A stretch of DNA of 64,000 nt from Fibrobacter succinogenes (GCA_902799745.1 CADCBQ010000009.1:36781-100780), one strand, 5' to 3'; positions 1-64,000 are shown, numbered from the stretch's first letter. Made by a program: numbers and translations. Notes: generated by a model not told the origin, from the letters alone.

Positions 1-184
1 AGTCACTCTGCAACCGATTCTTGCCTCGATGGAGGTCACCGATTTTAGCGGTCCCTCCAACAACAATATCACCTTCGTCTTCTTTCACATTCATAAACTG
101 TGCCGCAGAAGGCGGATGGTTTGAGCACCCCGCCAGCAGCAGGGCACACACCATCAAAGCAATCCATAAAATTCCGCGGGCCAT
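1..184 (-). CDS. Lipoprotein, N-terminal part (cut by window edge)
   Basis: A reading frame opens at an ATG (184-182) and runs off the left edge, giving 61 residues. It begins with a basic residue, a hydrophobic stretch and a lipobox (LLAGC, Cys20), so it should be exported, lipidated and anchored in a membrane. The mature part seen here (SNHPPSAAQF onwards) is hydrophilic and I do not recognise the family. The plus-strand frame over the same bases has no such signals. Confidence 0.7.
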   Translation of the reverse strand, partial: MARGILWIALMVCALLLAGCSNHPPSAAQFMNVKEDEGDIVVGGTAKIGDLHRGKNRLQSD

Positions 185-297
185 TATCTACAAAATAGAA
201 TATCCAGGCAAAACCCGGATTCATTCCATCAGCCTATTCGCGGACTTCATCAAATAAAACAGACCATATTGCTAACGCCAGCAAAATGATCCACTCT

Positions 298-325
298 ATC
301 ATTTTCCCCACGCCGGGAAAATGAT
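298..325. repeat. 11-bp inverted repeat after the TfoX-N gene
   Basis: ATCATTTTCCC and its exact complement flank a 6-base loop, ending one base from the stop codon of the neighbouring minus-strand gene. The minus strand has no U-tract after it, so it may stabilise the mRNA 3' end rather than terminate on its own. Confidence 0.5.
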
Positions 326-326
326 A

Positions 327-650
327 TTACTTTTTCTTCTTCGCAGGGGCTGGCAACTCAGGGAGCATCGCGTCAAGCAAACGAACTAAGAGATCGTTGT
401 CTTCAATCTGTTCGTTGGTCACGCGGAGCATGGGTTTTGCACCGTCATAGGGCAGCTGCTTCTTTGCGGCAGGGAGCATCGCCAAGGCCGCAGGCACGGG
501 CTTTACCAGCAGGCGGTCATCGTAAATTCCGCCGAAGACTTTTCCGTCGGCATACAGAATGTACTCGCCCATCATCTTGCGCGTTGTTACACGTAGTTCA
601 CCCTTGAACTGCTGCAAAACATGGTCACGAAACTTTTCAGAACTCGGCAT
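327..650 (-). CDS. TfoX N-terminal domain protein
   Basis: A 107-residue protein that matches the stand-alone TfoX/Sxy N-terminal domain: a central MMGEYILYADGKVFGGI block followed by DDRLLVKP. In gamma-proteobacteria the two-domain TfoX regulates competence, but single-domain versions are common and of uncertain role. The Lys-rich tail (PAPAKKKK) is ordinary for these proteins. The ATG at 650 has an AAGGGG site about six bases upstream. It is divergent from the SMR pump gene, with only 53 bases between the two starts. Family assignment is firm; function is not known. Confidence 0.8.
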   Translation of the reverse strand: MPSSEKFRDHVLQQFKGELRVTTRKMMGEYILYADGKVFGGIYDDRLLVKPVPAALAMLPAAKKQLPYDGAKPMLRVTNEQIEDNDLLVRLLDAMLPELPAPAKKKK

Positions 651-673
651 ACATACCCCTTGACGATTTTCAT

Positions 674-697
674 AATATACAAATTATTTTGTATATT
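674..697. promoter_or_regulatory. Perfect 10-bp palindrome before the SMR pump gene
   Basis: AATATACAAA and its exact complement TTTGTATATT flank TTAT, ending 6 bases before the pump start codon and 24 bases from the divergent TfoX-N start. It could be an operator shared by both genes or a hairpin limiting translation of the pump mRNA. Confidence 0.45.
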
Positions 698-703
698 CTC
701 CCT

Positions 704-1036
704 ATGCTCAACTACATATTCCTTATCCTCGCTATTGTCGCAGAAGCTGCCGGCACCACGCTCCTCAAGATGTCGGAACAGTTCACCAAACTCGTCCCGT
801 CCATCGCCTCGCTCGTCTGCTACGTGGCGTCGCTCTACCTGTTGAGTCTCTGCCTGCGCACCATCCCCATCGGCATCGCGTACGCCACCTGGTCGGCACT
901 GGGTATCGCCCTCATCACCATCAGCGGCATCTTCTTTTTCAAACAGATGCCCGACCTAGGCGCCATCATCGGACTCGTCTTAATCATCTCCGGCGTCGCC
1001 GTACTGAATCTATTTTCGAAGATGGACATCCACTAG
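704..1036 (+). CDS. Small multidrug resistance (EmrE/QacE-type) efflux pump
   Basis: This 110-residue protein has four hydrophobic segments and follows the EmrE pattern along its whole length, the same length as EmrE itself. Glu14 in the first helix (VAEAAGTTLLK) is the proton/substrate-binding glutamate of the family, and IPIGIAYATWSALG in helix 3 is the conserved dimer and substrate segment. It should act as an inner-membrane dimer exchanging protons for a cationic compound; the substrate cannot be told from sequence. The ATG at 704 fits EmrE better than a TTG five codons upstream. No clear Shine-Dalgarno site precedes it; a perfect palindrome does. Its stop lies 2 bases from that of the convergent GNAT gene. 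Confidence 0.9.
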   Translation: MLNYIFLILAIVAEAAGTTLLKMSEQFTKLVPSIASLVCYVASLYLLSLCLRTIPIGIAYATWSALGIALITISGIFFFKQMPDLGAIIGLVLIISGVAVLNLFSKMDIH

Positions 1037-1038
1037 GT

Positions 1039-1470
1039 TCACAGAACCTTTTCCATAAACACGCACTCGAACGTGTCATGATGGGCTTTACCGCTTTCGT
1101 TGAAGTGGTAACCCATTTTTTCATAGAAATCCGCAACATTCACGCGGCTCGAGATTTCGACTTTCTTGACGCCAACTTCGTGCATCCACTTTTCGGCCTC
1201 GGCAACGACGGCCTGGCCTAAATGCTTGCCACGATATTCCGGCAGCACCACGACACGCCCAATTTCAGCAACGCCATCGCGAACTTCGAACCAGCGGCAA
1301 GTGGCAACCGGATAAATATCGTCCAGCGCCAAAATGTAATGACAGCTCTCGCCATCATGCGCATCGATTTCGGCATCCAGCGGAATCTGGTACTTGCGCA
1401 TCATCGCAGCCATACGCACGTAGTAGGCGCCAGCACGTTCGCTTTCTTTTGTAACGCGAATAATTTTCAT
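1039..1470 (-). CDS. GNAT family N-acetyltransferase
   Basis: A 143-residue single-domain GNAT protein. Motif A, the acetyl-CoA pyrophosphate loop, is visible as VVLPEYRGKHLGQAVV (about residues 73-88), preceded by the beta-strand GVAEIGR. The C-terminal VNVADFYEKMGYHF is the usual motif B. The substrate is unknown; small GNATs of this kind acetylate amines or peptides in the cytoplasm. It lies 12 bases downstream of the BatD-like gene on the same strand, so the two are probably co-transcribed. Confidence 0.8.
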   Translation of the reverse strand: MKIIRVTKESERAGAYYVRMAAMMRKYQIPLDAEIDAHDGESCHYILALDDIYPVATCRWFEVRDGVAEIGRVVVLPEYRGKHLGQAVVAEAEKWMHEVGVKKVEISSRVNVADFYEKMGYHFNESGKAHHDTFECVFMEKVL

Positions 1471-1482
1471 GAATACGAGCGA

Positions 1483-2352
1483 TTAGTCTTCTTCAGAAAT
1501 TCCCATAAGGGTCATGGCACCTTTCCAGGTTTCCTTGTTTTCAAAACCGTCGCGCTTGCCGCCGCCGTAGCGGGCATGTGCGAATTCTTCTACAAGGCTT
1601 TCCCAGCCTTCCAATTTACCCTCTTTCACGAGGTTGTCGAGATTGACCGCGGAGGCGGCCATTCCGAATTTTTCCGCCACGTAATCCTTGCAAATGCTTT
1701 CGAGCTCCAGGAGCCATTCGCGGCTATCAGCCGTATTCACGCGCTGCTTAAGAACCATCATGCGTTCGCGCAGGGCGTCTTCTGCGGCGTTTTTAGCCGC
1801 AACAGCCTCTCGGGCTGCACTACGGCGCTTTACACGCCACAAGCCTGCTAAAAGCACGCACAAAGCCACAATAAGCCCAACAGCAAGCGGAAACGGGTTA
1901 AAAGGTTCATTCACGCGCACATCTACGCTTTCGCTGCGCAAATCGAGCGGTTGCCCCATTTGCGTCGGAATTTCAAACCGCATCGCCGGAATATGCAAGT
2001 TGCCCGTATCGGCCGCCAAAATCTTGTAGGTAAACGTAATCGAGGCAACTTCCTTGCCGTCTTTCACAGAGCGTGCCGATTCCTGCGACATGCCCACCTG
2101 AGTCAGACCCTTCGCATTCGCCGTGCCCGTCGGCACCACCAAAAGCGCACTCCCTTGCACGCCCCAAGAAACTGTCACCGGGAATTCAAACGTGTCGCCC
2201 ACGGTCACCGCGGGCATTCCACCTTGCGGCCCCGCGGAAATCGAAATCCCGAGCTGTTCCGGCGTCGGCATTTCGATCTCCGGCGCCGCGACAACGCTAT
2301 CAATTGCGGCAGAATCAACCGCATTTTCCACATTCAAAGAATCGTTTTCCAT
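1483..2352 (-). CDS. BatD-like membrane protein with cytoplasmic DUF4381-like tail
   Basis: A 289-residue protein. The N-terminal half (about 25-150) is a beta-rich region with the VGDTFEFPVTVSWG pattern of BatD/oxygen-tolerance proteins. One transmembrane helix follows (about FPLAVGLIVALCVLLAGLW), then a basic stop-transfer and a helical tail resembling the small domain beside BatABD proteins. BatD-like proteins belong to aerotolerance/von Willebrand clusters whose biochemical role is unclear; no BatA or BatB lies in the window. The start at 2352 is chosen because the upstream extension would run into the terminator hairpin of the preceding gene. No obvious signal peptide is seen, which is odd for the proposed topology. 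Confidence 0.6.
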   Translation of the reverse strand: MENDSLNVENAVDSAAIDSVVAAPEIEMPTPEQLGISISAGPQGGMPAVTVGDTFEFPVTVSWGVQGSALLVVPTGTANAKGLTQVGMSQESARSVKDGKEVASITFTYKILAADTGNLHIPAMRFEIPTQMGQPLDLRSESVDVRVNEPFNPFPLAVGLIVALCVLLAGLWRVKRRSAAREAVAAKNAAEDALRERMMVLKQRVNTADSREWLLELESICKDYVAEKFGMAASAVNLDNLVKEGKLEGWESLVEEFAHARYGGGKRDGFENKETWKGAMTLMGISEED

Positions 2353-2363
2353 ACGCGGATAAT

Positions 2364-2402
2364 ATACAAAAAGAAGCCCTTGACGTTTTGTCAAGGGCTT
2401 CT
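2364..2402 (-). terminator. Terminator of the GH8 cellulase gene
   Basis: A perfect 13-bp stem (2372-2384 with 2390-2402, loop GTTTT) is followed on the minus strand by a T-rich tract, 26 bases after the GH8 stop codon. Confidence 0.85.
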
Positions 2403-2428
2403 ATGCCTGCGAGGGGCAAGCCCCCTAT

Positions 2429-3928
2429 TTAAAACGGTCTTACGAAGTTGCCGTTCAGCAAGGCACTGTAAATACCCATCAGAATGTCGGAGAAGTAGCT
2501 AGAGCCCGTGTTAGCCGGAGTTCTGGTGTTGAACAAATCCGTACAGGCGCTTACCCAAGTCGGATTGGAGCCAAAACCAGTTACGCACCAAGCTCCAAGC
2601 CAATGAGACGGAATAGCCGTACCAGTGCTTGCAGCATCGCTCTTTGCCGGATCCCATGAGTAGTTGACCATCAACGCATTCGAAGACGGATCGCCTCCAG
2701 ACTTTCCAGAAATAAAGGTGTTCAGCTTCGTCAAGATAGCCAAGGCACGTTCATCCTGGAACCAGTAGTAATCCCATGCGATACGCCACGGAATACGTAC
2801 CGATTCCTTGTTGAATGTCCAGTAGGTCTTTGCGGCAGAACCATTGTCCGGGTCCACAGCCACACCGGCCGAATTGCTCCAATCCGGGAACACGCCCGTA
2901 CCGGCATTCTGCACCATAGTCATGTAAGCATACATGGCGTCGAGCACACCGGTCCAGTTATGACTCGGATCGGTATCAACCATGGCAAACAAACGGAGTG
3001 CCACCGGCGAGAAATAGCTGAGGTTGTAAACCGGATCAGCTCCCTGCCACATATCGTCATCGCCCGAGTAAATCAGCAAACTGGTCTTGTTGATTTCGTA
3101 GTCCCAAATTGCCTTCATAATTCTCTGGGCGTCGGTAAGGTATGCCACAGAACCGGTCTTGTAATACATCAAGACAAGTGACGTGGCAATATCCAGGTCT
3201 GCATCGGTAGCACTGGTATAGTCCACCTTCTTGGCAAAGCTGAAGGTAATCCACGGAGTAAGTTCGACGCCATAATAATCGCGGAACGCCCTAGAATAAT
3301 TCCAGATGCGCACAAAGGCGTCGTCATCGCCATTAAAGTAGGTGAGCAACATGCCGTAGCCAACGCCTTCGGACACAGTGCAACCGCGATACTTCATGCT
3401 TGCAACATCGGAATCCTTATTCAAACAGGACTGCTTATAGTAACCCGTATTCTGGTTAGACCAAAGCACACGACCCGCCGGCAAATACTGCGCTGTAAAA
3501 ATTTCCGCAAAGTCTGCAGCACTCGAAGAATAGTAGACCAATTCATCTTCGAGAGTTGCAAAGTGAGAAGGCTTCCAAAGGGCATAAACATTGGCAGGAT
3601 AAGCCGGGTTGGCAGAAGCAGCCAAAGCCACCGGCGACGTCCAAGCGGTTCCCGGATTGGTAACCGGCGTAGTGGTACCCGGATCGGTCGGAGTCGTGGT
3701 GCCCGGATCAACAGGAACGGTCGTACCAGGGTCAGTCGGAGTAGTCGTCGCACCCGGATCGACAGGAACGGTCGTACCGGGGTCGGTCGGAATAGTGGTA
3801 CCCGGATCAGTAGGATCCACCACAGGATCGGTATTACCCGACGTAGAATCATCACATGCGGCAAGGCCAAAAACCAAGCCCAAGGCCAAAGGAGCCATCA
3901 TGGGAGTTAAAAGTTTCTTGAAATGCAT
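2429..3928 (-). CDS. GH8 endoglucanase, lipoprotein with Pro-Thr linker
   Basis: A 499-residue protein. The ATG at 3928 is chosen because GAGGT lies at the right distance upstream and the protein then starts with a compact lipoprotein signal (GLAAC, Cys25). Residues about 33-92 are a low-complexity linker of repeated PTDPGTT/PVDPGTT units that would hold the enzyme off the membrane. The catalytic module carries the GH8 acid motif SEGVGYGM (Glu187) and the family signature ATDADLDIA (Asp242-Asp246). GH8 enzymes hydrolyse beta-1,4-glucan, xylan or chitosan with inversion; endo-glucanase is the most likely activity. A TAnnTTTG element lies 25 bases upstream of the start and a strong terminator follows. 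Confidence 0.88.
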   Translation of the reverse strand: MHFKKLLTPMMAPLALGLVFGLAACDDSTSGNTDPVVDPTDPGTTIPTDPGTTVPVDPGATTTPTDPGTTVPVDPGTTTPTDPGTTTPVTNPGTAWTSPVALAASANPAYPANVYALWKPSHFATLEDELVYYSSSAADFAEIFTAQYLPAGRVLWSNQNTGYYKQSCLNKDSDVASMKYRGCTVSEGVGYGMLLTYFNGDDDAFVRIWNYSRAFRDYYGVELTPWITFSFAKKVDYTSATDADLDIATSLVLMYYKTGSVAYLTDAQRIMKAIWDYEINKTSLLIYSGDDDMWQGADPVYNLSYFSPVALRLFAMVDTDPSHNWTGVLDAMYAYMTMVQNAGTGVFPDWSNSAGVAVDPDNGSAAKTYWTFNKESVRIPWRIAWDYYWFQDERALAILTKLNTFISGKSGGDPSSNALMVNYSWDPAKSDAASTGTAIPSHWLGAWCVTGFGSNPTWVSACTDLFNTRTPANTGSSYFSDILMGIYSALLNGNFVRPF

Positions 3929-3952
3929 AACAACCTCGTTTTGCGTTTTCTT

Positions 3953-3960
3953 CAAATATA
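3953..3960 (-). promoter_or_regulatory. TAnnTTTG promoter element (GH8)
   Basis: TATATTTG on the minus strand, ending 24 bases before the GH8 ATG; matches the Bacteroidetes -7 consensus. No clear -33 element was seen. Confidence 0.5.
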
Positions 3961-4027
3961 TATTTTATTCCCTCTTTTCAAAGAAAGAACAAGAAAAAAT
4001 AATCACCAGTGTAATCTAGGTCATATC

Positions 4028-4063
4028 AAAAAAAAGAAAGGGCCGCGGATACCCGCAACCCTT
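4028..4063 (-). terminator. Terminator after the beta-sandwich protein gene
   Basis: A stem AAGGG..GCGG / CCGC..CCCTT with a 4-base loop is followed on the minus strand by TTTC and a run of eight T, 25 bases past the stop codon. Confidence 0.8.
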
Positions 4064-4088
4064 CCTTTAAGATTTTACCGAAGTAAGA

Positions 4089-5015
4089 TTACTTCAGCAT
4101 GATCTGCTGAGAGAGACCCATAGCGCGAACCATGTAGACACCAGCCTGGAGCTTGGAGAGATCCATGGTCTTCACAGAGGAGGCTGCCATAACAACCTGG
4201 CCCTGGAGGTTCACAATTTCAGCCTTGGCAACAGACTTGCCGAAGGAAAGGGTACGGCCAGCGAGCTGAGCTTTGAGGGAGCCAGCGATAGCCTTAGCGC
4301 CGATAGCGTCCTTCGGACCCGGAGTCGGAGTGCCGCAACCGCCATTGTAGTCACCGACTGCCATAATGTTGAATTCACCGGTGGAACCAGTCTTGGCCTG
4401 CACCTTCACCTTGATAGAAGCGAGAGATGCGACAGCTTCGTCGATGGAGATGGACTGGTCAGCCTTAGCCCAGCTCGGCTGAGCAAACTTGGACCAAGGA
4501 ACGTCAACAGACTTACCGGTAGCAGACTTACCCATGTCATAAGCCGGGTTAGCGTAACCGATCTTAGCGTCGTTAGCGTCGCCGAGACCAAGTTCGAGGG
4601 TAGCAGCATGCGTTACAGAAAGCGTCATGCAAACACCCTTCATAGAGGATGCGTCAACCGGGATAGCCTTACCAGCAGCGTCGGCACCACCAACGTTGAA
4701 GCCGATACCGATGAACGGATCATAATCCAAGGTACCCTTACCGAGGGTGTAAGTACCGCAGATACCGGTGCCGCAAGCTTCGAGAACGGGTTCAAGTCCA
4801 CCGTAGTCCGGATCCGGATCAGCACCCCAAGTCACAACGGATTCGCCACCATCGGCAGCGTCGTTGTAGTTGTACCAGTAACCAGAGTTGTCTTCACCAG
4901 CGTCGAGACCGGTGTCAACACGTGCAATACCATCAGCACCATTCCAGGTTTCGAAACCGAAAGAAAGGGCAGCTGCTGCCAAAACGGCAGAAATGCTAAG
5001 AATTTTCTTGTTCAT
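4089..5015 (-). CDS. Secreted beta-sandwich (CBM11-like) protein with C-terminal sorting tail
   Basis: A 308-residue exported protein with an N-terminal signal peptide cleaved near LSFG. Residues about 20-225 read as a jelly-roll domain rich in Gly, Asp and aromatic residues (FETWNGADG, NSGYWYNYND), like the galactose-binding folds of carbohydrate-binding modules; that comparison is my inference. The last about 75 residues end in a type IX-like sorting pattern (AEIVNLQGQVV then LQAGVYMVRA, closing QQIMLK). No catalytic motif is visible. It sits between two cellulase genes and has its own terminator and a GAGAG ribosome site. A role in binding plant polysaccharide at the cell surface is plausible but untested. 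Confidence 0.6.
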   Translation of the reverse strand: MNKKILSISAVLAAAALSFGFETWNGADGIARVDTGLDAGEDNSGYWYNYNDAADGGESVVTWGADPDPDYGGLEPVLEACGTGICGTYTLGKGTLDYDPFIGIGFNVGGADAAGKAIPVDASSMKGVCMTLSVTHAATLELGLGDANDAKIGYANPAYDMGKSATGKSVDVPWSKFAQPSWAKADQSISIDEAVASLASIKVKVQAKTGSTGEFNIMAVGDYNGGCGTPTPGPKDAIGAKAIAGSLKAQLAGRTLSFGKSVAKAEIVNLQGQVVMAASSVKTMDLSKLQAGVYMVRAMGLSQQIMLK

Positions 5016-5411
5016 AATTCTCTCTCTTTTTTAAAGTTATGCCCAATAAGGGCGGTTCGCACCCTAATATATCTTTTTTTTTCGCAAGCTGTCAAATATT
5101 TTTTCCTTTTTTTCGCTAAAAAACGGACACCCTAGGAACAAACCCCAAAATCTTCAAAAAAACGCAAAAAGGATAATAAAAATTTACTCTAGGCTTTAAA
5201 TTCCGTTGTTTTGGGCAATTGTAAGCGAAATCACACTCGATACACGCGCACCTTTTTTATTTCTTGCGGACAAAGAAAATCTGCCTAAAAAATATATTTT
5301 TCCCCGTATTCACAAGTAAACATTATTTTAGGGGCGAACCCCTCCAAATATTCCATAATTAAGGTATCTTTACCCTCGATGGGAAAAAAGGGATTATCTA
5401 AGGGAATCATT
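5016..5411. other. Divergent intergenic region, 396 bases
   Basis: An AT-rich gap between two divergent secreted-protein genes. It holds A/T runs, a self-complementary AAAAAATATATTTTT stretch near 5285-5301 and a near-match to the promoter element (TATCTTTA, 5363-5370) 41 bases before the GH5 start. No gene or RNA was recognised. Confidence 0.5.
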
Positions 5412-7646
5412 ATGAATATTAAAAAACTTATCCCCTGCCTGCTCGCACTCGCTGCGGTGCCGGCACTCGCGGCAGCATCCACTGCCACCCCCAAACGCGT
5501 TGGTCCTGTCAGCTATTATGGCGCGCTCCATACTGACGGCGGTAAAATCGTCGGTGCCAAAAACGGCGAAGAAGCCATGATTCGTGGTATGAGCCTTTTC
5601 TGGTCTGACGCCACTGGTATGCCGTACTACAACAAGAACGTGATTACCTGGGCTGCCGAGAACTTGCCCATGGACGTTTTCCGTTTTGCCATGGGCATCA
5701 CCTATTACGATAGCGATGGCGGCACCACCAACGCCCTCGACGAAGCATACTCCTACAACGGCGCACCCGATGGCTACATGGGCATTATCGACCAGATGGT
5801 CGAAGCCGCTATCGAAAACGACATTTACATCATCATTGACTGGCACAGCCACCGTGCCACCAACGAACAGAATATCGCTAAGACCTTCTTTGAACAGGTC
5901 GCCAAGAAGTATAAAGACGTTCCTAACGTCATTTACGAAATCTTCAACGAACCCGTAAGCCAGAGCTGGGATCAAGTGAAGGGCTACGCCAACAACATTG
6001 TTCCGCTCATCCGCAATAGCACTGACAACCTAGTTCTGGTCGGTACGCCGAGCTGGTCCCAGATGACCCAATACGGTGGCGTAAACGGCAAGAACGTGGG
6101 TTACGTTCTCCATTTCTACGCAGGCACGCATGGCGTAGGCACCTACGGCGGCCGCGCAACACAGGCAAAGAGCAGCGGCAATGCCGTGTTCATTACCGAA
6201 TGGGGTACCACCAATGCCGACGGTGCAGGCAGCCCGAGCAGCGGCAGCACCCAGGAATGGATGAGCTTCATGGAAACGAACAAGATCAGTAACTGTAACT
6301 GGAGCTTGCGTGCAGTCGGTAGTAAATACGCCGTCAACAACAAGCAAGAAACTTCCGCCATGTTCAGCGGCAGCGATGACCTGAACACGATCGGTAAGCT
6401 CAACAGTGCAAGCTACAGCGAATCCGGCAAGCTCGTCAAGGATTACCTTTCGAAGCATGCAACCGATTGGCCCAGCTTGTTCGCCAAGTCCCTGAAAACT
6501 GGTTCTTGCTCCTTTAACGCCACGACTGTCAAGGAATCCGCCGGTAGCGTTGCAAGTTCCCTCAAGTCTGGCTGTACTTACACCTCCAGCAACGAAAACG
6601 TCGTGACCTCTACCGGCGATATCAAGAGCGCCGGCTACGTTATCATGACCGGTAACGACGGTTCTCAGTCCCTGGTTATCGTTAGCGCCGAAGCTAAGCA
6701 GACTATTGCAGGTTTTGTTGATCTCAAGTGCTACAACAACGGCGACTGCACCAACAACAGAACTCAGAAGTACTCTGGTGGCCAGAATATGGAATGGGTC
6801 GTCTCCGTGGCTAACACCACTGATGAAGGCGCCAAGTTCACTCTGACCTCCCTTGACCCGAGCGTTGTCACGGTCAAGACCGCCACCTGTTCTGATGCTT
6901 CTTGTTCTTCTCTCCAGAAGGGCAAGCAGGTTGTCATGTATGAATTCAAGGGTTACGGTACCGCAAAGGTCGTAGCAACCGCACCTGCAGCAGCTGGTTT
7001 CCCCGCCCTGCAAGACACGGTTGAAGTCAGCTACCTCAAGACAGCCAACAGAATTCACAGTAACTTCGGTAAGGGCGCCGACAAGCAAGGTTTCGTTTAC
7101 CTCGCTCCTGGCGAAACCAAGGCAAAGTTCTTCCCGGACACCGCCTTGAGCGAAAAGGCCAAGGTTACCTACACCTTTAATGGCAAGGAATCTTCTGATT
7201 ACCTGACGAAGAACGGCAACGACCTCGTTGCAGGCGCCCAGAACGCAATCGTGATTATTACCGGCCATGCCGACGAAACAGCGAACTACGGCGAAGTCAC
7301 CCGTTCTACCACGGTGATTATTGGCGACCTCGCCTCTGCCGTGAACGCCGAAGAATACTACGCCGCGTTGCAGAAAATGAATGGCGAAGAACAAGGTATT
7401 GGCGTCTTCAAGACAAAGCCGACTCTCCCGCTCCGCGCCACCATTGCTAACGCTCAGTTGCTCGTCAACTCCAAGGAATCTGGAGACATTCACGTGGATG
7501 TGTTCTCGATTATGGGTCAGAAGGTTGTCTCTAAGGTTATAAGCAACAACTCGACCGTATCCCTCGGAAACATTCCTACTGGCGCTTACCTGATTACCGT
7601 AAGACAGGGCGTCAAGCAGCTGAACATTAGGTGGACCAAGAAGTAA
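5412..7646 (+). CDS. GH5 endoglucanase with Ig-like modules and sorting tail
   Basis: A 744-residue secreted cellulase. The start at 5412 has AAGGGA upstream and gives a clean signal peptide (MNIKKLIPCLLALAAVPALA); an in-frame ATG 33 bases earlier would bury it. The GH5 (subfamily 2-like) domain covers about 28-320, with acid/base Glu180 in VIYEIFNEP, nucleophile Glu263 in VFITEWGTT and IIIDWHSH at the substrate cleft. About 370-650 is beta-rich, Cys-containing and Ig-like, with no CBM I can name. The C-terminus (VDVFSIMGQKVVS, then IPTGAYLITVRQ) is a type IX-like sorting domain. It should cut internal beta-1,4 bonds in cellulose or glucomannan outside the cell. A strong terminator follows. 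Confidence 0.9.
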   Translation: MNIKKLIPCLLALAAVPALAAASTATPKRVGPVSYYGALHTDGGKIVGAKNGEEAMIRGMSLFWSDATGMPYYNKNVITWAAENLPMDVFRFAMGITYYDSDGGTTNALDEAYSYNGAPDGYMGIIDQMVEAAIENDIYIIIDWHSHRATNEQNIAKTFFEQVAKKYKDVPNVIYEIFNEPVSQSWDQVKGYANNIVPLIRNSTDNLVLVGTPSWSQMTQYGGVNGKNVGYVLHFYAGTHGVGTYGGRATQAKSSGNAVFITEWGTTNADGAGSPSSGSTQEWMSFMETNKISNCNWSLRAVGSKYAVNNKQETSAMFSGSDDLNTIGKLNSASYSESGKLVKDYLSKHATDWPSLFAKSLKTGSCSFNATTVKESAGSVASSLKSGCTYTSSNENVVTSTGDIKSAGYVIMTGNDGSQSLVIVSAEAKQTIAGFVDLKCYNNGDCTNNRTQKYSGGQNMEWVVSVANTTDEGAKFTLTSLDPSVVTVKTATCSDASCSSLQKGKQVVMYEFKGYGTAKVVATAPAAAGFPALQDTVEVSYLKTANRIHSNFGKGADKQGFVYLAPGETKAKFFPDTALSEKAKVTYTFNGKESSDYLTKNGNDLVAGAQNAIVIITGHADETANYGEVTRSTTVIIGDLASAVNAEEYYAALQKMNGEEQGIGVFKTKPTLPLRATIANAQLLVNSKESGDIHVDVFSIMGQKVVSKVISNNSTVSLGNIPTGAYLITVRQGVKQLNIRWTKK

Positions 7647-7670
7647 TCTAGACCACAAGAAATTCCCTTA

Positions 7671-7704
7671 AAGAAAGTCGGGCACACGCCCGACTTTCTT
7701 TTTT
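7671..7704 (+). terminator. Terminator of the GH5 gene
   Basis: A perfect 13-bp stem (7671-7683 with 7688-7700, loop ACAC) followed by a T run, 24 bases after the stop codon. Confidence 0.9.
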
Positions 7705-7830
7705 CCACCCAACCGTTGCTAGTCCTTAGCACATTAAATTATTACCTAGGGCGCAGTATATAACGCATATAACGACCCTTTTTATACACTTGTAGGCACA
7801 ACACGGGCTCTTTAAATTGCTCTAGCATAT

Positions 7831-7864
7831 AAAAAGAATCCCGGCGGTAGCCGGGATCTTTTTA
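7831..7864 (-). terminator. Terminator of the outer-membrane operon
   Basis: Stem ATCCCGGC/GCCGGGAT with loop GGTA, flanked by AAAAAG and CTTTTT, so it can work on both strands. It lies about 20 bases past the last gene of the six-gene minus-strand operon. Confidence 0.85.
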
Positions 7865-7883
7865 AACCTTATTCTAAAGAGAA

Positions 7884-8939
7884 TTACTTCTTCTTAGTCT
7901 TGTAGTTGACTTCAGGACGGAGCTGCAAGCCAATCGTCACCAGGAGGGAGACAATCGGTTCGTGATGGTCTTGCGAGAGGTCGTAGACCGCAACGCCAGC
8001 CATGCCATCACTCTTGACCTGTTCGGCCACTGCCTTCACAGAAGGAATGCCCATGAACACGATGGTTTCAGCATCGCTCACGGCCACTTCGGACTTGGAA
8101 GAAGCATCGAAAGTCACCTTGTATTCCGGAGAATCAAACTTGCCCATGAGTTCGGCGTAGGACACGTAACCTTCGTTACCGCTACCCGTACCCTGGTGAG
8201 AAGTTCCGAGGCCCTTGGCACCGCTCCAGGTCTTACCATAAAGGAAGATCACCGGCACGAGCAAGTCGCCGTTCACTCCAGCGCCCTTCACTGCATCGAG
8301 GGTTTCTTCGACAGATTTGGCACTCTGGTTCGGAACCACAGAAGAATTTTCTTCGGTCATCTGGTCAGCCATGAACACATCCACATAAGCGAGACGGTTC
8401 AAGGCGTCAGCCTTGTAGGCATCCATGCCGGCAGCCGGATAAATCACGGCGGTCACCGGAGCGCCCGAAAGACCATCGACCAAGGCGTTCAGCAACTTGG
8501 CATAATCTTCGGCATCTTCAGCCGTGAGGTTCTGCCAGTCAACTTCTACGCCGTCGCCACCGTTGGCAGAAAGCCAGCTAGAGACATTCGAAACGAAAGT
8601 CGGCAGGAGTTCTTCGGAAGAAGCGATAGCCTTCAAGTTGCCTTCGTTTTCAATGCCGCCCACAGAAACAATCAACTTCACGTTGTTGTCCTTGGACATT
8701 TGCACAAGCGTCTTGAAGTTTTCAGCATCGTTTTCGTCCGCAAAGGCAACCGAGCCGTCTTCACCGGCGGCAAGGCCGACATAGTGAATGTCCGTCACGA
8801 AGTTATAGCGGATATCTTTCGGATAAAACTGAGAATACTGGCTCCAGTAGGGGTAAAAGCCTACTACCTTGTCGGCAGCAGCCTGGGCTGTAACAGCAGC
8901 CCCAAGAGCAAGAGACAAAAGAATCGGTTTAATATTCAT
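7884..8939 (-). CDS. GH18-fold protein, catalytic Glu replaced by Gln
   Basis: A 351-residue exported protein (signal peptide to about AQA20) with a GH18 chitinase-like barrel: VVGFYPYW in strand 1, the SxGG motif as VSVGG (91-95) and the catalytic strand GGDGVEVDWQ (127-136). In active GH18 enzymes this reads DGxDxDxE; here the second acid is Glu132 and the essential proton-donor Glu is Gln136 (codon CAG). It should therefore not hydrolyse chitin and may act as a carbohydrate-binding or scaffold subunit, as known for other inactive GH18 lectins. It is the last gene of the outer-membrane operon, 14 bases after the lipoprotein gene, with AGGAAGAGG as ribosome site. Confidence 0.8.
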   Translation of the reverse strand: MNIKPILLSLALGAAVTAQAAADKVVGFYPYWSQYSQFYPKDIRYNFVTDIHYVGLAAGEDGSVAFADENDAENFKTLVQMSKDNNVKLIVSVGGIENEGNLKAIASSEELLPTFVSNVSSWLSANGGDGVEVDWQNLTAEDAEDYAKLLNALVDGLSGAPVTAVIYPAAGMDAYKADALNRLAYVDVFMADQMTEENSSVVPNQSAKSVEETLDAVKGAGVNGDLLVPVIFLYGKTWSGAKGLGTSHQGTGSGNEGYVSYAELMGKFDSPEYKVTFDASSKSEVAVSDAETIVFMGIPSVKAVAEQVKSDGMAGVAVYDLSQDHHEPIVSLLVTIGLQLRPEVNYKTKKK

Positions 8940-8953
8940 AAATTCACCTCTTC

Positions 8954-9916
8954 CTAATTAAGTTCGCGGGGTTCGCCGTTATCGTCGCAATAGAGCTTGG
9001 TCATCGGATATACAGCCGTCGCATTGTAGGTGAGCGTAGCCGGATCAAGTTCGTAGAGATATTTGCCAAGATTGTCACCTTCCTTGCAACGTCTGTAGGC
9101 CCAGCCATGATCCTGTCCATAGGCAGAATACTGATAGCTAATGGCGAACAGATCGAGCGGAATAGCGGCAATCTGCTCCAAGTCATTCGCGGCATCGGCA
9201 AAGTTATAACGCCTTGCGGCCTTTACCAAGGCCGGGTTCACCATACCTTCGACCGGGACCTTAATCACATCGACCGTATCTTCAATGACGCGAACTTTCA
9301 AGCCCGGTTCAGCAAGCTTGTCCGTTTTCAAGTTGAATTCGTAGTCTGCAGCGGCATATTCTGTAGCAGTACCCGTGCAAGTAGAATCAGCAAAGGCGCT
9401 TACTGTAGAAACAGCATCGGCATCCAACGTGATGGAACCGCCATTGGTGCTATCGGGGCAGAGCCAAACCTTAACGAACTTGGCATCAGCTTCGGTCTTG
9501 GACTTTACACCTACCGCAATGGTATCCTTTTTGGATTCAACAACCGCCGAATCCTTCGTGGAGCTCTGCAAGGTGAGATTCCAGTCGTCTTCGGTGTAGC
9601 CAGCATAGAGCGTCACGATTGTGTGAATCGTAGCCGTATCGGCGTCAAAAGCAATTGAGTCTGCATCCTTCGCTGTTTTGAATTCAGCAGCGGTGCCAGC
9701 AGCCTTGGCAGCCTTTTCAGCGTTGTCGTTATGGGTAGCAATATAGTCCTTAATCTGGATGCGCTTCAATTCCGGGTGGAGTTCCATGTACTCATTGACA
9801 TCGAAGTCAGCCGGAAGGTTGCCTTCCAGAATTTCGTTGTCGTCTATAGCCATAGAGGAGCAGCCCACCAAAGCCGAGGCCACAGCAATCGAGAATAAAA
9901 TTTTAAAGTTTTTCAT
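8954..9916 (-). CDS. Operon lipoprotein of unknown function
   Basis: A 320-residue lipoprotein: signal MKNFKILFSIAVASALVGC with the lipid-anchor Cys19. The mature protein is acidic with many Ser/Thr/Asp residues. Its central part (about 100-220) looks beta-rich with paired cysteines (LCPDS, STCTG), and the C-terminal part carries WAYRRCKEGDN and LYCDD, suggesting disulphides outside the cytoplasm. I do not recognise a family. It lies 11 bases from the upstream beta-barrel gene and 14 from the GH18-like gene, so all are one transcription unit. A surface or periplasmic partner of the beta-barrels is the natural reading. Confidence 0.65.
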   Translation of the reverse strand: MKNFKILFSIAVASALVGCSSMAIDDNEILEGNLPADFDVNEYMELHPELKRIQIKDYIATHNDNAEKAAKAAGTAAEFKTAKDADSIAFDADTATIHTIVTLYAGYTEDDWNLTLQSSTKDSAVVESKKDTIAVGVKSKTEADAKFVKVWLCPDSTNGGSITLDADAVSTVSAFADSTCTGTATEYAAADYEFNLKTDKLAEPGLKVRVIEDTVDVIKVPVEGMVNPALVKAARRYNFADAANDLEQIAAIPLDLFAISYQYSAYGQDHGWAYRRCKEGDNLGKYLYELDPATLTYNATAVYPMTKLYCDDNGEPRELN

Positions 9917-9927
9917 TGCAACACCTC

Positions 9928-12057
9928 TTAGAAGTTCACCGTCACATCGGCAATGATCACATTCTTGTCAATAGAAAGTTCTTGGCTAGCAGCCATGTTA
10001 GTAGCAGGATCGACACCCAAGAACGTAACCTTATCCGTCAGCAAACCATACTGAACCGACAGGTAAGAATGCGGGGCAATCTTTACGCGGGGACCCACCA
10101 AAAGCATGGATTCTTCAGCCTTGTTAACAGAAGCAAAATCGCTAACATACAGCGGCAGGCCAAATTCGCGAGTCGACATCTGATAGCCGCCCAGCAAGGC
10201 AACCGGACCATACACGTCGATGTTTGCACCCAGCATAATGCGGTCGTTCTTACGCTGATAGCCCTTGTCTTCTTCGGAATGGTCGTAGGAACCCTGGAGC
10301 TTGATCTTACGGTCAAGACCAACGATGCGGCCCACATCCACGCCAAGACCTGCGGCATAGCGAGTGAACTTGTCTTCTTCGATATCGGAATTCACCGTAG
10401 AAATCATGCCGAAGAGCACATTCAGTTCAACAGCACCATTCCAGGCGAGGTCAAGATTCACGTTCAGGCCCTTGCGATCAGGAGTTGCAACACCAAAGGG
10501 GAGAGCCATGTCGTTTGCCGGATCCATCACGAAGAGTTCCGCTTCGATTTCACGTCTCTTCTTGACATCGGCATTGTAACCGTTGCGATAGAAGTGAGCG
10601 TTCTTGTAGTTGTTGTACAGGCGGAAATACATGTTACCCGATTCTTCCTGATCCGAGAGAGCGTTCTTGGAGTTGGAAGTCATCAGGTTACCGGCATAAA
10701 GCGGATTGGAATTATACACGGTCATGTACATGTTTTCGAGGCTAGACATACCGAATTCGTCGACCAGGCTAGAATAGCCGCCGTCCTTGAACAAGGCATT
10801 CGAATTCAGCACAGTAGCACCGCCACGGTAAACCGGGCTCGAAGCCATTTCACTCCAGAACTTTTCGTCGTTCTGCAAGTACATCACCTTCAAGGAGCCT
10901 TCGATACCGGCCAAGTCGATATTTGCATAAGGTTCAACATAGAAGCCCTGGCCATCGACAGTGCCCAAATCTTCGGACACATCTTCCAGATCGGACTTTT
11001 CGTTCACCTTCACATAGATGAAGGAGGTATCGCGGCGGTTAACCATAGCTTTATCCAGAACGACCATGAATTCGTTCAATTCATAGTACTGGACATTCAC
11101 TTGCTTGGTATAGTCACGAGAATTCTCCAAGGAAGTCATGGCGAATTCGCCGTTCAAACCGAAGCTGACCGGCAGATCCTTAAGCAGTTCCTTGGAATCG
11201 AAACCCGCTTCGATAGAAAGCACGGAGTTGTCTTCGTAATACACCGTGTCGGTTGTAGCGGTCTTACGAGCACGACGACCCTTGATGCGGTCAAACACAT
11301 CGGTATAGTTCACGCCAAGGTGTGCACCGAAGGCGTCTGCACCGAGACGCAGACCGTAGAAGTAGCGATCGGTCCAGTCAAAGTCGAAGAACACCTGGTC
11401 AGTCTTCTTGGCAGCATCACGCATGCGGGCGCCAGTCATCTGAGCATGGATATCGCTCAAGGGACCAACATTACCGCTATGGAAGTCTGCGTTGAGACCC
11501 TGCATCAAGCGGCGGCTCGTGGTATCCAGATTGCGCTGGGCCAAAGCTTCGACGCGCTTTTCAGCAAAGACATCCGGTTCCTGGAGCAACTTTTGCTGCG
11601 GAGTATACAGAGTGTAGGGCGTATAGCCAACACGCATATAACCCAAGTTGAAATTCAGGTGCTTGTTCAAGATGGTTCCATCGTAGCTGAACCAGTGGCC
11701 AATCACAGGATTGTTGTTTTCGTCATAGGCGTTCTGCCAATCCTTATGCAAGCGAAGTTCAATCGTTGCCTTGGTTTCAGAACTCGGACGGGCAGTAAGA
11801 ACCAGGTTAGCATCAGTGTATGCTTGGTTTTCCTGCGTCGGGGAATCATCGCTGAACTGGTCGGACTTGGCCATAGAAGTAAGGCCGCCCGCCTTAACCG
11901 TTCCATTAAACTTGAGGCCAAGTACGGAGGCACTCAGGGAATCCAGTTTCTGCAAAAGCGAAGTCTGCTGAGCTTCAACGTTTTCGCCTTCAGCAAAAGC
12001 AGTTGCCGCCGAGAACAAGATGGCAGAGGTAAGAGCAATTTTCTTAGTAAGCATCAT
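9928..12057 (-). CDS. Outer-membrane beta-barrel protein (operon gene 4)
   Basis: About 709 residues with a signal peptide ending near TAFA and a short coiled segment (VEAQQTSLLQKLDSLSAS). The rest is alternating beta-strand pattern with many aromatic girdle residues, and the protein ends in VTVNF, the C-terminal Phe typical of BAM-inserted barrels. Internal passages parallel the next gene upstream (YTPYTLYTPQQKLLQEPDVFAEKR compared with SPLTLFLPSIDIMYEPQIFARKR), so the two are paralogues. Three Met codons compete; 12057 is preferred because GGGAGG lies about 8 bases before it, against only 2 for 12063. Function is unknown, but expression with carbohydrate-binding-like proteins points to polysaccharide handling at the surface. 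Confidence 0.75.
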   Translation of the reverse strand: MMLTKKIALTSAILFSAATAFAEGENVEAQQTSLLQKLDSLSASVLGLKFNGTVKAGGLTSMAKSDQFSDDSPTQENQAYTDANLVLTARPSSETKATIELRLHKDWQNAYDENNNPVIGHWFSYDGTILNKHLNFNLGYMRVGYTPYTLYTPQQKLLQEPDVFAEKRVEALAQRNLDTTSRRLMQGLNADFHSGNVGPLSDIHAQMTGARMRDAAKKTDQVFFDFDWTDRYFYGLRLGADAFGAHLGVNYTDVFDRIKGRRARKTATTDTVYYEDNSVLSIEAGFDSKELLKDLPVSFGLNGEFAMTSLENSRDYTKQVNVQYYELNEFMVVLDKAMVNRRDTSFIYVKVNEKSDLEDVSEDLGTVDGQGFYVEPYANIDLAGIEGSLKVMYLQNDEKFWSEMASSPVYRGGATVLNSNALFKDGGYSSLVDEFGMSSLENMYMTVYNSNPLYAGNLMTSNSKNALSDQEESGNMYFRLYNNYKNAHFYRNGYNADVKKRREIEAELFVMDPANDMALPFGVATPDRKGLNVNLDLAWNGAVELNVLFGMISTVNSDIEEDKFTRYAAGLGVDVGRIVGLDRKIKLQGSYDHSEEDKGYQRKNDRIMLGANIDVYGPVALLGGYQMSTREFGLPLYVSDFASVNKAEESMLLVGPRVKIAPHSYLSVQYGLLTDKVTFLGVDPATNMAASQELSIDKNVIIADVTVNF

Positions 12058-12072
12058 TTTCATACCCTCCCA

Positions 12073-14358
12073 TTAAAATTCCACGTTAATGGAGGCTTCA
12101 AGAATCATCTGCGAGAATTCATGTTTGAACGTCTTAGACTCATCCTTTGTAACATCGTAGTAGTCCGGTATGTTTACAGCACCTTCCGAAGAGCCTGCAG
12201 CGACAAGGTTTTCGGTGTTGTATTCATTTTCGACATTGATCATTCCGAAGTTAACCGCAAGCCATGCATTGGAAGCGACGTTGTAGTCAAGACCGACCAT
12301 CCACTGCATCTGCTTGCCCTTCATCAAAGGAGCGAGAGCCGTGTAGGTGTTCACGACATTGTCGTATTCCGTGTTGATCATCTGGAAGCCTGCGTTAAAG
12401 CCTAAGCGAGGCAGATACTGAACATAGAGACCGGCGTTAATGAAGTCAGACTTGAGCGAGGTCTTTTCGTCAGCCAAGCCAACAGCGGCCCAACCGTCGG
12501 TATCCATGGTACGTTCGGAATGCTTGTAAGAACCCGATATTTCGAGCGGCTTGGTGAAACCGAGCAGCTTGAAGACATCGAACTTGGCGCCACCGCCAAA
12601 TTCCACATACTGTGCAGCCTTATAATCAAGAGTGATTACATTGCCCAGGTGGTCATTTGCAAACACCACGCTCACAGGCTTCACCTGATTAAAGAAGCTG
12701 AAGAGTCCCTGGATTTCAAGGAAATCCTTGACATTTGCAATCAGATTGGCGCGAGCACCCATGCGGTTTGCCGTGGCAAGACCATTCGGAAGCGACATCT
12801 GCAATGCCGGATCGGAAAGTTGTTCGAGCAAAGCAAGCTGGTTGCGAGTGTAGACGTTAGTCGTCCAGGAGTTCTTGTTATAGTTCGCAATGTTATAGCT
12901 GTTAACATCACTACCCTTGAAAGCGTCGTCGTTGGTGTTGAGCGTTGTCGCCACCGGGCTGAACTTGGGAGTGAAGTTGTAAAGAGCATCAAAGGAAGAA
13001 TACAGCGGAGAATTTACGCCGTACTTGACCGTCTGACCATCCTTATCGGAGTTCTGGATGCGCTGGGCAAAGAATCTCGGGGACTGGGCCAAGTTGTTGA
13101 ACCATGCGCTATCGTTCATCACGAAGTCCACGGCAACACGTGCGCCCCAGTCATCGGTCTTGTAACCCACATTTGCATTAACCAAGAGGGCCATGCCGTT
13201 TTGAGATTCCTTATTGAAGCCAGACAATTCAAGGTACGGAAGTTCCGTGTCTTTGTCTATAGCAAATGCACCCGTCGGGTTACCATTTTCATCAAGTTCC
13301 AACGCCCAATTGGTATCGGGCGAATAGACCTTGTCGTTGGACATTGCGAATTCACCCATCACATCAAGAATCAAGTTCTTGTTGTTCATGATGCCAGCAA
13401 CGTCGGCACCGACACGGCCACTGACGATAAAGGTTTCCTGCGGATTGAGTTCGTAGGGGTTGATGTCCTCCTGTTTATAATCAGAATTTACGACATAGGC
13501 CCCATCCTTTTTCTCATGACGGTATGTGTAAGTGTAACTGTCTTCGTTGTCGAAGATGTACATCGGAGTGACACCCAAGTACAAGGAACGGTTGAGCGGC
13601 AACATTTCGAAGTTACCGGCAGCAACGAACTTGTCCATGTTGGCAGACTGCGATGCACCCCAGATATCGTCGTTCGGCAAGATATTGCCTTCGGCACCGC
13701 TCAAGTCAAGAACTGCCGTACGGTTGATTCGGGCGAACAAACCTTCGGCACGAACTTCACCCAGGGCAGCTCCCAGATCGGCGCGGAACTGGAGGTTTGC
13801 ACCCTGCAAGTTGCGCTGGTTGCCTTCGATGAACTGTTCATGTTCTGCCATGTAGCGCTTGCGAGCAAAAATCTGCGGTTCATACATGATGTCGATGCTC
13901 GGCAAGAACAAGGTCAGCGGAGAATATTCCTGACGGAAGTCACCGACAACCCAGTAGAAGTTGTTGCCCAAGTTGCCTTCGGCATTGAGCCATGCCACAG
14001 AGATCGACTTAGCGGCAGAGGCGAAGTATTCCTGCATGCCCGCTTCAAGACGAAGGGTCGCATTGGCGCGAACATTTTCCCAGGGGCGGAATCCAAAGTT
14101 CAGGTCGGCCGTAACGAATTCATCCTTTTCCACATTCGGCATGTGGTTGATGCCCGTCGGGTCGTTATCGGTACTGAATCTGGACGTCTGCGCAACCGCA
14201 CGGATGGCACCGGTGATTTCGACGCCACGCTTTGCGTTGGCGGAATCAACCTTGCTCTCAATCAATTCCTGATTTTCTACAACCGAGGCTGCAGAAGCGG
14301 CCATAGAGGCAGCAAGGATAGCGGCAAAAGTCTTTTTCATATTCATAGTCTTTTTCAT
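12073..14358 (-). CDS. Outer-membrane beta-barrel protein (operon gene 3)
   Basis: A 761-residue beta-barrel paralogue of its downstream neighbour. The start at 14358 has AGGGGG 8 bases upstream; a GTG three codons earlier is less likely. The protein has a signal peptide (to about SAAS), a long series of amphipathic strands and a C-terminal INVEF. Shared landmarks with the sister protein are the EPQIFARKRY segment about 150 residues in, the RNLQGANLQF block and a late GYQ/GFQM strand pair. No plug or TonB box was found, so it does not look like a TonB-dependent receptor. It is likely to be a structural or porin-like member of a surface complex. Confidence 0.75.
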   Translation of the reverse strand: MKKTMNMKKTFAAILAASMAASAASVVENQELIESKVDSANAKRGVEITGAIRAVAQTSRFSTDNDPTGINHMPNVEKDEFVTADLNFGFRPWENVRANATLRLEAGMQEYFASAAKSISVAWLNAEGNLGNNFYWVVGDFRQEYSPLTLFLPSIDIMYEPQIFARKRYMAEHEQFIEGNQRNLQGANLQFRADLGAALGEVRAEGLFARINRTAVLDLSGAEGNILPNDDIWGASQSANMDKFVAAGNFEMLPLNRSLYLGVTPMYIFDNEDSYTYTYRHEKKDGAYVVNSDYKQEDINPYELNPQETFIVSGRVGADVAGIMNNKNLILDVMGEFAMSNDKVYSPDTNWALELDENGNPTGAFAIDKDTELPYLELSGFNKESQNGMALLVNANVGYKTDDWGARVAVDFVMNDSAWFNNLAQSPRFFAQRIQNSDKDGQTVKYGVNSPLYSSFDALYNFTPKFSPVATTLNTNDDAFKGSDVNSYNIANYNKNSWTTNVYTRNQLALLEQLSDPALQMSLPNGLATANRMGARANLIANVKDFLEIQGLFSFFNQVKPVSVVFANDHLGNVITLDYKAAQYVEFGGGAKFDVFKLLGFTKPLEISGSYKHSERTMDTDGWAAVGLADEKTSLKSDFINAGLYVQYLPRLGFNAGFQMINTEYDNVVNTYTALAPLMKGKQMQWMVGLDYNVASNAWLAVNFGMINVENEYNTENLVAAGSSEGAVNIPDYYDVTKDESKTFKHEFSQMILEASINVEF

Positions 14359-14373
14359 GTTCAGCACCCCCTA

Positions 14374-16977
14374 TTAGAACCAAGCCTTAGCTTCGGCTGA
14401 AATGTAGTGGGAATGCCAGTCATTCGTAGAAATCGTTTCGTCGGAATGAGTCATCCATTTGTAACGCACATGCAGGCCGACGCGGTCAGCAAAGTCCCAG
14501 TCGAAGCCGACACCAAGTGCGGTTTCCAAGTAGTTAATCGGAGCCTTCTTGTAGTAGAAGTAATTCGCCTCGTTCATGATACTGGAACCCTTAAGAGCGG
14601 CCTGGTAACCGACAGAGGTGTAGGCGCGGTCGGAACGGAAGGTTTCGAGACCGAGGATACCCACCATGTGGAAGGTCGGGGTCACGGCGACAGAAGGTTC
14701 AAACTGACCGTAGAAGCTCCACAGGAGCATGTCCTTCTGAGATTCGCTGTAAGCAATCGGGGCAATCGTCGTAGAAATACCCGAAATAGCGGCGTAGCCA
14801 GTCATCATGATGGTGCGGTCGGTACCGAACCAGCCACCGATATCGTAGCCACCCATAAAGGACATGTAAGAAGACCACTTGGTGTGAGACGGGGCTTCGC
14901 CAGTCTGTTCAGCCTTCTTGACCTGATCGACATTGTCGTAGGCAACGAAGGATTCCCAGAGTTCCCAGGTTCCACCGTAAAGACCACCCTGCTGACGGTA
15001 CTGCTTGACACCCTTTTCAGAGTTGCTGTAGATACCGGTGCGGGCAATATAGCCAGCGTTATCGGCGTTACCGGAGTCAGCAATAAAGAGCGGCTTGTGC
15101 TTGGTCCAGGAATTAGTGGATTCCCACATGTTGCGGCCGTTCAAGCGGTAGTTGAAGAAGATCACGTCCTGGCCTTCTTCCACCTGGCGGTGCAAACCGT
15201 ACTGGAAGTCAAAGTAGCCACGGTTGAAGGTCGGTTCCAACTTGAAGTTGAGGCCAGCCATATTCGGGGTGTAGCGCATAGAACCGCCGTTCAGGTAAGC
15301 TTCATCCTTACGCCAGCTGTTAAAGCGAGACGGGTTGCTCAAAGAATACGGAGAATAGAAATCCTTCGGAAGGAAGATGGCTTCAACAGTCATCGGCCAG
15401 CCTTCGATGTACTTGGACTGAGCCTTGACATAGACACCCACCTGCGGAGTGTTCATGCTCGATTCGTAGGAATCCGGGAGGTAACCCGTAGTAGAGCTAC
15501 TTTCCTTATAGTCGGCGGCATCAGAAGTACGTCTGAACTTGACAGAATCGGTGACGCTCATACCCACATCGGCCATCAAGTAGAGTTTCGGGGTCACGTT
15601 ACCCCTGATGTCGATAGATGCCACATGGTTGTTGAGCATCGGCGGGCACGGTACCTGGACATTGGAATTGTTAGGATCCGGGCAAGTATTGGTAAAGTAC
15701 TTCATCTGCGTCAGGTATTCGCCTTCGTAAACGATGTCGTTATCGAAGATGACGCCCATGTAGTTCACACCGAGAGTAAGATTGTCCGCAATCTTTTCCT
15801 TGGCGATACGGCCATGGTAAATGGAGCCGCGGAAGTCATAGCCACCGGACATTTCAAGTTCGCCCGGCTGACCACCGTACATACGCAAACCGTCGCGGGT
15901 ACCGATATCGGCATCGGCCGGCTGCGACACGAGGAACTGGGCCTTCATGTCGAACGGGAGCTGGTAGAAGTTGGCAAACACGCCGCCAAAGCTACGGTTG
16001 GTCCAGAATGCACGACCACCTTCCTTAACCGGCTTGAACACCTTTTCCTTATAGTAGGTAGAAACGGTCTTTTCGTCTTCGAACAGTTCGTACTGCCAAG
16101 CGAAACGCGGGTTGGTTTCACGTTCCCACATGGTAAGCGGAGAAGCGTTTGCCCAGATCACGCCACCGGCGGTCACGTAAGCACCAAAGACGCCAGCGCG
16201 GATATCCACGCCGAAGTTCATTTCTTCGTTGATAGTTGCAGAATAGAAGTCCGTGGAGTGGTCATACATGACACGCTGGTCGTTCGTCGGGACCTGCGTC
16301 GGCTGGCTACCCAGGTAGTTGGAGTAGGTACCGGAGAGGGCGAACGGGAAGCTCATGTTCGTCCACAAGGTCATGTAGGAGTTCGGCATGGCCACGATGT
16401 TCATGTTGAGCACAGCGTCAACAGAGGTACGGGCCAGGTCGTTACGAGCCCAGGGGCTCGGTTCGGAATAGTGGAAGTTCTTCAGACGGAAGGCCATGTA
16501 GCCAGAAACCGCGAGCGGAAGGTCATCCTTACCCATAAGGGTCGATTCCATGTTGTTGGCAAGCGTATCGAGGCCTTCTTCAACATTGGCGACCTGGGTC
16601 TTGGGATCAAGCTTCGAAGAAGCATTCACCACAAGCGGCTGGTAAGGAACCGTTTCGGCCGGCTTGGAACGATCGGCAACAGGAGCGGCCGGTTCTTCAG
16701 CAGGAGCTTCGGCAACGGTTTCTTCGGCGCTTTCTTCAGCCGGAGCTTCATAAGAGCTTTCCTCGGCTGCCGGTTCGGCTTCAGTAGAGGCTTCAGCAAC
16801 AGATTCTTCGGGTTCAGAGGCTTCTTCGGCAGGTTCTTCGGCGGCTTCAGGAGCGGCCTCTTCGACAGCCGGAGCGGTTTCTTCGAATTCTTCAGAGGAC
16901 ACATCTTCGTCCATCTGAGCAAGGGCCAAAGACGTGCAGCAAAGCAGAGTCGTAAATAGTGTAGGTAATTTGCGCAT
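14374..16977 (-). CDS. Large outer-membrane beta-barrel protein with acidic Glu/Ala/Pro segment
   Basis: An 867-residue protein with a signal peptide (LFTTLLCCTSLALA). Residues about 22-110 are a highly acidic low-complexity stretch of Glu-Ala-Pro repeats with nearly no basic residues; as the first mature part it should lie in the periplasm. About 130-867 is beta-barrel-like and ends in EAKAWF, a C-terminal Phe. Paired cysteines occur in CPDPNNSNVQVPCPP. It has a GAGG ribosome site and is 9 bases downstream of the carbohydrate-binding-like gene. The acidic domain could contact basic peptidoglycan-associated partners or bind cations; that is speculation. A very long antisense frame over this gene is a codon-bias artefact. 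Confidence 0.75.
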   Translation of the reverse strand: MRKLPTLFTTLLCCTSLALAQMDEDVSSEEFEETAPAVEEAAPEAAEEPAEEASEPEESVAEASTEAEPAAEESSYEAPAEESAEETVAEAPAEEPAAPVADRSKPAETVPYQPLVVNASSKLDPKTQVANVEEGLDTLANNMESTLMGKDDLPLAVSGYMAFRLKNFHYSEPSPWARNDLARTSVDAVLNMNIVAMPNSYMTLWTNMSFPFALSGTYSNYLGSQPTQVPTNDQRVMYDHSTDFYSATINEEMNFGVDIRAGVFGAYVTAGGVIWANASPLTMWERETNPRFAWQYELFEDEKTVSTYYKEKVFKPVKEGGRAFWTNRSFGGVFANFYQLPFDMKAQFLVSQPADADIGTRDGLRMYGGQPGELEMSGGYDFRGSIYHGRIAKEKIADNLTLGVNYMGVIFDNDIVYEGEYLTQMKYFTNTCPDPNNSNVQVPCPPMLNNHVASIDIRGNVTPKLYLMADVGMSVTDSVKFRRTSDAADYKESSSTTGYLPDSYESSMNTPQVGVYVKAQSKYIEGWPMTVEAIFLPKDFYSPYSLSNPSRFNSWRKDEAYLNGGSMRYTPNMAGLNFKLEPTFNRGYFDFQYGLHRQVEEGQDVIFFNYRLNGRNMWESTNSWTKHKPLFIADSGNADNAGYIARTGIYSNSEKGVKQYRQQGGLYGGTWELWESFVAYDNVDQVKKAEQTGEAPSHTKWSSYMSFMGGYDIGGWFGTDRTIMMTGYAAISGISTTIAPIAYSESQKDMLLWSFYGQFEPSVAVTPTFHMVGILGLETFRSDRAYTSVGYQAALKGSSIMNEANYFYYKKAPINYLETALGVGFDWDFADRVGLHVRYKWMTHSDETISTNDWHSHYISAEAKAWF

Positions 16978-16986
16978 AAAATCCTC

Positions 16987-17730
16987 TTAAATCTCGTTGC
17001 GGAACGGATAGTTCATCGGACCTTCGTAAGCCTTACCATGCTTCTTGATCACGATATCGTCAATCCAGACCTTGAAGGACTCGTTTTCATCTTTACGGAC
17101 TTCGAGACGGAAGCCCTTGAAGTTGCTCCAGCTAAACGGCAGCATGACTTCACGAGTGTTCTTGGCATCCCAGTACACACCGGTCGTACCGAACAGCTTG
17201 AGCGGAATGCTGAAGTGTTTCCATTCGGTGGTGATTTCGCCAAGGCTCTTGGAACGGAGCTTCACCTGCAGGGATTCGCCACCGCTCTTCACGCCATCGT
17301 CCACCAACACGAACAGGGCGTTTTCGCCACCCTGGGCACCCTTGATCCAGAACTCGAGGACGCCTTCTTCGAAATAGGGGGTCAAGTCGACAGAACCGGC
17401 GATACAGATAGCCACGCCGGAATAGTCGCTTGCAATAAGTTCAATTTCCATGGAAAGAGCACCTTCCATGGCATACTTGTCCGTAAGAACCGGTTCAGGG
17501 TTTTCACGCGGGTACTGGTAGGTATATCCACCACCACGCGGAATAGCTTCGCGCATCACGACAGACACGACATCCTTGTCGGGTCTGAATGGCTTCGCTT
17601 GCTTAGTGACAAAACGGGACTGGTCGCGGTCGCGGTAATCGCTAAAACCATAACCAGCAAAAGAGAAAGACGCTAAAAGGAGAACGCCCAAGGCGCACGC
17701 CCAACTTGCTTTATGCGGTTTTACGTTCAT
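16987..17730 (-). CDS. Exported carbohydrate-binding-like protein (first operon gene)
   Basis: A 247-residue exported protein starting at the ATG at 17730, which gives a good signal peptide (ACALGVLLLASFSFA). Residues about 70-240 form one beta-sandwich: MEGALSMEIELIASDYSGVAI, LEFWIKGAQGGENALFVLVDDG and a final FKVWIDDIVIK strand, the pattern of CBM11/CIA30-type galactose-binding folds in polysaccharide-active enzymes. There is no catalytic module. As the first gene of the six-gene beta-barrel operon it is a good candidate for the glycan-binding subunit. No exact TAnnTTTG element was found in the 236-base gap upstream, which is shared with a divergent GH5 cellulase. Confidence 0.65.
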   Translation of the reverse strand: MNVKPHKASWACALGVLLLASFSFAGYGFSDYRDRDQSRFVTKQAKPFRPDKDVVSVVMREAIPRGGGYTYQYPRENPEPVLTDKYAMEGALSMEIELIASDYSGVAICIAGSVDLTPYFEEGVLEFWIKGAQGGENALFVLVDDGVKSGGESLQVKLRSKSLGEITTEWKHFSIPLKLFGTTGVYWDAKNTREVMLPFSWSNFKGFRLEVRKDENESFKVWIDDIVIKKHGKAYEGPMNYPFRNEI

Positions 17731-17932
17731 AATATCTAAAAATCTCCAGATACGGACCACTACAATATAACTTGTTTTTGGGGGAGTCAACGGCAGGAAA
17801 AATCAAAATGCTTGGGGAATTGGGATATACCACCCCGAAAACCCTTGATTTTACGCGATTTTAGCGGTTTCAAAGGTAAACATAATTTTTTATTAAGACT
17901 TTCCGTACGCCCTAAAAAAGTGTAAATTTGTA

Positions 17933-17940
17933 GTTAACAA
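17933..17940 (+). promoter_or_regulatory. TAnnTTTG promoter element (GH5 lipoprotein)
   Basis: TAAATTTG, 26 bases before the GH5 ATG. Confidence 0.5.
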
Positions 17941-17966
17941 CCAATCACTCTTTCCGCGAGGAAACC

Positions 17967-19178
17967 ATGATTCATTTACGCACTTTTTTACCTTTAACTA
18001 TTGCCCCCTTTGTGGCCGCATTAGGCATCGTCTTTGGCGCATGCTCTAGCGAAGGCAACCCCCACACGGCCGCAACGGTCACGCCCAAGGAAGCGGACAC
18101 GACCAAACAGGAAGTACGCACTATCGTCCCCGTCGACTATAGCCTCGGCCGCGCCATGAACGCCCGTATCGGCAAGGGCATCAACCTTGGTAACTCCTGG
18201 GATTCTGACGGCAACAGACTCGACAGTAGCTGGGGCAACCCCATCCGCGATTACGACTTTCCCTTTATCAAAAAGGCCGGATTCAATTCCGTGCGTATTC
18301 CTGTACGCTGGCAAAGGAATTCCGACTACGACAATCACACTGTAGACCCCAAAAGACTCGCCGGCGTTAAAGAAGATGTCCAGTTGGCCCTTGCCCAAGG
18401 ACTTGTGGTCATCGTGAACTTCCATCATTATGTACAGTTGAACTGTGCAGGTGGCGGACAGGGTTGCGCTTACGATTCCACCGCTTACGAGGCCGAAAAG
18501 GCACACTTCCTCGGCATGTGGGCACAGGTCGCAAGCGAATTTAACGCTCCGGAATTCCCCGACGACATGGTTGTACTCGAAATCCTGAACGAACCTACGA
18601 TTTCTAACGCCGAACGCGTAGATAAGCTCATGAATGACGCTTACCAGGTCATTCGCGCAGCAGCACCGGGTAAAACCATCATGTTCGAATCCTACCATTC
18701 AGCTAAATTCGAAGACTTGAACATTTTGCACCTGCCCGCCGACGGAAATATCATCTATTCGGGCCACTACTACGAACCCTACGGATTCAGCCACCAGGGA
18801 CACAGCTACAACTGCAAAGGCGACGCCGCATACAACAATTCGGCTTTCACCGACCTAGATATGTACGCAAAGCAAGCCAAGGCCCTTTACCCCGATATCG
18901 ACGGTGTGAACAGCATTCCTTTGAACATGGGTGAATTCGGCATTTCTGGCGGAACGGATTACGCCAACAAAAGCACCTGTAAAGAAGGCGAATCGCTTCC
19001 CTCGGCCAGGATGAAAGCCCAATGGGCATCGCTTTCGATCAAGGCCGCCGAAGCCTACGGTATTTCTTGGAACTACTGGGGATTTACAAGCGTCGGTGGC
19101 TTTGAAGCAGCCCACCACAATGCCATGGACGAAAACATCGAATGGTACGAAGGATTCCCCGCCGCATTCGGACTTTAA
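17967..19178 (+). CDS. GH5 endoglucanase, lipoprotein
   Basis: A 403-residue enzyme. The N-terminus is a lipoprotein signal (IVFGAC, Cys26) and a short polar linker of about 30 residues leads to the GH5 domain (about 57-403). Visible landmarks are INLGNSWDS, VRIPVRW, NFHHY, acid/base Glu209 in LEILNEP, HYYEPYGFSH and nucleophile Glu323 in MGEFG. The WNYWGF segment near the end completes the cleft. It should hydrolyse beta-1,4-glucan, anchored in the outer or inner membrane by its lipid. Two cysteine pairs (NCAGGGQGC and NCKGD/TCKEG) suit an extracytoplasmic site. It has its own promoter element and is divergent from the outer-membrane operon. Confidence 0.9.
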   Translation: MIHLRTFLPLTIAPFVAALGIVFGACSSEGNPHTAATVTPKEADTTKQEVRTIVPVDYSLGRAMNARIGKGINLGNSWDSDGNRLDSSWGNPIRDYDFPFIKKAGFNSVRIPVRWQRNSDYDNHTVDPKRLAGVKEDVQLALAQGLVVIVNFHHYVQLNCAGGGQGCAYDSTAYEAEKAHFLGMWAQVASEFNAPEFPDDMVVLEILNEPTISNAERVDKLMNDAYQVIRAAAPGKTIMFESYHSAKFEDLNILHLPADGNIIYSGHYYEPYGFSHQGHSYNCKGDAAYNNSAFTDLDMYAKQAKALYPDIDGVNSIPLNMGEFGISGGTDYANKSTCKEGESLPSARMKAQWASLSIKAAEAYGISWNYWGFTSVGGFEAAHHNAMDENIEWYEGFPAAFGL

Positions 19179-19187
19179 TGAGAAATT

Positions 19188-19955
19188 CTACGGGCGCACA
19201 AGCGTGCCGCCCCAATGCTCGTCAAAAAAGGCTTGGAACAAAGGTTCCGGGCCTTTTTTCAATTCTTCGATAACTTCTGCGACGGAACGCCCGCTACGGT
19301 AAAGTTCACGATAGGCACGCTGCAAATTCTGGACACGTTCTTCGGGGAACTGTTCTGGATGCAGGCGCAGAGCGTGCAGGTTCAAGGCGCCGTAGCGAAT
19401 GGGGTTCCCCGATGCCTTGGTGCATGGGGGAACATCGCGGTCCACCTTGTGGGTTCCACCCACAAAAGCGTAGGCGCCGACCTGATTGCGCTGCTGAATG
19501 GCGGTAACGCCGCCAATAGTCGCATACTCGCCGATACGCACATGGCCGCCGAGCTGGCAGCTATTCGCAATGACAACACCCTCGCGAATGTCGCAGTCAT
19601 GGGCGATATGCGAATAAGCCATGACAAGCACCTTGTTTGCCACATGGGTGCAACCGCCGCCCTGTACCGTGCCGCGGTTAAGTGTACAATATTCGCGAAT
19701 CGTGCAATTTTCGCCAATTTCGAGTCGAGTCGGCTCGCCCGCATACTTTAGATCTTGCGGAGGGCCGCCGAGAATGGCTCCGTCGTACACATGGGTGTTT
19801 TTTCCGACAGAAACCCCGCCATACACATGCACGCGGGATTCCAGAATGACACCTTCGGCAATTTCGGCACCGGCATCGACCAAGCACCACGGGCCAATAA
19901 TGGCGGATTCGTGGACTTTTGCTTGCGGGCTTACAAATGCGGACGGGTGAATCAT
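19188..19955 (-). CDS. lpxA: UDP-N-acetylglucosamine O-acyltransferase
   Basis: A 255-residue left-handed beta-helix protein with the hexapeptide rhythm throughout (SAIIGPWCLVDAGAEI, GENCTIREYCTLNRGT). The active-site His is His119 in AYSHIAHDC, matching His125 of E. coli LpxA, and the C-terminal helical part (NLHALRLHPEQF) is the usual LpxA ending. It catalyses the first step of lipid A synthesis in the cytoplasm, transferring a hydroxyacyl chain from ACP to UDP-GlcNAc, so the organism makes LPS-type lipid A. It stands alone, without lpxB/lpxD/fabZ beside it. A promoter element ends only 4 bases before the ATG, implying a leaderless mRNA. Confidence 0.93.
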   Translation of the reverse strand: MIHPSAFVSPQAKVHESAIIGPWCLVDAGAEIAEGVILESRVHVYGGVSVGKNTHVYDGAILGGPPQDLKYAGEPTRLEIGENCTIREYCTLNRGTVQGGGCTHVANKVLVMAYSHIAHDCDIREGVVIANSCQLGGHVRIGEYATIGGVTAIQQRNQVGAYAFVGGTHKVDRDVPPCTKASGNPIRYGALNLHALRLHPEQFPEERVQNLQRAYRELYRSGRSVAEVIEELKKGPEPLFQAFFDEHWGGTLVRP

Positions 19956-19959
19956 GCCC

Positions 19960-19967
19960 CAAATTTA
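19960..19967 (-). promoter_or_regulatory. TAnnTTTG promoter element (lpxA)
   Basis: TAAATTTG on the minus strand with only 4 bases to the lpxA ATG; transcription would begin at or next to the start codon. Confidence 0.5.
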
Positions 19968-19981
19968 CTAATTTTAGCCAC

Positions 19982-21085
19982 ATGGGCGGTATAATCATTG
20001 CATGCTTGACAGCACTGTACGTAATCCTCTTCCTATTTTTCATAATAGGAGTGATTCGTACGCACCGTTACAGAGGACCTAAGGCAACCCCGAGTGTTTC
20101 GGTCGTGGTGCCCATGCGCAATGAAGAAGAATTCGCCCAGCGCACTCTGGAAGCCCTTGCCGAGCAGGATTACATAGGCGAATGGGAAGTCATCTGCGTC
20201 GATGACCGTTCCACCGATTCTACCAAGGAAATTCTCGAAAAATTTGCGGCCACCCACCCGAAATTCAGGGTGCTTAGCCTCTCGCCCGATTTGCCGCAAA
20301 TTGCAAGTCCCAAGAAACGCGCTCTCGAAAGCGCCTTCAAGATTGCAAAGTACGAAGTCCTTTTAACCATGGATGCCGACTGTATTCCGCGCAAGAGCTG
20401 GATTACCGCCATGGCGGGCCGCTTTAACGACGGCATTTGCATTGTGCAAGGCCCCAAGCAGAATAACGGCAGCCGCACGATGCCGCACCTGTACCAAAAA
20501 CTCGAAACCTTGGGCTACACCGCCATGGAAGCCGCAGGCTTTAGCTGGGGTCACCCAATTGTGGCATCGGCCGCATGCCTCGCCTATAAAAAAGACCTGT
20601 TCTTTGCCGTGGGCGGTTTTGGCGACCTGGTGAACCTTTCAAGTGGCGACGACGATATGCTCATCCACAAGATGATGAAAATCCCGGGCACAAAAGTCTG
20701 CTACAACCTGGACAAGGATGCCGTCATCGAAACCGCACCGGTGCATACCTGGAAGCAACTTTTTAACCAGCGCGCCCGCTGGAGCAGCAACGGCACCAAC
20801 TACGAAAGCAAGGCATACATCTTGATGCTCACGCTGATTTACACCTACTACATCTGGATGTTCATTAGCCCGTGGTGCGTGCTCTTTTTGGATTGCCCGT
20901 GGCAGTGGTGCGTATTCAGCATTTTGCCGAAAGTTCTGGTGGACTTTGTATTCCTGATGATCGCTTCTTGGAAACTGCATGCGAAGCGCAAGATGCTTGC
21001 ATTCTTGCCGACCGAAGTGATTCAGATTCCGATGATTGTCTTTGCGGTGCCCGCAGGCATTACGGGCATGTTCAGGTGGAAATAG
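19982..21085 (+). CDS. Family 2 glycosyltransferase, membrane-bound
   Basis: A 367-residue GT2 enzyme. An N-terminal transmembrane helix (about 5-25) is followed by the GT-A domain: VSVVVPMRNEE, CVDDRSTDST, the metal-binding MDADC and the acceptor-side motif QRARWSSN (the QxxRW-like block). Three further hydrophobic segments near the C-terminus place the active site at the inner membrane's cytoplasmic face. The build suits a processive or lipid-linked sugar transferase for envelope polysaccharide; donor and product cannot be read from sequence. The start at 19982 leaves 26 bases to the divergent lpxA start. Its 3' end overlaps the convergent CCA gene by 14 bases. Confidence 0.82.
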   Translation: MGGIIIACLTALYVILFLFFIIGVIRTHRYRGPKATPSVSVVVPMRNEEEFAQRTLEALAEQDYIGEWEVICVDDRSTDSTKEILEKFAATHPKFRVLSLSPDLPQIASPKKRALESAFKIAKYEVLLTMDADCIPRKSWITAMAGRFNDGICIVQGPKQNNGSRTMPHLYQKLETLGYTAMEAAGFSWGHPIVASAACLAYKKDLFFAVGGFGDLVNLSSGDDDMLIHKMMKIPGTKVCYNLDKDAVIETAPVHTWKQLFNQRARWSSNGTNYESKAYILMLTLIYTYYIWMFISPWCVLFLDCPWQWCVFSILPKVLVDFVFLMIASWKLHAKRKMLAFLPTEVIQIPMIVFAVPAGITGMFRWK

Positions 21086-22364
21086 CGGAGCGCGCCCAGG
21101 CGATAGCCTCTTCGGCGTTTTTGATTTCGCCATCGAGCTGCAGTTCGAAACTTTTCTTGATGATTTCGCCCATTTGCTTGCCCGGCTTAACGCCCATATC
21201 CATGAGCATTTTACCCATCAGGTAAGGCTGCGGAGCTTCTTCGATCAAGTCCAATTCACTAGCGGCATTCCAAAGCTTATCGGCAAAGCATTCGCCATCG
21301 GCCGCAGAGCCCGCATAGAATTCGCGAGGAGTGCATTTTACGAGCATGCCCAGGAGCTTCAAACCGCCGAGCTTTACCGCAAGGCGGCGGAGTGCCGGAG
21401 CATCGTTTACAATGGCCGTACCAAGCTCTTGGTAAGCCTTCAAAAGCGGAGGCACGATCTTGAGCAAGTGCGTTTCGTTCGTGATGCGTTCCAAGAACTT
21501 GAGCGAAGTTTCAGGAGAACCGCACAGGAGGGCCGCAAAAGCGAACTCCATCGCCTGCGACTCCGAAAGCGTATCGCGCAGAGGAACCATGTTGTCGAGA
21601 ATCGTTCCGAGAGTTTCCCAAGAATCCTTAAACGGATGAATCTCGGGAAAATATTCATCGAGCTTGATATCCAAAAAAGCCTTAAGGCCAAGCGAAGGCT
21701 TGCCCGGCTTCAGAAGCCATTTCTTGAATTCTTCGAACAGACGTTCTACGGAGAGATCGTCAAGCGAAAGCGTGCGACAAAGTTCAACAGTATCGGGCGC
21801 AAGCGTGCAACCGAAGCGGCTCGCAAACTGCACCCCGCGCAGAATACGCAGAGAATCTTCGGCAAAGGCGGGACCCACATGGCGCAGCGTATGCGTCTTT
21901 AAATCGTCAATTCCGCCATACGGGTCACAGAGCGTAAGTTCCGGCAATTCCATACCCATGGCATTGATGGTAAAGTCGCGGCGGAGGGCGGCTTCCTTGA
22001 AGCTCAGCTTTTCATCGGTATGCACCACGAAACCGCGATGGCCATAGCCCACCTTGCTTTCAGTACGCGGGAACGAAAAATCGAGCGACAGTCCCTTCAT
22101 GGCCAGGTGAATCACGCCAAAAGCCTTGCCCACCAAATTGGTGCGACCATACTTTGAAAGAATCGGCACTAAGGCGTCTTGCGCCATGTCGTAGACTTCG
22201 ACATCATAGTCACGGCAGGACTTGCCTAAAAGAGCGTCGCGGACCCAGCCGCCCACTAAAAACGCACGGCCGCCCGCTTCGCGGATATCGCCTGCAATCT
22301 TGAGCAAGCGCCCGGGCAAATCCGGTTCGAACCACTCACCAGAAAGTGTCTGTAGCTTAGCCAT
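21072..22364 (-). CDS. CCA tRNA nucleotidyltransferase / poly(A) polymerase family
   Basis: A 430-residue class II nucleotidyltransferase. The head domain shows the GG motif and metal site (FLVGGWVRDALLG, then DYDVEVYD), motif B (ALRRDFTINAMG) and the motif C/D block (ILRGVQFASRFG); the rest is the helical neck and body. These enzymes add CCA to tRNA 3' ends; some members are poly(A) polymerases and the sequence alone does not separate them. No C-terminal HD phosphohydrolase domain is evident, although the length allows only a short tail. It lies 14 bases downstream of a lipoprotein gene on the same strand. Confidence 0.85.
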   Translation of the reverse strand: MAKLQTLSGEWFEPDLPGRLLKIAGDIREAGGRAFLVGGWVRDALLGKSCRDYDVEVYDMAQDALVPILSKYGRTNLVGKAFGVIHLAMKGLSLDFSFPRTESKVGYGHRGFVVHTDEKLSFKEAALRRDFTINAMGMELPELTLCDPYGGIDDLKTHTLRHVGPAFAEDSLRILRGVQFASRFGCTLAPDTVELCRTLSLDDLSVERLFEEFKKWLLKPGKPSLGLKAFLDIKLDEYFPEIHPFKDSWETLGTILDNMVPLRDTLSESQAMEFAFAALLCGSPETSLKFLERITNETHLLKIVPPLLKAYQELGTAIVNDAPALRRLAVKLGGLKLLGMLVKCTPREFYAGSAADGECFADKLWNAASELDLIEEAPQPYLMGKMLMDMGVKPGKQMGEIIKKSFELQLDGEIKNAEEAIAWARSAIST

Positions 22365-22378
22365 TTAAAGAAACCGCC

Positions 22379-22828
22379 TTACTGAAAGCTTTCTACAGTT
22401 GCAGCGGAAGTATCAGCCGGAATTTCAGCAGGGGCATTTTCAGTCGGCTGTTCGACGGACTTGTAGCGGTCATAAATACTTTGCGTTTCAACACCCGAAG
22501 AATCTTTCAAGGCATTGGAAACAGAAATATCCTTTTCCGTAGACTTGGCATTCGAGGAATTATCGGACGAAGATTTCTTTGTTGTATCCGAAGCGGCGAA
22601 ACGGTCATAGATACTTTGACGCTGAGCAGCCCCCTCGGCCTTCTTTTGTGCTTCCTGTTCGCGACAGACGCGCAGTTCTTCTTCGGCATAGGCACGCTGG
22701 TCCGGCGAATAAGTCATCGTGTTCAGACGATATTCCATTTCTTCGCACACAAGGCCTTGGCGTTCCCCGGCACAACCGACAAGGAATACCACGACACCAA
22801 CAAGGAAACATGCAAGAATACGATTCAT
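22379..22828 (-). CDS. Small lipoprotein with a duplicated QSIYDR motif
   Basis: A 149-residue lipoprotein (signal FLVGVVVFLVGC, Cys19). The mature part is hydrophilic, Ser/Glu/Lys-rich and probably disordered. Two copies of a short motif, QSIYDRFA and QSIYDRYK, lie about 45 residues apart and may be binding sites for one partner. A predicted helical stretch (EEMEYRLNTMTYSPDQRA) precedes them. I do not recognise the family. It lies 21 bases after the PorZ-like propeller gene and 14 before the CCA gene. It may belong with the propeller protein in a surface assembly. Confidence 0.6.
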   Translation of the reverse strand: MNRILACFLVGVVVFLVGCAGERQGLVCEEMEYRLNTMTYSPDQRAYAEEELRVCREQEAQKKAEGAAQRQSIYDRFAASDTTKKSSSDNSSNAKSTEKDISVSNALKDSSGVETQSIYDRYKSVEQPTENAPAEIPADTSAATVESFQ

Positions 22829-22849
22829 CTTAAAAAACCTCTACACCCG

Positions 22850-24991
22850 TTAGTGGACGATAATGAACTTGCCCTTCTTTACCTTGGAGCCGCTTTTCAC
22901 GACATAGTAGTAGACACCAGGCGCCACCAATTTACCGGACTTGTCAAAACCATTCCATTCAACCTTTCCACCGATGACATCCTGGTTACGGAACGACTTG
23001 ATCAAGGCGCCTCCCCTATTGAAAATGCTCACGACAGAATTTTCGGCAATTCCGTCAATCGTAAACATACCATAGATATTCGGTCTAAACGGAATCGGAT
23101 AGGCACGGACTTCAATCTGTGCAGAATCGGTCATGTTCTTACGGGCGTCCTTAAGGTCGTTACGACGGTAGTAACTCACACCTTTTTCGTGAGAGAACCA
23201 CGCTACCCCAAGTACGGGGTCGATAGCGACATCCGAAACATTGTTGTCCAGCAAGCCGTCTTTTGTAGTAAAGTGCTGCACGAGCAAGGTATCGGCAGAA
23301 CCTTTTCTAGGCGTTAAGCGGAACACACCCTGATTCGTTGTACCGACCCACAAATTTCCATGGACATCGACATCGATTGAGGTAAACTCGGCCCCAAGCA
23401 AACCATTTGTAGAAGTCGGGACCAAGAGCGAATCCTGTTCTTCGTCTAAATAAGCAAGACTCGACAAGGACACTAGCCACAGACGGTTAGTAAGGGAATC
23501 ATACACCATGTCAACGGGTGCAGGATTGATTCCACGGTAGCTTTTGAGCACTCCGTTAGAAAGCTCACCCCCATTGGACTTGGGCGCCGGGAACTTGATC
23601 AGGTCAAGACCACCTTCATCGGCAAGAGCCGTTCCTTTTTTACTTGTCACATAAACAAGCCAGTTGCCGTTTTCATCGAACCTGGAATACATAACACCAG
23701 GCACCGAATTTTCGCCAACACGATTCGCACAATGAATTTCACCATCCGTAGTCACATAGACAACGCCATAGCCATTATTGCTACCCGTTGTCGTCAAGAA
23801 GCCCGAATTATCGGGAGCAGGAGTCGATCCAACAGAAATAGCATAATTCTCCAGATAGTTTTCAAAGCAATGGCCATCTGTCGCGCGGTAATAATACTCA
23901 AGATTCGCCCCCCACTGAGAAAACATCAAGTACACAAATCCCCAGATATGGAAGAATATATGTTCATCAGGCAGAATAGACAATGTTTTCATTCTTGCCG
24001 AATAGGCGCTAGCATCACTACCCAGCGTTCCATAGAGGTAATGCGATTCACCCCAGCCGTTAAGGCTTCCGTGACTCAACTTGCCATCGACCGTTGCCGC
24101 CAGAACACCGCCAATCGGAGTTGCGCGCATTTCGTAAACTTCGCCAGGAGTGTAGCCTTGGGTATTCGTCAAATCTTCAATCTTCTTACCGTCTTTCTTG
24201 TATAAATAGACGTATTCGGAGCCGACCAAATAAGTTCCTTCCTTGGTTTCGATTTGCCACTTGATTTTACTCGAACCGTCTTCGTTATATAGAACAGAAT
24301 CGGTGAGGACCTTGGAATCAACCACGACTTGCTTAACCGGCTTATCAAAGCCATCGACCACGACATCAGCCGGCACAAGCGACCAGGAGTTCGGATCGCT
24401 CAGGCGCTTGTCGGCAGAAAGATTGGTCCAATCCATTTTACGGACATAGACAGCCTTGTCCATTCGGGCATACAGGGAATCTCCACGAACCAGCAGTTCG
24501 CGCACGGGAGTAATGGAAAGCAACTGGGACCCGATACGATCAATCGTCAGCACGGAACGGCCCTGGTCGACATCGAAAAACGCCAAACGGTCTTCAAAGA
24601 TGATGGTCAGTATGTTTTCGTTAATCACGGTTCCATGCGGAACCGAGCGGACATTGTTCTTGACATAAGAGCTGTTCAAGACTCGCCAAGGTTTTTCCCC
24701 ATCGACATAAGTGGCCACCAACCCATACTCAGAAACCGCATAGACTCCACGTTCAGAAGAGACAACAGAATGAAAACGCGATGTTTCCAGACCATGTTCG
24801 GAATGGCAAATGATATCCTCTCTGGGATTGCGGAAGCGAAGCCCACCGTCAGTGGCAAGAATAACACCATAATCACCAAAGGAGGCGGCATCATGTATCG
24901 GGAACGGATCCGAAAAAGCACCCCATTTATCGGAGGCATTCGCACACACTGCCCAAAGCAGCAAACCTAAAATAAGTAATCTAAACTTCAC
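22850..24991 (-). CDS. PorZ-like two-domain beta-propeller protein with sorting tail
   Basis: A 713-residue exported protein. The signal peptide (LLILGLLLWAVCANA) follows a GTG start at 24991 whose AGGGG site is unusually tight. Residues about 25-600 contain propeller blades of the two-component-regulator type (NLWVGTTNQGVFRL, FTTKDGLLDNNVSDVAID, VAWFSHEKGVSYY). The last 85 residues are a FlgD/type IX-like C-terminal domain (AYPIPFRPN, then VEWNGFDKSGKLVAPGVYYY). The build parallels PorZ of the type IX secretion system, which is surface-exposed and helps attach sorted proteins to A-LPS. This is an analogy; other secreted propellers look similar. A sigma factor gene lies 9 bases upstream. Confidence 0.65.
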   Translation of the reverse strand: MKFRLLILGLLLWAVCANASDKWGAFSDPFPIHDAASFGDYGVILATDGGLRFRNPREDIICHSEHGLETSRFHSVVSSERGVYAVSEYGLVATYVDGEKPWRVLNSSYVKNNVRSVPHGTVINENILTIIFEDRLAFFDVDQGRSVLTIDRIGSQLLSITPVRELLVRGDSLYARMDKAVYVRKMDWTNLSADKRLSDPNSWSLVPADVVVDGFDKPVKQVVVDSKVLTDSVLYNEDGSSKIKWQIETKEGTYLVGSEYVYLYKKDGKKIEDLTNTQGYTPGEVYEMRATPIGGVLAATVDGKLSHGSLNGWGESHYLYGTLGSDASAYSARMKTLSILPDEHIFFHIWGFVYLMFSQWGANLEYYYRATDGHCFENYLENYAISVGSTPAPDNSGFLTTTGSNNGYGVVYVTTDGEIHCANRVGENSVPGVMYSRFDENGNWLVYVTSKKGTALADEGGLDLIKFPAPKSNGGELSNGVLKSYRGINPAPVDMVYDSLTNRLWLVSLSSLAYLDEEQDSLLVPTSTNGLLGAEFTSIDVDVHGNLWVGTTNQGVFRLTPRKGSADTLLVQHFTTKDGLLDNNVSDVAIDPVLGVAWFSHEKGVSYYRRNDLKDARKNMTDSAQIEVRAYPIPFRPNIYGMFTIDGIAENSVVSIFNRGGALIKSFRNQDVIGGKVEWNGFDKSGKLVAPGVYYYVVKSGSKVKKGKFIIVH

Positions 24992-25000
24992 CCCCTAAAA

Positions 25001-25621
25001 TTACGAAAATTCACTCGCCCGCGTTAGCAATTCATCCAATTTCACGCAAGAACTTTCATTTTTTTTAAACTTCGACATATAAATATCCTTCTTTTTACGC
25101 ATCTTTTTTATTGCATTGTTTTTGCGTTTTAAAAACGTTACCCGATTCACCCCGCAATACAGGCACGCCTCGGCGGCGCGGATTTCACCAATGCAATAAA
25201 TTTCTACCGCCATTTTTTCGGCAGCGGTAAGGTCCTCCATAAGGTAATCCAGCTCCCGACGGATAAAACGGCCCCTACGCTGTTCATACACCTCTCGCGC
25301 GATATCCTTTCTACCGGTAGCATCGTACGCCACAAAAGTATCCGAGAGCTGCGAAAAAGGCGTTACCGGAAGCATTCTGCGGTTCATATCGAAATATGTA
25401 TTATGGACAACCGCCCGAAGCCACGGATAGAGAGGTTTATCCATGTTCAATGTGCTTGCAGACCGGCATAAACGGAGTGCAACCTCCTGAAAAAGGTCCT
25501 TTGCACGGTCATCATCATTACTCTGGGACTGACAGAGTTTGTAAATTTGTGAGGCATTCTTGCGCCACACTTTTTCAACCCACTTGGGAGATTCTTCTGT
25601 TAAAACTCTTGATTTTGACAT
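25001..25621 (-). CDS. ECF-type RNA polymerase sigma factor
   Basis: A 206-residue sigma-70 family protein. Region 2 is visible about 30-85 (DRAKDLFQEVALRLCRS then YPWLRAVVHNTYFDMNRR), and a region 4 helix-turn-helix about 125-170 (LTAAEKMAVEIYCIGEIRAAEACLY). A basic, Cys-containing tail follows. ECF factors recruit RNA polymerase to envelope or stress promoters. No anti-sigma gene is next to it; instead the gene 9 bases downstream encodes the PorZ-like surface propeller. Region 2 looks divergent, so the factor may be a degenerate or special-purpose member. It is divergent from dsbD, 48 bases away. Confidence 0.72.
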   Translation of the reverse strand: MSKSRVLTEESPKWVEKVWRKNASQIYKLCQSQSNDDDRAKDLFQEVALRLCRSASTLNMDKPLYPWLRAVVHNTYFDMNRRMLPVTPFSQLSDTFVAYDATGRKDIAREVYEQRRGRFIRRELDYLMEDLTAAEKMAVEIYCIGEIRAAEACLYCGVNRVTFLKRKNNAIKKMRKKKDIYMSKFKKNESSCVKLDELLTRASEFS

Positions 25622-25669
25622 TGGGCAACCAGGAATTTTGACAGCGAACTTTCAGTTGCGATAAAATTT

Positions 25670-27547
25670 ATGAAATTAAAATTGAAAAAACGGATTTTTG
25701 GGAAAATTGCAAACCGCAGTTTGCAGTTATCAACAGCTTTTTTTAGTTTGGCTCTTTTTCTGGTAATTTATCCACAATCTGCGAACGCCCAGGAGTTCAA
25801 CATGAACTCCATGCCGCCTCCGGAAATGCAGATGCAGTACAGCGCAGGCGCATTGAAAGACGGTGGAAAACTGACCGTTTGGGTAACCATTCCCGAGAAG
25901 TGGCACGTGAATGCAAACGAAGTCACCGACGAATTCCTGAAGCCCTCTTCGATCGAAGTCAAGGCTGAAGGAATCGAATTCGGCGAAGTCGTGTGGCCCA
26001 CCCCGATCAAGGAATACAACGAAGCGTTGGAACTTGAAATTTTGACATTCCGCGGAGAATTCAAGATTGAAATTCCGGTGAAGAACGTTGCCAACAAGTA
26101 CGATAGCCTCGGAACCGAAGCGACCTTCCATTACCAGGCCTGCGACAATTCCATTTGCCTCGCGCCTGCGAGCAAAACGATCTCGCTCAGTGCAAATGCG
26201 GCTGGCGCAAAATCCAGCAATGTAAATAGCAGCGCAAAAAAAAACGACTCCGAAACTGAAGTAACCGTCGCAAGTGATGCAGGGGCCTCCGCTTCGGCAG
26301 GAATTATCGCTCTTCTGTTTTTCGCATTCCTCGGCGGAATCATTCTGAACTTGATGCCGTGCGTGCTGCCGGTGCTTTCACTCAAACTCTTTAGCTTAAT
26401 TAAACAAGCCGGTGAAAGTCGCGGACGGCTCCTCGCTTTGGGAGGAGCCACAACGGCGGGCATTCTGGCAAGTTTCTGGGCGCTCGCCGCCGTTGTCGCC
26501 GCCGTCAAGGCCGGCGGCGGGTCCGCGGGCTGGGGCATGCAATTCCAGAGTGCAGGATTCATCGCCTTCATGGTTGTGATTCTGACTGCATTTGCCATGA
26601 GCTTCTTTGGCGTATTCGAAGTGTGGCTCCCGTGGGGTGCCACCACGAAGATGGACGAAGCCGGCCATAAGGCGGGCTTTGCAGGCGCCTTCTTTACCGG
26701 TGCATTGCTCGTTCTTTTAAGCACGCCGTGCTCCGCGCCGTTCCTCGGCACCGCCATGGGATTTGCCTTTGCGCAAACGACACCTGTACTCTTCTTATTC
26801 TTTACCGCAGCAGGGCTCGGCCTTGCTCTCCCCTACATGCTCGTAAGCGCCTTCCCGAAAATTCTGAAGGTATTCCCGAAACCGGGTCCGTGGATGGTGA
26901 AACTTCAGAAGGTAATGGGCGTATTGCTCCTTGCAAGTGTCGTATGGCTCTTGTGGATTGTAAATGAACAAGCCGGCACCGCTGGCGTCGGGATGTTCTC
27001 CATTATCGTGGTGGCAAGCGTTGCCTGCAGCGTTCTGCTCGGCAAGTTCGCGCCGCCGGGTGTTGCCTTCGGGCGCGAAGTCGCTGGATTTGGATTGAGC
27101 ATTGTCGTTCTCGTATCCATCTGGTTTGCCGCAATCGCTCCTGAATACGAACGCGCCGCTAGCGAAAAGTTCAACGCTCGCATGCAAGAGCAGATGACTG
27201 CCGACGGCTGGTACCGTTACAGTCCCGCGCTCATCGAAGAATTCGCGAAAGCCAATCGCACTGTATTCATCGATGCGACTGCCGACTGGTGCCTCACTTG
27301 CAAGACGAATGAAGCCGCAGTCCTCAACCGCGCCGAATTCCGCCGCGCCATGGATAGTTTGAATGTGGCGCTGGTGAAAGCCGACTGGACCCGCGAAACA
27401 CCCGAAGTGAATGCACTCTTAAAGAGCATGCACAAGTCCGGCGTGCCCGCTTATGCGATTTATCCGGCTGGAGATGTATCAAAACAAATCGTGCTGCCGG
27501 AATTACTCACGACAGCAGCGATTGTAGAGAATATTGTAGGAAAGTAA
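25670..27547 (+). CDS. DsbD-type thiol:disulfide interchange protein
   Basis: A 625-residue three-part reductant conveyor. After the signal region, residues about 45-170 are the periplasmic alpha domain with the CxxxxC pair (YQACDNSICLAP). About 205-500 is the membrane domain with eight hydrophobic segments and the two redox cysteines in LMPCVLPVLSLKL and STPCSAPFLG. The end is a thioredoxin-like gamma domain with active site DWCLTCK. Electrons pass from cytoplasmic thioredoxin across the inner membrane to periplasmic Dsb or cytochrome c maturation partners. The many cysteine-containing secreted glycanases here would be natural beneficiaries. Its 3' flank holds a REP-like palindrome instead of a classic terminator. 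Confidence 0.9.
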   Translation: MKLKLKKRIFGKIANRSLQLSTAFFSLALFLVIYPQSANAQEFNMNSMPPPEMQMQYSAGALKDGGKLTVWVTIPEKWHVNANEVTDEFLKPSSIEVKAEGIEFGEVVWPTPIKEYNEALELEILTFRGEFKIEIPVKNVANKYDSLGTEATFHYQACDNSICLAPASKTISLSANAAGAKSSNVNSSAKKNDSETEVTVASDAGASASAGIIALLFFAFLGGIILNLMPCVLPVLSLKLFSLIKQAGESRGRLLALGGATTAGILASFWALAAVVAAVKAGGGSAGWGMQFQSAGFIAFMVVILTAFAMSFFGVFEVWLPWGATTKMDEAGHKAGFAGAFFTGALLVLLSTPCSAPFLGTAMGFAFAQTTPVLFLFFTAAGLGLALPYMLVSAFPKILKVFPKPGPWMVKLQKVMGVLLLASVVWLLWIVNEQAGTAGVGMFSIIVVASVACSVLLGKFAPPGVAFGREVAGFGLSIVVLVSIWFAAIAPEYERAASEKFNARMQEQMTADGWYRYSPALIEEFAKANRTVFIDATADWCLTCKTNEAAVLNRAEFRRAMDSLNVALVKADWTRETPEVNALLKSMHKSGVPAYAIYPAGDVSKQIVLPELLTTAAIVENIVGK

Positions 27548-27551
27548 GTAG

Positions 27552-27596
27552 AGATCCTTCGACTTCGCCGCTAGTGCGGCTCCGCTCAGGATGACA
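27552..27596. repeat. REP-like palindromic repeat, copy A
   Basis: Element running from GATCCTTCG through to CTCAGGATGACA, lying between the convergent dsbD and glycogen synthase genes. ATCCT and AGGAT near its ends are complementary, so it can fold into a hairpin. Confidence 0.7.
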
Positions 27597-27606
27597 TTTC
27601 GAGCAA

Positions 27607-28836
27607 TTATCTCTTGCCTTCTTTTTTATAGCGGTCGATGCATTCCTGGTAGAAGTCGTATGTCTGCTTGGCAATCGACTTCCAACTGAATACGTCAATC
27701 GCACGCTTGCGGCTGACTTCGCCCATCTTCTTTGCCAGTTCCGGGTTTCCGAGAACCTTGTTAAGCTTGTTCGCGAAGTCAGTCTGGAAAGCCTTCGGGT
27801 CAGCCGGTTCGAAATCCGTCTCGGACTTGGCCTTGAGCGGCACCAGGAATCCGGTTTCGCCATCGACGATGATTTCGGGAATTCCACCCACTGCAGAGCC
27901 CACCACCGGAGTACCGCAGCTCATGGCTTCAAGGTTGATGATGCCAAACGGTTCGTAGAGGGAAGGTGTTGCAAACACAGTCGCATGGCTGTAAAGCACG
28001 CGGAGTTCTTCGTGCGGAACCGCTTCTTGAATCCACACGACACCGTCGCGCGTCTTCTGCACCTCTTCGATGAGAGCCTTGCATTCGTCGGCAAGTTCAA
28101 TGGTATCCGGAGCACCGGCGCAGAGCACCACCTGGGCACTCTTGTCGATTTGCGGAATCGCCTGAATCAGCTGGCTGATGCCCTTCTGACGCGTAATACG
28201 GCCAACGAACAGCACAAACGGACGTTTCGGGTCGACGCCCCACTTAACGAGGATTTTTTCGTCGAAAGTCGGCGCATAAAAGTCCGGATCGATACCGTTG
28301 TAAATCACCTTCACGCGATCCTCGGGAACACCGTAAAGTTTCATCACGTCGCGCTTCATACCCTGGCTCACGGCAATCACACCGTCGGCCGCTTCGTAAG
28401 CGGTGCGTTCGATCCAGCAGCTCATGGCGTAACCACCGTCGCCCAGCTGTTCGGCCTTCCACGGACGGTGCGGTTCGAGCGAATGCGTCGTAAGAATCAA
28501 CGGGCACTGCAAAAGGCGGCTAGCAAGCACGCCGCCAAAATGGCTGTACCATGTATGACAGTGAATGACGTCAATGTTGTCAAGCGCAGCAGCCCACTGC
28601 AAATTGATGTCCAGCGGCTTGAAAATCTTCTGAAAACGATCATCATGCGGGTTCAAGCCCAGCTTGCGCGAAAAACCGAGAGCGCGGATGTTATTTTCAT
28701 CTACATCCTGCACACCAAAGCAACGTGCTTCCACATGACAAAGCTTTGCAAGTTCCTGCGTAAGGAACTTTACGTGAATACCTGCACCACCATAAATTTC
28801 TGGAGGGAACTCATTCGTCAAAATTGCAGCGTTCAT
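27607..28836 (-). CDS. glgA: Glycogen synthase, GT4 (GlgA/GlgM-like)
   Basis: A 409-residue retaining glycosyltransferase with two Rossmann halves. The N-terminal donor loop NEFPPEIYGGAGIHVKFL is the glycine-rich motif of bacterial glycogen synthases of the short, actinobacterial type. The C-terminal half has FVGRITRQKG and the E-x7-E motif EPFGIINLEAMSCGTPVVG. It should add glucose from ADP-glucose to glycogen, or make maltose-1-phosphate as GlgM does; sequence does not separate the two. Fibrobacters store glycogen during cellulose growth, so the role fits. The copy-A palindrome lies just past its stop. No other glycogen gene is adjacent. Confidence 0.82.
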   Translation of the reverse strand: MNAAILTNEFPPEIYGGAGIHVKFLTQELAKLCHVEARCFGVQDVDENNIRALGFSRKLGLNPHDDRFQKIFKPLDINLQWAAALDNIDVIHCHTWYSHFGGVLASRLLQCPLILTTHSLEPHRPWKAEQLGDGGYAMSCWIERTAYEAADGVIAVSQGMKRDVMKLYGVPEDRVKVIYNGIDPDFYAPTFDEKILVKWGVDPKRPFVLFVGRITRQKGISQLIQAIPQIDKSAQVVLCAGAPDTIELADECKALIEEVQKTRDGVVWIQEAVPHEELRVLYSHATVFATPSLYEPFGIINLEAMSCGTPVVGSAVGGIPEIIVDGETGFLVPLKAKSETDFEPADPKAFQTDFANKLNKVLGNPELAKKMGEVSRKRAIDVFSWKSIAKQTYDFYQECIDRYKKEGKR

Positions 28837-28942
28837 AAAACAAACTCCGTTTACTGTATTAAGATAGCTTTGTTTTGCCTACCGGACAAACCCATAAGAA
28901 AAATGTAGGTGAAATCTTTAAGAAAATACTATTGATGAAATC

Positions 28943-28974
28943 AAAAAAAACATCCCGCCCATTCGGACGGGATG
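28943..28974 (-). terminator. Terminator of the lipoprotein esterase gene
   Basis: Stem CATCCCGCCC / GGACGGGATG (one mismatch, loop ATTC) followed on the minus strand by eight T, 22 bases past the stop codon. Confidence 0.88.
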
Positions 28975-28996
28975 TAAGGAGTGAGTGTGGAGTTTC

Positions 28997-30376
28997 TTAG
29001 AAGTTCTTGCACTGGCCTTTCCACTTGCCCGGCTGGCCAAGGATAGCGCCATTAATGTACTTGCCAGAAGAACCTACAAAATCATCTTTGCGGAATGTTT
29101 CGCCACCGAGGTGCCAACGCATCCAGGCAACGGTCGCTGCCATGCCGCCCCACGGACCGGAACCATGGCCCCAGCCGCATTCGCCGTTCTGGCATTCATT
29201 GCCCTGACCACCAGTCATCTTGAGGAGGCAAGCCGGAATCCTGACGTTATTGTTGTTGTAGTCGCCTTCGGCGTTCGGGCGTTCCATACCGCCTTCACCG
29301 TAGACGATTGCAGCAGTCTTTCCGGCAGGGACATTCGCTAGTTCAGCATGGTTGAATGCACCGCTGTTGTTGAGGACAGCCGTAATCACGCGCTTGTCGT
29401 TGATAAGCATCTTTTCGGACTGGAGACCGCCCATGGAGTGGCCAGAAGCGCCCACCTTCGTCATATCGAGCTTGCCGTACAGCACATCGCCCGGGGTAGA
29501 ATTCTTCTTGGCGAGCCAGTCGAGTGCGGGGATACCGCGGTTCGTACCATCCGGAGATTCGCTGGTAGCCACCACCACGAAACCGTGAGAGGCGAGACGA
29601 CGAATGATACCTTCGTAATCGTTGGGGCTAGAACCGCCACCCGGGCCCCACAAGATAACACCATGCTTCTTGGTATTGGAAAGCTGCTTCGGGTAGCAAA
29701 GGACGCCACCGCCGTTGTCGGCCGTATTCTTGATATATTCAACTTCCAGGTAGTTCTTTTCTTCTTCCTTGCCATCAACGAGGAAGATGCCGTCGTCAAC
29801 CTTCTCTTCGCTAGAAGAAGACGCAACCTTTTCGCTAGAAGAGCTGGCAGGCTTGACCACTTCGCTAGAGCTAGAGGCCGGCTTAACGGATTCGCTGGAG
29901 CTGGACTGAGCAGGTTCTGCAGATGCACTGCTTGCAACGGGATCAACTGTTGCGCTGCTGGTCGGAAGCGGATTCGTTCCTGGTCCACAAGCATCGGGCA
30001 AGCTAGATGACAAACAAAGTTCTTCGGGGGGAATCACCTGGGCAGCCGTGTCTGCGGGCTGAACAGTCTGCGAAGGATCTGCAGGCTGAGTGGGGTCAGT
30101 CACGCTCTGATTCGAATCTGTCGGAGTCGCATTCGGGTCTGCCGGATCCACAGGAGTAACGGTCCCCTGTTGTGCAGGGTCAGTCACCGTCTGTGAGGGA
30201 TTTGTAGCCGGATCAGTGGCCAAGTCACCGCCCTGTTGCTGTTCTTGGTACTGTTGCTGGGCTTCAGCAACGGCGTTATTGACTTGATCCGCAGCATCGC
30301 CGCAGTTGACCAAAGCAAAGGCAGCGCCTGCAACCACCAGGCCCTTTGCCAAATTCTTGAAATATTTCGATTTCAT
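28997..30376 (-). CDS. Lipoprotein alpha/beta hydrolase (esterase) with Ser-rich linker
   Basis: A 459-residue lipoprotein: signal ending ALVNC (Cys25), a Gln-rich segment, a Pro/Thr/Asp-rich segment and a Ser-rich linker of PASSSSE repeats (about 150-192). The catalytic domain (about 197-459) is of the dienelactone hydrolase/PETase-like type: oxyanion region WGPGGGSSP, nucleophile Ser314 in GASGHSMGG, and a late His in WGHGSGPW. Four to five cysteines in the domain suggest disulphides. Likely substrates are acetyl or feruloyl esters on plant cell-wall xylan, inferred from the neighbouring cellulases and anchored-linker build; a cutinase-like activity cannot be excluded. Confidence 0.75.
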   Translation of the reverse strand: MKSKYFKNLAKGLVVAGAAFALVNCGDAADQVNNAVAEAQQQYQEQQQGGDLATDPATNPSQTVTDPAQQGTVTPVDPADPNATPTDSNQSVTDPTQPADPSQTVQPADTAAQVIPPEELCLSSSLPDACGPGTNPLPTSSATVDPVASSASAEPAQSSSSESVKPASSSSEVVKPASSSSEKVASSSSEEKVDDGIFLVDGKEEEKNYLEVEYIKNTADNGGGVLCYPKQLSNTKKHGVILWGPGGGSSPNDYEGIIRRLASHGFVVVATSESPDGTNRGIPALDWLAKKNSTPGDVLYGKLDMTKVGASGHSMGGLQSEKMLINDKRVITAVLNNSGAFNHAELANVPAGKTAAIVYGEGGMERPNAEGDYNNNNVRIPACLLKMTGGQGNECQNGECGWGHGSGPWGGMAATVAWMRWHLGGETFRKDDFVGSSGKYINGAILGQPGKWKGQCKNF

Positions 30377-30550
30377 TGTGACTCCTTTTATACCTTTCCC
30401 TTAACACCATTCTAAAGATACCTTGAAAAACAAGCGAAAAAAACAGTCCGAAACGAGTTTCCATGGACAATAAGTCCATAGTCAAAAGGAGCCAAAAATG
30501 GCGAAATTAGCTCAAAAAGCAAGATTTCTGCATTCTAATTTATATGTAAT

Positions 30551-30567
30551 TTATCCATAATGGATAA
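30551..30567. promoter_or_regulatory. Perfect 17-bp palindrome, candidate operator
   Basis: TTATCCAT and ATGGATAA flank a single A. The perfect 8-bp arms with a 1-base centre look like a dimer-binding operator; it lies 175 bases upstream of the esterase start. Confidence 0.4.
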
Positions 30568-30611
30568 TGTTATTCTTACACACGCCGGGCTACCCCATTT
30601 AGCTTATTTTG

Positions 30612-30645
30612 AAAAAAAATAAAAGCCCCCGACCAGAGCGGGGGA
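30612..30645 (-). terminator. Terminator of folE
   Basis: Stem CCCCCG/CGGGGG with a 7-base loop, followed on the minus strand by CTTTTATTTTTTTT, about 40 bases past the folE stop. Confidence 0.85.
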
Positions 30646-30686
30646 CTAAAACCAGAAAAATATTAACACGTTTTTTGAAAGAACGT

Positions 30687-31256
30687 TTACCTAGGAGCGT
30701 AAATTCTGGACATGAATTCAGCGCGAGTTTTTTCATCGGTCTTGAATCGGCCCAAAAGTTGTGTCGTCACCATGGTAGCGCCCGGTTTCTTGACGCCGCG
30801 CATAGTCATGCACATGTGAGACGCTTCCAAAACGACCGCGACTCCCTTCGGGTTCAGCTCTTTCTGGATGAGTTCTGCAATCTGGCGCGTCATGCGTTCC
30901 TGAATCTGCGGAAAACGTGCGTAGAATTCCACCACGCGCGGAATCTTGGAAAGGCCAACGACGCAATCGCCCGGAATGTAGGCCACGTGAGCCTTGCCCG
31001 TGAATGGAAGAAAATGGTGTTCGCACATGCTGGCAAACTGGATATCCGGCACGATAATCATTTCATCGTACTTTTCGTGGAAGCGCGTCTTGAGAATGTC
31101 TTCGGCACGCATCTCGCCCGAAAGGCCCGTCATGAGTTCGGCGTACATCTTGGCGACACGCTTGGGCGTATCGACAAGACCTTCGCGGTTCGGGTTTTCG
31201 CCCATGCCTTCCAGAATCATCCGGAAGCCGTCTTCCATTTTCTTAAAATTCATCAT
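30687..31256 (-). CDS. folE: GTP cyclohydrolase I
   Basis: A 189-residue type I GTP cyclohydrolase. The zinc site is complete: [10 protein letters not shown] supplies Cys and His, and [11 protein letters not shown] the second Cys and the nearby catalytic His. [10 protein letters not shown] and RPQ-like [10 protein letters not shown] segments form the decamer's pterin pocket. It converts GTP to dihydroneopterin triphosphate for folate (or queuosine) synthesis in the cytoplasm. It stands alone, with its own promoter element 5 bases before the first ATG, suggesting a leaderless mRNA; two ATGs in a row (MM) begin the frame. Another folate-cycle gene, folD, is 16 kb away. Confidence 0.95.
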
Positions 31257-31261
31257 GGGGC

Positions 31262-31269
31262 CAAAAATA
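31262..31269 (-). promoter_or_regulatory. TAnnTTTG promoter element (folE)
   Basis: TATTTTTG on the minus strand inside the 19-base gap after the InlB-repeat gene; 5 bases separate it from the folE ATG. Confidence 0.5.
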
Positions 31270-31275
31270 GCAAAA

Positions 31276-33423
31276 TTAGCGGATCGTGACAGCGCGGGTT
31301 TCGTTTCCGTAGCGGATCAGGAACTTGCCCGCATCCATGAAGTCCATAAGCATCGTCGGTTCCGTCCTTTCGCGGCGAAGCAGGCGGCCCTGCAGGTCGT
31401 ACACGAAAAGCATCTTGCCCGGAGCAAGCCCGAACAGGCTTACGCTCTTGCCACCCACCACGGCGCGCCATTCGCCCTGAAGCGTCGGCTGCACAGGCGG
31501 CATGGTACCGCCGGTAATGACGAAGTTGTCGATGTAGCCGAATTCTTGGACGTACGAGCCGTTCACCTTGACATTCATGACATTCTTGTAGTTGCTCGCG
31601 TTGCAGAACATTCCCGCAAATACGTGTTCATCGCCACAACTGCTGTTCGCAAGCAAGCCCGTAATGGAATGGCCATTGCCAAGGAAAGTTCCTTCGTAAT
31701 CCCAAATGGCATCCCATACAAAATAGGTCAGCGAATCGTCAAGATTCAGCGCAGAATCTTGCCATATATTTTCGTTGATGACAATGTCGGAGTCAAGCGA
31801 GGCGCATGCCTTGGGGTCGCGTTCAACGCTATCCAAGGTGCCATTGACAAGGCCCGCGAACCAGTAGAGTTCTTCCTTGTTCTTTAAATGATAGCAACCC
31901 GTTGTATCTTGCGCGGGTATCTGCGGGGCCGGAGTCCATTCCGCAAACAGATCGATGCTTTTCTTTTCCGTCAACTGCACCGCCGAAATGTAGCTGAGCT
32001 TTTCCGGTGTCCAGCGATAGAATTTCGCACCTTCGCGAGTGGGAGCCTTGAATTCAAAACCGACATCGGCGGCATTGAACGCAGTTAAATTTTCCAGGCT
32101 GTTTTCGCCACCGTTCATGTGGTACGTAATCGTATATTCCGTCGTATTCCACTTGGCATAAACGGTAAGGTCTTCGGTGTTGCCCGCGGGGATTTCGGTA
32201 ATCTCTGTTTCGAATAAGGAATCCGCAAACCAGCCCGCAAATTCAAAGCCGGACCAGTAAGCCTTACCGAGCACATAGGCCGCAGAATCCGCCGACCACT
32301 TGACTACATGCGGCTTGTAGAATTCGGTACCGTTATAGAACTGGCCGCCGTTCATTTCGATATCGACGACAAAGTAGCTCTTCCATTTGGCGTAGAGAGT
32401 CCAATCGCCGTAATGTTCCGTCTTGATGGTATCGACTCTTTGCGTAAAGTCTTCGTCCAGGAACCAGCCTTCGAATTCGTCGTTTTCTTTTTTCGGGTCG
32501 GCAAGAACGATGGCAGAATCACCCTTGGCATACCCCGCCGGATTCAGTTCGCTGTTTTCGCCTCCGTTCAAGACGTAGTGAATTTCAAACTGCACACTAT
32601 CGGCAGCCGGAGCAGCGCTTGCGACCGTAGAACGCAAGCCTTGAATAGAGACATCGGCATAGACATTCGTCATCTGGACAAGGCCAACGACTTTGCCCAC
32701 AATTCCGCTAGCATCGCTGCCCGAGAAATAGGAATCCGTAACGCCCAGGTTCCTTACGACCGTGACATTCTTTCCCCACACATCGTTTTCGTCACCGAGA
32801 GTTACGAAAAATCCGTCACCGCCGCGCAGGCCCGAGATCTTGAAGCCGTTGCCTTCAAAGGTTCCCTTGAACTTTAAAGGAATCCACCATACATAATCTT
32901 CTCTGGACAAGTTTCCGGTGGAATCCAGAAGATTTTCATTCACAACGATATCGTTCTGGAGAGAAACACAACCTTCGAATTTATAATCGTCTTTTTTGGA
33001 GAACGCCGTAGAATCAGCAATCGAAACAGTCGCAATGCCGTAAAGTTCTTCGGCAGTATAAATCAGGTAGCAGCCGCGTTCATCTTGCTTGGGCGTTTGC
33101 GGAACGAGTCCCCATCTGGCATACACGCTAAAACTGCCGAGATAGTTTGCAAGCACGAACATGGAGTAATCTTGATACTCGCCATAATACATGTTGGGCG
33201 GAACATCCACCCCTTCGGAAAATTCAATATACCAGCCTAAAAAGGAATACCCTTCGCGCGTCGGTTCCTTTAAATCGAAACGGCCCGCAGCCTCGTCATA
33301 GCTTTCGGGATTTTCAGGATGGTTCACGCCGCCGTTCAGATTATAATTGATCGTGTAGGCGTTAGCCGACACCGCGGCCAACAGCATTAAGCACCCTAAC
33401 ACCGTGTAAACTGAACGAAACAT
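31276..33423 (-). CDS. Secreted InlB/Listeria-Bacteroides repeat protein with sorting tail
   Basis: A 715-residue exported protein (signal [22 protein letters not shown]). It carries four beta-grasp repeats of the InlB B-repeat/Flg_new type, each with a xxNGG opening and GW..W/AKW ending: [10 protein letters not shown].., [10 protein letters not shown].., VVDIEMNGG.. and [10 protein letters not shown]... Between and after them lie two GLUG-like blocks ([16 protein letters not shown] and [14 protein letters not shown]) usual in adhesins. The C-terminus ([15 protein letters not shown], then [11 protein letters not shown]) is a type IX-like sorting tail. It is probably a surface protein for adhesion or matrix contact; the ligand is unknown. 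Its stop is 19 bases from folE. Confidence 0.78.
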
Positions 33424-33463
33424 TTTTTCTCTTCATCACTCAAAGTGACAAAGTGAATATATA

Positions 33464-33499
33464 TCAAAAAAATCCAGATTCTCATAGAACCTGGATTTT
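33464..33499 (-). terminator. Terminator of the GH5 gene at 33534
   Basis: AAAATCCAGGTTCT and AGAATCTGGATTTT can pair (one mismatch, 3-4 base loop) on the minus strand and are followed by more T, about 35 bases past the stop codon. Confidence 0.8.
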
Positions 33500-33533
33500 A
33501 CCTTAACCTTAAACGTAATTTTACAAAGTTATG

Positions 33534-34997
33534 TTATCTAACATTTACCTTGACCAAGTTACCCCTACACTTAGCAAAATAGATGCCAATCGGTAAACCT
33601 TCGAGCGAAAGGTTATTCGTGGCGCGGCGAACAAGACCTCCATTCATATCAAACAAAGTAATATCGCCGTCCGCTTCGAGGCGATTTTCTACACGGACAA
33701 TCTGACCCAAATTTGCAGTCTGCAACTTTGCCGCAGTAATCTTTGTCGGACCGGCAAAATTTTCGACATGCGTGATTCCATTGTTCTCGTAATCGGCAAG
33801 CCTGTAAGCGTGACGCATGATATTCAGAATCTCCAGATCGAATATGGAGCCGTCGGGTTCCGACTGTCTGCGGATAATCGTCATGTTATTTTCGCCTTCG
33901 TGACCCGTATCCCAAGCGACAGGCACCACCTTGTGCTTGAAGGCGGAATTCATCAGATAGTCGTAATACGCGAGGCGGCCCTTGCGGTGCTTGGCATACG
34001 CGTCACCCGTCAAAACGCCCACGCGGTCATTCGCGCCGAATTCGCCGATCAAGACAGGAACACCCTTGTCGACAAAGTTCGTCTTCATTTTGCCGAACTG
34101 GTCATCCATGCGGTCCCCGGTACAGGGGTCACCCATGGCTCCCGCCCAAGCATTATAGCCGCAATTGTGAACAATGTCGTCTCCAGTCGCCAAGTCTTCT
34201 GTACCCCAATAATACTGCGGCTGCACGATTGCACCCCAATCGGCAGGCTCGTTCATGAGCGTGTAGGTGTACGGATCGTAGTAATGCACCTCGACCATCA
34301 AGCGGTCCGCAACCACGTCCTTCGGGAGCTTGGAAACCGGCATAACTTCGCAGGTGCGGTCCACACTTGTCGACGGTCCTTGAATCACGAGCGTACGGCT
34401 TGCATTGTTGCCACCAGTGGCGCGCACGGCATCCACAAAAGTCTGGTGGTATGTCATGAGAATTTCGGTTTCGTGCTTGTAATTGTCATCGGTAGTCGCA
34501 GGCTCGTTCGCACTCGCGAAAAGCAGACGTTCATTATAGTTCTTGAAACGGTTTGCAATCTGCGTCCAGTAAGCTTTCTGCTTTGCATTCACTTCATCTT
34601 TCTTGTCGTCGCTCAAGTTCCCCTCGAGCCAGCCGCCATCCCAGTGAATATTCAAGACGGTCACTAGCCCTGCGCGCATGCACATGTCCACGACCGTCTG
34701 CACCGAATCCATCCAGCTTTCGTTAATCACGCCGTTTGTTGCGTGACTATCCCAAGCACACGGAATGCGGATGGTGCTAAAGCCCGCCGCCTTCACTGAA
34801 TCGATATAGGCTTCGGTCGGGAACTTGTTGCCCCAACCGGTCGGATTCCCTGGAACTTCCATCGTGTTACCGATATTGATTCCGAAACCCATCTTCTCAA
34901 AAATTTGATTTGCAGTAGGGAGAGTCTCGGCAAACGAGAACGAAACCCCAAAGATGGAAGCGGCCACTGCCGCAGTCCTGAGAATGCTTTTAAGCAT
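33534..34997 (-). CDS. GH5 endoglucanase with sorting tail
   Basis: A 487-residue secreted cellulase. The ATG at 34997 has AAAGGG upstream and gives a compact signal peptide (to about FSFA23). The GH5 domain (about 25-400) shows GFGINIGNTM, IRIPCAWDS, LNIHWDGGW, acid/base Glu165 in ASANEPA, VEVHYYDPY and nucleophile Glu319 in VLIGEFGAN. Three cysteine pairs suggest disulphides. The last about 70 residues (ITLFDMNGGLVRR, then LPIGIYFAKCRG) are a type IX-like sorting tail, so the enzyme is likely surface-attached or released through that system. There is no separate CBM. It should cleave cellulose or mixed-linkage glucan. Confidence 0.9.
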   Translation of the reverse strand: MLKSILRTAAVAASIFGVSFSFAETLPTANQIFEKMGFGINIGNTMEVPGNPTGWGNKFPTEAYIDSVKAAGFSTIRIPCAWDSHATNGVINESWMDSVQTVVDMCMRAGLVTVLNIHWDGGWLEGNLSDDKKDEVNAKQKAYWTQIANRFKNYNERLLFASANEPATTDDNYKHETEILMTYHQTFVDAVRATGGNNASRTLVIQGPSTSVDRTCEVMPVSKLPKDVVADRLMVEVHYYDPYTYTLMNEPADWGAIVQPQYYWGTEDLATGDDIVHNCGYNAWAGAMGDPCTGDRMDDQFGKMKTNFVDKGVPVLIGEFGANDRVGVLTGDAYAKHRKGRLAYYDYLMNSAFKHKVVPVAWDTGHEGENNMTIIRRQSEPDGSIFDLEILNIMRHAYRLADYENNGITHVENFAGPTKITAAKLQTANLGQIVRVENRLEADGDITLFDMNGGLVRRATNNLSLEGLPIGIYFAKCRGNLVKVNVR

Positions 34998-35070
34998 AAA
35001 CAACCCTTTAGGGATGCGCATGCAACCCTTATTTAAACAACCCAGCTAAAATATAATTCAAATGCAGAAA

Positions 35071-35103
35071 AAATCAAAAGTCCACGCCGAAAAAAGCGTG
35101 GAC
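35071..35103 (-). terminator. Terminator of the nitroreductase gene
   Basis: Perfect 8-bp stem GTCCACGC/GCGTGGAC with an 8-base loop; on the minus strand it is followed by TTTTGATTTTTT. Confidence 0.8.
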
Positions 35104-35143
35104 GATTTATCAAATAGGTAGGAACAACGACGCCCTGTGGGCA

Positions 35144-35740
35144 TTACACGAAAACGACTTCGTTTCCGATGCGCGGGGATTCCGTGCGGTTCGGAAGGCC
35201 GGATTCCGTGTCGGCATAGCCGATGGCAACCGAGGCATACACGCGCTCGTCTTCTTTAAGGCCGAGGGAGCGCAAGTATTCGAGCAAAGCCGGGTCTTCG
35301 TTCAGCCACTTGAGCTGATTGATGTAGCAACTGCCGAGGTCGAGTTCGTTCGCAGCAAGCATCATGTTTTCGACGGCGCAGGCGACATCGGCCATGTTGT
35401 TGCCGTATTCCTTCTTGTTTGCAACCACAATCAACACAGGTGCGGTATAACAGAAAGAATAGTTGCCCTTGCGCGAAAGCGTAATCGAATTCTTGAGGCT
35501 CTTGTACAAGTCTTCGCGGAGTTCCATCGCGGCAAAAGCGGACTGCACGAGTTCCTTGAGCTTTGCAATCACCGCAGCATCCGAAATCACAAAGAAGTGG
35601 TTTGTCTGCGCGTTACCGCCGGTGGGGCCAAAACGGCCCGCTTCGACGACAGTTTGCAATTTTTCAAGTTCTACCGGCAGAGCCTTGAACTTGCGGGTAC
35701 TACGACGAGTCTTGATTGCTTCGAGAGTATTCATACCCAC
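35144..35740 (-). CDS. Nitroreductase family protein
   Basis: A 198-residue FMN-dependent nitroreductase-fold protein. The N-terminal phosphate-binding RRSTRKFK and the GPTGGNAQTNHFFVI segment mark the FMN pocket; ACAVENMMLAANELDLGSCYI is the conserved dimer helix and FMN contact, and YASVAIGYAD the final strand. Members reduce quinones, nitro compounds or flavins using NAD(P)H in the cytoplasm, and the natural substrate is usually unknown. It lies 10 bases downstream of the lipoprotein of the TonB-receptor pair, so it may be co-transcribed with it, and it has its own terminator. Confidence 0.85.
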   Translation of the reverse strand: MGMNTLEAIKTRRSTRKFKALPVELEKLQTVVEAGRFGPTGGNAQTNHFFVISDAAVIAKLKELVQSAFAAMELREDLYKSLKNSITLSRKGNYSFCYTAPVLIVVANKKEYGNNMADVACAVENMMLAANELDLGSCYINQLKWLNEDPALLEYLRSLGLKEDERVYASVAIGYADTESGLPNRTESPRIGNEVVFV

Positions 35741-35750
35741 AATTTAACAA

Positions 35751-37430
35751 TCACAGGCATTTCATGTGGCCATCTTTCTGCTTTTCGCACCAGTTGTCGC
35801 AAGTAACGGGGTGGTAATAGTCGCAGATTCTCTGAACTTCGCGCTTGATAATGCTCGACTTCTGTTCGGTAAGGTAGTAGCGGCTCACCAAGGCGCTCTG
35901 GCACTGTTCCACGTTGGGCCAATCACGGTCGGCGCACCAGGTCCACAGATAATCCTTGCAGTAGTTGGCTTCCGGGCTGACGATGCACAGTTCGTATAAG
36001 TTGTAGCAATCGGCAATCTTGTTATTTTCGAAGTTGCTTGCCACGCAGTAGCGTTTGAGGCCATCGGCGTAGGCATTCGACTTGAGTCCGTCATTAATCG
36101 TATCGGGCAAGAACATGGACCACTTGGTGGTATCGAGCATCATGGCAGCCTTTACGTTAGAGGCGTAGCATTCTTCTTGATCTCGACTGTATACGGTATC
36201 GCTATCGCGGTACCATTCATACGCTCTGCTATTGAGTTCTGCCAAATCTTCGTTCCGGAATTGTTCAGCATCGATTCCTGCACAATAGACATCTTGATAA
36301 AGCCTGCACCCCTTGGAATCCCAACTGCCCGATAGGTCGCCTTCGGTGTTGTAACAGTTGTGATGCGCAATATGTTTCATATTCACGCCATTGCCGTCGA
36401 CATACAAATCGATTGACGACTTCGCCATTCCGCTAAACACACCCATTCCATTTTCAATGTTGGATTCAGGCACAATTCGCGAATCGTTCACCGATTCCTT
36501 CACCTTGTCGATATAGTCAATATAGGCCGCATCGGTCGAATAGAAATCTACCGAAATATTCCCAAGCGGCATCATCATGTTCATCAGGTAAAGCGTATCC
36601 AGCGCATAATAGTCGGCCACCCTGCGGTTCGAGGTATAGCCAAGGTTCTGGGATTGTTCCAACGGATCATGAATTGCAATTCCGCGATAACCTTGATCAT
36701 CTTCGTCGGTAAAGCCCTTGAACATGTGATTAATCGTGGTATTCTGCGACTCGGCATTCTTCATGCCATAGTTCATGATCGATATGACTCCCTTGACGGA
36801 CCTGTCATAATTCATGGCGCACTTCACGAATTCCATATCCATGGGGAATTCCAGGAACTCTATTTCAAACCTAGGACTCTTTTCGTCGTAAGGAATCCAC
36901 TTGTAGCTACCGTCTTGCTGGGGCGCATTCAGCCCCTTGACGCTTACCGGATTCGGAATGGTAGCCTCTGCCGTGTAGCGGGATTTCGCCTTGTGTCCCG
37001 AACTGTCCCATTCAAAGTAGGCTTCCATGGTGTAGGACTTGCCCACGATGCCTTCGTATCCGTAGGTATAAAAACAATTCGGTTTGTCTCTATAAGCCCA
37101 CAAAACAATTGTCGTATCAACATCTTCGCCGTAGGCAGGCCTTTTAAAATAGCCCTTCACGGTTACGTAGGCGCTATCATAGAAAGCAAAATTCTGGGCC
37201 GACGTTTCGTCGAGTTCATAGACTTTCGAAAAACAGATTTCGGGTTTTTCGCCAGCCACAATGTAACCGTAAGTGTAGATACCCGTATACACGTCGCGCT
37301 TTTCGGGGTAGTAATCCCACGGGCCGTGAAAATCACTACAAGCCGCGAGGAATAAAGCTACGAGAAGAAAAAGTACCCGCACTACGCTCAGGATGACACC
37401 ATTATTATTTTGTCTAGAAATAGTACTCAT
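35751..37430 (-). CDS. Lipoprotein partner of the TonB-dependent receptor (DUF4249-like)
   Basis: A 559-residue lipoprotein: hydrophobic signal ending FLAAC (Cys31). Residues about 40-300 are beta-rich (YTGIYTYGYIVAGEKPEI, DSAYVTVKGYF) and recall the DUF4249 lipoproteins encoded beside TonB-dependent receptors in Bacteroidetes; that match is by pattern and position only. The C-terminal third is Cys-rich (about 16 Cys, e.g. CADRDWPNVEQC, CDNWCEK), which fits DsbD-supported oxidation outside the cytoplasm. The start overlaps the receptor stop by 17 bases. The signal-peptide codons just after the start consist of a copy of the REP-like repeat (GVILSVV), an unusual origin for a signal region. Confidence 0.65.
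   Translation of the reverse strand: MSTISRQNNNGVILSVVRVLFLLVALFLAACSDFHGPWDYYPEKRDVYTGIYTYGYIVAGEKPEICFSKVYELDETSAQNFAFYDSAYVTVKGYFKRPAYGEDVDTTIVLWAYRDKPNCFYTYGYEGIVGKSYTMEAYFEWDSSGHKAKSRYTAEATIPNPVSVKGLNAPQQDGSYKWIPYDEKSPRFEIEFLEFPMDMEFVKCAMNYDRSVKGVISIMNYGMKNAESQNTTINHMFKGFTDEDDQGYRGIAIHDPLEQSQNLGYTSNRRVADYYALDTLYLMNMMMPLGNISVDFYSTDAAYIDYIDKVKESVNDSRIVPESNIENGMGVFSGMAKSSIDLYVDGNGVNMKHIAHHNCYNTEGDLSGSWDSKGCRLYQDVYCAGIDAEQFRNEDLAELNSRAYEWYRDSDTVYSRDQEECYASNVKAAMMLDTTKWSMFLPDTINDGLKSNAYADGLKRYCVASNFENNKIADCYNLYELCIVSPEANYCKDYLWTWCADRDWPNVEQCQSALVSRYYLTEQKSSIIKREVQRICDYYHPVTCDNWCEKQKDGHMKCL
37374..37397. repeat. REP-like repeat, partial copy B (inside a signal peptide)
   Basis: Contains the CTCAGGATGACA end of the element and lies within the first codons of the lipoprotein gene, where it encodes GVILSVV. 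Confidence 0.55.
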
Positions 37431-39948
37431 AATTCAGCATAATCGGTAAAAAGGGGAACTGAGTAATTTCGGTCTTTTCTGGCGGGTTCTTGCTCGTATC
37501 GTAGAAGGTATAGAACATGTTCTTGTGGTCGGTCAGGTTGATAATCGTCCAACTGAAACTCCACTTGTTTTCGCGGCCAATGTCGATTGCCTTTACGTCA
37601 ACGCGGAAGTAATCCGATTGGCGAGCGGCATTGCGGCTACCCGGCAACACGATCGTTTCATCGGTATACTGCTGGTGGCCCAAATCCTGCGACACATAGT
37701 AGCCTTTGTATTCGCTGATGGGCATACCCGCGGAATACTTCATGATAACAGAAGAACGAACGTACATGTCCTTTTGCGTCGGGTGAACCGACAAGGCGTC
37801 TTCTTTACCGCGCCAGTTAATGCCCAAGTCCATTTTGAGCGCGTAAGGCTGATGCCAGCTCGGGAAATAAGGCTTGGTGCCGTCATCCGTCTTCATGACA
37901 CTAATGCTCTGGCTCCAGTTAATGCCGCCAAACCACCAGCCTTTATCTTTGCGCAGTGACAGTTCGTAACCGAAGGAATAACCTTCCGCCGTGCCGAATC
38001 CGTCAGCCACCACAAAGTCATCCGAAGTGGTTTCATCGTTACTGTCGAGCACGGCCACGAACGTGTTCAAGTTGCTTTGCGTCTTGTAGTAAACACCCAC
38101 GGTCGCATCGTAATCGTCAAAGATACCGCGCTGGCTATATTCCGCCGCAAACAGCCAAGAAGAAGCGGGATCTATATGCTTGCCCTTGGTGGTTGTCGTG
38201 GCCGGGTAATAGAATTCGTTCAGCGTTTCCTGGTCGGTATAGACGATTGAATTCAAGTACTGCAGGTAATAACCGCCGTAGAATTCCACCGTCTTGTCAT
38301 CATCGATATTCACGGTCAAGGAGGCACGCGGTTCCACGCCAAAGTGTTCCGCTGCCGTCTGGTAGTTAAAGCGGAGGCCGTATTGCAGCAGGTAATCGGG
38401 AGCAAACTTCCAAGCGTCTTGCAGGTAGCCCACATGGTGGAACGGTTCCTGAATATCGACTACACTGATAGTAGACATCTGTTCGCGGTAACGTTCGTAA
38501 TCGTATTCCAGTTCGTAGCCCACGGTGAGCGTATGGTTCGGAATACCGCGGTAGTTGACCCACTGCTTGCCCGCGAAGGTATACAGGAACATTTCAATCG
38601 ACATGAGATCGCCGATTTTCATAGTCTGGTAGAATTCACTGAAGGCAAGCGTTGCGTTATAATCCCAGTCGCCATTAAAGCGGTGATAAATGCCGAGCGG
38701 TATCGCGATGTTACCCCAGTCCATATAAAGCGGATCAAAGCTCAGGCGGTCTTTACCGACGTAGAAGCTCAGCTTCATACGTGTATCGTCGGTAAAGTTG
38801 TACATGAATGTTCCCTGCAAATCGGTAAATTCATAGTCCAGATCAAGGTCGATAATGTCGAGAGCGTTCATCAAATCTAGCATATAGCCGATGTAGGTCG
38901 TACGCCCCGCGAGCACCCAGCGAGCGGGCCCCTTGTGACCTTCGGTGTGGAGTTGCGCGGCAAACGTACTGATCTTGATACTCGACTTGCTGAACCATTC
39001 ATCTACGGTATCCTGGCCACCGGCGCGGCCATCCATCTTAAGCACGGAACTTAAGCGGTTACCGTACTGCGCCGGAAATCCGCTCTTGTAGAATTGCACA
39101 TCGTCAATACCTTCGACGAGGAACGTGCTGAAAAGTCCGAAGAAATGCACCGGCGAATAAACAACCGCATTATCGAACAGGAACAGGTTCTGGTCGGCAG
39201 CGCCGCCGCGCACATAAATCTTGGAGCTAAAATCGGAGCTGGCGACCACGCCCGGGAGCGCCTGGATACTCTTGATCACATCGGCTTCGGCAAGGCTCGG
39301 CATACGCTTAATCGATTTTGCAGATACCACAGATTCGCCAGGTTTACGCTTGGGGCGGCGGCGGAGTTGTACCACGACTTTCTTAAGTTCGGTCACCTTG
39401 GCGTTATCGCCGCCGGCGAGGAGCGCATCGACATCGACGTCTTGCTTCGCGCTGTCAGATCCTTCGGTTTCGCCCTGACGGGCTTCACTCAGGATGACAC
39501 CGGCGGAATCTCTCGCAACAGCAACGGCGGAGTCTCTCGCTGCAACACTGACGGAATCTTGCGGGACAGCACCTTCAGTAGAATCAGGTTCAGCGAATGC
39601 TTCGCCGAGAGTCTGCGAGAAGTTGCGTTCAGCACCAATGTACTTAAGTTCGTAGCATTTTTCTTTTTCGGCGCCCGCCGTATCGGAATTGGTGACGCAC
39701 ACATTCCAAAGGGTATCTTCGGGGAGTACGACGCTAAAAGGCGTTCCCACGGTGGTTTGCAACGCCTCGCCCGACTCTAGAATTTCGACATTAAGTTTTT
39801 CGCCTGCAGCAAAGGAAGAATCCTGTACAATTCCGTTAAAAATGATTCCCGGAACCGCCACCGAGTCTACCTCAGACGCATTTTCTTGGGCCGCGACTAT
39901 CGCGGCCACAAACAACAAACAGATGACAATTCTCTCAATCAACAGCAC
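37414..39948 (-). CDS. TonB-dependent outer-membrane receptor
   Basis: An 844-residue receptor. After the signal peptide there is an N-terminal beta domain (about 30-115), then a repetitive Ala/Asp/Ser linker (SVAARDSAVAVARDSAG) with an inserted REP-like sequence. The plug (about 205-320) is clear: SLAEADVIKSIQALPGVV, KIYVRGGAADQNLFLFD, GNRLSSVLKMDGR. The remainder is a 22-strand-type barrel ending in LNYEYYF. Such receptors import oligosaccharides, siderophores or cobalamin with TonB-ExbBD energy; the ligand cannot be told. Translation starts at a GTG (39948), with no in-frame ATG before the signal peptide. It is the first gene of a likely three-gene unit with the lipoprotein and nitroreductase. 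Confidence 0.87.
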   Translation of the reverse strand: MLLIERIVICLLFVAAIVAAQENASEVDSVAVPGIIFNGIVQDSSFAAGEKLNVEILESGEALQTTVGTPFSVVLPEDTLWNVCVTNSDTAGAEKEKCYELKYIGAERNFSQTLGEAFAEPDSTEGAVPQDSVSVAARDSAVAVARDSAGVILSEARQGETEGSDSAKQDVDVDALLAGGDNAKVTELKKVVVQLRRRPKRKPGESVVSAKSIKRMPSLAEADVIKSIQALPGVVASSDFSSKIYVRGGAADQNLFLFDNAVVYSPVHFFGLFSTFLVEGIDDVQFYKSGFPAQYGNRLSSVLKMDGRAGGQDTVDEWFSKSSIKISTFAAQLHTEGHKGPARWVLAGRTTYIGYMLDLMNALDIIDLDLDYEFTDLQGTFMYNFTDDTRMKLSFYVGKDRLSFDPLYMDWGNIAIPLGIYHRFNGDWDYNATLAFSEFYQTMKIGDLMSIEMFLYTFAGKQWVNYRGIPNHTLTVGYELEYDYERYREQMSTISVVDIQEPFHHVGYLQDAWKFAPDYLLQYGLRFNYQTAAEHFGVEPRASLTVNIDDDKTVEFYGGYYLQYLNSIVYTDQETLNEFYYPATTTTKGKHIDPASSWLFAAEYSQRGIFDDYDATVGVYYKTQSNLNTFVAVLDSNDETTSDDFVVADGFGTAEGYSFGYELSLRKDKGWWFGGINWSQSISVMKTDDGTKPYFPSWHQPYALKMDLGINWRGKEDALSVHPTQKDMYVRSSVIMKYSAGMPISEYKGYYVSQDLGHQQYTDETIVLPGSRNAARQSDYFRVDVKAIDIGRENKWSFSWTIINLTDHKNMFYTFYDTSKNPPEKTEITQFPFLPIMLNYEYYF
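39458..39499. repeat. REP-like palindromic repeat, copy C (inside the TonB receptor gene)
   Basis: Full-length element, GATCCTTCG to CTCAGGATGACA, lying in frame within the receptor coding sequence and translated as VILSEARQGETEGS in the linker before the plug. Confidence 0.7.
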
Positions 39949-40308
39949 ACTCTTCTTGTATACAAAATTTAAAAAATGTCGTCACAGGGACATGCCCCAT
40001 GCATCATGTAAAACACCCAAGAGCACTAAAAATGTTACCATAAAATGTTTTTTTCTGAAAAAAGCGGTCAAATGGCTCCGATTCCCCCGGAAAATCAAAG
40101 AAAATCGTCTTTTTTTACAAAATTTTTTAGCATAGACATTGTACAAACAATAGTCATTTTTTTTGACAATAGAAAATCATTTTTGTGTTCAAAACACAAT
40201 ACAGAGTACATACAAATTCAACAAAAACGAGCGTTCACAAAAAACAGCTCCGAAATAAGAACTTATACTAAATTTGTCATACAAACTTCTAAAAAAAAGA
40301 GGATGATT
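39949..40308. other. AT-rich divergent intergenic region, 360 bases
   Basis: Between the TonB receptor and the subtilase-like gene. Markedly AT-rich, with T-runs, an inverted repeat TTGTGTT/AACACAA (40183-40199), another ATTGT/ACAAT nearby and a promoter element at 40269. An open frame runs through part of it in phase with the downstream gene but lacks a ribosome site. Confidence 0.5.
40269..40276 (+). promoter_or_regulatory. TAnnTTTG promoter element (subtilase-like)
   Basis: TAAATTTG, 32 bases before the chosen ATG. Confidence 0.5.
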
Positions 40309-42219
40309 ATGAAGAAGTTCATTATAGCAGCTGTTTCGACTGCTTCGGTCTGCATGTGTGCAGCCGCCACCCATTACGACATTCTTGGCCGCAAGAACAG
40401 TCAAATGGAATCCCCTATGGTCTACAAGAATGTAGGTCCCAAGCAAGCTGACGAACAGCAAAATGTCAACAGGAGCATTATTGCCACGAAATCCAACCAC
40501 GCCCTAGCAAGACAAGGTATTAACGGGAATAATGTCGTCGCAATCGAAGGTGTTCAAGATGATTTGATTAGGTCAGATTTACACAACCAAATTGTCGCCT
40601 ACACTCCAAGCGGAATTGTCCGTAGAGTTCGACAGCTCGCGCCGGAAGAATACATCAGCATTGCAAACAGCTACTTCACCCAGGTCCAAGACAGAGAAGC
40701 AAGTTCCTCCAGTTATACAAGCGCGAAAAGAACAAATTCGCCGGATTACACCGTAACGTTCCCAATAAACAGCATGTCGTCTGACCACACTCAAGCATCA
40801 CCCTACGAGTATGGGGCAACCACAACATATTCAACATTATCTTATGTACAAAATCGGTCCAAAAAAGGAGCCGTTTCTTGGTATTTTAACGGAGATGCCT
40901 ACGACTCTCCGGACATCGGCGTTTATATTTTCAACGACGATTTACCGGCAAAAGCCTCATACAACGGCGATTATTCGTTTATTCCCCTAGACGACTGTGC
41001 AATGAATTCTGTCATCGGATACGAAGTCATCGCATCTAAAACGGCGCATATATTAAACAGAGCGTCTATGCATTCCAAGATCTTTGCCCACAATGCACGT
41101 TGTAACACGGAATACCCCAGCAGTCCCGAACTAGAATCGCCGCAGATCTATATGGGGCTCCATACACGAAAAGCCACTATAGACGGCGGAAACAATTCTT
41201 CAACAGCAGTGTACTCTGGTACGGCCAAAAAACTTGATAATTACATCTACAACAACCATACGGTAGAAATCGTCGGTGCAGGCAACTTCGGCACTCATCC
41301 AAGAAAAGATGCAGTGCAAGAGGGTAAACTCGCCGCAGAAGCACATGCCGCCAACGCCATCACCGTGGGCGCCGTCAACCCCCTGACCAAAAAGTATGAA
41401 AACTACTCTTCTTGGAAAAATACAGCATACGGCGCTAAAAAACCGGAAGTGGCCAACTACACGAACATCTATTTTAACGAAACCGCAAAAAAATACACCA
41501 CTAGCAGTTCCAATACTTACATTTATCAGCCCTATTACGACGGAACAGAAACCGCCGCTGCCTATACCGCAGCCATGGTGTCTGAACTTTTAAGTCTTGA
41601 ACCTTTCTACAGATGGCATCCTGAAGTTGTAAAGGCTCTTCTGTTAACAGCTGGTGACGAAACCATTGTCAACACCAATCACGATACAGACCAGGGCGCA
41701 TCACAAATTCTCAGTTACAGGACTATTTTAGGCACCAATTATTATAGGAATCAGAGTAGATACTGGATTGGAGACATCAATAGATTGGCTACAAACAAAA
41801 CAACCAATGGCATTACGAAAAAAGAAATCAAGTTTAATGTGGAAGTAACCGCGGGCGCTACATACAAAGCAGCCATCGCATGGTTGAGTAGCGGCGACGA
41901 TATTGCCAAATACGGACGAATTCCGCAAGACTTCGACCTTTATGTCTACAAAAATTATAACGCAACCTCCTATTTTGAAGACGCCATAGGGAAAAAGCCC
42001 TCTCACATTTCGGACATGTACCGTCTATACACAACAAACTATAACAACGACGACTTGATTACACACGCACAAAACGAAGGAAAGAATCCTTATGAAGTGT
42101 TGCAATTCACCGCCGATCGAACGGGAATTGTCACCTTCAGCATCATTCTTTATGAAGATCGAGGCGAAACAAACAAGGACAAGGTCATCTTAGGATTCAA
42201 CGTCCTCGAAATCAGCTAA
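40309..42219 (+). CDS. Secreted subtilase-fold protein with Glu in place of catalytic Ser
   Basis: A 636-residue exported protein. The ATG at 40309 follows GAGG by 6 bases; another ATG at 40303 abuts it and is less likely. A signal peptide ends near CAAA. The middle follows the peptidase S8 fold: VGAGNFGTH (oxyanion strand, about 322-330), AANAITVGAVNP and YENYSSW, then DGTETAAAYTAAMVSELL (411-428), which lines up with the S8 motif GTSMAAPHVAG. The nucleophile position is Glu414, not Ser. A candidate Asp (about 210) and His247 (SKTAHILNRA) are only weakly placed. The C-terminal about 130 residues resemble a P-domain-like sandwich. It is probably a pseudoprotease. The gene is AT-richer than its neighbours. 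Confidence 0.65.
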   Translation: MKKFIIAAVSTASVCMCAAATHYDILGRKNSQMESPMVYKNVGPKQADEQQNVNRSIIATKSNHALARQGINGNNVVAIEGVQDDLIRSDLHNQIVAYTPSGIVRRVRQLAPEEYISIANSYFTQVQDREASSSSYTSAKRTNSPDYTVTFPINSMSSDHTQASPYEYGATTTYSTLSYVQNRSKKGAVSWYFNGDAYDSPDIGVYIFNDDLPAKASYNGDYSFIPLDDCAMNSVIGYEVIASKTAHILNRASMHSKIFAHNARCNTEYPSSPELESPQIYMGLHTRKATIDGGNNSSTAVYSGTAKKLDNYIYNNHTVEIVGAGNFGTHPRKDAVQEGKLAAEAHAANAITVGAVNPLTKKYENYSSWKNTAYGAKKPEVANYTNIYFNETAKKYTTSSSNTYIYQPYYDGTETAAAYTAAMVSELLSLEPFYRWHPEVVKALLLTAGDETIVNTNHDTDQGASQILSYRTILGTNYYRNQSRYWIGDINRLATNKTTNGITKKEIKFNVEVTAGATYKAAIAWLSSGDDIAKYGRIPQDFDLYVYKNYNATSYFEDAIGKKPSHISDMYRLYTTNYNNDDLITHAQNEGKNPYEVLQFTADRTGIVTFSIILYEDRGETNKDKVILGFNVLEIS

Positions 42220-42235
42220 CAACACCACTAAGACA

Positions 42236-42263
42236 AAAAAAAGCCGGTTTACACCGGCTTTTC
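42236..42263. terminator. Bidirectional terminator between subtilase-like and caspase genes
   Basis: Stem GCCGGT/ACCGGC with loop TTAC, flanked by an A-run and TTTTCTTTT, midway between two convergent genes. Confidence 0.85.
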
Positions 42264-42278
42264 TTTTATTAGGACATT

Positions 42279-44600
42279 TTAGAACCTACCCACAGTAATG
42301 CCCGAGTAGAATCCGGGCCACCAGCGACCTTTATGCTTTTCGCTACCGAAGTCGTCGTGGTAGTTGTTCCAAGGCTTGAGCCAAATCTCGTCCGCATCGC
42401 CAATCGTCGCCCAGTTCAGCGAGCCACCCACCGTAAGGCCTAACCCTGGGAACAGCTTATGTACAAAGCCCAAGCGCAGGCGGTGGTGGTAATTGTAATT
42501 GTTTTCACCGCTGAAAGCAACATTTTCGAAGGCATTCAAGAACATGTATTCCAACTCAAAGTGGTTGCCGTACTTGCCGAACTGCGTACCGACACCGTAG
42601 CCGCTTTCGTAGTGATCTTCAAAGCGTTTGAATCCTTCACCCTTTTCAAAGGGACGAGCCCATTCAAAGGCGGTGTAGAAATAAGCTGTACCCAAGCGAA
42701 GCGAAAGATCTAAAACTCCCATTTCGTTCAAGGACGTTGTCACAGCCCACACACCGTTGCCAACGACGCTGATAAAGCCCACCGGAGTCTTTTCGCATTC
42801 CAAGCAAACGTTCACAAAACCCACCTGGCGACCCTTGGACTTGGGAGCCACATTCACATAGCCCACCTGCGTGCCGCCTTCCCAAGCCGTGGCATTCACA
42901 AAGCCCACGCCTACACGGGAATTGACCGCCACATTCACAAAGCCCACTTGAACATCGGCGTCCTTGGCGACATCGACAAAGCCGACCTGCACTTTGGAGC
43001 CCATACTCGTGTTCACAAAACCAACGTGAGTCTTGCTGTATTCAGAAGCGTTTACAAAACCCAGTTGCAAATAGCGCATGGTATCGAGAGCGGCATTCAC
43101 AAAACCGATTTGCGCCGCTTCGGATTTTTCAGATGCCCAGTTGATATAGGACAGCTGCAAACCATCGACGCTTTCGGCATAGTTCACGGTACCCGAAATC
43201 TGTGCACCATCAATGTTTTCGTTTGCGATATTCAAGAGGCCCGTCAGCTGGATACCTCGCATATCCTTATCGGCACTGTTCACAAACAAGCTAACCTGCG
43301 AACCGACCATGTAATTTTTCGTCTTGGTCGCAAAGAGACCCAGCTGCACGCCCTTGCGCGGATTCTTGTCGCGGTCGTAAAAACCAAACGTCGTGCGAGA
43401 AACTCCGTTGCGGTCAAGCGAATCCAGGGAGCATTTTGCCGTATCGCCATTAGCGCAAGAACGTTCGCTCTTGATTTCGCCGCGAAGAGCCGTCTTTTCG
43501 ACAGCGACCGCCGTGAACTGCTTTTTGCCGAGACGCGCACGGTTGTTGTCATAAAGCGTGATCGATGATTCCTTATATTCGGCAGGACGTTCCAAGCGTA
43601 CGCTGTACTTACCGGCAGGGAACCCGAGGCTCATGGCGCGACCAGATTTCTTGTAAAGTTCGGCGACAAGTTCACCCTTTTCGTCGCGAATGAACAAGTG
43701 ACCGTCTACATCTTCGTCCAAGTCGAGGCCTGCGCTCGTGCTGCGCAAATCGGTCATGACCACGTCACCGGTGCCCGCCAAATTCATGTCGCGGCTGGGG
43801 TGCTGGGCGCCACCCATGGTGGCTTCAGTCTTCTGGAGAGTTTCATTGAAGGCGAACTGGTAAGCTTCAGAAAGCGTCACCTTGCCGTCACCGCTCACAT
43901 CGCCTGCGCCGCGAAGGCCGCTCACCAGCGAATGCGTGAAGAAGGATCCCTTAAGTTTGTCGCTTTCCTGGCTAGATTCATCTTGAGTGCTGCTGGTGAT
44001 AAAGGCGTAGCCTTTCATGTCGCTGCTCTTGTCGACCATGAACGCAGGCACAGCGACACCGCCCTTCACGCGCGTAATGGCACCCGAACCGCACGCATCG
44101 ATTACGGCGATTTTCACATCGGCATTCAGAGCATCAATACGCTTGCGGAATTCTTTCCAGCTATAAATTTCTTCACCAAGACGGAGTCCCTTTTCGTCGG
44201 CGTGGCCGCTATAATACACCAGCACTTCTTCGCGGGTTTCAACATTCTTCGCAGACTTGGCGGCCGAAAGCTTTTTATCGAGATCGTCCAGTTGCTTCTG
44301 CAAGTTCGCGACACTCGGTTCAGTCACGCGATACACATTCTGCTTGGGCACGCCGCCCATTTGCGAAAGCACATTCGCAAAGGCGCGGGCATCGCTTTCG
44401 GCATAGCGCAGCACCGGGCGACCCTTACCACCGTTATTCGCGCTCACCGCAAACACGTAACGGTTAATCGCAATTTCGTTCGATGCGGCTGCATGCGCGT
44501 TGCTTGCCGCAGTCAAAAGCGCCACCAGGCAAACCAGGCAGAAAATGGCAGAGCCCGTCAGAAAATCGCAGAATAAAATTTTACCCAAAAATCTCTTCAT
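42279..44600 (-). CDS. Caspase-like (C14) protease fused to surface repeats and C-terminal barrel
   Basis: A 773-residue exported protein with an N-terminal hydrophobic signal (about 12-38). The caspase p20-like domain (about 42-280) has catalytic His133 in VYYSGHADEKG and Cys170 in AVIDACGSG, and an EF-hand-like loop GDVSGDGKVTLSEA follows. A beta-rich region leads to about ten repeats of 18-20 residues built on QVGFVNVA (about 420-600), like the LA_2272-type surface repeats of Leptospira. The last about 170 residues are strand-rich and end in ITVGRF, a C-terminal Phe as in outer-membrane barrels. It is the third gene of an operon with an anti-sigma-like and an ECF sigma gene. The cleaved target is unknown. 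Confidence 0.78.
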   Translation of the reverse strand: MKRFLGKILFCDFLTGSAIFCLVCLVALLTAASNAHAAASNEIAINRYVFAVSANNGGKGRPVLRYAESDARAFANVLSQMGGVPKQNVYRVTEPSVANLQKQLDDLDKKLSAAKSAKNVETREEVLVYYSGHADEKGLRLGEEIYSWKEFRKRIDALNADVKIAVIDACGSGAITRVKGGVAVPAFMVDKSSDMKGYAFITSSTQDESSQESDKLKGSFFTHSLVSGLRGAGDVSGDGKVTLSEAYQFAFNETLQKTEATMGGAQHPSRDMNLAGTGDVVMTDLRSTSAGLDLDEDVDGHLFIRDEKGELVAELYKKSGRAMSLGFPAGKYSVRLERPAEYKESSITLYDNNRARLGKKQFTAVAVEKTALRGEIKSERSCANGDTAKCSLDSLDRNGVSRTTFGFYDRDKNPRKGVQLGLFATKTKNYMVGSQVSLFVNSADKDMRGIQLTGLLNIANENIDGAQISGTVNYAESVDGLQLSYINWASEKSEAAQIGFVNAALDTMRYLQLGFVNASEYSKTHVGFVNTSMGSKVQVGFVDVAKDADVQVGFVNVAVNSRVGVGFVNATAWEGGTQVGYVNVAPKSKGRQVGFVNVCLECEKTPVGFISVVGNGVWAVTTSLNEMGVLDLSLRLGTAYFYTAFEWARPFEKGEGFKRFEDHYESGYGVGTQFGKYGNHFELEYMFLNAFENVAFSGENNYNYHHRLRLGFVHKLFPGLGLTVGGSLNWATIGDADEIWLKPWNNYHDDFGSEKHKGRWWPGFYSGITVGRF

Positions 44601-44610
44601 GTCATCCCCC

Positions 44611-45387
44611 TTATTTTTCCACCTTGCGGAGCGTGAACGAAACGGTTTCCACTCCAGTCTGCTTCAGGCTCTTGTCGATATCGTTGCCGTCAATTCCAAA
44701 AGAGTTCTGCGATGTAAGCAAGAAAAACTTTTCGAATTTCGGCGCATTGTCCAGCTTGTAGGCAAACGGAAGCGTCGTCATTTTACCGGGTTCCAATTCA
44801 ATGGCCTTGTCGCCCTCGCCCATGTGCATGGTAATGGTTCCGTTGCCGTCCATGCTAATGAGCATGCCAAAGCACTTTTGCGGAACACGGTAACGCAGCT
44901 GGATTTCGTCGCCTTCGTAGGCGTTACCCAAATTCACCATTTGCACGGCGCTGTCGCCCGTCTTTTTCCAGACTTCGAGCGTTGCCTGCATACCCTTGAT
45001 ACGCGTACCGTTATCGACATCGGCCATGGCAACTTCCATCGAGGCGGAATGATTGTCGTAAGTAGCGACATCGCGGTTCAAGACAACCATCGAGAATACG
45101 CCGAGAGCGATTACGAGAGCGGCGGCCACCTTCAGCCACAGCGTGTTCACGCCACGGAATTCTGTAACATTTTCGCGGCGGCCCAAGTCTTCCAGCTTGT
45201 CATCGAGTGCGGCAAACGGATTTTCCGCTAAAAAGCGCTTGCCCTGTTCGCGCATTTCACGCACACGGGCGGCAAAAATCTCGTCGCTCAGTTCACGTTC
45301 CTGGAGTTCGCGCATTTCTTTTTCGGGCAGTTCCCCAAGCAAATAGCGTTCCAGCTTGAAATCGGAAATTTTATTGACAGATGTCAT
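44611..45387 (-). CDS. Anti-sigma-factor-like single-pass membrane protein
   Basis: A 258-residue protein with a cytoplasmic N-terminus (about 1-80) typical of anti-sigma proteins: a short acidic helix (KLERYLLGELPEKEMRELQ) and Glu/Arg-rich helices, but no Cys/His zinc motif. One transmembrane helix (about 82-103, LWLKVAAALVIALGVFSMVVL) is followed by a beta-rich periplasmic domain of about 150 residues resembling the DUF4384-type sensor domains found with bacterial caspases. Its ATG overlaps the sigma stop in an ATGA junction, giving translational coupling. It probably holds the sigma factor at the membrane until an outside signal arrives. The caspase gene follows after 10 bases. Confidence 0.7.
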   Translation of the reverse strand: MTSVNKISDFKLERYLLGELPEKEMRELQERELSDEIFAARVREMREQGKRFLAENPFAALDDKLEDLGRRENVTEFRGVNTLWLKVAAALVIALGVFSMVVLNRDVATYDNHSASMEVAMADVDNGTRIKGMQATLEVWKKTGDSAVQMVNLGNAYEGDEIQLRYRVPQKCFGMLISMDGNGTITMHMGEGDKAIELEPGKMTTLPFAYKLDNAPKFEKFFLLTSQNSFGIDGNDIDKSLKQTGVETVSFTLRKVEK

Positions 45388-45887
45388 CTTTCAACCTCCA
45401 GATTCTTGATCTTGGCTTGCAGGGTACGCAAACGCTTGCGCACGCCACTCACCGAAAGTCCAACGGTTTCAGCAGTTTCTTCCAGAGTCATGCCGTCTAC
45501 ATAATGCAGCGTGGCAATCGTGCGGGTCGATTCCTGCTCCTTCGAGAAAATCTTCGCCAAAATTCCCCTGGCTTCTAAGCCATCATCTTCTTCGGCGCAG
45601 GCGATGGTGAGCAAAAGTTCGCTCGAATCACAATCAAGCCCACGGCGTTTCTTGTCGCGAATGCGGTTCAGGCAGAGCCTGGTCGCCGTATTCCACAGCA
45701 AGCTCGACGGCTGCGACAAATCCAGGGAATCCATGTGTTCGAACACGCGCATAAAAACATTCTGCACCATGTCCTTCGATTCGGCATCGTCCTTGAGCAG
45801 GAACATGCAACGCCTGTAAACCATCGGGGCATAAGCCTCGTACAGTTTCGAAAACGCCATGCGGTCAAGGAGATTTTTCCCGTTCAT
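45384..45887 (-). CDS. ECF RNA polymerase sigma factor
   Basis: A 167-residue sigma factor with both conserved regions. Region 2 covers about 10-80: FSKLYEAYAPMVYRRCMFLL, then DMVQNVFMRVFEH and LLWNTATRLCLNRIRDKKRR. Region 4 is at about 110-160 with TIATLHYVDGMTLEETAETVGLSVSGVRKRLRTLQ, a full helix-turn-helix. It is the first gene of the sigma/anti-sigma/caspase operon and has a TAnnTTTG element 37 bases upstream. It presumably activates its own operon and perhaps surface genes. It resembles ordinary ECF factors of Bacteroidetes/Fibrobacteres more than the divergent sigma at 25001. Confidence 0.88.
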   Translation of the reverse strand: MNGKNLLDRMAFSKLYEAYAPMVYRRCMFLLKDDAESKDMVQNVFMRVFEHMDSLDLSQPSSLLWNTATRLCLNRIRDKKRRGLDCDSSELLLTIACAEEDDGLEARGILAKIFSKEQESTRTIATLHYVDGMTLEETAETVGLSVSGVRKRLRTLQAKIKNLEVER

Positions 45888-45924
45888 ACCATTGTAACAC
45901 TAGAGGAAGTTAAAAGTGTCACCG

Positions 45925-45932
45925 CAAATTTA
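45925..45932 (-). promoter_or_regulatory. TAnnTTTG promoter element (ECF sigma operon)
   Basis: TAAATTTG on the minus strand, 37 bases before the sigma factor ATG. Autoregulated ECF operons usually use their own sigma, so this housekeeping-type element would supply basal transcription. Confidence 0.5.
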
Positions 45933-45940
45933 GAAAAATA

Positions 45941-45968
45941 GTAGGAAGTAGGCGGTAGGCAGTGGTTA
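45941..45968. repeat. Short 7-bp periodic repeat
   Basis: GTAGGAA, GTAGGCG, GTAGGCA and a decayed GTGGTTA follow one another with exact 7-base spacing between the sigma operon promoter and the FKBP terminator. Confidence 0.5.
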
Positions 45969-45973
45969 CAATT

Positions 45974-45998
45974 AAAAAGCCCTGCTTGCGCAGGGCAA
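45974..45998 (-). terminator. Terminator of the FKBP gene
   Basis: Perfect 7-bp stem GCCCTGC/GCAGGGC with loop TTGC, followed on the minus strand by TTTTTAATTG. Confidence 0.82.
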
Positions 45999-46024
45999 AA
46001 TCCTTATAATTATTTAGAAAATCG

Positions 46025-46933
46025 TTATTTCTTAGGAGCAGGCTTTGTTTCCGGCTTGGCAGCGGGCTTGGCTTCGGCGGGCTTCGCTTCAGCCTTCTTC
46101 TCTGCAGGCTTCGCTTCGGCCTTCGCAGGTTCCGCAGCGGGGGTCGCAGGCACGGCGGTGCTATCGATAGCGGGCACTTCGGCATAAACCTTCAAGAGTT
46201 CCACCTCGAACACGAGCATCGCATTTGCAGGAATCATCGGCGGCACGCCCGCTTCGCCATAGGCCAATGCACTCGGAATCCAGGCTTTCACCTTGTCGCC
46301 TTCCTTCATGACCTGCAGCAAGTCCTGCCAGCCTTCGATCACGGCACTCACCGGGAATTCCAGCGGTTCGCCGCGCTTCACGCTATTGTCGAATTCCGTA
46401 CCGTCGAGGAGCGCGCCAATATAGTGCACCTGCACCTTGTCGCCCATCTTGGGACTAATGCCCGTACCGGCCTTGATCATCTTGTACTGCACGCCCTTCG
46501 GAGTCTTCTTGACGGTCGTATCCTTGGCGTTTTCGGCGAAGAACTTCGTCTGTTCATCCAGCAACTTCTGGGCCTGCGCCTTTTCGTCGGATTCCTTTTT
46601 CTTCTGCATCTGCAACAGCAAATCCTGCAAGGCAGATTCCGAAGCGGAATCGGACATCTGCACCGGACGCGTAGAATCCACCTGGTCCTTGATAGCGCCC
46701 ATAAGCACATCCATATTCAGCGGCACGTTCACGTTCGCAATTGCCTTGCCCAAGTCCATACCGAGCGCATAGCTGTAACGGTCAGTCGGATTGTTCAGAT
46801 CGGGCATTGCAGGCTTGGAGACTGCAGCGTCTGTCTGGGCATCGGGTTCAACAGCCGGTTTTTGACCACCGCCACAAGCGACGAGCACCGAACAAAGAGC
46901 CAAAGAAGCAGGAAAAATATGGGTCATCTTCAT
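46025..46933 (-). CDS. FKBP-type peptidyl-prolyl isomerase lipoprotein
   Basis: A 302-residue lipoprotein (signal ending LVAC, Cys20). Residues about 45-150 are the FKBP N-terminal dimerisation domain (RYSYALGMDLGKAIANV, then helices to KGVQYKMIK). The FKBP catalytic domain (about 155-255) has GDKVQVHYIGALLDGTEFDNS, VIEGWQDLLQVMKEGDK and ALAYGEAGVPPMIPANA, the usual FK506-pocket residues. The C-terminal about 45 residues are an Ala/Lys/Pro/Glu-rich tail (KAEAKPAEKKAEAKPAEAK) that could bind peptidoglycan or nucleic acid. It helps fold proteins outside the cytoplasm, much like FkpA/Mip. It is transcribed alone and ends in a good terminator. Confidence 0.88.
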   Translation of the reverse strand: MKMTHIFPASLALCSVLVACGGGQKPAVEPDAQTDAAVSKPAMPDLNNPTDRYSYALGMDLGKAIANVNVPLNMDVLMGAIKDQVDSTRPVQMSDSASESALQDLLLQMQKKKESDEKAQAQKLLDEQTKFFAENAKDTTVKKTPKGVQYKMIKAGTGISPKMGDKVQVHYIGALLDGTEFDNSVKRGEPLEFPVSAVIEGWQDLLQVMKEGDKVKAWIPSALAYGEAGVPPMIPANAMLVFEVELLKVYAEVPAIDSTAVPATPAAEPAKAEAKPAEKKAEAKPAEAKPAAKPETKPAPKK

Positions 46934-47251
46934 ATAAAGCCTTGATTTATAGCGAGTTACATCGCAAATTGTAGTGATTTATAGCACACTCAAAGATAGA
47001 AAACACATCTAGGAACGCACCGTGAACACTTTTTAGAACCTTAATTTTGGTCTAAAAACTACAAAATTCTGTTTTAGCAAAACAATTTTTAAACAAAAAT
47101 TGCCGTTTTTAGCAAAATTTAGCAACTTTTATCCAAATAAACAACAACTTTATTTATACAGTCGCCGTAAACGGACGTTTACAAAGGGGTTGCACGAACA
47201 GCTTTTTGTTACTAAATTTACATATAAGAGTGAGAAAAATAAGGAAATTGT
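46934..47251. other. AT-rich intergenic region, 318 bases
   Basis: Between divergent FKBP and small-protein genes. It shows several TTTAGCAAAA-like direct repeats around 47070-47130 and a near-match to the promoter element (TAAATTTA, about 47213-47220) upstream of the small gene. No RNA was recognised. Confidence 0.45.
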
Positions 47252-47473
47252 ATGAACTACCGTTTCGAAAATTTCATTAATTCGGCCTCCGCTAACAAGC
47301 AGGCTTTCGAAAGCTCCATCAAGAGCGTTCGTAGCGAGCTTGAAAGCATGGTGAGCACGAATAGCACTCCCGTAGTGCCGAGTCCGGCCAAGACTGGTTG
47401 GCTCAGGGGTTCTCTTTCCTACCCGTGGGTTATCGTTTGCTCCTTGGTCCCCTCCCTCAAGGACATGTTCTAA
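47252..47473 (+). CDS. Small protein of 73 residues, unknown function
   Basis: A short frame with an AAGGAAA ribosome site, an AT-rich promoter region and a hairpin plus terminator right after the stop, so it looks like an independent small gene. The first half is predicted helical (NFINSASANKQAFESSIKSVRSELESMV); the second is Pro/Ser-rich and then hydrophobic (SLSYPWVIVCSLVPSL), perhaps a membrane-associated segment. I do not recognise the family. A structured RNA spanning the same bases remains an alternative. Confidence 0.55.
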   Translation: MNYRFENFINSASANKQAFESSIKSVRSELESMVSTNSTPVVPSPAKTGWLRGSLSYPWVIVCSLVPSLKDMF

Positions 47474-47541
47474 GATTTAAGGTAATCTTACATTTTTCAA
47501 ATTTTGTAGCCTCGCCTTCCGCGGGGCTTTCTTTTTTTCTT
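47471..47541 (+). terminator. Hairpin and terminator after the small gene
   Basis: A perfect TAAGATT/AATCTTA hairpin starts at the stop codon; 18 bases later AGCCTCGC/GCGGGGCT (one U-G pair) is followed by TTCTTTTTTTCTTT. Confidence 0.8.
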
Positions 47542-47577
47542 TGGCACAAAACTAATGACTAACCCCAGACTCTTTTC

Positions 47578-47585
47578 TATCTTTG
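47578..47585 (+). promoter_or_regulatory. TAnnTTTG promoter element (folD)
   Basis: TATCTTTG, 37 bases before the folD ATG; GGAG lies in between as the ribosome site. Confidence 0.5.
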
Positions 47586-47622
47586 CACCAAACAATCGCG
47601 CATCTGCGCACCGGAGACACTT

Positions 47623-48462
47623 ATGGCAGCACTCATCTTAGACGGCAAGGCACTCGCCAAGACCACGGAAGAAGAACTCAGCGCCCGCGTGGCAAAGCTC
47701 AAGGAAAAGACGGGCAAGACCCCGATCCTTGCAACGATTCTCGTGGGCGACGATCCGGCAAGCGCTACTTATGTCAAGATGAAGGGCAACGCCTGCGCAC
47801 GCGTGGGCATGGAAAGCATCCGCGTGGTACTTCCGAAGAATACCACCACCAAAGAGCTCCTCAACAAGATTCAGGAACTCAACGAAAACCGCGACGTGCA
47901 CGGCATTTTGCTGCAGCACCCGGTTCCGCGCCATATCGACGAACGCGCCGCATTCGAAGCCATTGACGCCCGCAAGGACGTAGACGGCGTGACCTGCCTC
48001 GGCTTTGGCCGCATGGCTATGGGAGAACCCGCTTACGGCTGCGCAACGCCCGCTGGCATTATGCGTCTGTTGAAGGCTTACAACATTCCTCTCGCCGGCA
48101 AGCATGCCGTGGTTGTAGGCCGCAGCGCGATTCTTGGAAAACCCATGGCCATGATGCTCTTGAATGCAGACTGCACTGTGACCATTTGCCACAGCAAGAC
48201 CGAAAACCTGCCCGAATTCGTGAAGCAGGCCGATATCCTGGTGGGCGCCGTGGGCAAGCCGGAATTCATCAAGAAGGAATGGATCAAGCAGGGCGCAGTC
48301 GTGGTTGACGCCGGTTACCATCCGGGTGGCGTCGGCGATATCGAAAAGGGACTCGACGACGTGGCATCCGCTTACACTCCGGTTCCGGGCGGTGTAGGCC
48401 CCATGACCATCAACACGCTCATTTACCAGAGCGTGGAATCTGGCGAAAAATACCTGGGATAA
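47623..48462 (+). CDS. folD: Methylenetetrahydrofolate dehydrogenase/cyclohydrolase
   Basis: A 279-residue bifunctional folate enzyme. The catalytic Lys lies in [16 protein letters not shown], the folate site in [12 protein letters not shown] and DVDGVT, and the NADP Rossmann site in [18 protein letters not shown] with CHSKT following. The family ending [11 protein letters not shown] is intact. It interconverts 5,10-methylene-, methenyl- and 10-formyl-tetrahydrofolate in the cytoplasm. It stands alone with its own promoter element. A REP-like copy starts 11 bases past its stop. Together with folE and metE it completes the one-carbon genes visible here. Confidence 0.95.
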
Positions 48463-48473
48463 AAGTCAGTATT

Positions 48474-48501
48474 AGATTCTTCGGCTTCGCCTCAGAATGA
48501 C
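48474..48501. repeat. REP-like palindromic repeat, short copy D
   Basis: A shorter form, AGATTCTTCGGCTTCGCC then TCAGAATGACA, lying between folD and a convergent gene. The arms AGATTCT and AGAAT... are compensated (TTC/GAA) relative to copy A, keeping the hairpin. Confidence 0.6.
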
Positions 48502-48510
48502 AAACGAGGA

Positions 48511-48834
48511 TTATCGCCTCGTTCTTTCAAGTTCGACGGCGTCGGTTTCAGCAGAATTGGGCGAAAGCATGCCTTTCATGATGTCGCCCACGAATTCGGC
48601 TCCAACACCAATCAAAGTCCCAACGGTAGAATCGTTTGAAATCTTGCGACTGTCCATTTCGACAGTCGCATCTTTCATGGCAGACTTTTCGTTTTCTTTA
48701 GGATCAGAATAGACAATCGGGCCTTTCTTGTTGCCAAGGTCAATGGAATCGGCAACCGTAGGCGCCTTCTTTTGCACGAGCTGGGCACACGCGATGCACG
48801 CAAGCATAAATATGGCCAATCCAAAGAATTTCAT
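48511..48834 (-). CDS. Small exported or lipoprotein-like protein, 107 residues
   Basis: Starting at the ATG at 48834 the protein opens with a hydrophobic signal (MKFFGLAIFMLACIACAQL); the CxxC at its end could be a lipobox (Cys16), though the +2 context is not classic. The mature part is short, charged and contains a Gly-rich hydrophobic stretch (VGTLIGVGAEFVGDIMKGML) that may sit on a membrane. I do not recognise the family. It lies downstream of the SIR2-like gene on the same strand with a 56-base gap. Confidence 0.5.
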   Translation of the reverse strand: MKFFGLAIFMLACIACAQLVQKKAPTVADSIDLGNKKGPIVYSDPKENEKSAMKDATVEMDSRKISNDSTVGTLIGVGAEFVGDIMKGMLSPNSAETDAVELERTRR

Positions 48835-48890
48835 TCTTGCACCCTTCGGTGCAAAATATAGCAAGAGCCAAATTCGCTGGCCATGCCGCT

Positions 48891-49874
48891 CTAGAACTTC
48901 GTCAAGAATTCCTTGGCGTCCATGGACTGCACCAAGGTATCGCCCAGGAGAGCACGCAAGCGATCCAAATCAGGGTGGCCTTCGCGTTCAAACACCACCA
49001 CCTTTTTAAAGCGGTCACGGTGCCTAAGCAGGAATTCCAGATTGTTCATGTCGGACTTCGGGAATCCATAACCCAAGAAGAAGATTTCCTGAGCATTCTT
49101 GAGGTAGTAATCGGCCTTGCTCCACAACAAATTAAACAGGCTCCCGCGCAAGAACGATTCCTTGGCATGCGCCATCGGAATATAAATCGGAGTATCTTCG
49201 CGGTAAATCGGGAAACTTCGGTCGCAAGGTTCCACCTGGCACACGTTCTTCAAATCGAGCGGGTCAGAAGCACCCTTGACCGGGTACCAGTTCAACGAAC
49301 CATGCAGCTTGATCAAATCAATCGAATGGGTACGCGGCGCACGAACCGCGCTACGGTCGGCAGGATCGATACGCACACCGTAATCCACCGCCACGTTCGC
49401 GCCCATTTTAGGATCATCGGCAATGATATTTTCAATCAACGTGTCGTAATTAAAGCTGAGCAACAGAGTATCGCGAACGCCCTCGCTCGGGCAATTCACG
49501 CAGTCCGCAAGGAATTTACGGAGAATCGTCGCCGACTGGGAATCTACTGCATGGTCGTGGCGAATCGCGCCAGCAATAAAGCGTAACAGTTCAAAACGCA
49601 AACTGGAATGGTAAAGGCTTTCGCGCACCCCCGGAAAAATCTGCGCCGACAGAATCGAAGTCGAAAGCGTTTCGATATTCAGATATTCCGCCTGGTTATT
49701 GCAAAGTTCCAGAAAACGCCTGCAGTAGTCGCGCAGGTGCGGGAACTCATCCGAAATTCCGAAAGGAATCAGTTCGTTCAGATCGCGGAGCGTGGGCATT
49801 TGCGGGCAAAACGACTTGCTAAACCCGGAACCCAATACAAAAATCCGCCGGTATGTACTCGATGCGATATCCAT
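48891..49874 (-). CDS. SIR2-like (STALD-type) domain protein
   Basis: A 327-residue cytoplasmic protein of the SIR2-like superfamily. The NAD-loop RIFVLGSGFSKSF (residues about 9-21) begins the domain, LSFNYDTLIENI carries the conserved Asn/Asp and IKLHGSLNWYP the conserved His. IFFLGYGFPKSDMN near the end is the last Rossmann strand. There is no zinc-finger module of true sirtuin deacetylases. In bacterial defence systems such domains degrade NAD+ on phage infection (for example ThsA, DSR), but lone SIR2-like proteins of unknown role are common. No partner gene such as Argonaute, HerA or TIR is adjacent. Confidence 0.8.
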   Translation of the reverse strand: MDIASSTYRRIFVLGSGFSKSFCPQMPTLRDLNELIPFGISDEFPHLRDYCRRFLELCNNQAEYLNIETLSTSILSAQIFPGVRESLYHSSLRFELLRFIAGAIRHDHAVDSQSATILRKFLADCVNCPSEGVRDTLLLSFNYDTLIENIIADDPKMGANVAVDYGVRIDPADRSAVRAPRTHSIDLIKLHGSLNWYPVKGASDPLDLKNVCQVEPCDRSFPIYREDTPIYIPMAHAKESFLRGSLFNLLWSKADYYLKNAQEIFFLGYGFPKSDMNNLEFLLRHRDRFKKVVVFEREGHPDLDRLRALLGDTLVQSMDAKEFLTKF

Positions 49875-49919
49875 ACCTTTAATGTATAATAATTTGAGCG
49901 AAGTATTTCAACAGCTCGC

Positions 49920-49950
49920 AAAAAAACAGGGTGGTCGGAGGACCACCCTG
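49920..49950 (-). terminator. Terminator of the GH8 Rex gene
   Basis: Perfect 10-bp stem CAGGGTGGTC/GACCACCCTG with loop GGAG; T7 follows on the minus strand, 30 bases past the stop. Confidence 0.9.
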
Positions 49951-49979
49951 CTCTTTGCATGGTATAAGATCAAAAAGGA

Positions 49980-51653
49980 TTACTTTCTAATCTTATAGGT
50001 TTTGTTGCCAACGATTACAAACATCACGCCCCTGTTAGCCAAGCGGATTTCCTGGGTGGAAGAACTGGTTCTTGCTGCGCTCAACACGCGGCCGTTGATG
50101 TCTGTAACAGTATACTTGGAGTTAGCCGGTGCATTTTCGATATAGATTGCACCATTCGTCGACCACACGCGAACATTGTTGTTCAGGGCGACATTTGCAC
50201 CAATTGCGATGGTAGAAGTATCCGGAGTAGTAACAGAGGTATCCGGAGTGGTCTTTGCAGCAATGGAAGCCTTGTAAAGCTTGCAGCCTTCAAAGTAGTC
50301 GATTTTGTCGCCAGCCTGATAGGTCACGCCGTTGATTTCGGTTTCGTTAATGGTCTTTTCTTCAGATTCAACAGTCGGCTTCGGCTTCCAAATTTTGAAG
50401 GTGCCGCTCAAGTGAAGCATGGAGAGGTAATGCACCAGGCCATCGTAATAGCGGTACTGACCGGTCATGAATTTAGTATCCCATGCCATTTCCAAGTTCT
50501 TCTTGACGGCTGCATCGTATTTAGAATCGTTAATTAAGGCCATGGCCGCCACTGCATTTGCACCGGCTTCGCCCTGCGTATACTGTTCCTGCGGATTAGA
50601 GCCATCCCAGTTGAAGCGAGCGTGCTGGTAGCCGTCTTTTTCGAAGAAATCGATAATGCGGCGTGCCATTTCTTCTTGGCGAGCAGAATCAACACCGAAC
50701 AGGTAGTAGTCCATACCGAAGTTCATGGCACAGCGCATGGCATCGTACATGTACCTTTCGGCATTGCCATTGTAGCTTACGCCATGCGGAGTACCGTCGA
50801 AGTTGTTGTAATCCGAGAACAAGCCGGACTTTGTGTTGGAGGATTTGTACAAGTGATCGCGTGTTGCCTTTGCGGCCTTGCTCCACTTATCCTGATTGGA
50901 GGTGGACCAGCGAGCGAAAAGATCAACGTAAGCCGGCAAGTCGTAAGACGGGTCAGAGAAGTTATTTTCGTTGCCCTGCGGCTGGAACGTGATAACGTAA
51001 TGTTGTGGGTTGAAAAGGCTATGCTGACCGTTGTCCCACATCTTCTTCAAGATGTACTGGGCATCGTCCATGTACTTGCTGTCATTCCAGCGGTTCGCTG
51101 CAAAGAGGAGCGACATCATAAAATACATTTCGCCGTCCGGAGCGCAGTTGTCGTCACCGCCGGAACCGCTTTCGTTGCGCTGCCAAGCGAAGTAGCCATC
51201 CCAGCCACCGCCCTTGTGCCACATGTGATTTTTGGCCCAGTTCCAGAGCTTGTCGAATTCTTCTTTGTGGCCGGTCTGCACGGCAATCATCATTCCATAA
51301 GACATGCCTTCAGAACGGACGTCTCTGTTGTTCACGTCGAGAATGTAAGCTTCGTTGCCCTTGTCGTAATAGACCTTGGAGTTGTTGTCGCCCTTAAAGT
51401 AATGATTCCAAAGGGCATCCATCTTTTCCTGAATTTCTGCATCGGTCTTACCCAAGATTGTCTTGAACGGGCTTTCGTAATTACCCGTGTAATAAGCGCC
51501 GGAATAGTTCTTTTCTTTATCGCAGTCCGGGCCGTAGTAGGCTCCGTTTTCATCAAAGAAGGTTCCTGCGTATACGCCATCTGCCGCAGTAGCCGCAGAA
51601 GCGCCCAACAACAAGGCTATAGAAGCCATAGCAAGCTTGGAATAGCTTTTCAT
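49980..51653 (-). CDS. GH8 exo-oligoxylanase-like enzyme with sorting tail
   Basis: A 557-residue secreted enzyme starting at the ATG at 51653 (AGGGAG upstream; signal peptide to about SAATA). The GH8 domain (about 55-430) has DVRSEGMSYGMMIAVQ with acid Glu115, YFAWQR, and CAPDGEMYFMMSL. This block matches reducing-end xylose-releasing exo-oligoxylanases (Rex) rather than endoglucanases, so xylo-oligosaccharides are the likely substrate. The tail (YTVTDINGRVLSAA, then LANRGVMFVIVGNKTYKIRK) is a type IX-like sorting domain. The GH8 at 2429 is a different subgroup with a different anchoring mode. A perfect terminator follows. Confidence 0.82.
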   Translation of the reverse strand: MKSYSKLAMASIALLLGASAATAADGVYAGTFFDENGAYYGPDCDKEKNYSGAYYTGNYESPFKTILGKTDAEIQEKMDALWNHYFKGDNNSKVYYDKGNEAYILDVNNRDVRSEGMSYGMMIAVQTGHKEEFDKLWNWAKNHMWHKGGGWDGYFAWQRNESGSGGDDNCAPDGEMYFMMSLLFAANRWNDSKYMDDAQYILKKMWDNGQHSLFNPQHYVITFQPQGNENNFSDPSYDLPAYVDLFARWSTSNQDKWSKAAKATRDHLYKSSNTKSGLFSDYNNFDGTPHGVSYNGNAERYMYDAMRCAMNFGMDYYLFGVDSARQEEMARRIIDFFEKDGYQHARFNWDGSNPQEQYTQGEAGANAVAAMALINDSKYDAAVKKNLEMAWDTKFMTGQYRYYDGLVHYLSMLHLSGTFKIWKPKPTVESEEKTINETEINGVTYQAGDKIDYFEGCKLYKASIAAKTTPDTSVTTPDTSTIAIGANVALNNNVRVWSTNGAIYIENAPANSKYTVTDINGRVLSAARTSSSTQEIRLANRGVMFVIVGNKTYKIRK

Positions 51654-51767
51654 ATAATACTCCCTAATTAAAATACCCACTATAATATAGCTGTGCAGAC
51701 AATGAAATGCACTAGACAGGGAGCAATTGGCGTTGTACACAAAAACAACGGAGTTCTGTTTACAAAA

Positions 51768-51801
51768 GGAAACCCCCGCCCTGTATACAGGCGAGGTTTT
51801 C
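51768..51801 (-). terminator. Probable terminator of metE
   Basis: On the minus strand AACCTCGCCTG can pair with GGGCGGGGGTT, then TTCCTTTTGT. The stem has mismatches, so strength is uncertain; it lies 27 bases past the stop. Confidence 0.6.
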
Positions 51802-51826
51802 TTGCGTTTATAGCGTTTTTTACGGC

Positions 51827-54091
51827 TTATTCGGCGCGCAACTTCTTTGCGGCAGCCACAAGGTTCTTGAGGCTCGCCGTGGTTTCGGTTTCGCCACGGG
51901 TCTTGAGGCCGCAATCGGGGTTCACCCACACATTCTGCTGCGGAACTTTCGCAATGATCTTGTGGAGAGCGTCCACAATTTCCTGTTCCGAGGGAACGCG
52001 CGGAGAGTGAATGTCATACACACCCGGGCCCACCTGAGTTTCAAACTTGGCTTCGTTCAGGGCGTCAAGTAACTTGAGGTCAGAACGGCTTGCTTCGAAG
52101 GTGATCACGTCGGCATCCATGTTGTCGATATCGCGCACGATGTCGTTGAATTCGCTATAGCACATGTGCGTGTGAATCTGCGTTTCGGGCTTGACCTTGG
52201 CATGCACCAGGCGGAATGCGGGAATTGCCCAGTCGAGGTATTCCTTGTGCCAGTCGCTCTTGCGCAGCGGCAACTTTTCGCGGAGAGCGGCTTCGTCAAT
52301 CTGGATAATCTTGATGCCGTTCTTTTCAAGGTCAAGGACTTCGTCGCGGATAGCAAAGCCGATTTCCTGAGCCTGCACCTTCAGCGAAACATCTTCGCGC
52401 GGGAACGACCAGTTGAGAATCGTCACCGGGCCCGTGAGCATGCCCTTCACCGGCTTCTTGGTGCAGCTTTGGGCGTATACAGACCATTCAACGGTAATCG
52501 GAGCACTGCGGCTCACGTCGCCCCAAACTACAGGCGGCTTCACGCAACGAGTGCCATAGCTCTGCACCCAAGCGTTCTGCGTAAAGATAAAGCCGTCAAT
52601 CTTCGTGCCGAAATATTCCACCATGTCATTGCGTTCGAATTCACCGTGCACAATCACGTCGAGGCCGATTTCTTCTTGCAGCTTGATGCATTCGGCAATC
52701 TTCTTCTTGTTGAATTCCACGTACTGTTCCTTGGAGATTTCACCCTTGCGGAATGCGGCGCGGTTTGCGCGGACTTCAGCCGTCTGCGGGAAGGAGCCGA
52801 TTGTGGTCGTCGGGAATGCGGGCAGCTTGAATTCAGCCTTCTGTACTTCGCGACGTTCGAGGCGGCTAGGCTTGCGTTCAAAATCAGCAGCGCTGAGGGC
52901 CGCAAGTTCGGCCTGCACCTTGGCATTTGCCTGCACACGCGGAGTGGCAAAGAGAGCCTTATTCTTTGCGAGAGCTGCAGCATCACCGCTTGCAATTTCA
53001 GCAAGTTCAACGAGCTTCTCTTCAGCGAAGGCGAAATGCTTGAGAATGTCGGCCGAGAGTTTCTGTTCGGTAGCAACCGTATACGGCACATGCAACAGCG
53101 AGCAAGAAGTTCCGACCACCACGTTTTCAGCACCGACAGCCTTTTCGATTTCAGCGAGCAAGGCATTCTTCTGTGCGTAATCGGCACGCCAGATGTTCTT
53201 GCCGTTCACGACACCGGCGAGCAAGAGCGTATTCTTCGGGAAACCAGACTTGATCAGTTCCAGCGACTTGAGGCCTTCCACAAAATCGAGACCGATGGCA
53301 TCGAAACCGAGGGCGACCACATCTTGGTACACATCGCGGATATCACCAAAGTAAGTCTGCAAGGCAACCTTGAGGCCTGCGGCACGCACCTTCTTGATGA
53401 GTTCCACATAAATAGACTTGAAGAGCTGCTTTTCTTCGGCGGTCACGTCGAACACCAAGGCGGGTTCGGCAAAGCTGATCCATTCGGCACCGGCAGCGGC
53501 GAGCAATTCGGCGACCTTTGCGTAAGCGGCTACTGCAGAGGCGGCGAAATCCTTCGCCTGCTTCTTGCCGTTGTAGCGGGCCAAGCGGAGGAACGTGTAT
53601 GCGCCAATCAAAGTCGGCACGGTCTGGATTCCGGCAGCCTTTGCTTCATTGAATTCCTGCACCGGCTTGGAACCGTCTACCTTGAATTCAGAAGCGTCAT
53701 CGATTTCCGGAACAATGTAGTGGTAGTTCGTGTTGAACCACTTCTTCATCGGGAGGGCCTTCACGTCGCCCTTTTCACCCTGGTAACCGTGAGCGGCTGC
53801 AAAATACTTTTCGAGATCGCTAAGTTCGAGTTTCTTGTAGCGTTCCGGAACAATGCCGAACAAGAATGCGGTATCGAGAACATTATCGTAGAACGAGAAA
53901 TCGTTCGAGGGAATAAAGTCGATGCCAGCGGCCTTCTGCTTCTGCCAACCATACTGACGGATTTCGGCGGCGACGTTCTGGAGCTCCGCTTCGGAGATTT
54001 CACCCTTAAAGAACTTTTCGCTTGCAAACTTGAGTTCACGGGCCTTACCGATACGCGGGAAACCAATTACAGATGTTTTTTTATTGCTCAT
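51827..54091 (-). CDS. metE: Cobalamin-independent methionine synthase
   Basis: A 754-residue two-barrel enzyme, the usual MetE length. The N-terminal barrel has [13 protein letters not shown]; the C-terminal catalytic barrel has [31 protein letters not shown], the zinc ligands in [12 protein letters not shown] (His and Cys) and PDCGLKTRG (second Cys). It transfers the methyl group of 5-methyltetrahydrofolate-triglutamate to homocysteine without B12, in the cytoplasm. No B12 or SAM riboswitch is visible upstream; a promoter element and an inverted repeat separate it from a divergent LysR-type regulator, the classical metE-metR arrangement. Confidence 0.95.
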
Positions 54092-54134
54092 AGTGTTTTA
54101 CCTACCTTTTTTGTTTGTTTTTCGTTTACGCCGC

Positions 54135-54142
54135 CAAATATA
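54135..54142 (-). promoter_or_regulatory. TAnnTTTG promoter element (metE)
   Basis: TATATTTG on the minus strand, 43 bases before the metE ATG and close to the LysR-type inverted repeat. Confidence 0.5.
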
Positions 54143-54186
54143 CCTCCGTTTTCATCATCGGTAAAATACTATTTTTTATGCATTCA

Positions 54187-54205
54187 CCATAGATTTTTCC
54201 TATGG
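54187..54205. promoter_or_regulatory. LysR-type T-N11-A operator candidate
   Basis: CCATAG and CTATGG flank 7 bases, forming a T-N11-A dyad. It lies 42 bases before the LysR-regulator ATG and about 45 bases upstream of the metE promoter element, as expected for an activator/autorepressor site. Confidence 0.6.
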
Positions 54206-54247
54206 AACAAACAAAAACATTTGAATAACTAGCTATAAGAAAGCCCT

Positions 54248-55153
54248 ATGACTTTACAACAACTTAAGTACGCCATCGCCATCGCCGATACGCGCAATAT
54301 TACCGAAGCATCCAAGCGCGTATTCATCTCGCAACCGAGCCTTACGGCGGCCATTCATGACCTCGAAGAAGAAATGGGCGTCACCATCTTTAACCGCTCC
54401 AATAAAGGCGTCACGATCACTAACGAGGGCGATGAATTCCTTTCTTATGCAAGGCAAGTTTTGGAACAAGCGACTCTCATGGAAGACCGCTACAAAGGTG
54501 GAAAAAGTGGCAACACCATCTTCTCCGTGAGCTGTCAGCATTACTCTTTTGCGGTCAACGCATTCGTCGATGTCATCCGAAAATTCGGTGGTCCGAGCTA
54601 CGATTTTACGCTCCGAGAGACCCAAACAAATGAAATTATTGACGATATTGCGAAGCTAAAAAGCGAAATTGGCGTACTTTATTTGAGTGATAAGAACGAA
54701 AAAGTCATCAAAAAACTTATTCAAAAGAACAATTTGGTCTTTGAAGAGCTCTTTGCGACCCCTTTGCACGTGTTTATGTCGTCTAAAAACCCACTCGCCA
54801 AGAAAGAAAAAATCACGCTGGAAGACTTAAAGCCGTATCCGTACCTAACCTACGAACAGGGCGATTTCAACTCGTTCTACTTTGCCGAAGAGCCCCTAAC
54901 CGCCATTGATTTCGATTGCCCGCGCAATATCAAGGTTCGCGACCGTGCCACCCTTTTCAACTTACTTATCGGTCTTGACGGCTATACCATTTGTTCCGGC
55001 GTGATTAGCCATAAGCTCAACGGCCGCAACATTATCGCAAGACAACTCGATGTTCACGACAAAATGACCATCGGTTACGTGATGCGAAAAGGCGTAACGC
55101 CATCGCGCTACGCCAAAGCATACATTGCCGCACTTATGCGACACTGCAAATAA
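54248..55153 (+). CDS. LysR-family transcriptional regulator, divergent from metE
   Basis: A 301-residue regulator with the LysR helix-turn-helix at about 17-60 (NITEASKRVFISQPSLTAAIHDLEEEMG), linker helix and two-lobed effector domain. The N-terminal signature resembles CysB/MetR-like sulfur regulators, and its divergent position with a shared T-N11-A site suggests control of metE and itself. The effector (homocysteine in MetR, O-acetylserine in CysB) cannot be told. It is not a metR by direct recognition, so no symbol is given. GC content starts to fall after this gene. Confidence 0.85.
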   Translation: MTLQQLKYAIAIADTRNITEASKRVFISQPSLTAAIHDLEEEMGVTIFNRSNKGVTITNEGDEFLSYARQVLEQATLMEDRYKGGKSGNTIFSVSCQHYSFAVNAFVDVIRKFGGPSYDFTLRETQTNEIIDDIAKLKSEIGVLYLSDKNEKVIKKLIQKNNLVFEELFATPLHVFMSSKNPLAKKEKITLEDLKPYPYLTYEQGDFNSFYFAEEPLTAIDFDCPRNIKVRDRATLFNLLIGLDGYTICSGVISHKLNGRNIIARQLDVHDKMTIGYVMRKGVTPSRYAKAYIAALMRHCK

Positions 55154-55209
55154 ATATGTTTCTTCTCATTACGGATTATATTTTGAGAAAAATACGAGTT
55201 ACGCCCTCT

Positions 55210-55521
55210 TTATCTTTTTCTCTTTTTTGCAAAATAATCCATGACTTGATCAGAAGGAAAAAAGATATGCGTTGTATAATCTTTCACCTTAATCAGTTTA
55301 AAGGTTTCACACATCTTATACACGAATACACTCATTTTTACATTTTTGTTTAGGCATCCTAGAGCTCTTTTTTCTAAATTTTCAAGCAATTGCTTTACCT
55401 TGTCATGAGAAACATGGTGTTCAGTCGCAATATCTATAGCTGAGATCCCTGCTTGATTATTGAAGCATTTCATAACGCAATACTCCAGAATGTTTTTTTT
55501 CATAGTTTTCGATTTTATCAT
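55210..55521 (-). CDS. Small winged-helix-like protein
   Basis: A 103-residue basic protein. The ATG at 55521 has AGGAG 9 bases upstream. A helix-turn-helix is probable at about 26-52 (GISAIDIATEHHVSHDKVKQLLENLEKR), followed by a wing-like beta segment. It may be a small transcription regulator. The gene is AT-rich compared with the flanking genes, as is its neighbour at 55733, which hints at acquired DNA. No partner toxin or kinase is seen. Confidence 0.6.
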   Translation of the reverse strand: MIKSKTMKKNILEYCVMKCFNNQAGISAIDIATEHHVSHDKVKQLLENLEKRALGCLNKNVKMSVFVYKMCETFKLIKVKDYTTHIFFPSDQVMDYFAKKRKR

Positions 55522-55732
55522 GTGATAAATCTCCTATTAAAGTGTTTCTCTAGATATTTTACACAGGAAAATCAAACTTCAATATTTTTAACGAAAAATT
55601 TACACGCAGCACCGCAAAAAAATTCCCCTAATCAATGACATTATTTGCAATTTAGCTCTATTTTAATTTTTTGATGTAATCGTAATCGGCCAACCATTCT
55701 ATATTTTTCAAGTTGATTCACAAGGAGATTTT

Positions 55733-56179
55733 ATGCTTTCCAAGATCATCGAATGGTGTACATTTCCTGCAGCACTTTTGTTTTCTTGTATCACAACAGT
55801 GGTATTATTTTTTGGAATATATGAAAAAGACATGGGCACAACAGCAACTATTCTGCTTAGTTGCTATGTATTAATAACATTCTTTACAATTTTTGATGGT
55901 TTTATATCCGTTGTGGAAACGATTACGAATAAACTCGGCATTACCAAATCAATGTATAAACAGCATCTATTAGAATTAGCAGAGATAAACGAAAAACATA
56001 ACAAAGAAATAGAGAAACTAAACCATGATCACGAAAAGGCAATAGCCTGTTTAGAAGAAAAATACGAAAATAAAATTGAAGCATTGAAAAATAAATATTT
56101 TTCGAGAGAATACGACTCATATAACGCGAAAGATTCCCAAAACTGTGAAGAAGTACTAAAAAATCTTCGTCAGCATTAG
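55733..56179 (+). CDS. Small membrane protein with coiled-coil tail
   Basis: A 148-residue protein with AAGGAG 6-7 bases upstream of the ATG. Two transmembrane helices (about 8-28 and 36-60) are followed by an 80-residue charged coiled coil (ELAEINEKHNKEIEKLNHDHEKAI onwards). No enzymatic motif is visible and I do not recognise the family. AT-rich like the preceding small gene, and without homologous-looking neighbours; this stretch may be horizontally acquired. Confidence 0.65.
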   Translation: MLSKIIEWCTFPAALLFSCITTVVLFFGIYEKDMGTTATILLSCYVLITFFTIFDGFISVVETITNKLGITKSMYKQHLLELAEINEKHNKEIEKLNHDHEKAIACLEEKYENKIEALKNKYFSREYDSYNAKDSQNCEEVLKNLRQH

Positions 56180-56246
56180 AAACTTTTTAAACAGAGCCTT
56201 CTTGTGGGGCAAAATACTCCATCAAAAGAAAAATAAGCCTAATAAG

Positions 56247-57335
56247 CTACTTCTCAATCACGCCGGAGGCGACCACACCATCGCCAGCGTAAAGCACCAG
56301 CACTTGGCCGGGGGCGGCAGCGAACTGCGGGGTTTCGAATTCCACGCGAATGCGGCCCGGCTCCAAGTCAAGAATCTTTGCGGGAGAACCCTTATGGCCC
56401 AATCGAATGTGGGCGTCTAGCGGCCCTGCGAGCAGCGGCGAATTTTCAGAAACCATCAAATTCAAATCGATGGCCGAAACCTGGATGCAGGAAAGAGCGC
56501 TGCGGGGACCGAGAATCACCTGATTCTTGGCGGCATCAATGGCCACCACAAAAAGCGGTTCCTTTTGCCCACCAATATTCAAGCCCTTGCGCTGACCCAC
56601 GGTGTAATTCACAATACCCTTGTGTTTACCCAGCACCTTGCCGCTCACATCTACAAAATCTCCCGGAACTTGGTCCGATTCTTCGAACAGCACCGAGTAA
56701 TCACCGCATTCAATAAAATCTTGGCTTTCGCGCTTTTCGGCAAAATCATTCCAACCGATTTCAGCGGCAAGCGCTTTCACGTCATCCTTGTGCATTCCGC
56801 CCAGCGGGAACAGCACAGTCGAAAGCTGCTCCGCCGAAAGTCGCGACAAAAAGTAGGTCTGATCTTTGCGGGTATCTTTAGCCTGATACAAGAACGGAAC
56901 ATCCGGATTTTGGAAATCGAGACGCGCGTAATGCCCCGTGGCAAAATGGTCAAATTCAATTCCCATTTTGCGGGCGGCCAGTTGCAACGCCCCGAATTTA
57001 ATCGACTGATTGCAACGCACGCACGGGTTCGGCGTACGACCAGCGCGGTATTCGGCGCGGAAATAATCCAGCACCTTGGTTTTATATTCGCCGGCGACAG
57101 GAACCACATAATGCGGGATTCCCAAGCGGTCTGCCACCAATTTCGCCTCGGCAATATTCTTGTCTTCGCTCGGGCCATAGCAACCTTCGCGGCCTTCTAC
57201 GGCAGGCATATTCACCGAGCCGTCCCACGTTGCCATGGTGAGTCCCACCACATCGTACCCCTGCTTTTGCAACAGGTACGCCGAAAGGGCGGAATCTACA
57301 CCGCCCGATAAACCAACTGCCACTCTTTTTGCCAT
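56247..57335 (-). CDS. mnmA: tRNA-specific 2-thiouridylase
   Basis: A 362-residue enzyme starting at the ATG at 57335. The PP-loop SGGVDSALSAYLL is at about 10-20; catalytic Cys in NPCVRCNQSIKF and the second, persulfide-carrying Cys in SQDFIECGDYS; YTVGQRKGLNIGG and a C-terminal beta-barrel complete the fold. It puts sulfur on U34 of Lys, Glu and Gln tRNAs in the cytoplasm. The longer frame from 57359 would add eight residues before the fold and lacks a ribosome site. A promoter element lies 5 bases before the ATG, implying a leaderless mRNA. Confidence 0.93.
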   Translation of the reverse strand: MAKRVAVGLSGGVDSALSAYLLQKQGYDVVGLTMATWDGSVNMPAVEGREGCYGPSEDKNIAEAKLVADRLGIPHYVVPVAGEYKTKVLDYFRAEYRAGRTPNPCVRCNQSIKFGALQLAARKMGIEFDHFATGHYARLDFQNPDVPFLYQAKDTRKDQTYFLSRLSAEQLSTVLFPLGGMHKDDVKALAAEIGWNDFAEKRESQDFIECGDYSVLFEESDQVPGDFVDVSGKVLGKHKGIVNYTVGQRKGLNIGGQKEPLFVVAIDAAKNQVILGPRSALSCIQVSAIDLNLMVSENSPLLAGPLDAHIRLGHKGSPAKILDLEPGRIRVEFETPQFAAAPGQVLVLYAGDGVVASGVIEK

Positions 57336-57340
57336 TTGGC

Positions 57341-57348
57341 CAAATGTA
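57341..57348 (-). promoter_or_regulatory. TAnnTTTG promoter element (mnmA)
   Basis: TACATTTG on the minus strand, 5 bases before the mnmA ATG; transcription would start at the codon itself. Confidence 0.5.
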
Positions 57349-57405
57349 GAAGTCCCCAAAACAAATGTCTAATAAAGTTTTTTGATACCTAGGTATCGCT
57401 AAAAA

Positions 57406-57927
57406 TTATACCGGCAATTTCGAGCAGAGTTTTTCGACTGTGTCCGAAAGCAGTTTCTTCACGTCGTCACGGTTGCAGGCATCCAGCTGTTCCATGCACG
57501 CCGTCAAGGTCAAGACAATGGTCTCCCTAAAGGCATACTCTTCTTGCAGTTTGCGTTCCTTGCCGTATTCCCACAAGGCAAAGATTAACGCAAATACCGC
57601 CATCGAAGACATGGCGACATTGATCACCACATCGGCCCATACAGAATCCGTATGCACGCCGAATCGGGTAAACACATTATAAATCCACCAGGAGCCACCG
57701 CCGAACAGCACCAGACTCAGGAACAGCCAAGTACGCGCCTTTCGGCCAAGGTTTCGCTTTCTCTTGCTAAAGCTGCCACCCAGGGAACCGCCGCCCACAA
57801 AATCCGTCATCTTCTTGATTTCTTCCACCTTCTCGTTAGACGTATTCAAACAAGCCTGAACATCCTTCAAGCTATTTTCCGTCATGCTGTCGATTTCAGA
57901 AATCTTGGCGCAAGCCTGGTCAATCAA
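57406..57927 (-). CDS. Membrane-anchored C-terminal half of a split coiled-coil protein
   Basis: A 173-residue frame beginning at a TTG, with coiled-coil start, basic stretch (SKRKRNLGRKAR), two transmembrane helices (about 67-87 and 103-123) and a cytoplasmic tail. It overlaps the preceding gene by 4 bases. If one base is added to the A5 run (T5 on the plus strand at 57945-57949), the upstream frame continues as EKIESAQNLIDQACAKISEI with coiled-coil spacing kept, so this is probably the 3' part of one gene of about 425 codons. I know of no family; the combined layout suggests a structural membrane protein. Confidence 0.6.
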   Translation of the reverse strand: MIDQACAKISEIDSMTENSLKDVQACLNTSNEKVEEIKKMTDFVGGGSLGGSFSKRKRNLGRKARTWLFLSLVLFGGGSWWIYNVFTRFGVHTDSVWADVVINVAMSSMAVFALIFALWEYGKERKLQEEYAFRETIVLTLTACMEQLDACNRDDVKKLLSDTVEKLCSKLPV

Positions 57928-58658
57928 ATTCTGAGCAGATTCAATTTTTCTGCAAATTGTCTGTCCTTGTCATCGGCGTCATTCATCTTAAGCGCCAAAG
58001 ACTCCCTAAGTTCTTCCAAGCTACGCTTCTGCGCATCCAGTTGTTCCGTCAACGCTTGTATCTCGGCAACCTTTTCTGTCGCCTCCGCCGACTTGGCTTT
58101 CGCACTCTGTTCCGATTCCGTCACAGATACCATCTGGGCCTTCACCAGGTCTGTCATCTTCAGAATTCTTTCGAATTCTTCTGACGCCTTATCGAACAAA
58201 GCGCATGTCTTTTCTTCCGCTTCGGTAATGGCCGCCACACGTTCATCCAAATTATCTTTCTGCGGGGCATTCCAAAAGCCAAACATCATCTCGTATACAG
58301 CAAGGTTTCTGGTGCAAATAGAGAGAACCGTGACATTCTGCTTTTTGATAGACGCAGCAATCAACATGATTAACTGCGAAAGCGTCTTGGGCGGAAATCC
58401 GAAATAGGTCAACTCGGAATCCCTTACGCGGGCTGGTTCCGGCAAATCAAAAGGCAAATATAACCAATCGTTCGTTTTCATCTTTTCGCACAATTGGGCA
58501 AAAGGTCGCTTCACATTTTCGAGCGCCTTGCGCAACTGCACCGACCTGACCGTGCGATCGTGAACACTCACGCCAGCATAGGTATGAAGATATTCATCTC
58601 GGCTATTTTCTAAAAGATTGATGCTATCAAGAAGCTCTTCGCGCTGTTGACGATTCAT
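57924..58658 (-). CDS. Coiled-coil N-terminal half of a split membrane protein
   Basis: A 244-residue cytoplasmic protein with an unknown N-terminal domain (about 1-150: RTVRSVQLRKALENVKRPFAQL, LPEPARVRDSELTYFGFPP) and a long coiled coil (about 150-240, SAKAKSAEATEKVAEIQALTEQ). It ends in RI* shortly after an A5 run. The start at 58658 is chosen over a GTG 30 bases upstream, neither with a good ribosome site. Its last residues are out of pattern compared with the alternative frame, which supports a frameshift rather than an independent stop. Function unknown. Confidence 0.6.
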   Translation of the reverse strand: MNRQQREELLDSINLLENSRDEYLHTYAGVSVHDRTVRSVQLRKALENVKRPFAQLCEKMKTNDWLYLPFDLPEPARVRDSELTYFGFPPKTLSQLIMLIAASIKKQNVTVLSICTRNLAVYEMMFGFWNAPQKDNLDERVAAITEAEEKTCALFDKASEEFERILKMTDLVKAQMVSVTESEQSAKAKSAEATEKVAEIQALTEQLDAQKRSLEELRESLALKMNDADDKDRQFAEKLNLLRI

Positions 58659-58753
58659 CCCAAACCCACTTTTTAAAAAACCGCGCACAAGATAACTTTT
58701 TTTAACGCGATTCAGGGGCTATCTTTCGTACAACATCATTCCTTTATGCTTAA

Positions 58754-59296
58754 CTAAAGTTTACATTTTTCGAACTCGGCCAAAAAAGCACGTCCCTGTT
58801 CCCATTCGCCCAAATTTGAATCGGAATTGATGTGCCCTAGCGCGCCTGCATTAAACAACTTCGCGCCCCACGCCTCGGCAAAAAATTTCGTACGCGCGGG
58901 CGTCATGTACGGGTCGTTTTCGCTCCCCACAATGCAAACAGGCACCGGAAGTTTTTCGGTAGGCATCGGAGCAAAGTTCTTGATGACATCGACCGTGTCG
59001 GCATCGGCAGGGGCCACAAGGAAGGCCCCCTTGATATTCGCCGGAAGATTCCCTTGCTGTTTCGCACGCAAAAGCCAGAGAGCCGTCGTTACGACGCCCA
59101 GACTATGTGAAACCAGAATCGTGTCGTCCTTCAGCTGGCGGACAGCTTCATCGAGTGTCGCAATCCAATCCTCTTTTTGGGGCTTATCCCAGCAATGCTG
59201 ATAGACTCGGCTTGCGCTAGACAGGCTTTTGGTCCAAAAAGTTTGCCAATGGTTCGGGCCAGAATTATTTAAACCGGGAACAATCAAGTAGTGCAT
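58754..59296 (-). CDS. RBBP9/YdeN-type serine hydrolase
   Basis: A 180-residue small alpha/beta hydrolase. It starts at the ATG at 59296, giving MHYLIVPGLNNSGPNHWQTFW, the family's opening motif. The triad is visible: nucleophile Ser in LVSHSLGVV, Asp in GSENDPYM and His in GALGHINSDS. These small hydrolases occur widely in bacteria with unclear physiological substrates. It is cytoplasmic, with no signal peptide. It lies 74 bases downstream of the methyltransferase gene on the same strand. Confidence 0.8.
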   Translation of the reverse strand: MHYLIVPGLNNSGPNHWQTFWTKSLSSASRVYQHCWDKPQKEDWIATLDEAVRQLKDDTILVSHSLGVVTTALWLLRAKQQGNLPANIKGAFLVAPADADTVDVIKNFAPMPTEKLPVPVCIVGSENDPYMTPARTKFFAEAWGAKLFNAGALGHINSDSNLGEWEQGRAFLAEFEKCKL

Positions 59297-59370
59297 TCGA
59301 GAAGTCCTTTTCTTTCCTATAAAAATAGTATAAAAACAAAGACTCCGCAAAATCGTTAATGCCGTTTTGC

Positions 59371-60213
59371 CTACTTTACCGCCGCTATCAGACGCACGGA
59401 ATCGAACGCCTTCAGGTTTCCCATCAGAAAATACCGCTGCTGTAGCGCATTTTCGCCGAGAAATTCGTCGACCTTGAATCCGTAACGCTCAAGCACCTCG
59501 AAAACTTCGCGGTCCAAGTAGCCATCGGCCATGGTTTCGCCGCAATCAGCAACAATTTTTCGCAATTCCTGAACCGAATTCGAATAGGCATCTTTTTGCA
59601 GGTAATCGAATACAATCGAAATGCCGGTTGATGCAATCTCTGAAAACTGCCGCACGGTTTCTGCAAAAACAGGAAGCGGAAGGTAATATGAGACACCCAG
59701 AATGCTAATAACGGTCGGCTTTTTGCAGTCAAAGCCATTTGCGACAAGTCTTTCGACAATGCTGTCCTTGCTGAAGTCAATCGCCACAAAATGGACATTC
59801 TCCGAAACGCTCCACTTGAGTTTGCGAATGCGATTTTTCTTGTAGCTTTGCGTCGGAAGCAAATCCAGTTCAAAAACTTCTACATTCGGGTCTTTGTTGC
59901 GGAACGAGAACGTGTCTACGCCCGCACCGCAAATTACATATTGAATCTTTCCCGAACGGGCAAGGAGCTTAACGCGATCTTCGGCGAAGCGGCTTCGCGA
60001 AAGTACAATCGGGAGAAAATATTTTCGATTGAAAAACTCCACCGAATTTTCCGATTCCTGCGGAAAGCGTTTTAAGATAAAGTTTGAGACTTTATCGTAC
60101 TCTTCTCGCCCCATAAAATCCAATGCCAAAAAGTCATTGAAAACAGTATGGTCTGGTTGTGATGAATGCCAGGCACGGGCAAATGCGCACAGTTTTGCCG
60201 TTAAACTTTCCAT
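59371..60213 (-). CDS. LCM-family SAM-dependent methyltransferase
   Basis: A 280-residue class I methyltransferase of the leucine carboxyl methyltransferase-like family. The SAM-binding motif VICGAGVDTFSFRN (GAGxDTxxFR) lies at about 93-106; VEVFELDLLPTQSYKKNRI gives motif II with the acidic residue, and ISILGVSYYLPLPV motif IV. Bacterial members methylate carboxyl or hydroxyl groups of small molecules or lipids; the substrate is unknown. It lies downstream of the nitrogenase-like accessory genes, separated by a hairpin. Confidence 0.8.
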   Translation of the reverse strand: MESLTAKLCAFARAWHSSQPDHTVFNDFLALDFMGREEYDKVSNFILKRFPQESENSVEFFNRKYFLPIVLSRSRFAEDRVKLLARSGKIQYVICGAGVDTFSFRNKDPNVEVFELDLLPTQSYKKNRIRKLKWSVSENVHFVAIDFSKDSIVERLVANGFDCKKPTVISILGVSYYLPLPVFAETVRQFSEIASTGISIVFDYLQKDAYSNSVQELRKIVADCGETMADGYLDREVFEVLERYGFKVDEFLGENALQQRYFLMGNLKAFDSVRLIAAVK

Positions 60214-60261
60214 TGTATTTTCCTTTTAAAATTTTAGTTGAGGGCCTTAGCCCATAAGAAA

Positions 60262-60290
60262 CGCCCGCGTAGGTTAACCTTACACGGGCG
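60262..60290 (-). terminator. Hairpin after the NifB/NifX-like genes
   Basis: Imperfect stem CGCCCG..GTA..GG / CC..TAC..CGGGCG with a TTAA loop; on the minus strand TTTCTT follows. Likely terminator of the NifB-like operon. Confidence 0.55.
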
Positions 60291-60319
60291 ACAAAAATGA
60301 ATACCGCAATAAACGCCCG

Positions 60320-60367
60320 TCAACATCGGCCGTTCTTACAACAAAATCCTACAATCAGAGGCAGCAT
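60320..60367 (-). CDS. Possible 15-residue Cys-rich micro-ORF
   Basis: Begins 1 base after the stop of the NifX-like gene and has AGGA 9 bases upstream. It would encode MLPLIVGFCCKNGRC. Three Cys in 15 residues and tight coupling to a metal-cluster-binding protein make it notable, but a frame this short can arise by chance. Confidence 0.2.
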   Translation of the reverse strand: MLPLIVGFCCKNGRC

Positions 60368-60368
60368 T

Positions 60369-60779
60369 TTATTTATCCTGTAATCCCTTGAGTCTCTGGG
60401 TACGTTCCGCAATCTTTTTGCGGTATACGTTGATTTTGGCAATCGCTTCGGCGATGGGGAGCGCGATATCGAAAGCGCGCACGTTAAAGCGCGTTAACGC
60501 CTGCACCGCCTGCGGGCCAAGCTGCGAGCAGAGAACATAATCCAGATCGGCTAGATTCTTTGCTGCCGAGAACATGGATGAACGTTCCACATCTCGCTGA
60601 CCGCAAGCGCCATCGCCGCATGTGCCGTCGCAATGCTCCGGCTTAACGCGGACTTCGACTTTTTCAAATTTTCCGCTTTCTTCATCGACTTCGTAGACGT
60701 CGAACGCCGCAGCATGTCCAAAGTGAACATTGACATTTTCGCCATCGTTTGTGGCGACAGCAACTCTATATTTAGCCAT
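60369..60779 (-). CDS. NifX/NifB C-terminal-type iron-molybdenum cluster-binding protein
   Basis: A 136-residue protein of the dinitrogenase iron-molybdenum cofactor family (NifX, NafY and the NifB C-terminal domain). RVAVATNDGENVNVHFGHAAAFDVYEV is the typical first half, with the conserved His in HFGHA, and LGPQAVQALTRFNVRAFDI the second. The insert HCDGTCGDGACGQ carries several Cys and may bind a cluster. It should carry NifB-co or a related cluster during cofactor assembly in the cytoplasm. It overlaps the NifB-like gene by 8 bases, so the two are co-translated. Confidence 0.85.
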   Translation of the reverse strand: MAKYRVAVATNDGENVNVHFGHAAAFDVYEVDEESGKFEKVEVRVKPEHCDGTCGDGACGQRDVERSSMFSAAKNLADLDYVLCSQLGPQAVQALTRFNVRAFDIALPIAEAIAKINVYRKKIAERTQRLKGLQDK

Positions 60780-61644
60780 GAGAGAAAGTCTCCTTTACAC
60801 GGATACGGTCCATGTAGATTTGCGCACCGACATCGTAAACGCCCGGGACGCCAACGGCGTCGGCACGGCAATGTGCACAATGCTTGAATACATTGATGAA
60901 TACGCCCGCCTGCTCCTGCGCAATCGCAAGAGTTTTCGGTGTCGGAGCAGGAATATCCTTAAAGCCATTTTGCGGAATCAACGGAATGATATTGTACATG
61001 ATGGCGCCCGCTTCGCGCACGGTGGCCGCCACATCTTCGATGTGCTTGTCGTTAATGCCCGGGCAAAGAACCGTATTCACTTTGATAAGCGTTCCACTCT
61101 TTGCAACTTTGCGAATGCCTTCGAGCTGGTTGTGAATCAGAATTTCTGCGGCTTGTACGCCCGTATAGGTTTTACCGTGGTAGAAAATTCTTGCATTGAT
61201 CATCGCCTCGATTTCAGGGTCCACGGCATTCACCGTAACCGTAAGCGAATCAATGCCCACATCAATGACTTCGTCTGCCTTGTCATTCAGCAAAAGCCCA
61301 TTGGTGCTCATGCAGCGAATAAGCTGCGGGAATTCCTTTTTTACCAAGCGGAATGTATCTAGCGCAAAAGGAGTTGCCAAGGTGTCGCCTGGGCCAGCGA
61401 TTCCCACTGTCGTAAGTTCCGGCACAAATTCCAGAGCCTTGCGAATGTACCCGCATGCCTCTTCGGGTTTAATCACCTTACTCGTATTTCCCGGTACCTG
61501 AGCATCTTCGTTAATGCGCCTATCACAAAAACGGCACTCGATGTTGCAACCTGGGGCGACTGGCAAATGAATGCGCCCCTTTCGGTTTTTGCAAGCACCA
61601 AAACACGGGTGTTCTCTAAAAACTGTTTCTTGACTGGTTGCCAT
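60772..61644 (-). CDS. NifB-like radical SAM cofactor-core synthase
   Basis: A 290-residue radical SAM protein starting at the ATG at 61644 (GAGG upstream). The SAM cluster motif is CNIECRFC (Cys33, 37, 40). The upstream Cys14 in EHPCFGAC and the late CAHCRADAVG block match the extra cluster ligands of NifB, so it can probably build the 8Fe-9S-C NifB-co core. It lacks a fused NifX domain, which is supplied by the next gene. NifB-co feeds nitrogenases and some nitrogenase-like enzymes. The start lies 9 bases from a perfect palindrome at 61653-61672. Confidence 0.88.
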   Translation of the reverse strand: MATSQETVFREHPCFGACKNRKGRIHLPVAPGCNIECRFCDRRINEDAQVPGNTSKVIKPEEACGYIRKALEFVPELTTVGIAGPGDTLATPFALDTFRLVKKEFPQLIRCMSTNGLLLNDKADEVIDVGIDSLTVTVNAVDPEIEAMINARIFYHGKTYTGVQAAEILIHNQLEGIRKVAKSGTLIKVNTVLCPGINDKHIEDVAATVREAGAIMYNIIPLIPQNGFKDIPAPTPKTLAIAQEQAGVFINVFKHCAHCRADAVGVPGVYDVGAQIYMDRIRVKETFSHG

Positions 61645-61652
61645 AAAACCTC

Positions 61653-61672
61653 GCAAGGTATATAAACCTTGC
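61653..61672. promoter_or_regulatory. Perfect palindrome before the NifB-like gene
   Basis: GCAAGGT and ACCTTGC flank 6 bases, ending 8 bases before the NifB-like ATG and directly before its GAGG site. Operator, or hairpin affecting ribosome access. Confidence 0.55.
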
Positions 61673-61756
61673 ACAAAAATGATCGGTAAAGAACCGATTT
61701 AGTTTGTATTAAAAATGGTGAACGTTTTGCCTAGCGTTCTGTAGCGTAATTAATGC

Positions 61757-61796
61757 TTTAACTTCTTAGCCAAAGAAGTATGGCTATAAAGTTAAA
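61757..61796. promoter_or_regulatory. Foldable element with two competing hairpins
   Basis: Form 1: TTTAACTT/AAGTTAAA outside TAGCCA/TGGCTA with a symmetric 2x2 internal loop. Form 2: ACTTCTT/AAGAAGT with loop AGCCA. The two share bases and cannot form together. Confidence 0.45.
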
Positions 61797-62057
61797 AAAC
61801 AGAATTGTCAAATTCAATATGAATCCAAGAGCGAAAATAAAAAAAGTTCTTTTTTTTGAGAGAGTGATAGCTTTACGCTAACGCATGTTATAGGCGTTTA
61901 TTATTGCGAAGCGCTTTTTCGTGCATGCGATAGATTCATGCTAATAAGGGCTATAAGCGGAATTTATAACAACTTAAAAAAAGTGATTTTTTTTGACTAA
62001 ACGGGTTCAAAAAGTATTGGAAAGAGTTGACTTTAATTCTAACTTGCCTTTGCCTAG

Positions 62058-62939
<882 letters not shown>

Positions 62940-62950
62940 TGTGAGGGTTC

Positions 62951-64000
62951 ATGGCCAAGACTAATATTAATTTGAACATGACCTCAGTCGAAAACCGCGA
63001 ATATCGACTGGGTACGATTATCGGCTGGGACGGCAAGGCAAGCGACCTGATCAAGGAATCGGCCTATGACGAACGCAGCGCGAAAAAGCATGGCGGTTGC
63101 GCGGGCAAGGGCTCGGGCTGCAAACTTTGCGAATTGAATTCCCCGCTGAACCAAGAGACTATGTGCTCTAATGCGATTGTGCAGTGCCAGGTGGGTAACC
63201 TTACGGACTGCGCCCTGATTGACCATTCTCCCATCGGTTGCAGCGGCGAAAACTCCAAGTTTAACCTCTCTATGCATAACGGCCTTCGCCGTCGTGGAAA
63301 GCCCCTGCAGAATACGCTGAACATCAGCACGAACCTGAAAGAAAAGGACATGGTCTTTGGCGCTTCCGATAAGCTCCGCCAGACCATCCTCGACGCAAAG
63401 GAACGCTTTAACCCTAAGGCGATCTTCATTGGCATGGCTTGCGCTACCGCTATTATTGGCGAAGACATTGACTCTATTGCCGAAGAAATGGAACCGGAAG
63501 TTGGCGTGCCTATTATTCCGCTGCATTGCGAAGGTTTCCGTTCCAAGCACTGGTCTACGGGTTTCGACGTCGCTTTCCATGGTGTGCTTCGCCAGATTGT
63601 GGAACGCCACCCGACCAAGAAACAGAATGACTTGATTAACATCGTTGCCCTCTGGGGTTCGGACTATTTCTCCGAAATGCTTGCTCCGCTCGGATTGCGC
63701 GTAAACTACCTTCTGGATACCGCCTCTTTCAAAGAAATTCGCCAAGCCTCCGAAGCGGTCGCTACCGCTACCTTCTGCGATACGTTGGGCGGCTACATGG
63801 CGACGGCTCTCGAAGAATCTTTCGGTGTTCCGCAGATTGACGCTCCGCAGCCTTACGGCATCAAGGGTACCGATGCATGGCTTCGCGCTATCGCAAAGGT
63901 GGTCGGCAAAGAAAAAGAAGCCGAAGAATACATCGAAAGCGAACACAAGCGCATTGCTCCAAAGCTTGCCGAACTCCGCGAATTTTTCAAGGGCAAGAAT
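62951..64000 (+). CDS. Nitrogenase-like component 1 alpha subunit (cut by window end)
   Basis: 350 residues are seen with no stop before the edge; the ATG at 62951 follows GTGAGGG. Candidate P-cluster ligands matching NifD Cys62/88/154 are Cys79 (VQCQVGN), Cys97 (SPIGCSGE) and Cys164 (GMACATAIIGED). The cofactor ligand of NifD (Cys275) corresponds to Cys276 in ATFCDTLGG. But in LHCEGFRSKHWSTGFD the positions of NifD Gln191 and His195 are Trp201 and Phe205, both key to N2 reduction. An N-terminal Cys-rich patch (HGGCAGKGSGCKLC) is extra. It is therefore a nitrogenase-like enzyme that may reduce another substrate, such as methylthio-alkanes. The cofactor His lies past the edge. Confidence 0.8.
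   Translation, partial: MAKTNINLNMTSVENREYRLGTIIGWDGKASDLIKESAYDERSAKKHGGCAGKGSGCKLCELNSPLNQETMCSNAIVQCQVGNLTDCALIDHSPIGCSGENSKFNLSMHNGLRRRGKPLQNTLNISTNLKEKDMVFGASDKLRQTILDAKERFNPKAIFIGMACATAIIGEDIDSIAEEMEPEVGVPIIPLHCEGFRSKHWSTGFDVAFHGVLRQIVERHPTKKQNDLINIVALWGSDYFSEMLAPLGLRVNYLLDTASFKEIRQASEAVATATFCDTLGGYMATALEESFGVPQIDAPQPYGIKGTDAWLRAIAKVVGKEKEAEEYIESEHKRIAPKLAELREFFKGKN

Follow-up and report, generated by a model that had tools for sequence, protein, structure and literature searches.

A caspase-type protease of Fibrobacter predicted to be anchored in the outer membrane, in the probable regulon of an ECF sigma factor

To our knowledge, most bacterial caspases have no assigned function. Fibrobacter, a key degrader of cellulose in the rumen, encodes a caspase directly beside an ECF sigma factor and an anti-sigma factor, and we asked where in the cell this protease acts and what it does for the circuit with which it is encoded. 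The locus lies in a stretch of 64,000 nucleotides of Fibrobacter succinogenes DNA, called the window here (Table 1). The first-pass annotation had described the three genes as tightly coupled, and the ORFs are where it placed them: the sigma and anti-sigma ORFs share four bases (ATGA) and 10 bases separate the stop codon of the anti-sigma gene from the ATG of the caspase gene. The sigma factor contains regions 2 and 4 only (Pfam, NCBIfam), which places it in the ECF group.

Table 1. Positions of the genes, domains and motif copies discussed in the text, counted from the first letter of the window.
Feature	Position	Strand	Basis
ECF sigma factor, 167 aa	45384..45887	-	Sigma70_r2 E 5.1e-12, Sigma70_r4_2 E 1.3e-6; TIGR02937 over cut-off
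Anti-sigma factor, 258 aa	44611..45387	-	sequence alignment, DUF4384 matches
Predicted transmembrane helix of anti-sigma, about residues 83-103	45079..45141	-	read from sequence; conserved hydrophobic block in alignment
DUF4384-like, predicted periplasmic domain of anti-sigma, starts at RxKG	44614..45003	-	alignment and DUF4384 matches
Caspase-solenoid-barrel protein, 773 aa	42279..44600	-	Pfam, NCBIfam, fold models and structure matches
Signal peptide, residues about 1-38, AHA-A end	44487..44600	-	read from sequence; kept in relatives
Caspase domain, residues 44-284	43749..44471	-	fold matches; H133 and C170 dyad
β-sandwich-like linker domain, residues 285-375	43476..43748	-	kept phylum-wide (profile HMM); strands in model
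LA_2272-type repeats, predicted β-solenoid of about 13-14 rungs, residues about 401-612	42765..43400	-	NF047436; solenoid matches
Predicted C-terminal 8-strand outer-membrane β-barrel, residues about 613-773, ends GRF	42282..42764	-	model and structure matches
Motif GGTGACACTTTT-N11-GTGTTA	45895..45923	-	GTGTT ends 8 nt before sigma start; 0 mismatches; leaderless geometry
Second motif copy, 2 mismatches to 29-mer	40011..40039	-	upstream of receptor gene 37414-39948
TonB-dependent receptor, putative regulon member	37414..39948	-	Plug E 4.5e-7; preceded by motif
DUF4249-like lipoprotein, putative regulon member	35751..37430	-	DUF4249 E 1.6e-5, just below cut-off

The Peptidase_C14 profile (PF00656) matched residues 60-237 of the third protein (E 5.9e-12, 46.2 bits against a cut-off of 21.4; Pfam), and the predicted fold of the domain matched procaspase-7 (Z 18.6, rmsd 3.0 over 212 residues) and metacaspase 4 (Z 18.5). 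A profile search of PDB sequences returned no match. An N-terminal signal and a catalytic pair formed by H133 and C170 had been proposed for the protein, and both proposals held: the signal segment is present and conserved in relatives, the numbering of the pair is correct and the two residues are invariant among 45 relatives. The surrounding dyad motifs (YSGH or FSGH, and DxCxxG) were intact in 104 of 104 distinct caspase ORFs. The protein thus resembles orthocaspases and metacaspases (Peptidase C14) in its fold, in the YSGH and DxC dyad and in having acidic residues at positions of the basic S1 pocket, which we take, from metacaspase structures, to consist of D70, S131 and D168. It probably cuts after Arg or Lys, as these S1-like residues suggest. 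What sets it apart from other orthocaspases and metacaspases is its predicted secretion and its fusion to a predicted outer-membrane anchor. The genome's second Peptidase_C14 protein (L002 73-2550) has a series of fibronectin-like repeats ahead of its caspase domain, and no sigma partner was seen for it. In-frame stops occur in the caspase genes of three Fibrimonadales genomes (G006, G007 and G012), which are either pseudogenes or assembly errors.

The full-length AlphaFold model was weak overall (pLDDT 75, pTM 0.42), and on the basis of the first model a reading of the repeats as strands of one large barrel was considered. This reading was dropped because the C-terminal half, when folded alone (pLDDT 90.9, with the barrel mostly at 85-97), matched solenoids over residues 401-615 and an 8-strand barrel over residues 613-772. 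The solenoid matches were to GlmU, LpxD and HxuA at Z scores of about 10-11, and the barrel matches were to a designed TMB (Z 15.1), OprF (14.8), OmpA (14.0) and NspA (13.3). The first-pass annotation had called for an AlphaFold check of a C-terminal barrel, and the outcome agreed with it: the prediction is an 8-strand outer-membrane barrel with a C-terminal Phe and Z scores of 12-15 to OprF, OmpA and NspA. The repeats that it had noticed are also real, as the LA_2272 repeat profile (NF047436) scored over its cut-off (40.6 bits versus 25; NCBIfam). Its count of about ten was too low, since we counted about 13-14 units of 13-16 residues each. Tethering of the caspase to the outer membrane by the C-terminal barrel is thus supported by the models.

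In the standard topology of outer-membrane proteins, both ends of an 8-strand barrel are on the periplasmic side. Because the passenger is N-terminal to such a barrel, we infer that the caspase would face the periplasm and not the cell surface. The earlier description of a surface caspase is not supported in this respect, as the repeats are predicted to fold as a solenoid and the barrel that follows the passenger points to the periplasm. In type V secretion, too, an N-terminal passenger with a β-solenoid is followed by a C-terminal barrel, and both this arrangement and weak Foldseek matches to autotransporter domains would fit export of the passenger to the surface in the manner of an autotransporter. 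We nonetheless consider such export improbable, because the predicted barrel has 8 strands (residues 617-772) and its nearest structures are 8-strand proteins (OprF, OmpA and NspA) rather than the 12-strand translocators of type Va, and because deep-branching relatives consist of a caspase and a short β-rich C-terminus with no solenoid. Solenoid length differs among relatives, and in loci L102-L105 the solenoid is nearly gone with the barrel end still there. Among the Chitinispirillia loci (L096-L105), some genomes hold several sigma/anti-sigma/caspase copies with solenoids of unequal length, some of them without one.

The NF047436 repeat is shared with the LA_2272 / VC2662 repeat proteins (the match to VC2662, NF047437, was weak and below cut-off), from which the window protein differs in that the repeat is fused to a caspase. 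On a Persicobacter megaplasmid, an unannotated relative (L127 4001-5023) covers no more of the protein than its solenoid-barrel region, at 28% identity (E 8e-20). Literature searches on LA_2272 and on ActD-like anti-sigmas gave nothing useful, and the main text of the F. succinogenes envelope proteome papers does not name the caspase.

We then examined how constant the association of the three genes is. A relative of the caspase was found in 96 of the 111 genomes of the family and in 138 of the 168 genomes of the phylum. The sigma and anti-sigma genes lay beside it at 92 of 105 caspase loci of Fibrobacterota, typically with overlaps of 1 or 4 bases and few bases to the caspase; these 105 loci come from two overlapping collections in which many species appear twice, so that the 92 are not 92 independent cases. 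A further 20 loci, of deeper branches and of Fibrimonadales, were inspected (at L115 the contig ends before sigma), and the order sigma, anti-sigma, caspase was present in 17 of 17 non-Fibrimonadales deeper loci with long enough contigs. Recurrence on this scale is not a matter of chance. Of the 111 family genomes, 90 have caspase together with anti-sigma and 14 have neither, with 6 and 1 discordant (Fisher p 3e-12, uncorrected for phylogeny); in 6 genomes the caspase was kept and no anti-sigma was detected.

Alignment of 61 upstream regions yielded a motif, GGTRACACTTTT-N11-GTGTT, that is mostly placed 8 nt ahead of the sigma start codon. It was found at 54 of 61 sigma genes, in 44 of these exactly 8 nt before the start. 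The window holds two sites against 0.03 expected. In 29 Fibrobacter genomes a scan that allowed one mismatch at most gave 91 sites, and the reversed pattern, used as a control, gave 2. The genes downstream of these sites belong to the same few families: the sigma operon itself, TonB-dependent receptors (20 sites across the genus), a DUF3450 gene that is the first in an ExbB/ExbB/ExbD/TonB/TPR operon (17 sites), flavodoxin-like reductases (10 and 6 sites) and the DUF4249-like lipoprotein (4 sites). In the window the lipoprotein gene overlaps the receptor gene, and in some species it is preceded by a motif copy of its own. At L133 (1038-2905) an exact motif lies ahead of the gene for an FMN-reductase-like protein of 400 aa that contains a Cys-rich motif; a gene for a zinc-ribbon protein comes next. 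The regulon may thus have a redox component.

We infer that the motif is the promoter of the sigma factor itself and that it would give a leaderless mRNA. The motif could instead be the operator of a repressor, as its arms are complementary (GTAACAC/GTGTTAC) and an inverted repeat is visible in several copies. We think this quite improbable: a conserved TTTT beside the first half has no mirror, the spacing is fixed both between GGTRACAC and GTGTT (15) and to the start codon (8 nt), and exact copies are absent from genomes that lack the sigma factor. In 11 genomes with no close sigma homologue there were 0 exact copies and 7 one-mismatch copies in total. Some genomes in which no sigma was found carry one-mismatch copies ahead of a receptor or DUF3450 gene (G046 C67:106982, G044 C8:18179, G041 C133:29132 and G078 C91:7590), and these may be relics, or the sigma gene may be missing from an incomplete assembly.

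The strongest evidence that caspase and sigma belong to one regulon comes from Fibrimonadales and MS499-38, in which the caspase is usually apart from the sigma/anti-sigma genes and one genome (G011) retains the operon. The caspase loci had at first suggested that sigma was lost in Fibrimonadales; this was wrong, since most of these genomes encode the pair at another locus. All eight unlinked caspase loci examined in these groups have a motif of their own with the ATG 8 nt after it, and in the same genomes the motif also stands before sigma, receptor, lipoprotein and TonB genes. Because unlinked caspase genes carry their own motif, caspase and sigma appear to form one regulon, as had been supposed from the operon in the window.

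The caspase could instead be an effector and no regulator: induced by sigma under envelope stress, it would process or degrade other envelope proteins, be it in quality control or with adhesins or the co-regulated TonB machinery as targets. The motif at unlinked caspase loci fits this reading, as does the adjacency of caspase and receptor genes in 22 of the 45 Fibrobacter loci with enough sequence, and we regard it as somewhat less likely than not. The distribution of the transport genes speaks against one form of it. The near-complete genomes G097 and G098 have sigma, anti-sigma and caspase and lack both the receptor and the DUF3450-TonB operon, and many genomes with no caspase still hold the receptor (retained in 12 of 15 such genomes of the family) or the DUF3450-TonB operon. 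Since the caspase and the TonB genes occur without each other, TonB components are unlikely to be an obligate substrate. Together with the co-retention of caspase and anti-sigma, this distribution shows the caspase to be kept along with the sigma circuit and not with the transporter; it argues for a function within that circuit but does not prove it. Fusions of DUF4384 to orthocaspases in other systems (PMC7475262) also point to such a role, as a DUF4384-like domain forms part of the anti-sigma factor.

The anti-sigma factor is predicted to consist of a cytosolic N-terminal domain, a single transmembrane helix and a periplasmic DUF4384-like domain. Of 31 members, 19 gave a match to DUF4384, with E 1.1e-5 at best. 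R129 and K131 of the RxKG motif are invariant in 31 of 31 anti-sigmas, and this motif was considered as a site for cleavage by the caspase. It is a weak candidate because distant anti-sigmas keep only the KG, and it may be purely structural. The zf-HC2 zinc motif of class I zinc anti-sigmas is absent from the window protein (Pfam), and in distant anti-sigmas of the phylum zf-HC2 gave a weak match. A search of plasmids for the anti-sigma found none.

Judging from sequence and models, we consider it likely that the caspase is an outer-membrane-anchored periplasmic protease of the sigma regulon. An autoregulated ECF sigma/anti-sigma pair would control a small envelope regulon, of which the caspase, fixed to the outer membrane on its periplasmic side, would be part of the constant core, and the solenoid spacer would set how far it reaches. 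Acting within the sigma circuit, the caspase would have the DUF4384-like ectodomain of the anti-sigma as its first candidate substrate, and induction of the operon would then lead to faster release of sigma. That the caspase does cleave this ectodomain is a hypothesis that we hold to be doubtful. Its fuller form, in which the solenoid-hung caspase spans the periplasm and cuts the anti-sigma as a site-1 protease in a positive feedback, with its reach set by repeat number, seems to us rather unlikely.

Caspases have been tied to bacterial immunity and cell death elsewhere (PMC8195603), and the fold alone could suggest a module for altruistic death or defence against phage. This is very improbable here: PADLOC gave no match for the three proteins and a phage search for a homologue of the caspase was empty, the protein is predicted to be secreted, its position and gene order are kept across the phylum, and it appears to be co-regulated with transport genes. 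Caspase neighbourhoods of EACC1/EACC2 also include an ECF sigma gene (PMC8195603). The window protein differs from the EACC1-associated caspase in scoring below the NF047832 cut-off (52.7 versus 140 bits) and in having no detected EACC domain. FecI/FecR/FecA signalling is similar in uniting an ECF sigma, a membrane anti-sigma and an outer-membrane barrel with a TonB system in one regulon; here, however, the third gene encodes a caspase, and Pfam detected no FecR domain in the anti-sigma and no STN (signalling) domain in the receptor.

Operons of sigma-70 and metacaspase genes were listed in a 2012 survey for Myxococcus, Anaeromyxobacter, Haliangium, Sorangium, Ralstonia and Fibrobacter (Asplund-Samuelsson 2012, PMC3501461). 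As here, sigma and caspase share an operon in that list; unlike the present locus, the passage on these operons mentions no barrel, solenoid, anti-sigma ectodomain or regulon. The first-pass annotation knew of no description of this architecture, which stands for the barrel-solenoid fusion in the open literature and does not stand for the sigma-70/metacaspase operons listed in that passage. In the open literature searched, neither the caspase-solenoid-barrel architecture nor the promoter motif nor the regulon was found to be described, and these three are what appears to be new here, sigma-metacaspase operons being already known. A bacterial caspase thereby gets a predicted place, on the periplasmic side of the outer membrane, and a partner circuit that is retained across the phylum, and the promoter motif names the genes that would be co-regulated. 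The substrate of the caspase and the signal are therefore directly testable. If the proposal is true, Fibrobacter gains a predicted envelope-stress or transport regulon.

The window contains one further gene between the caspase and receptor genes, at 40150-42219 on the opposite (+) strand. Searches of Pfam and the PDB gave no match for it, and its product scored weakly with the subtilase profile of PADLOC (E 6e-5). It seems to have been inserted into a cluster that is otherwise all on one strand.
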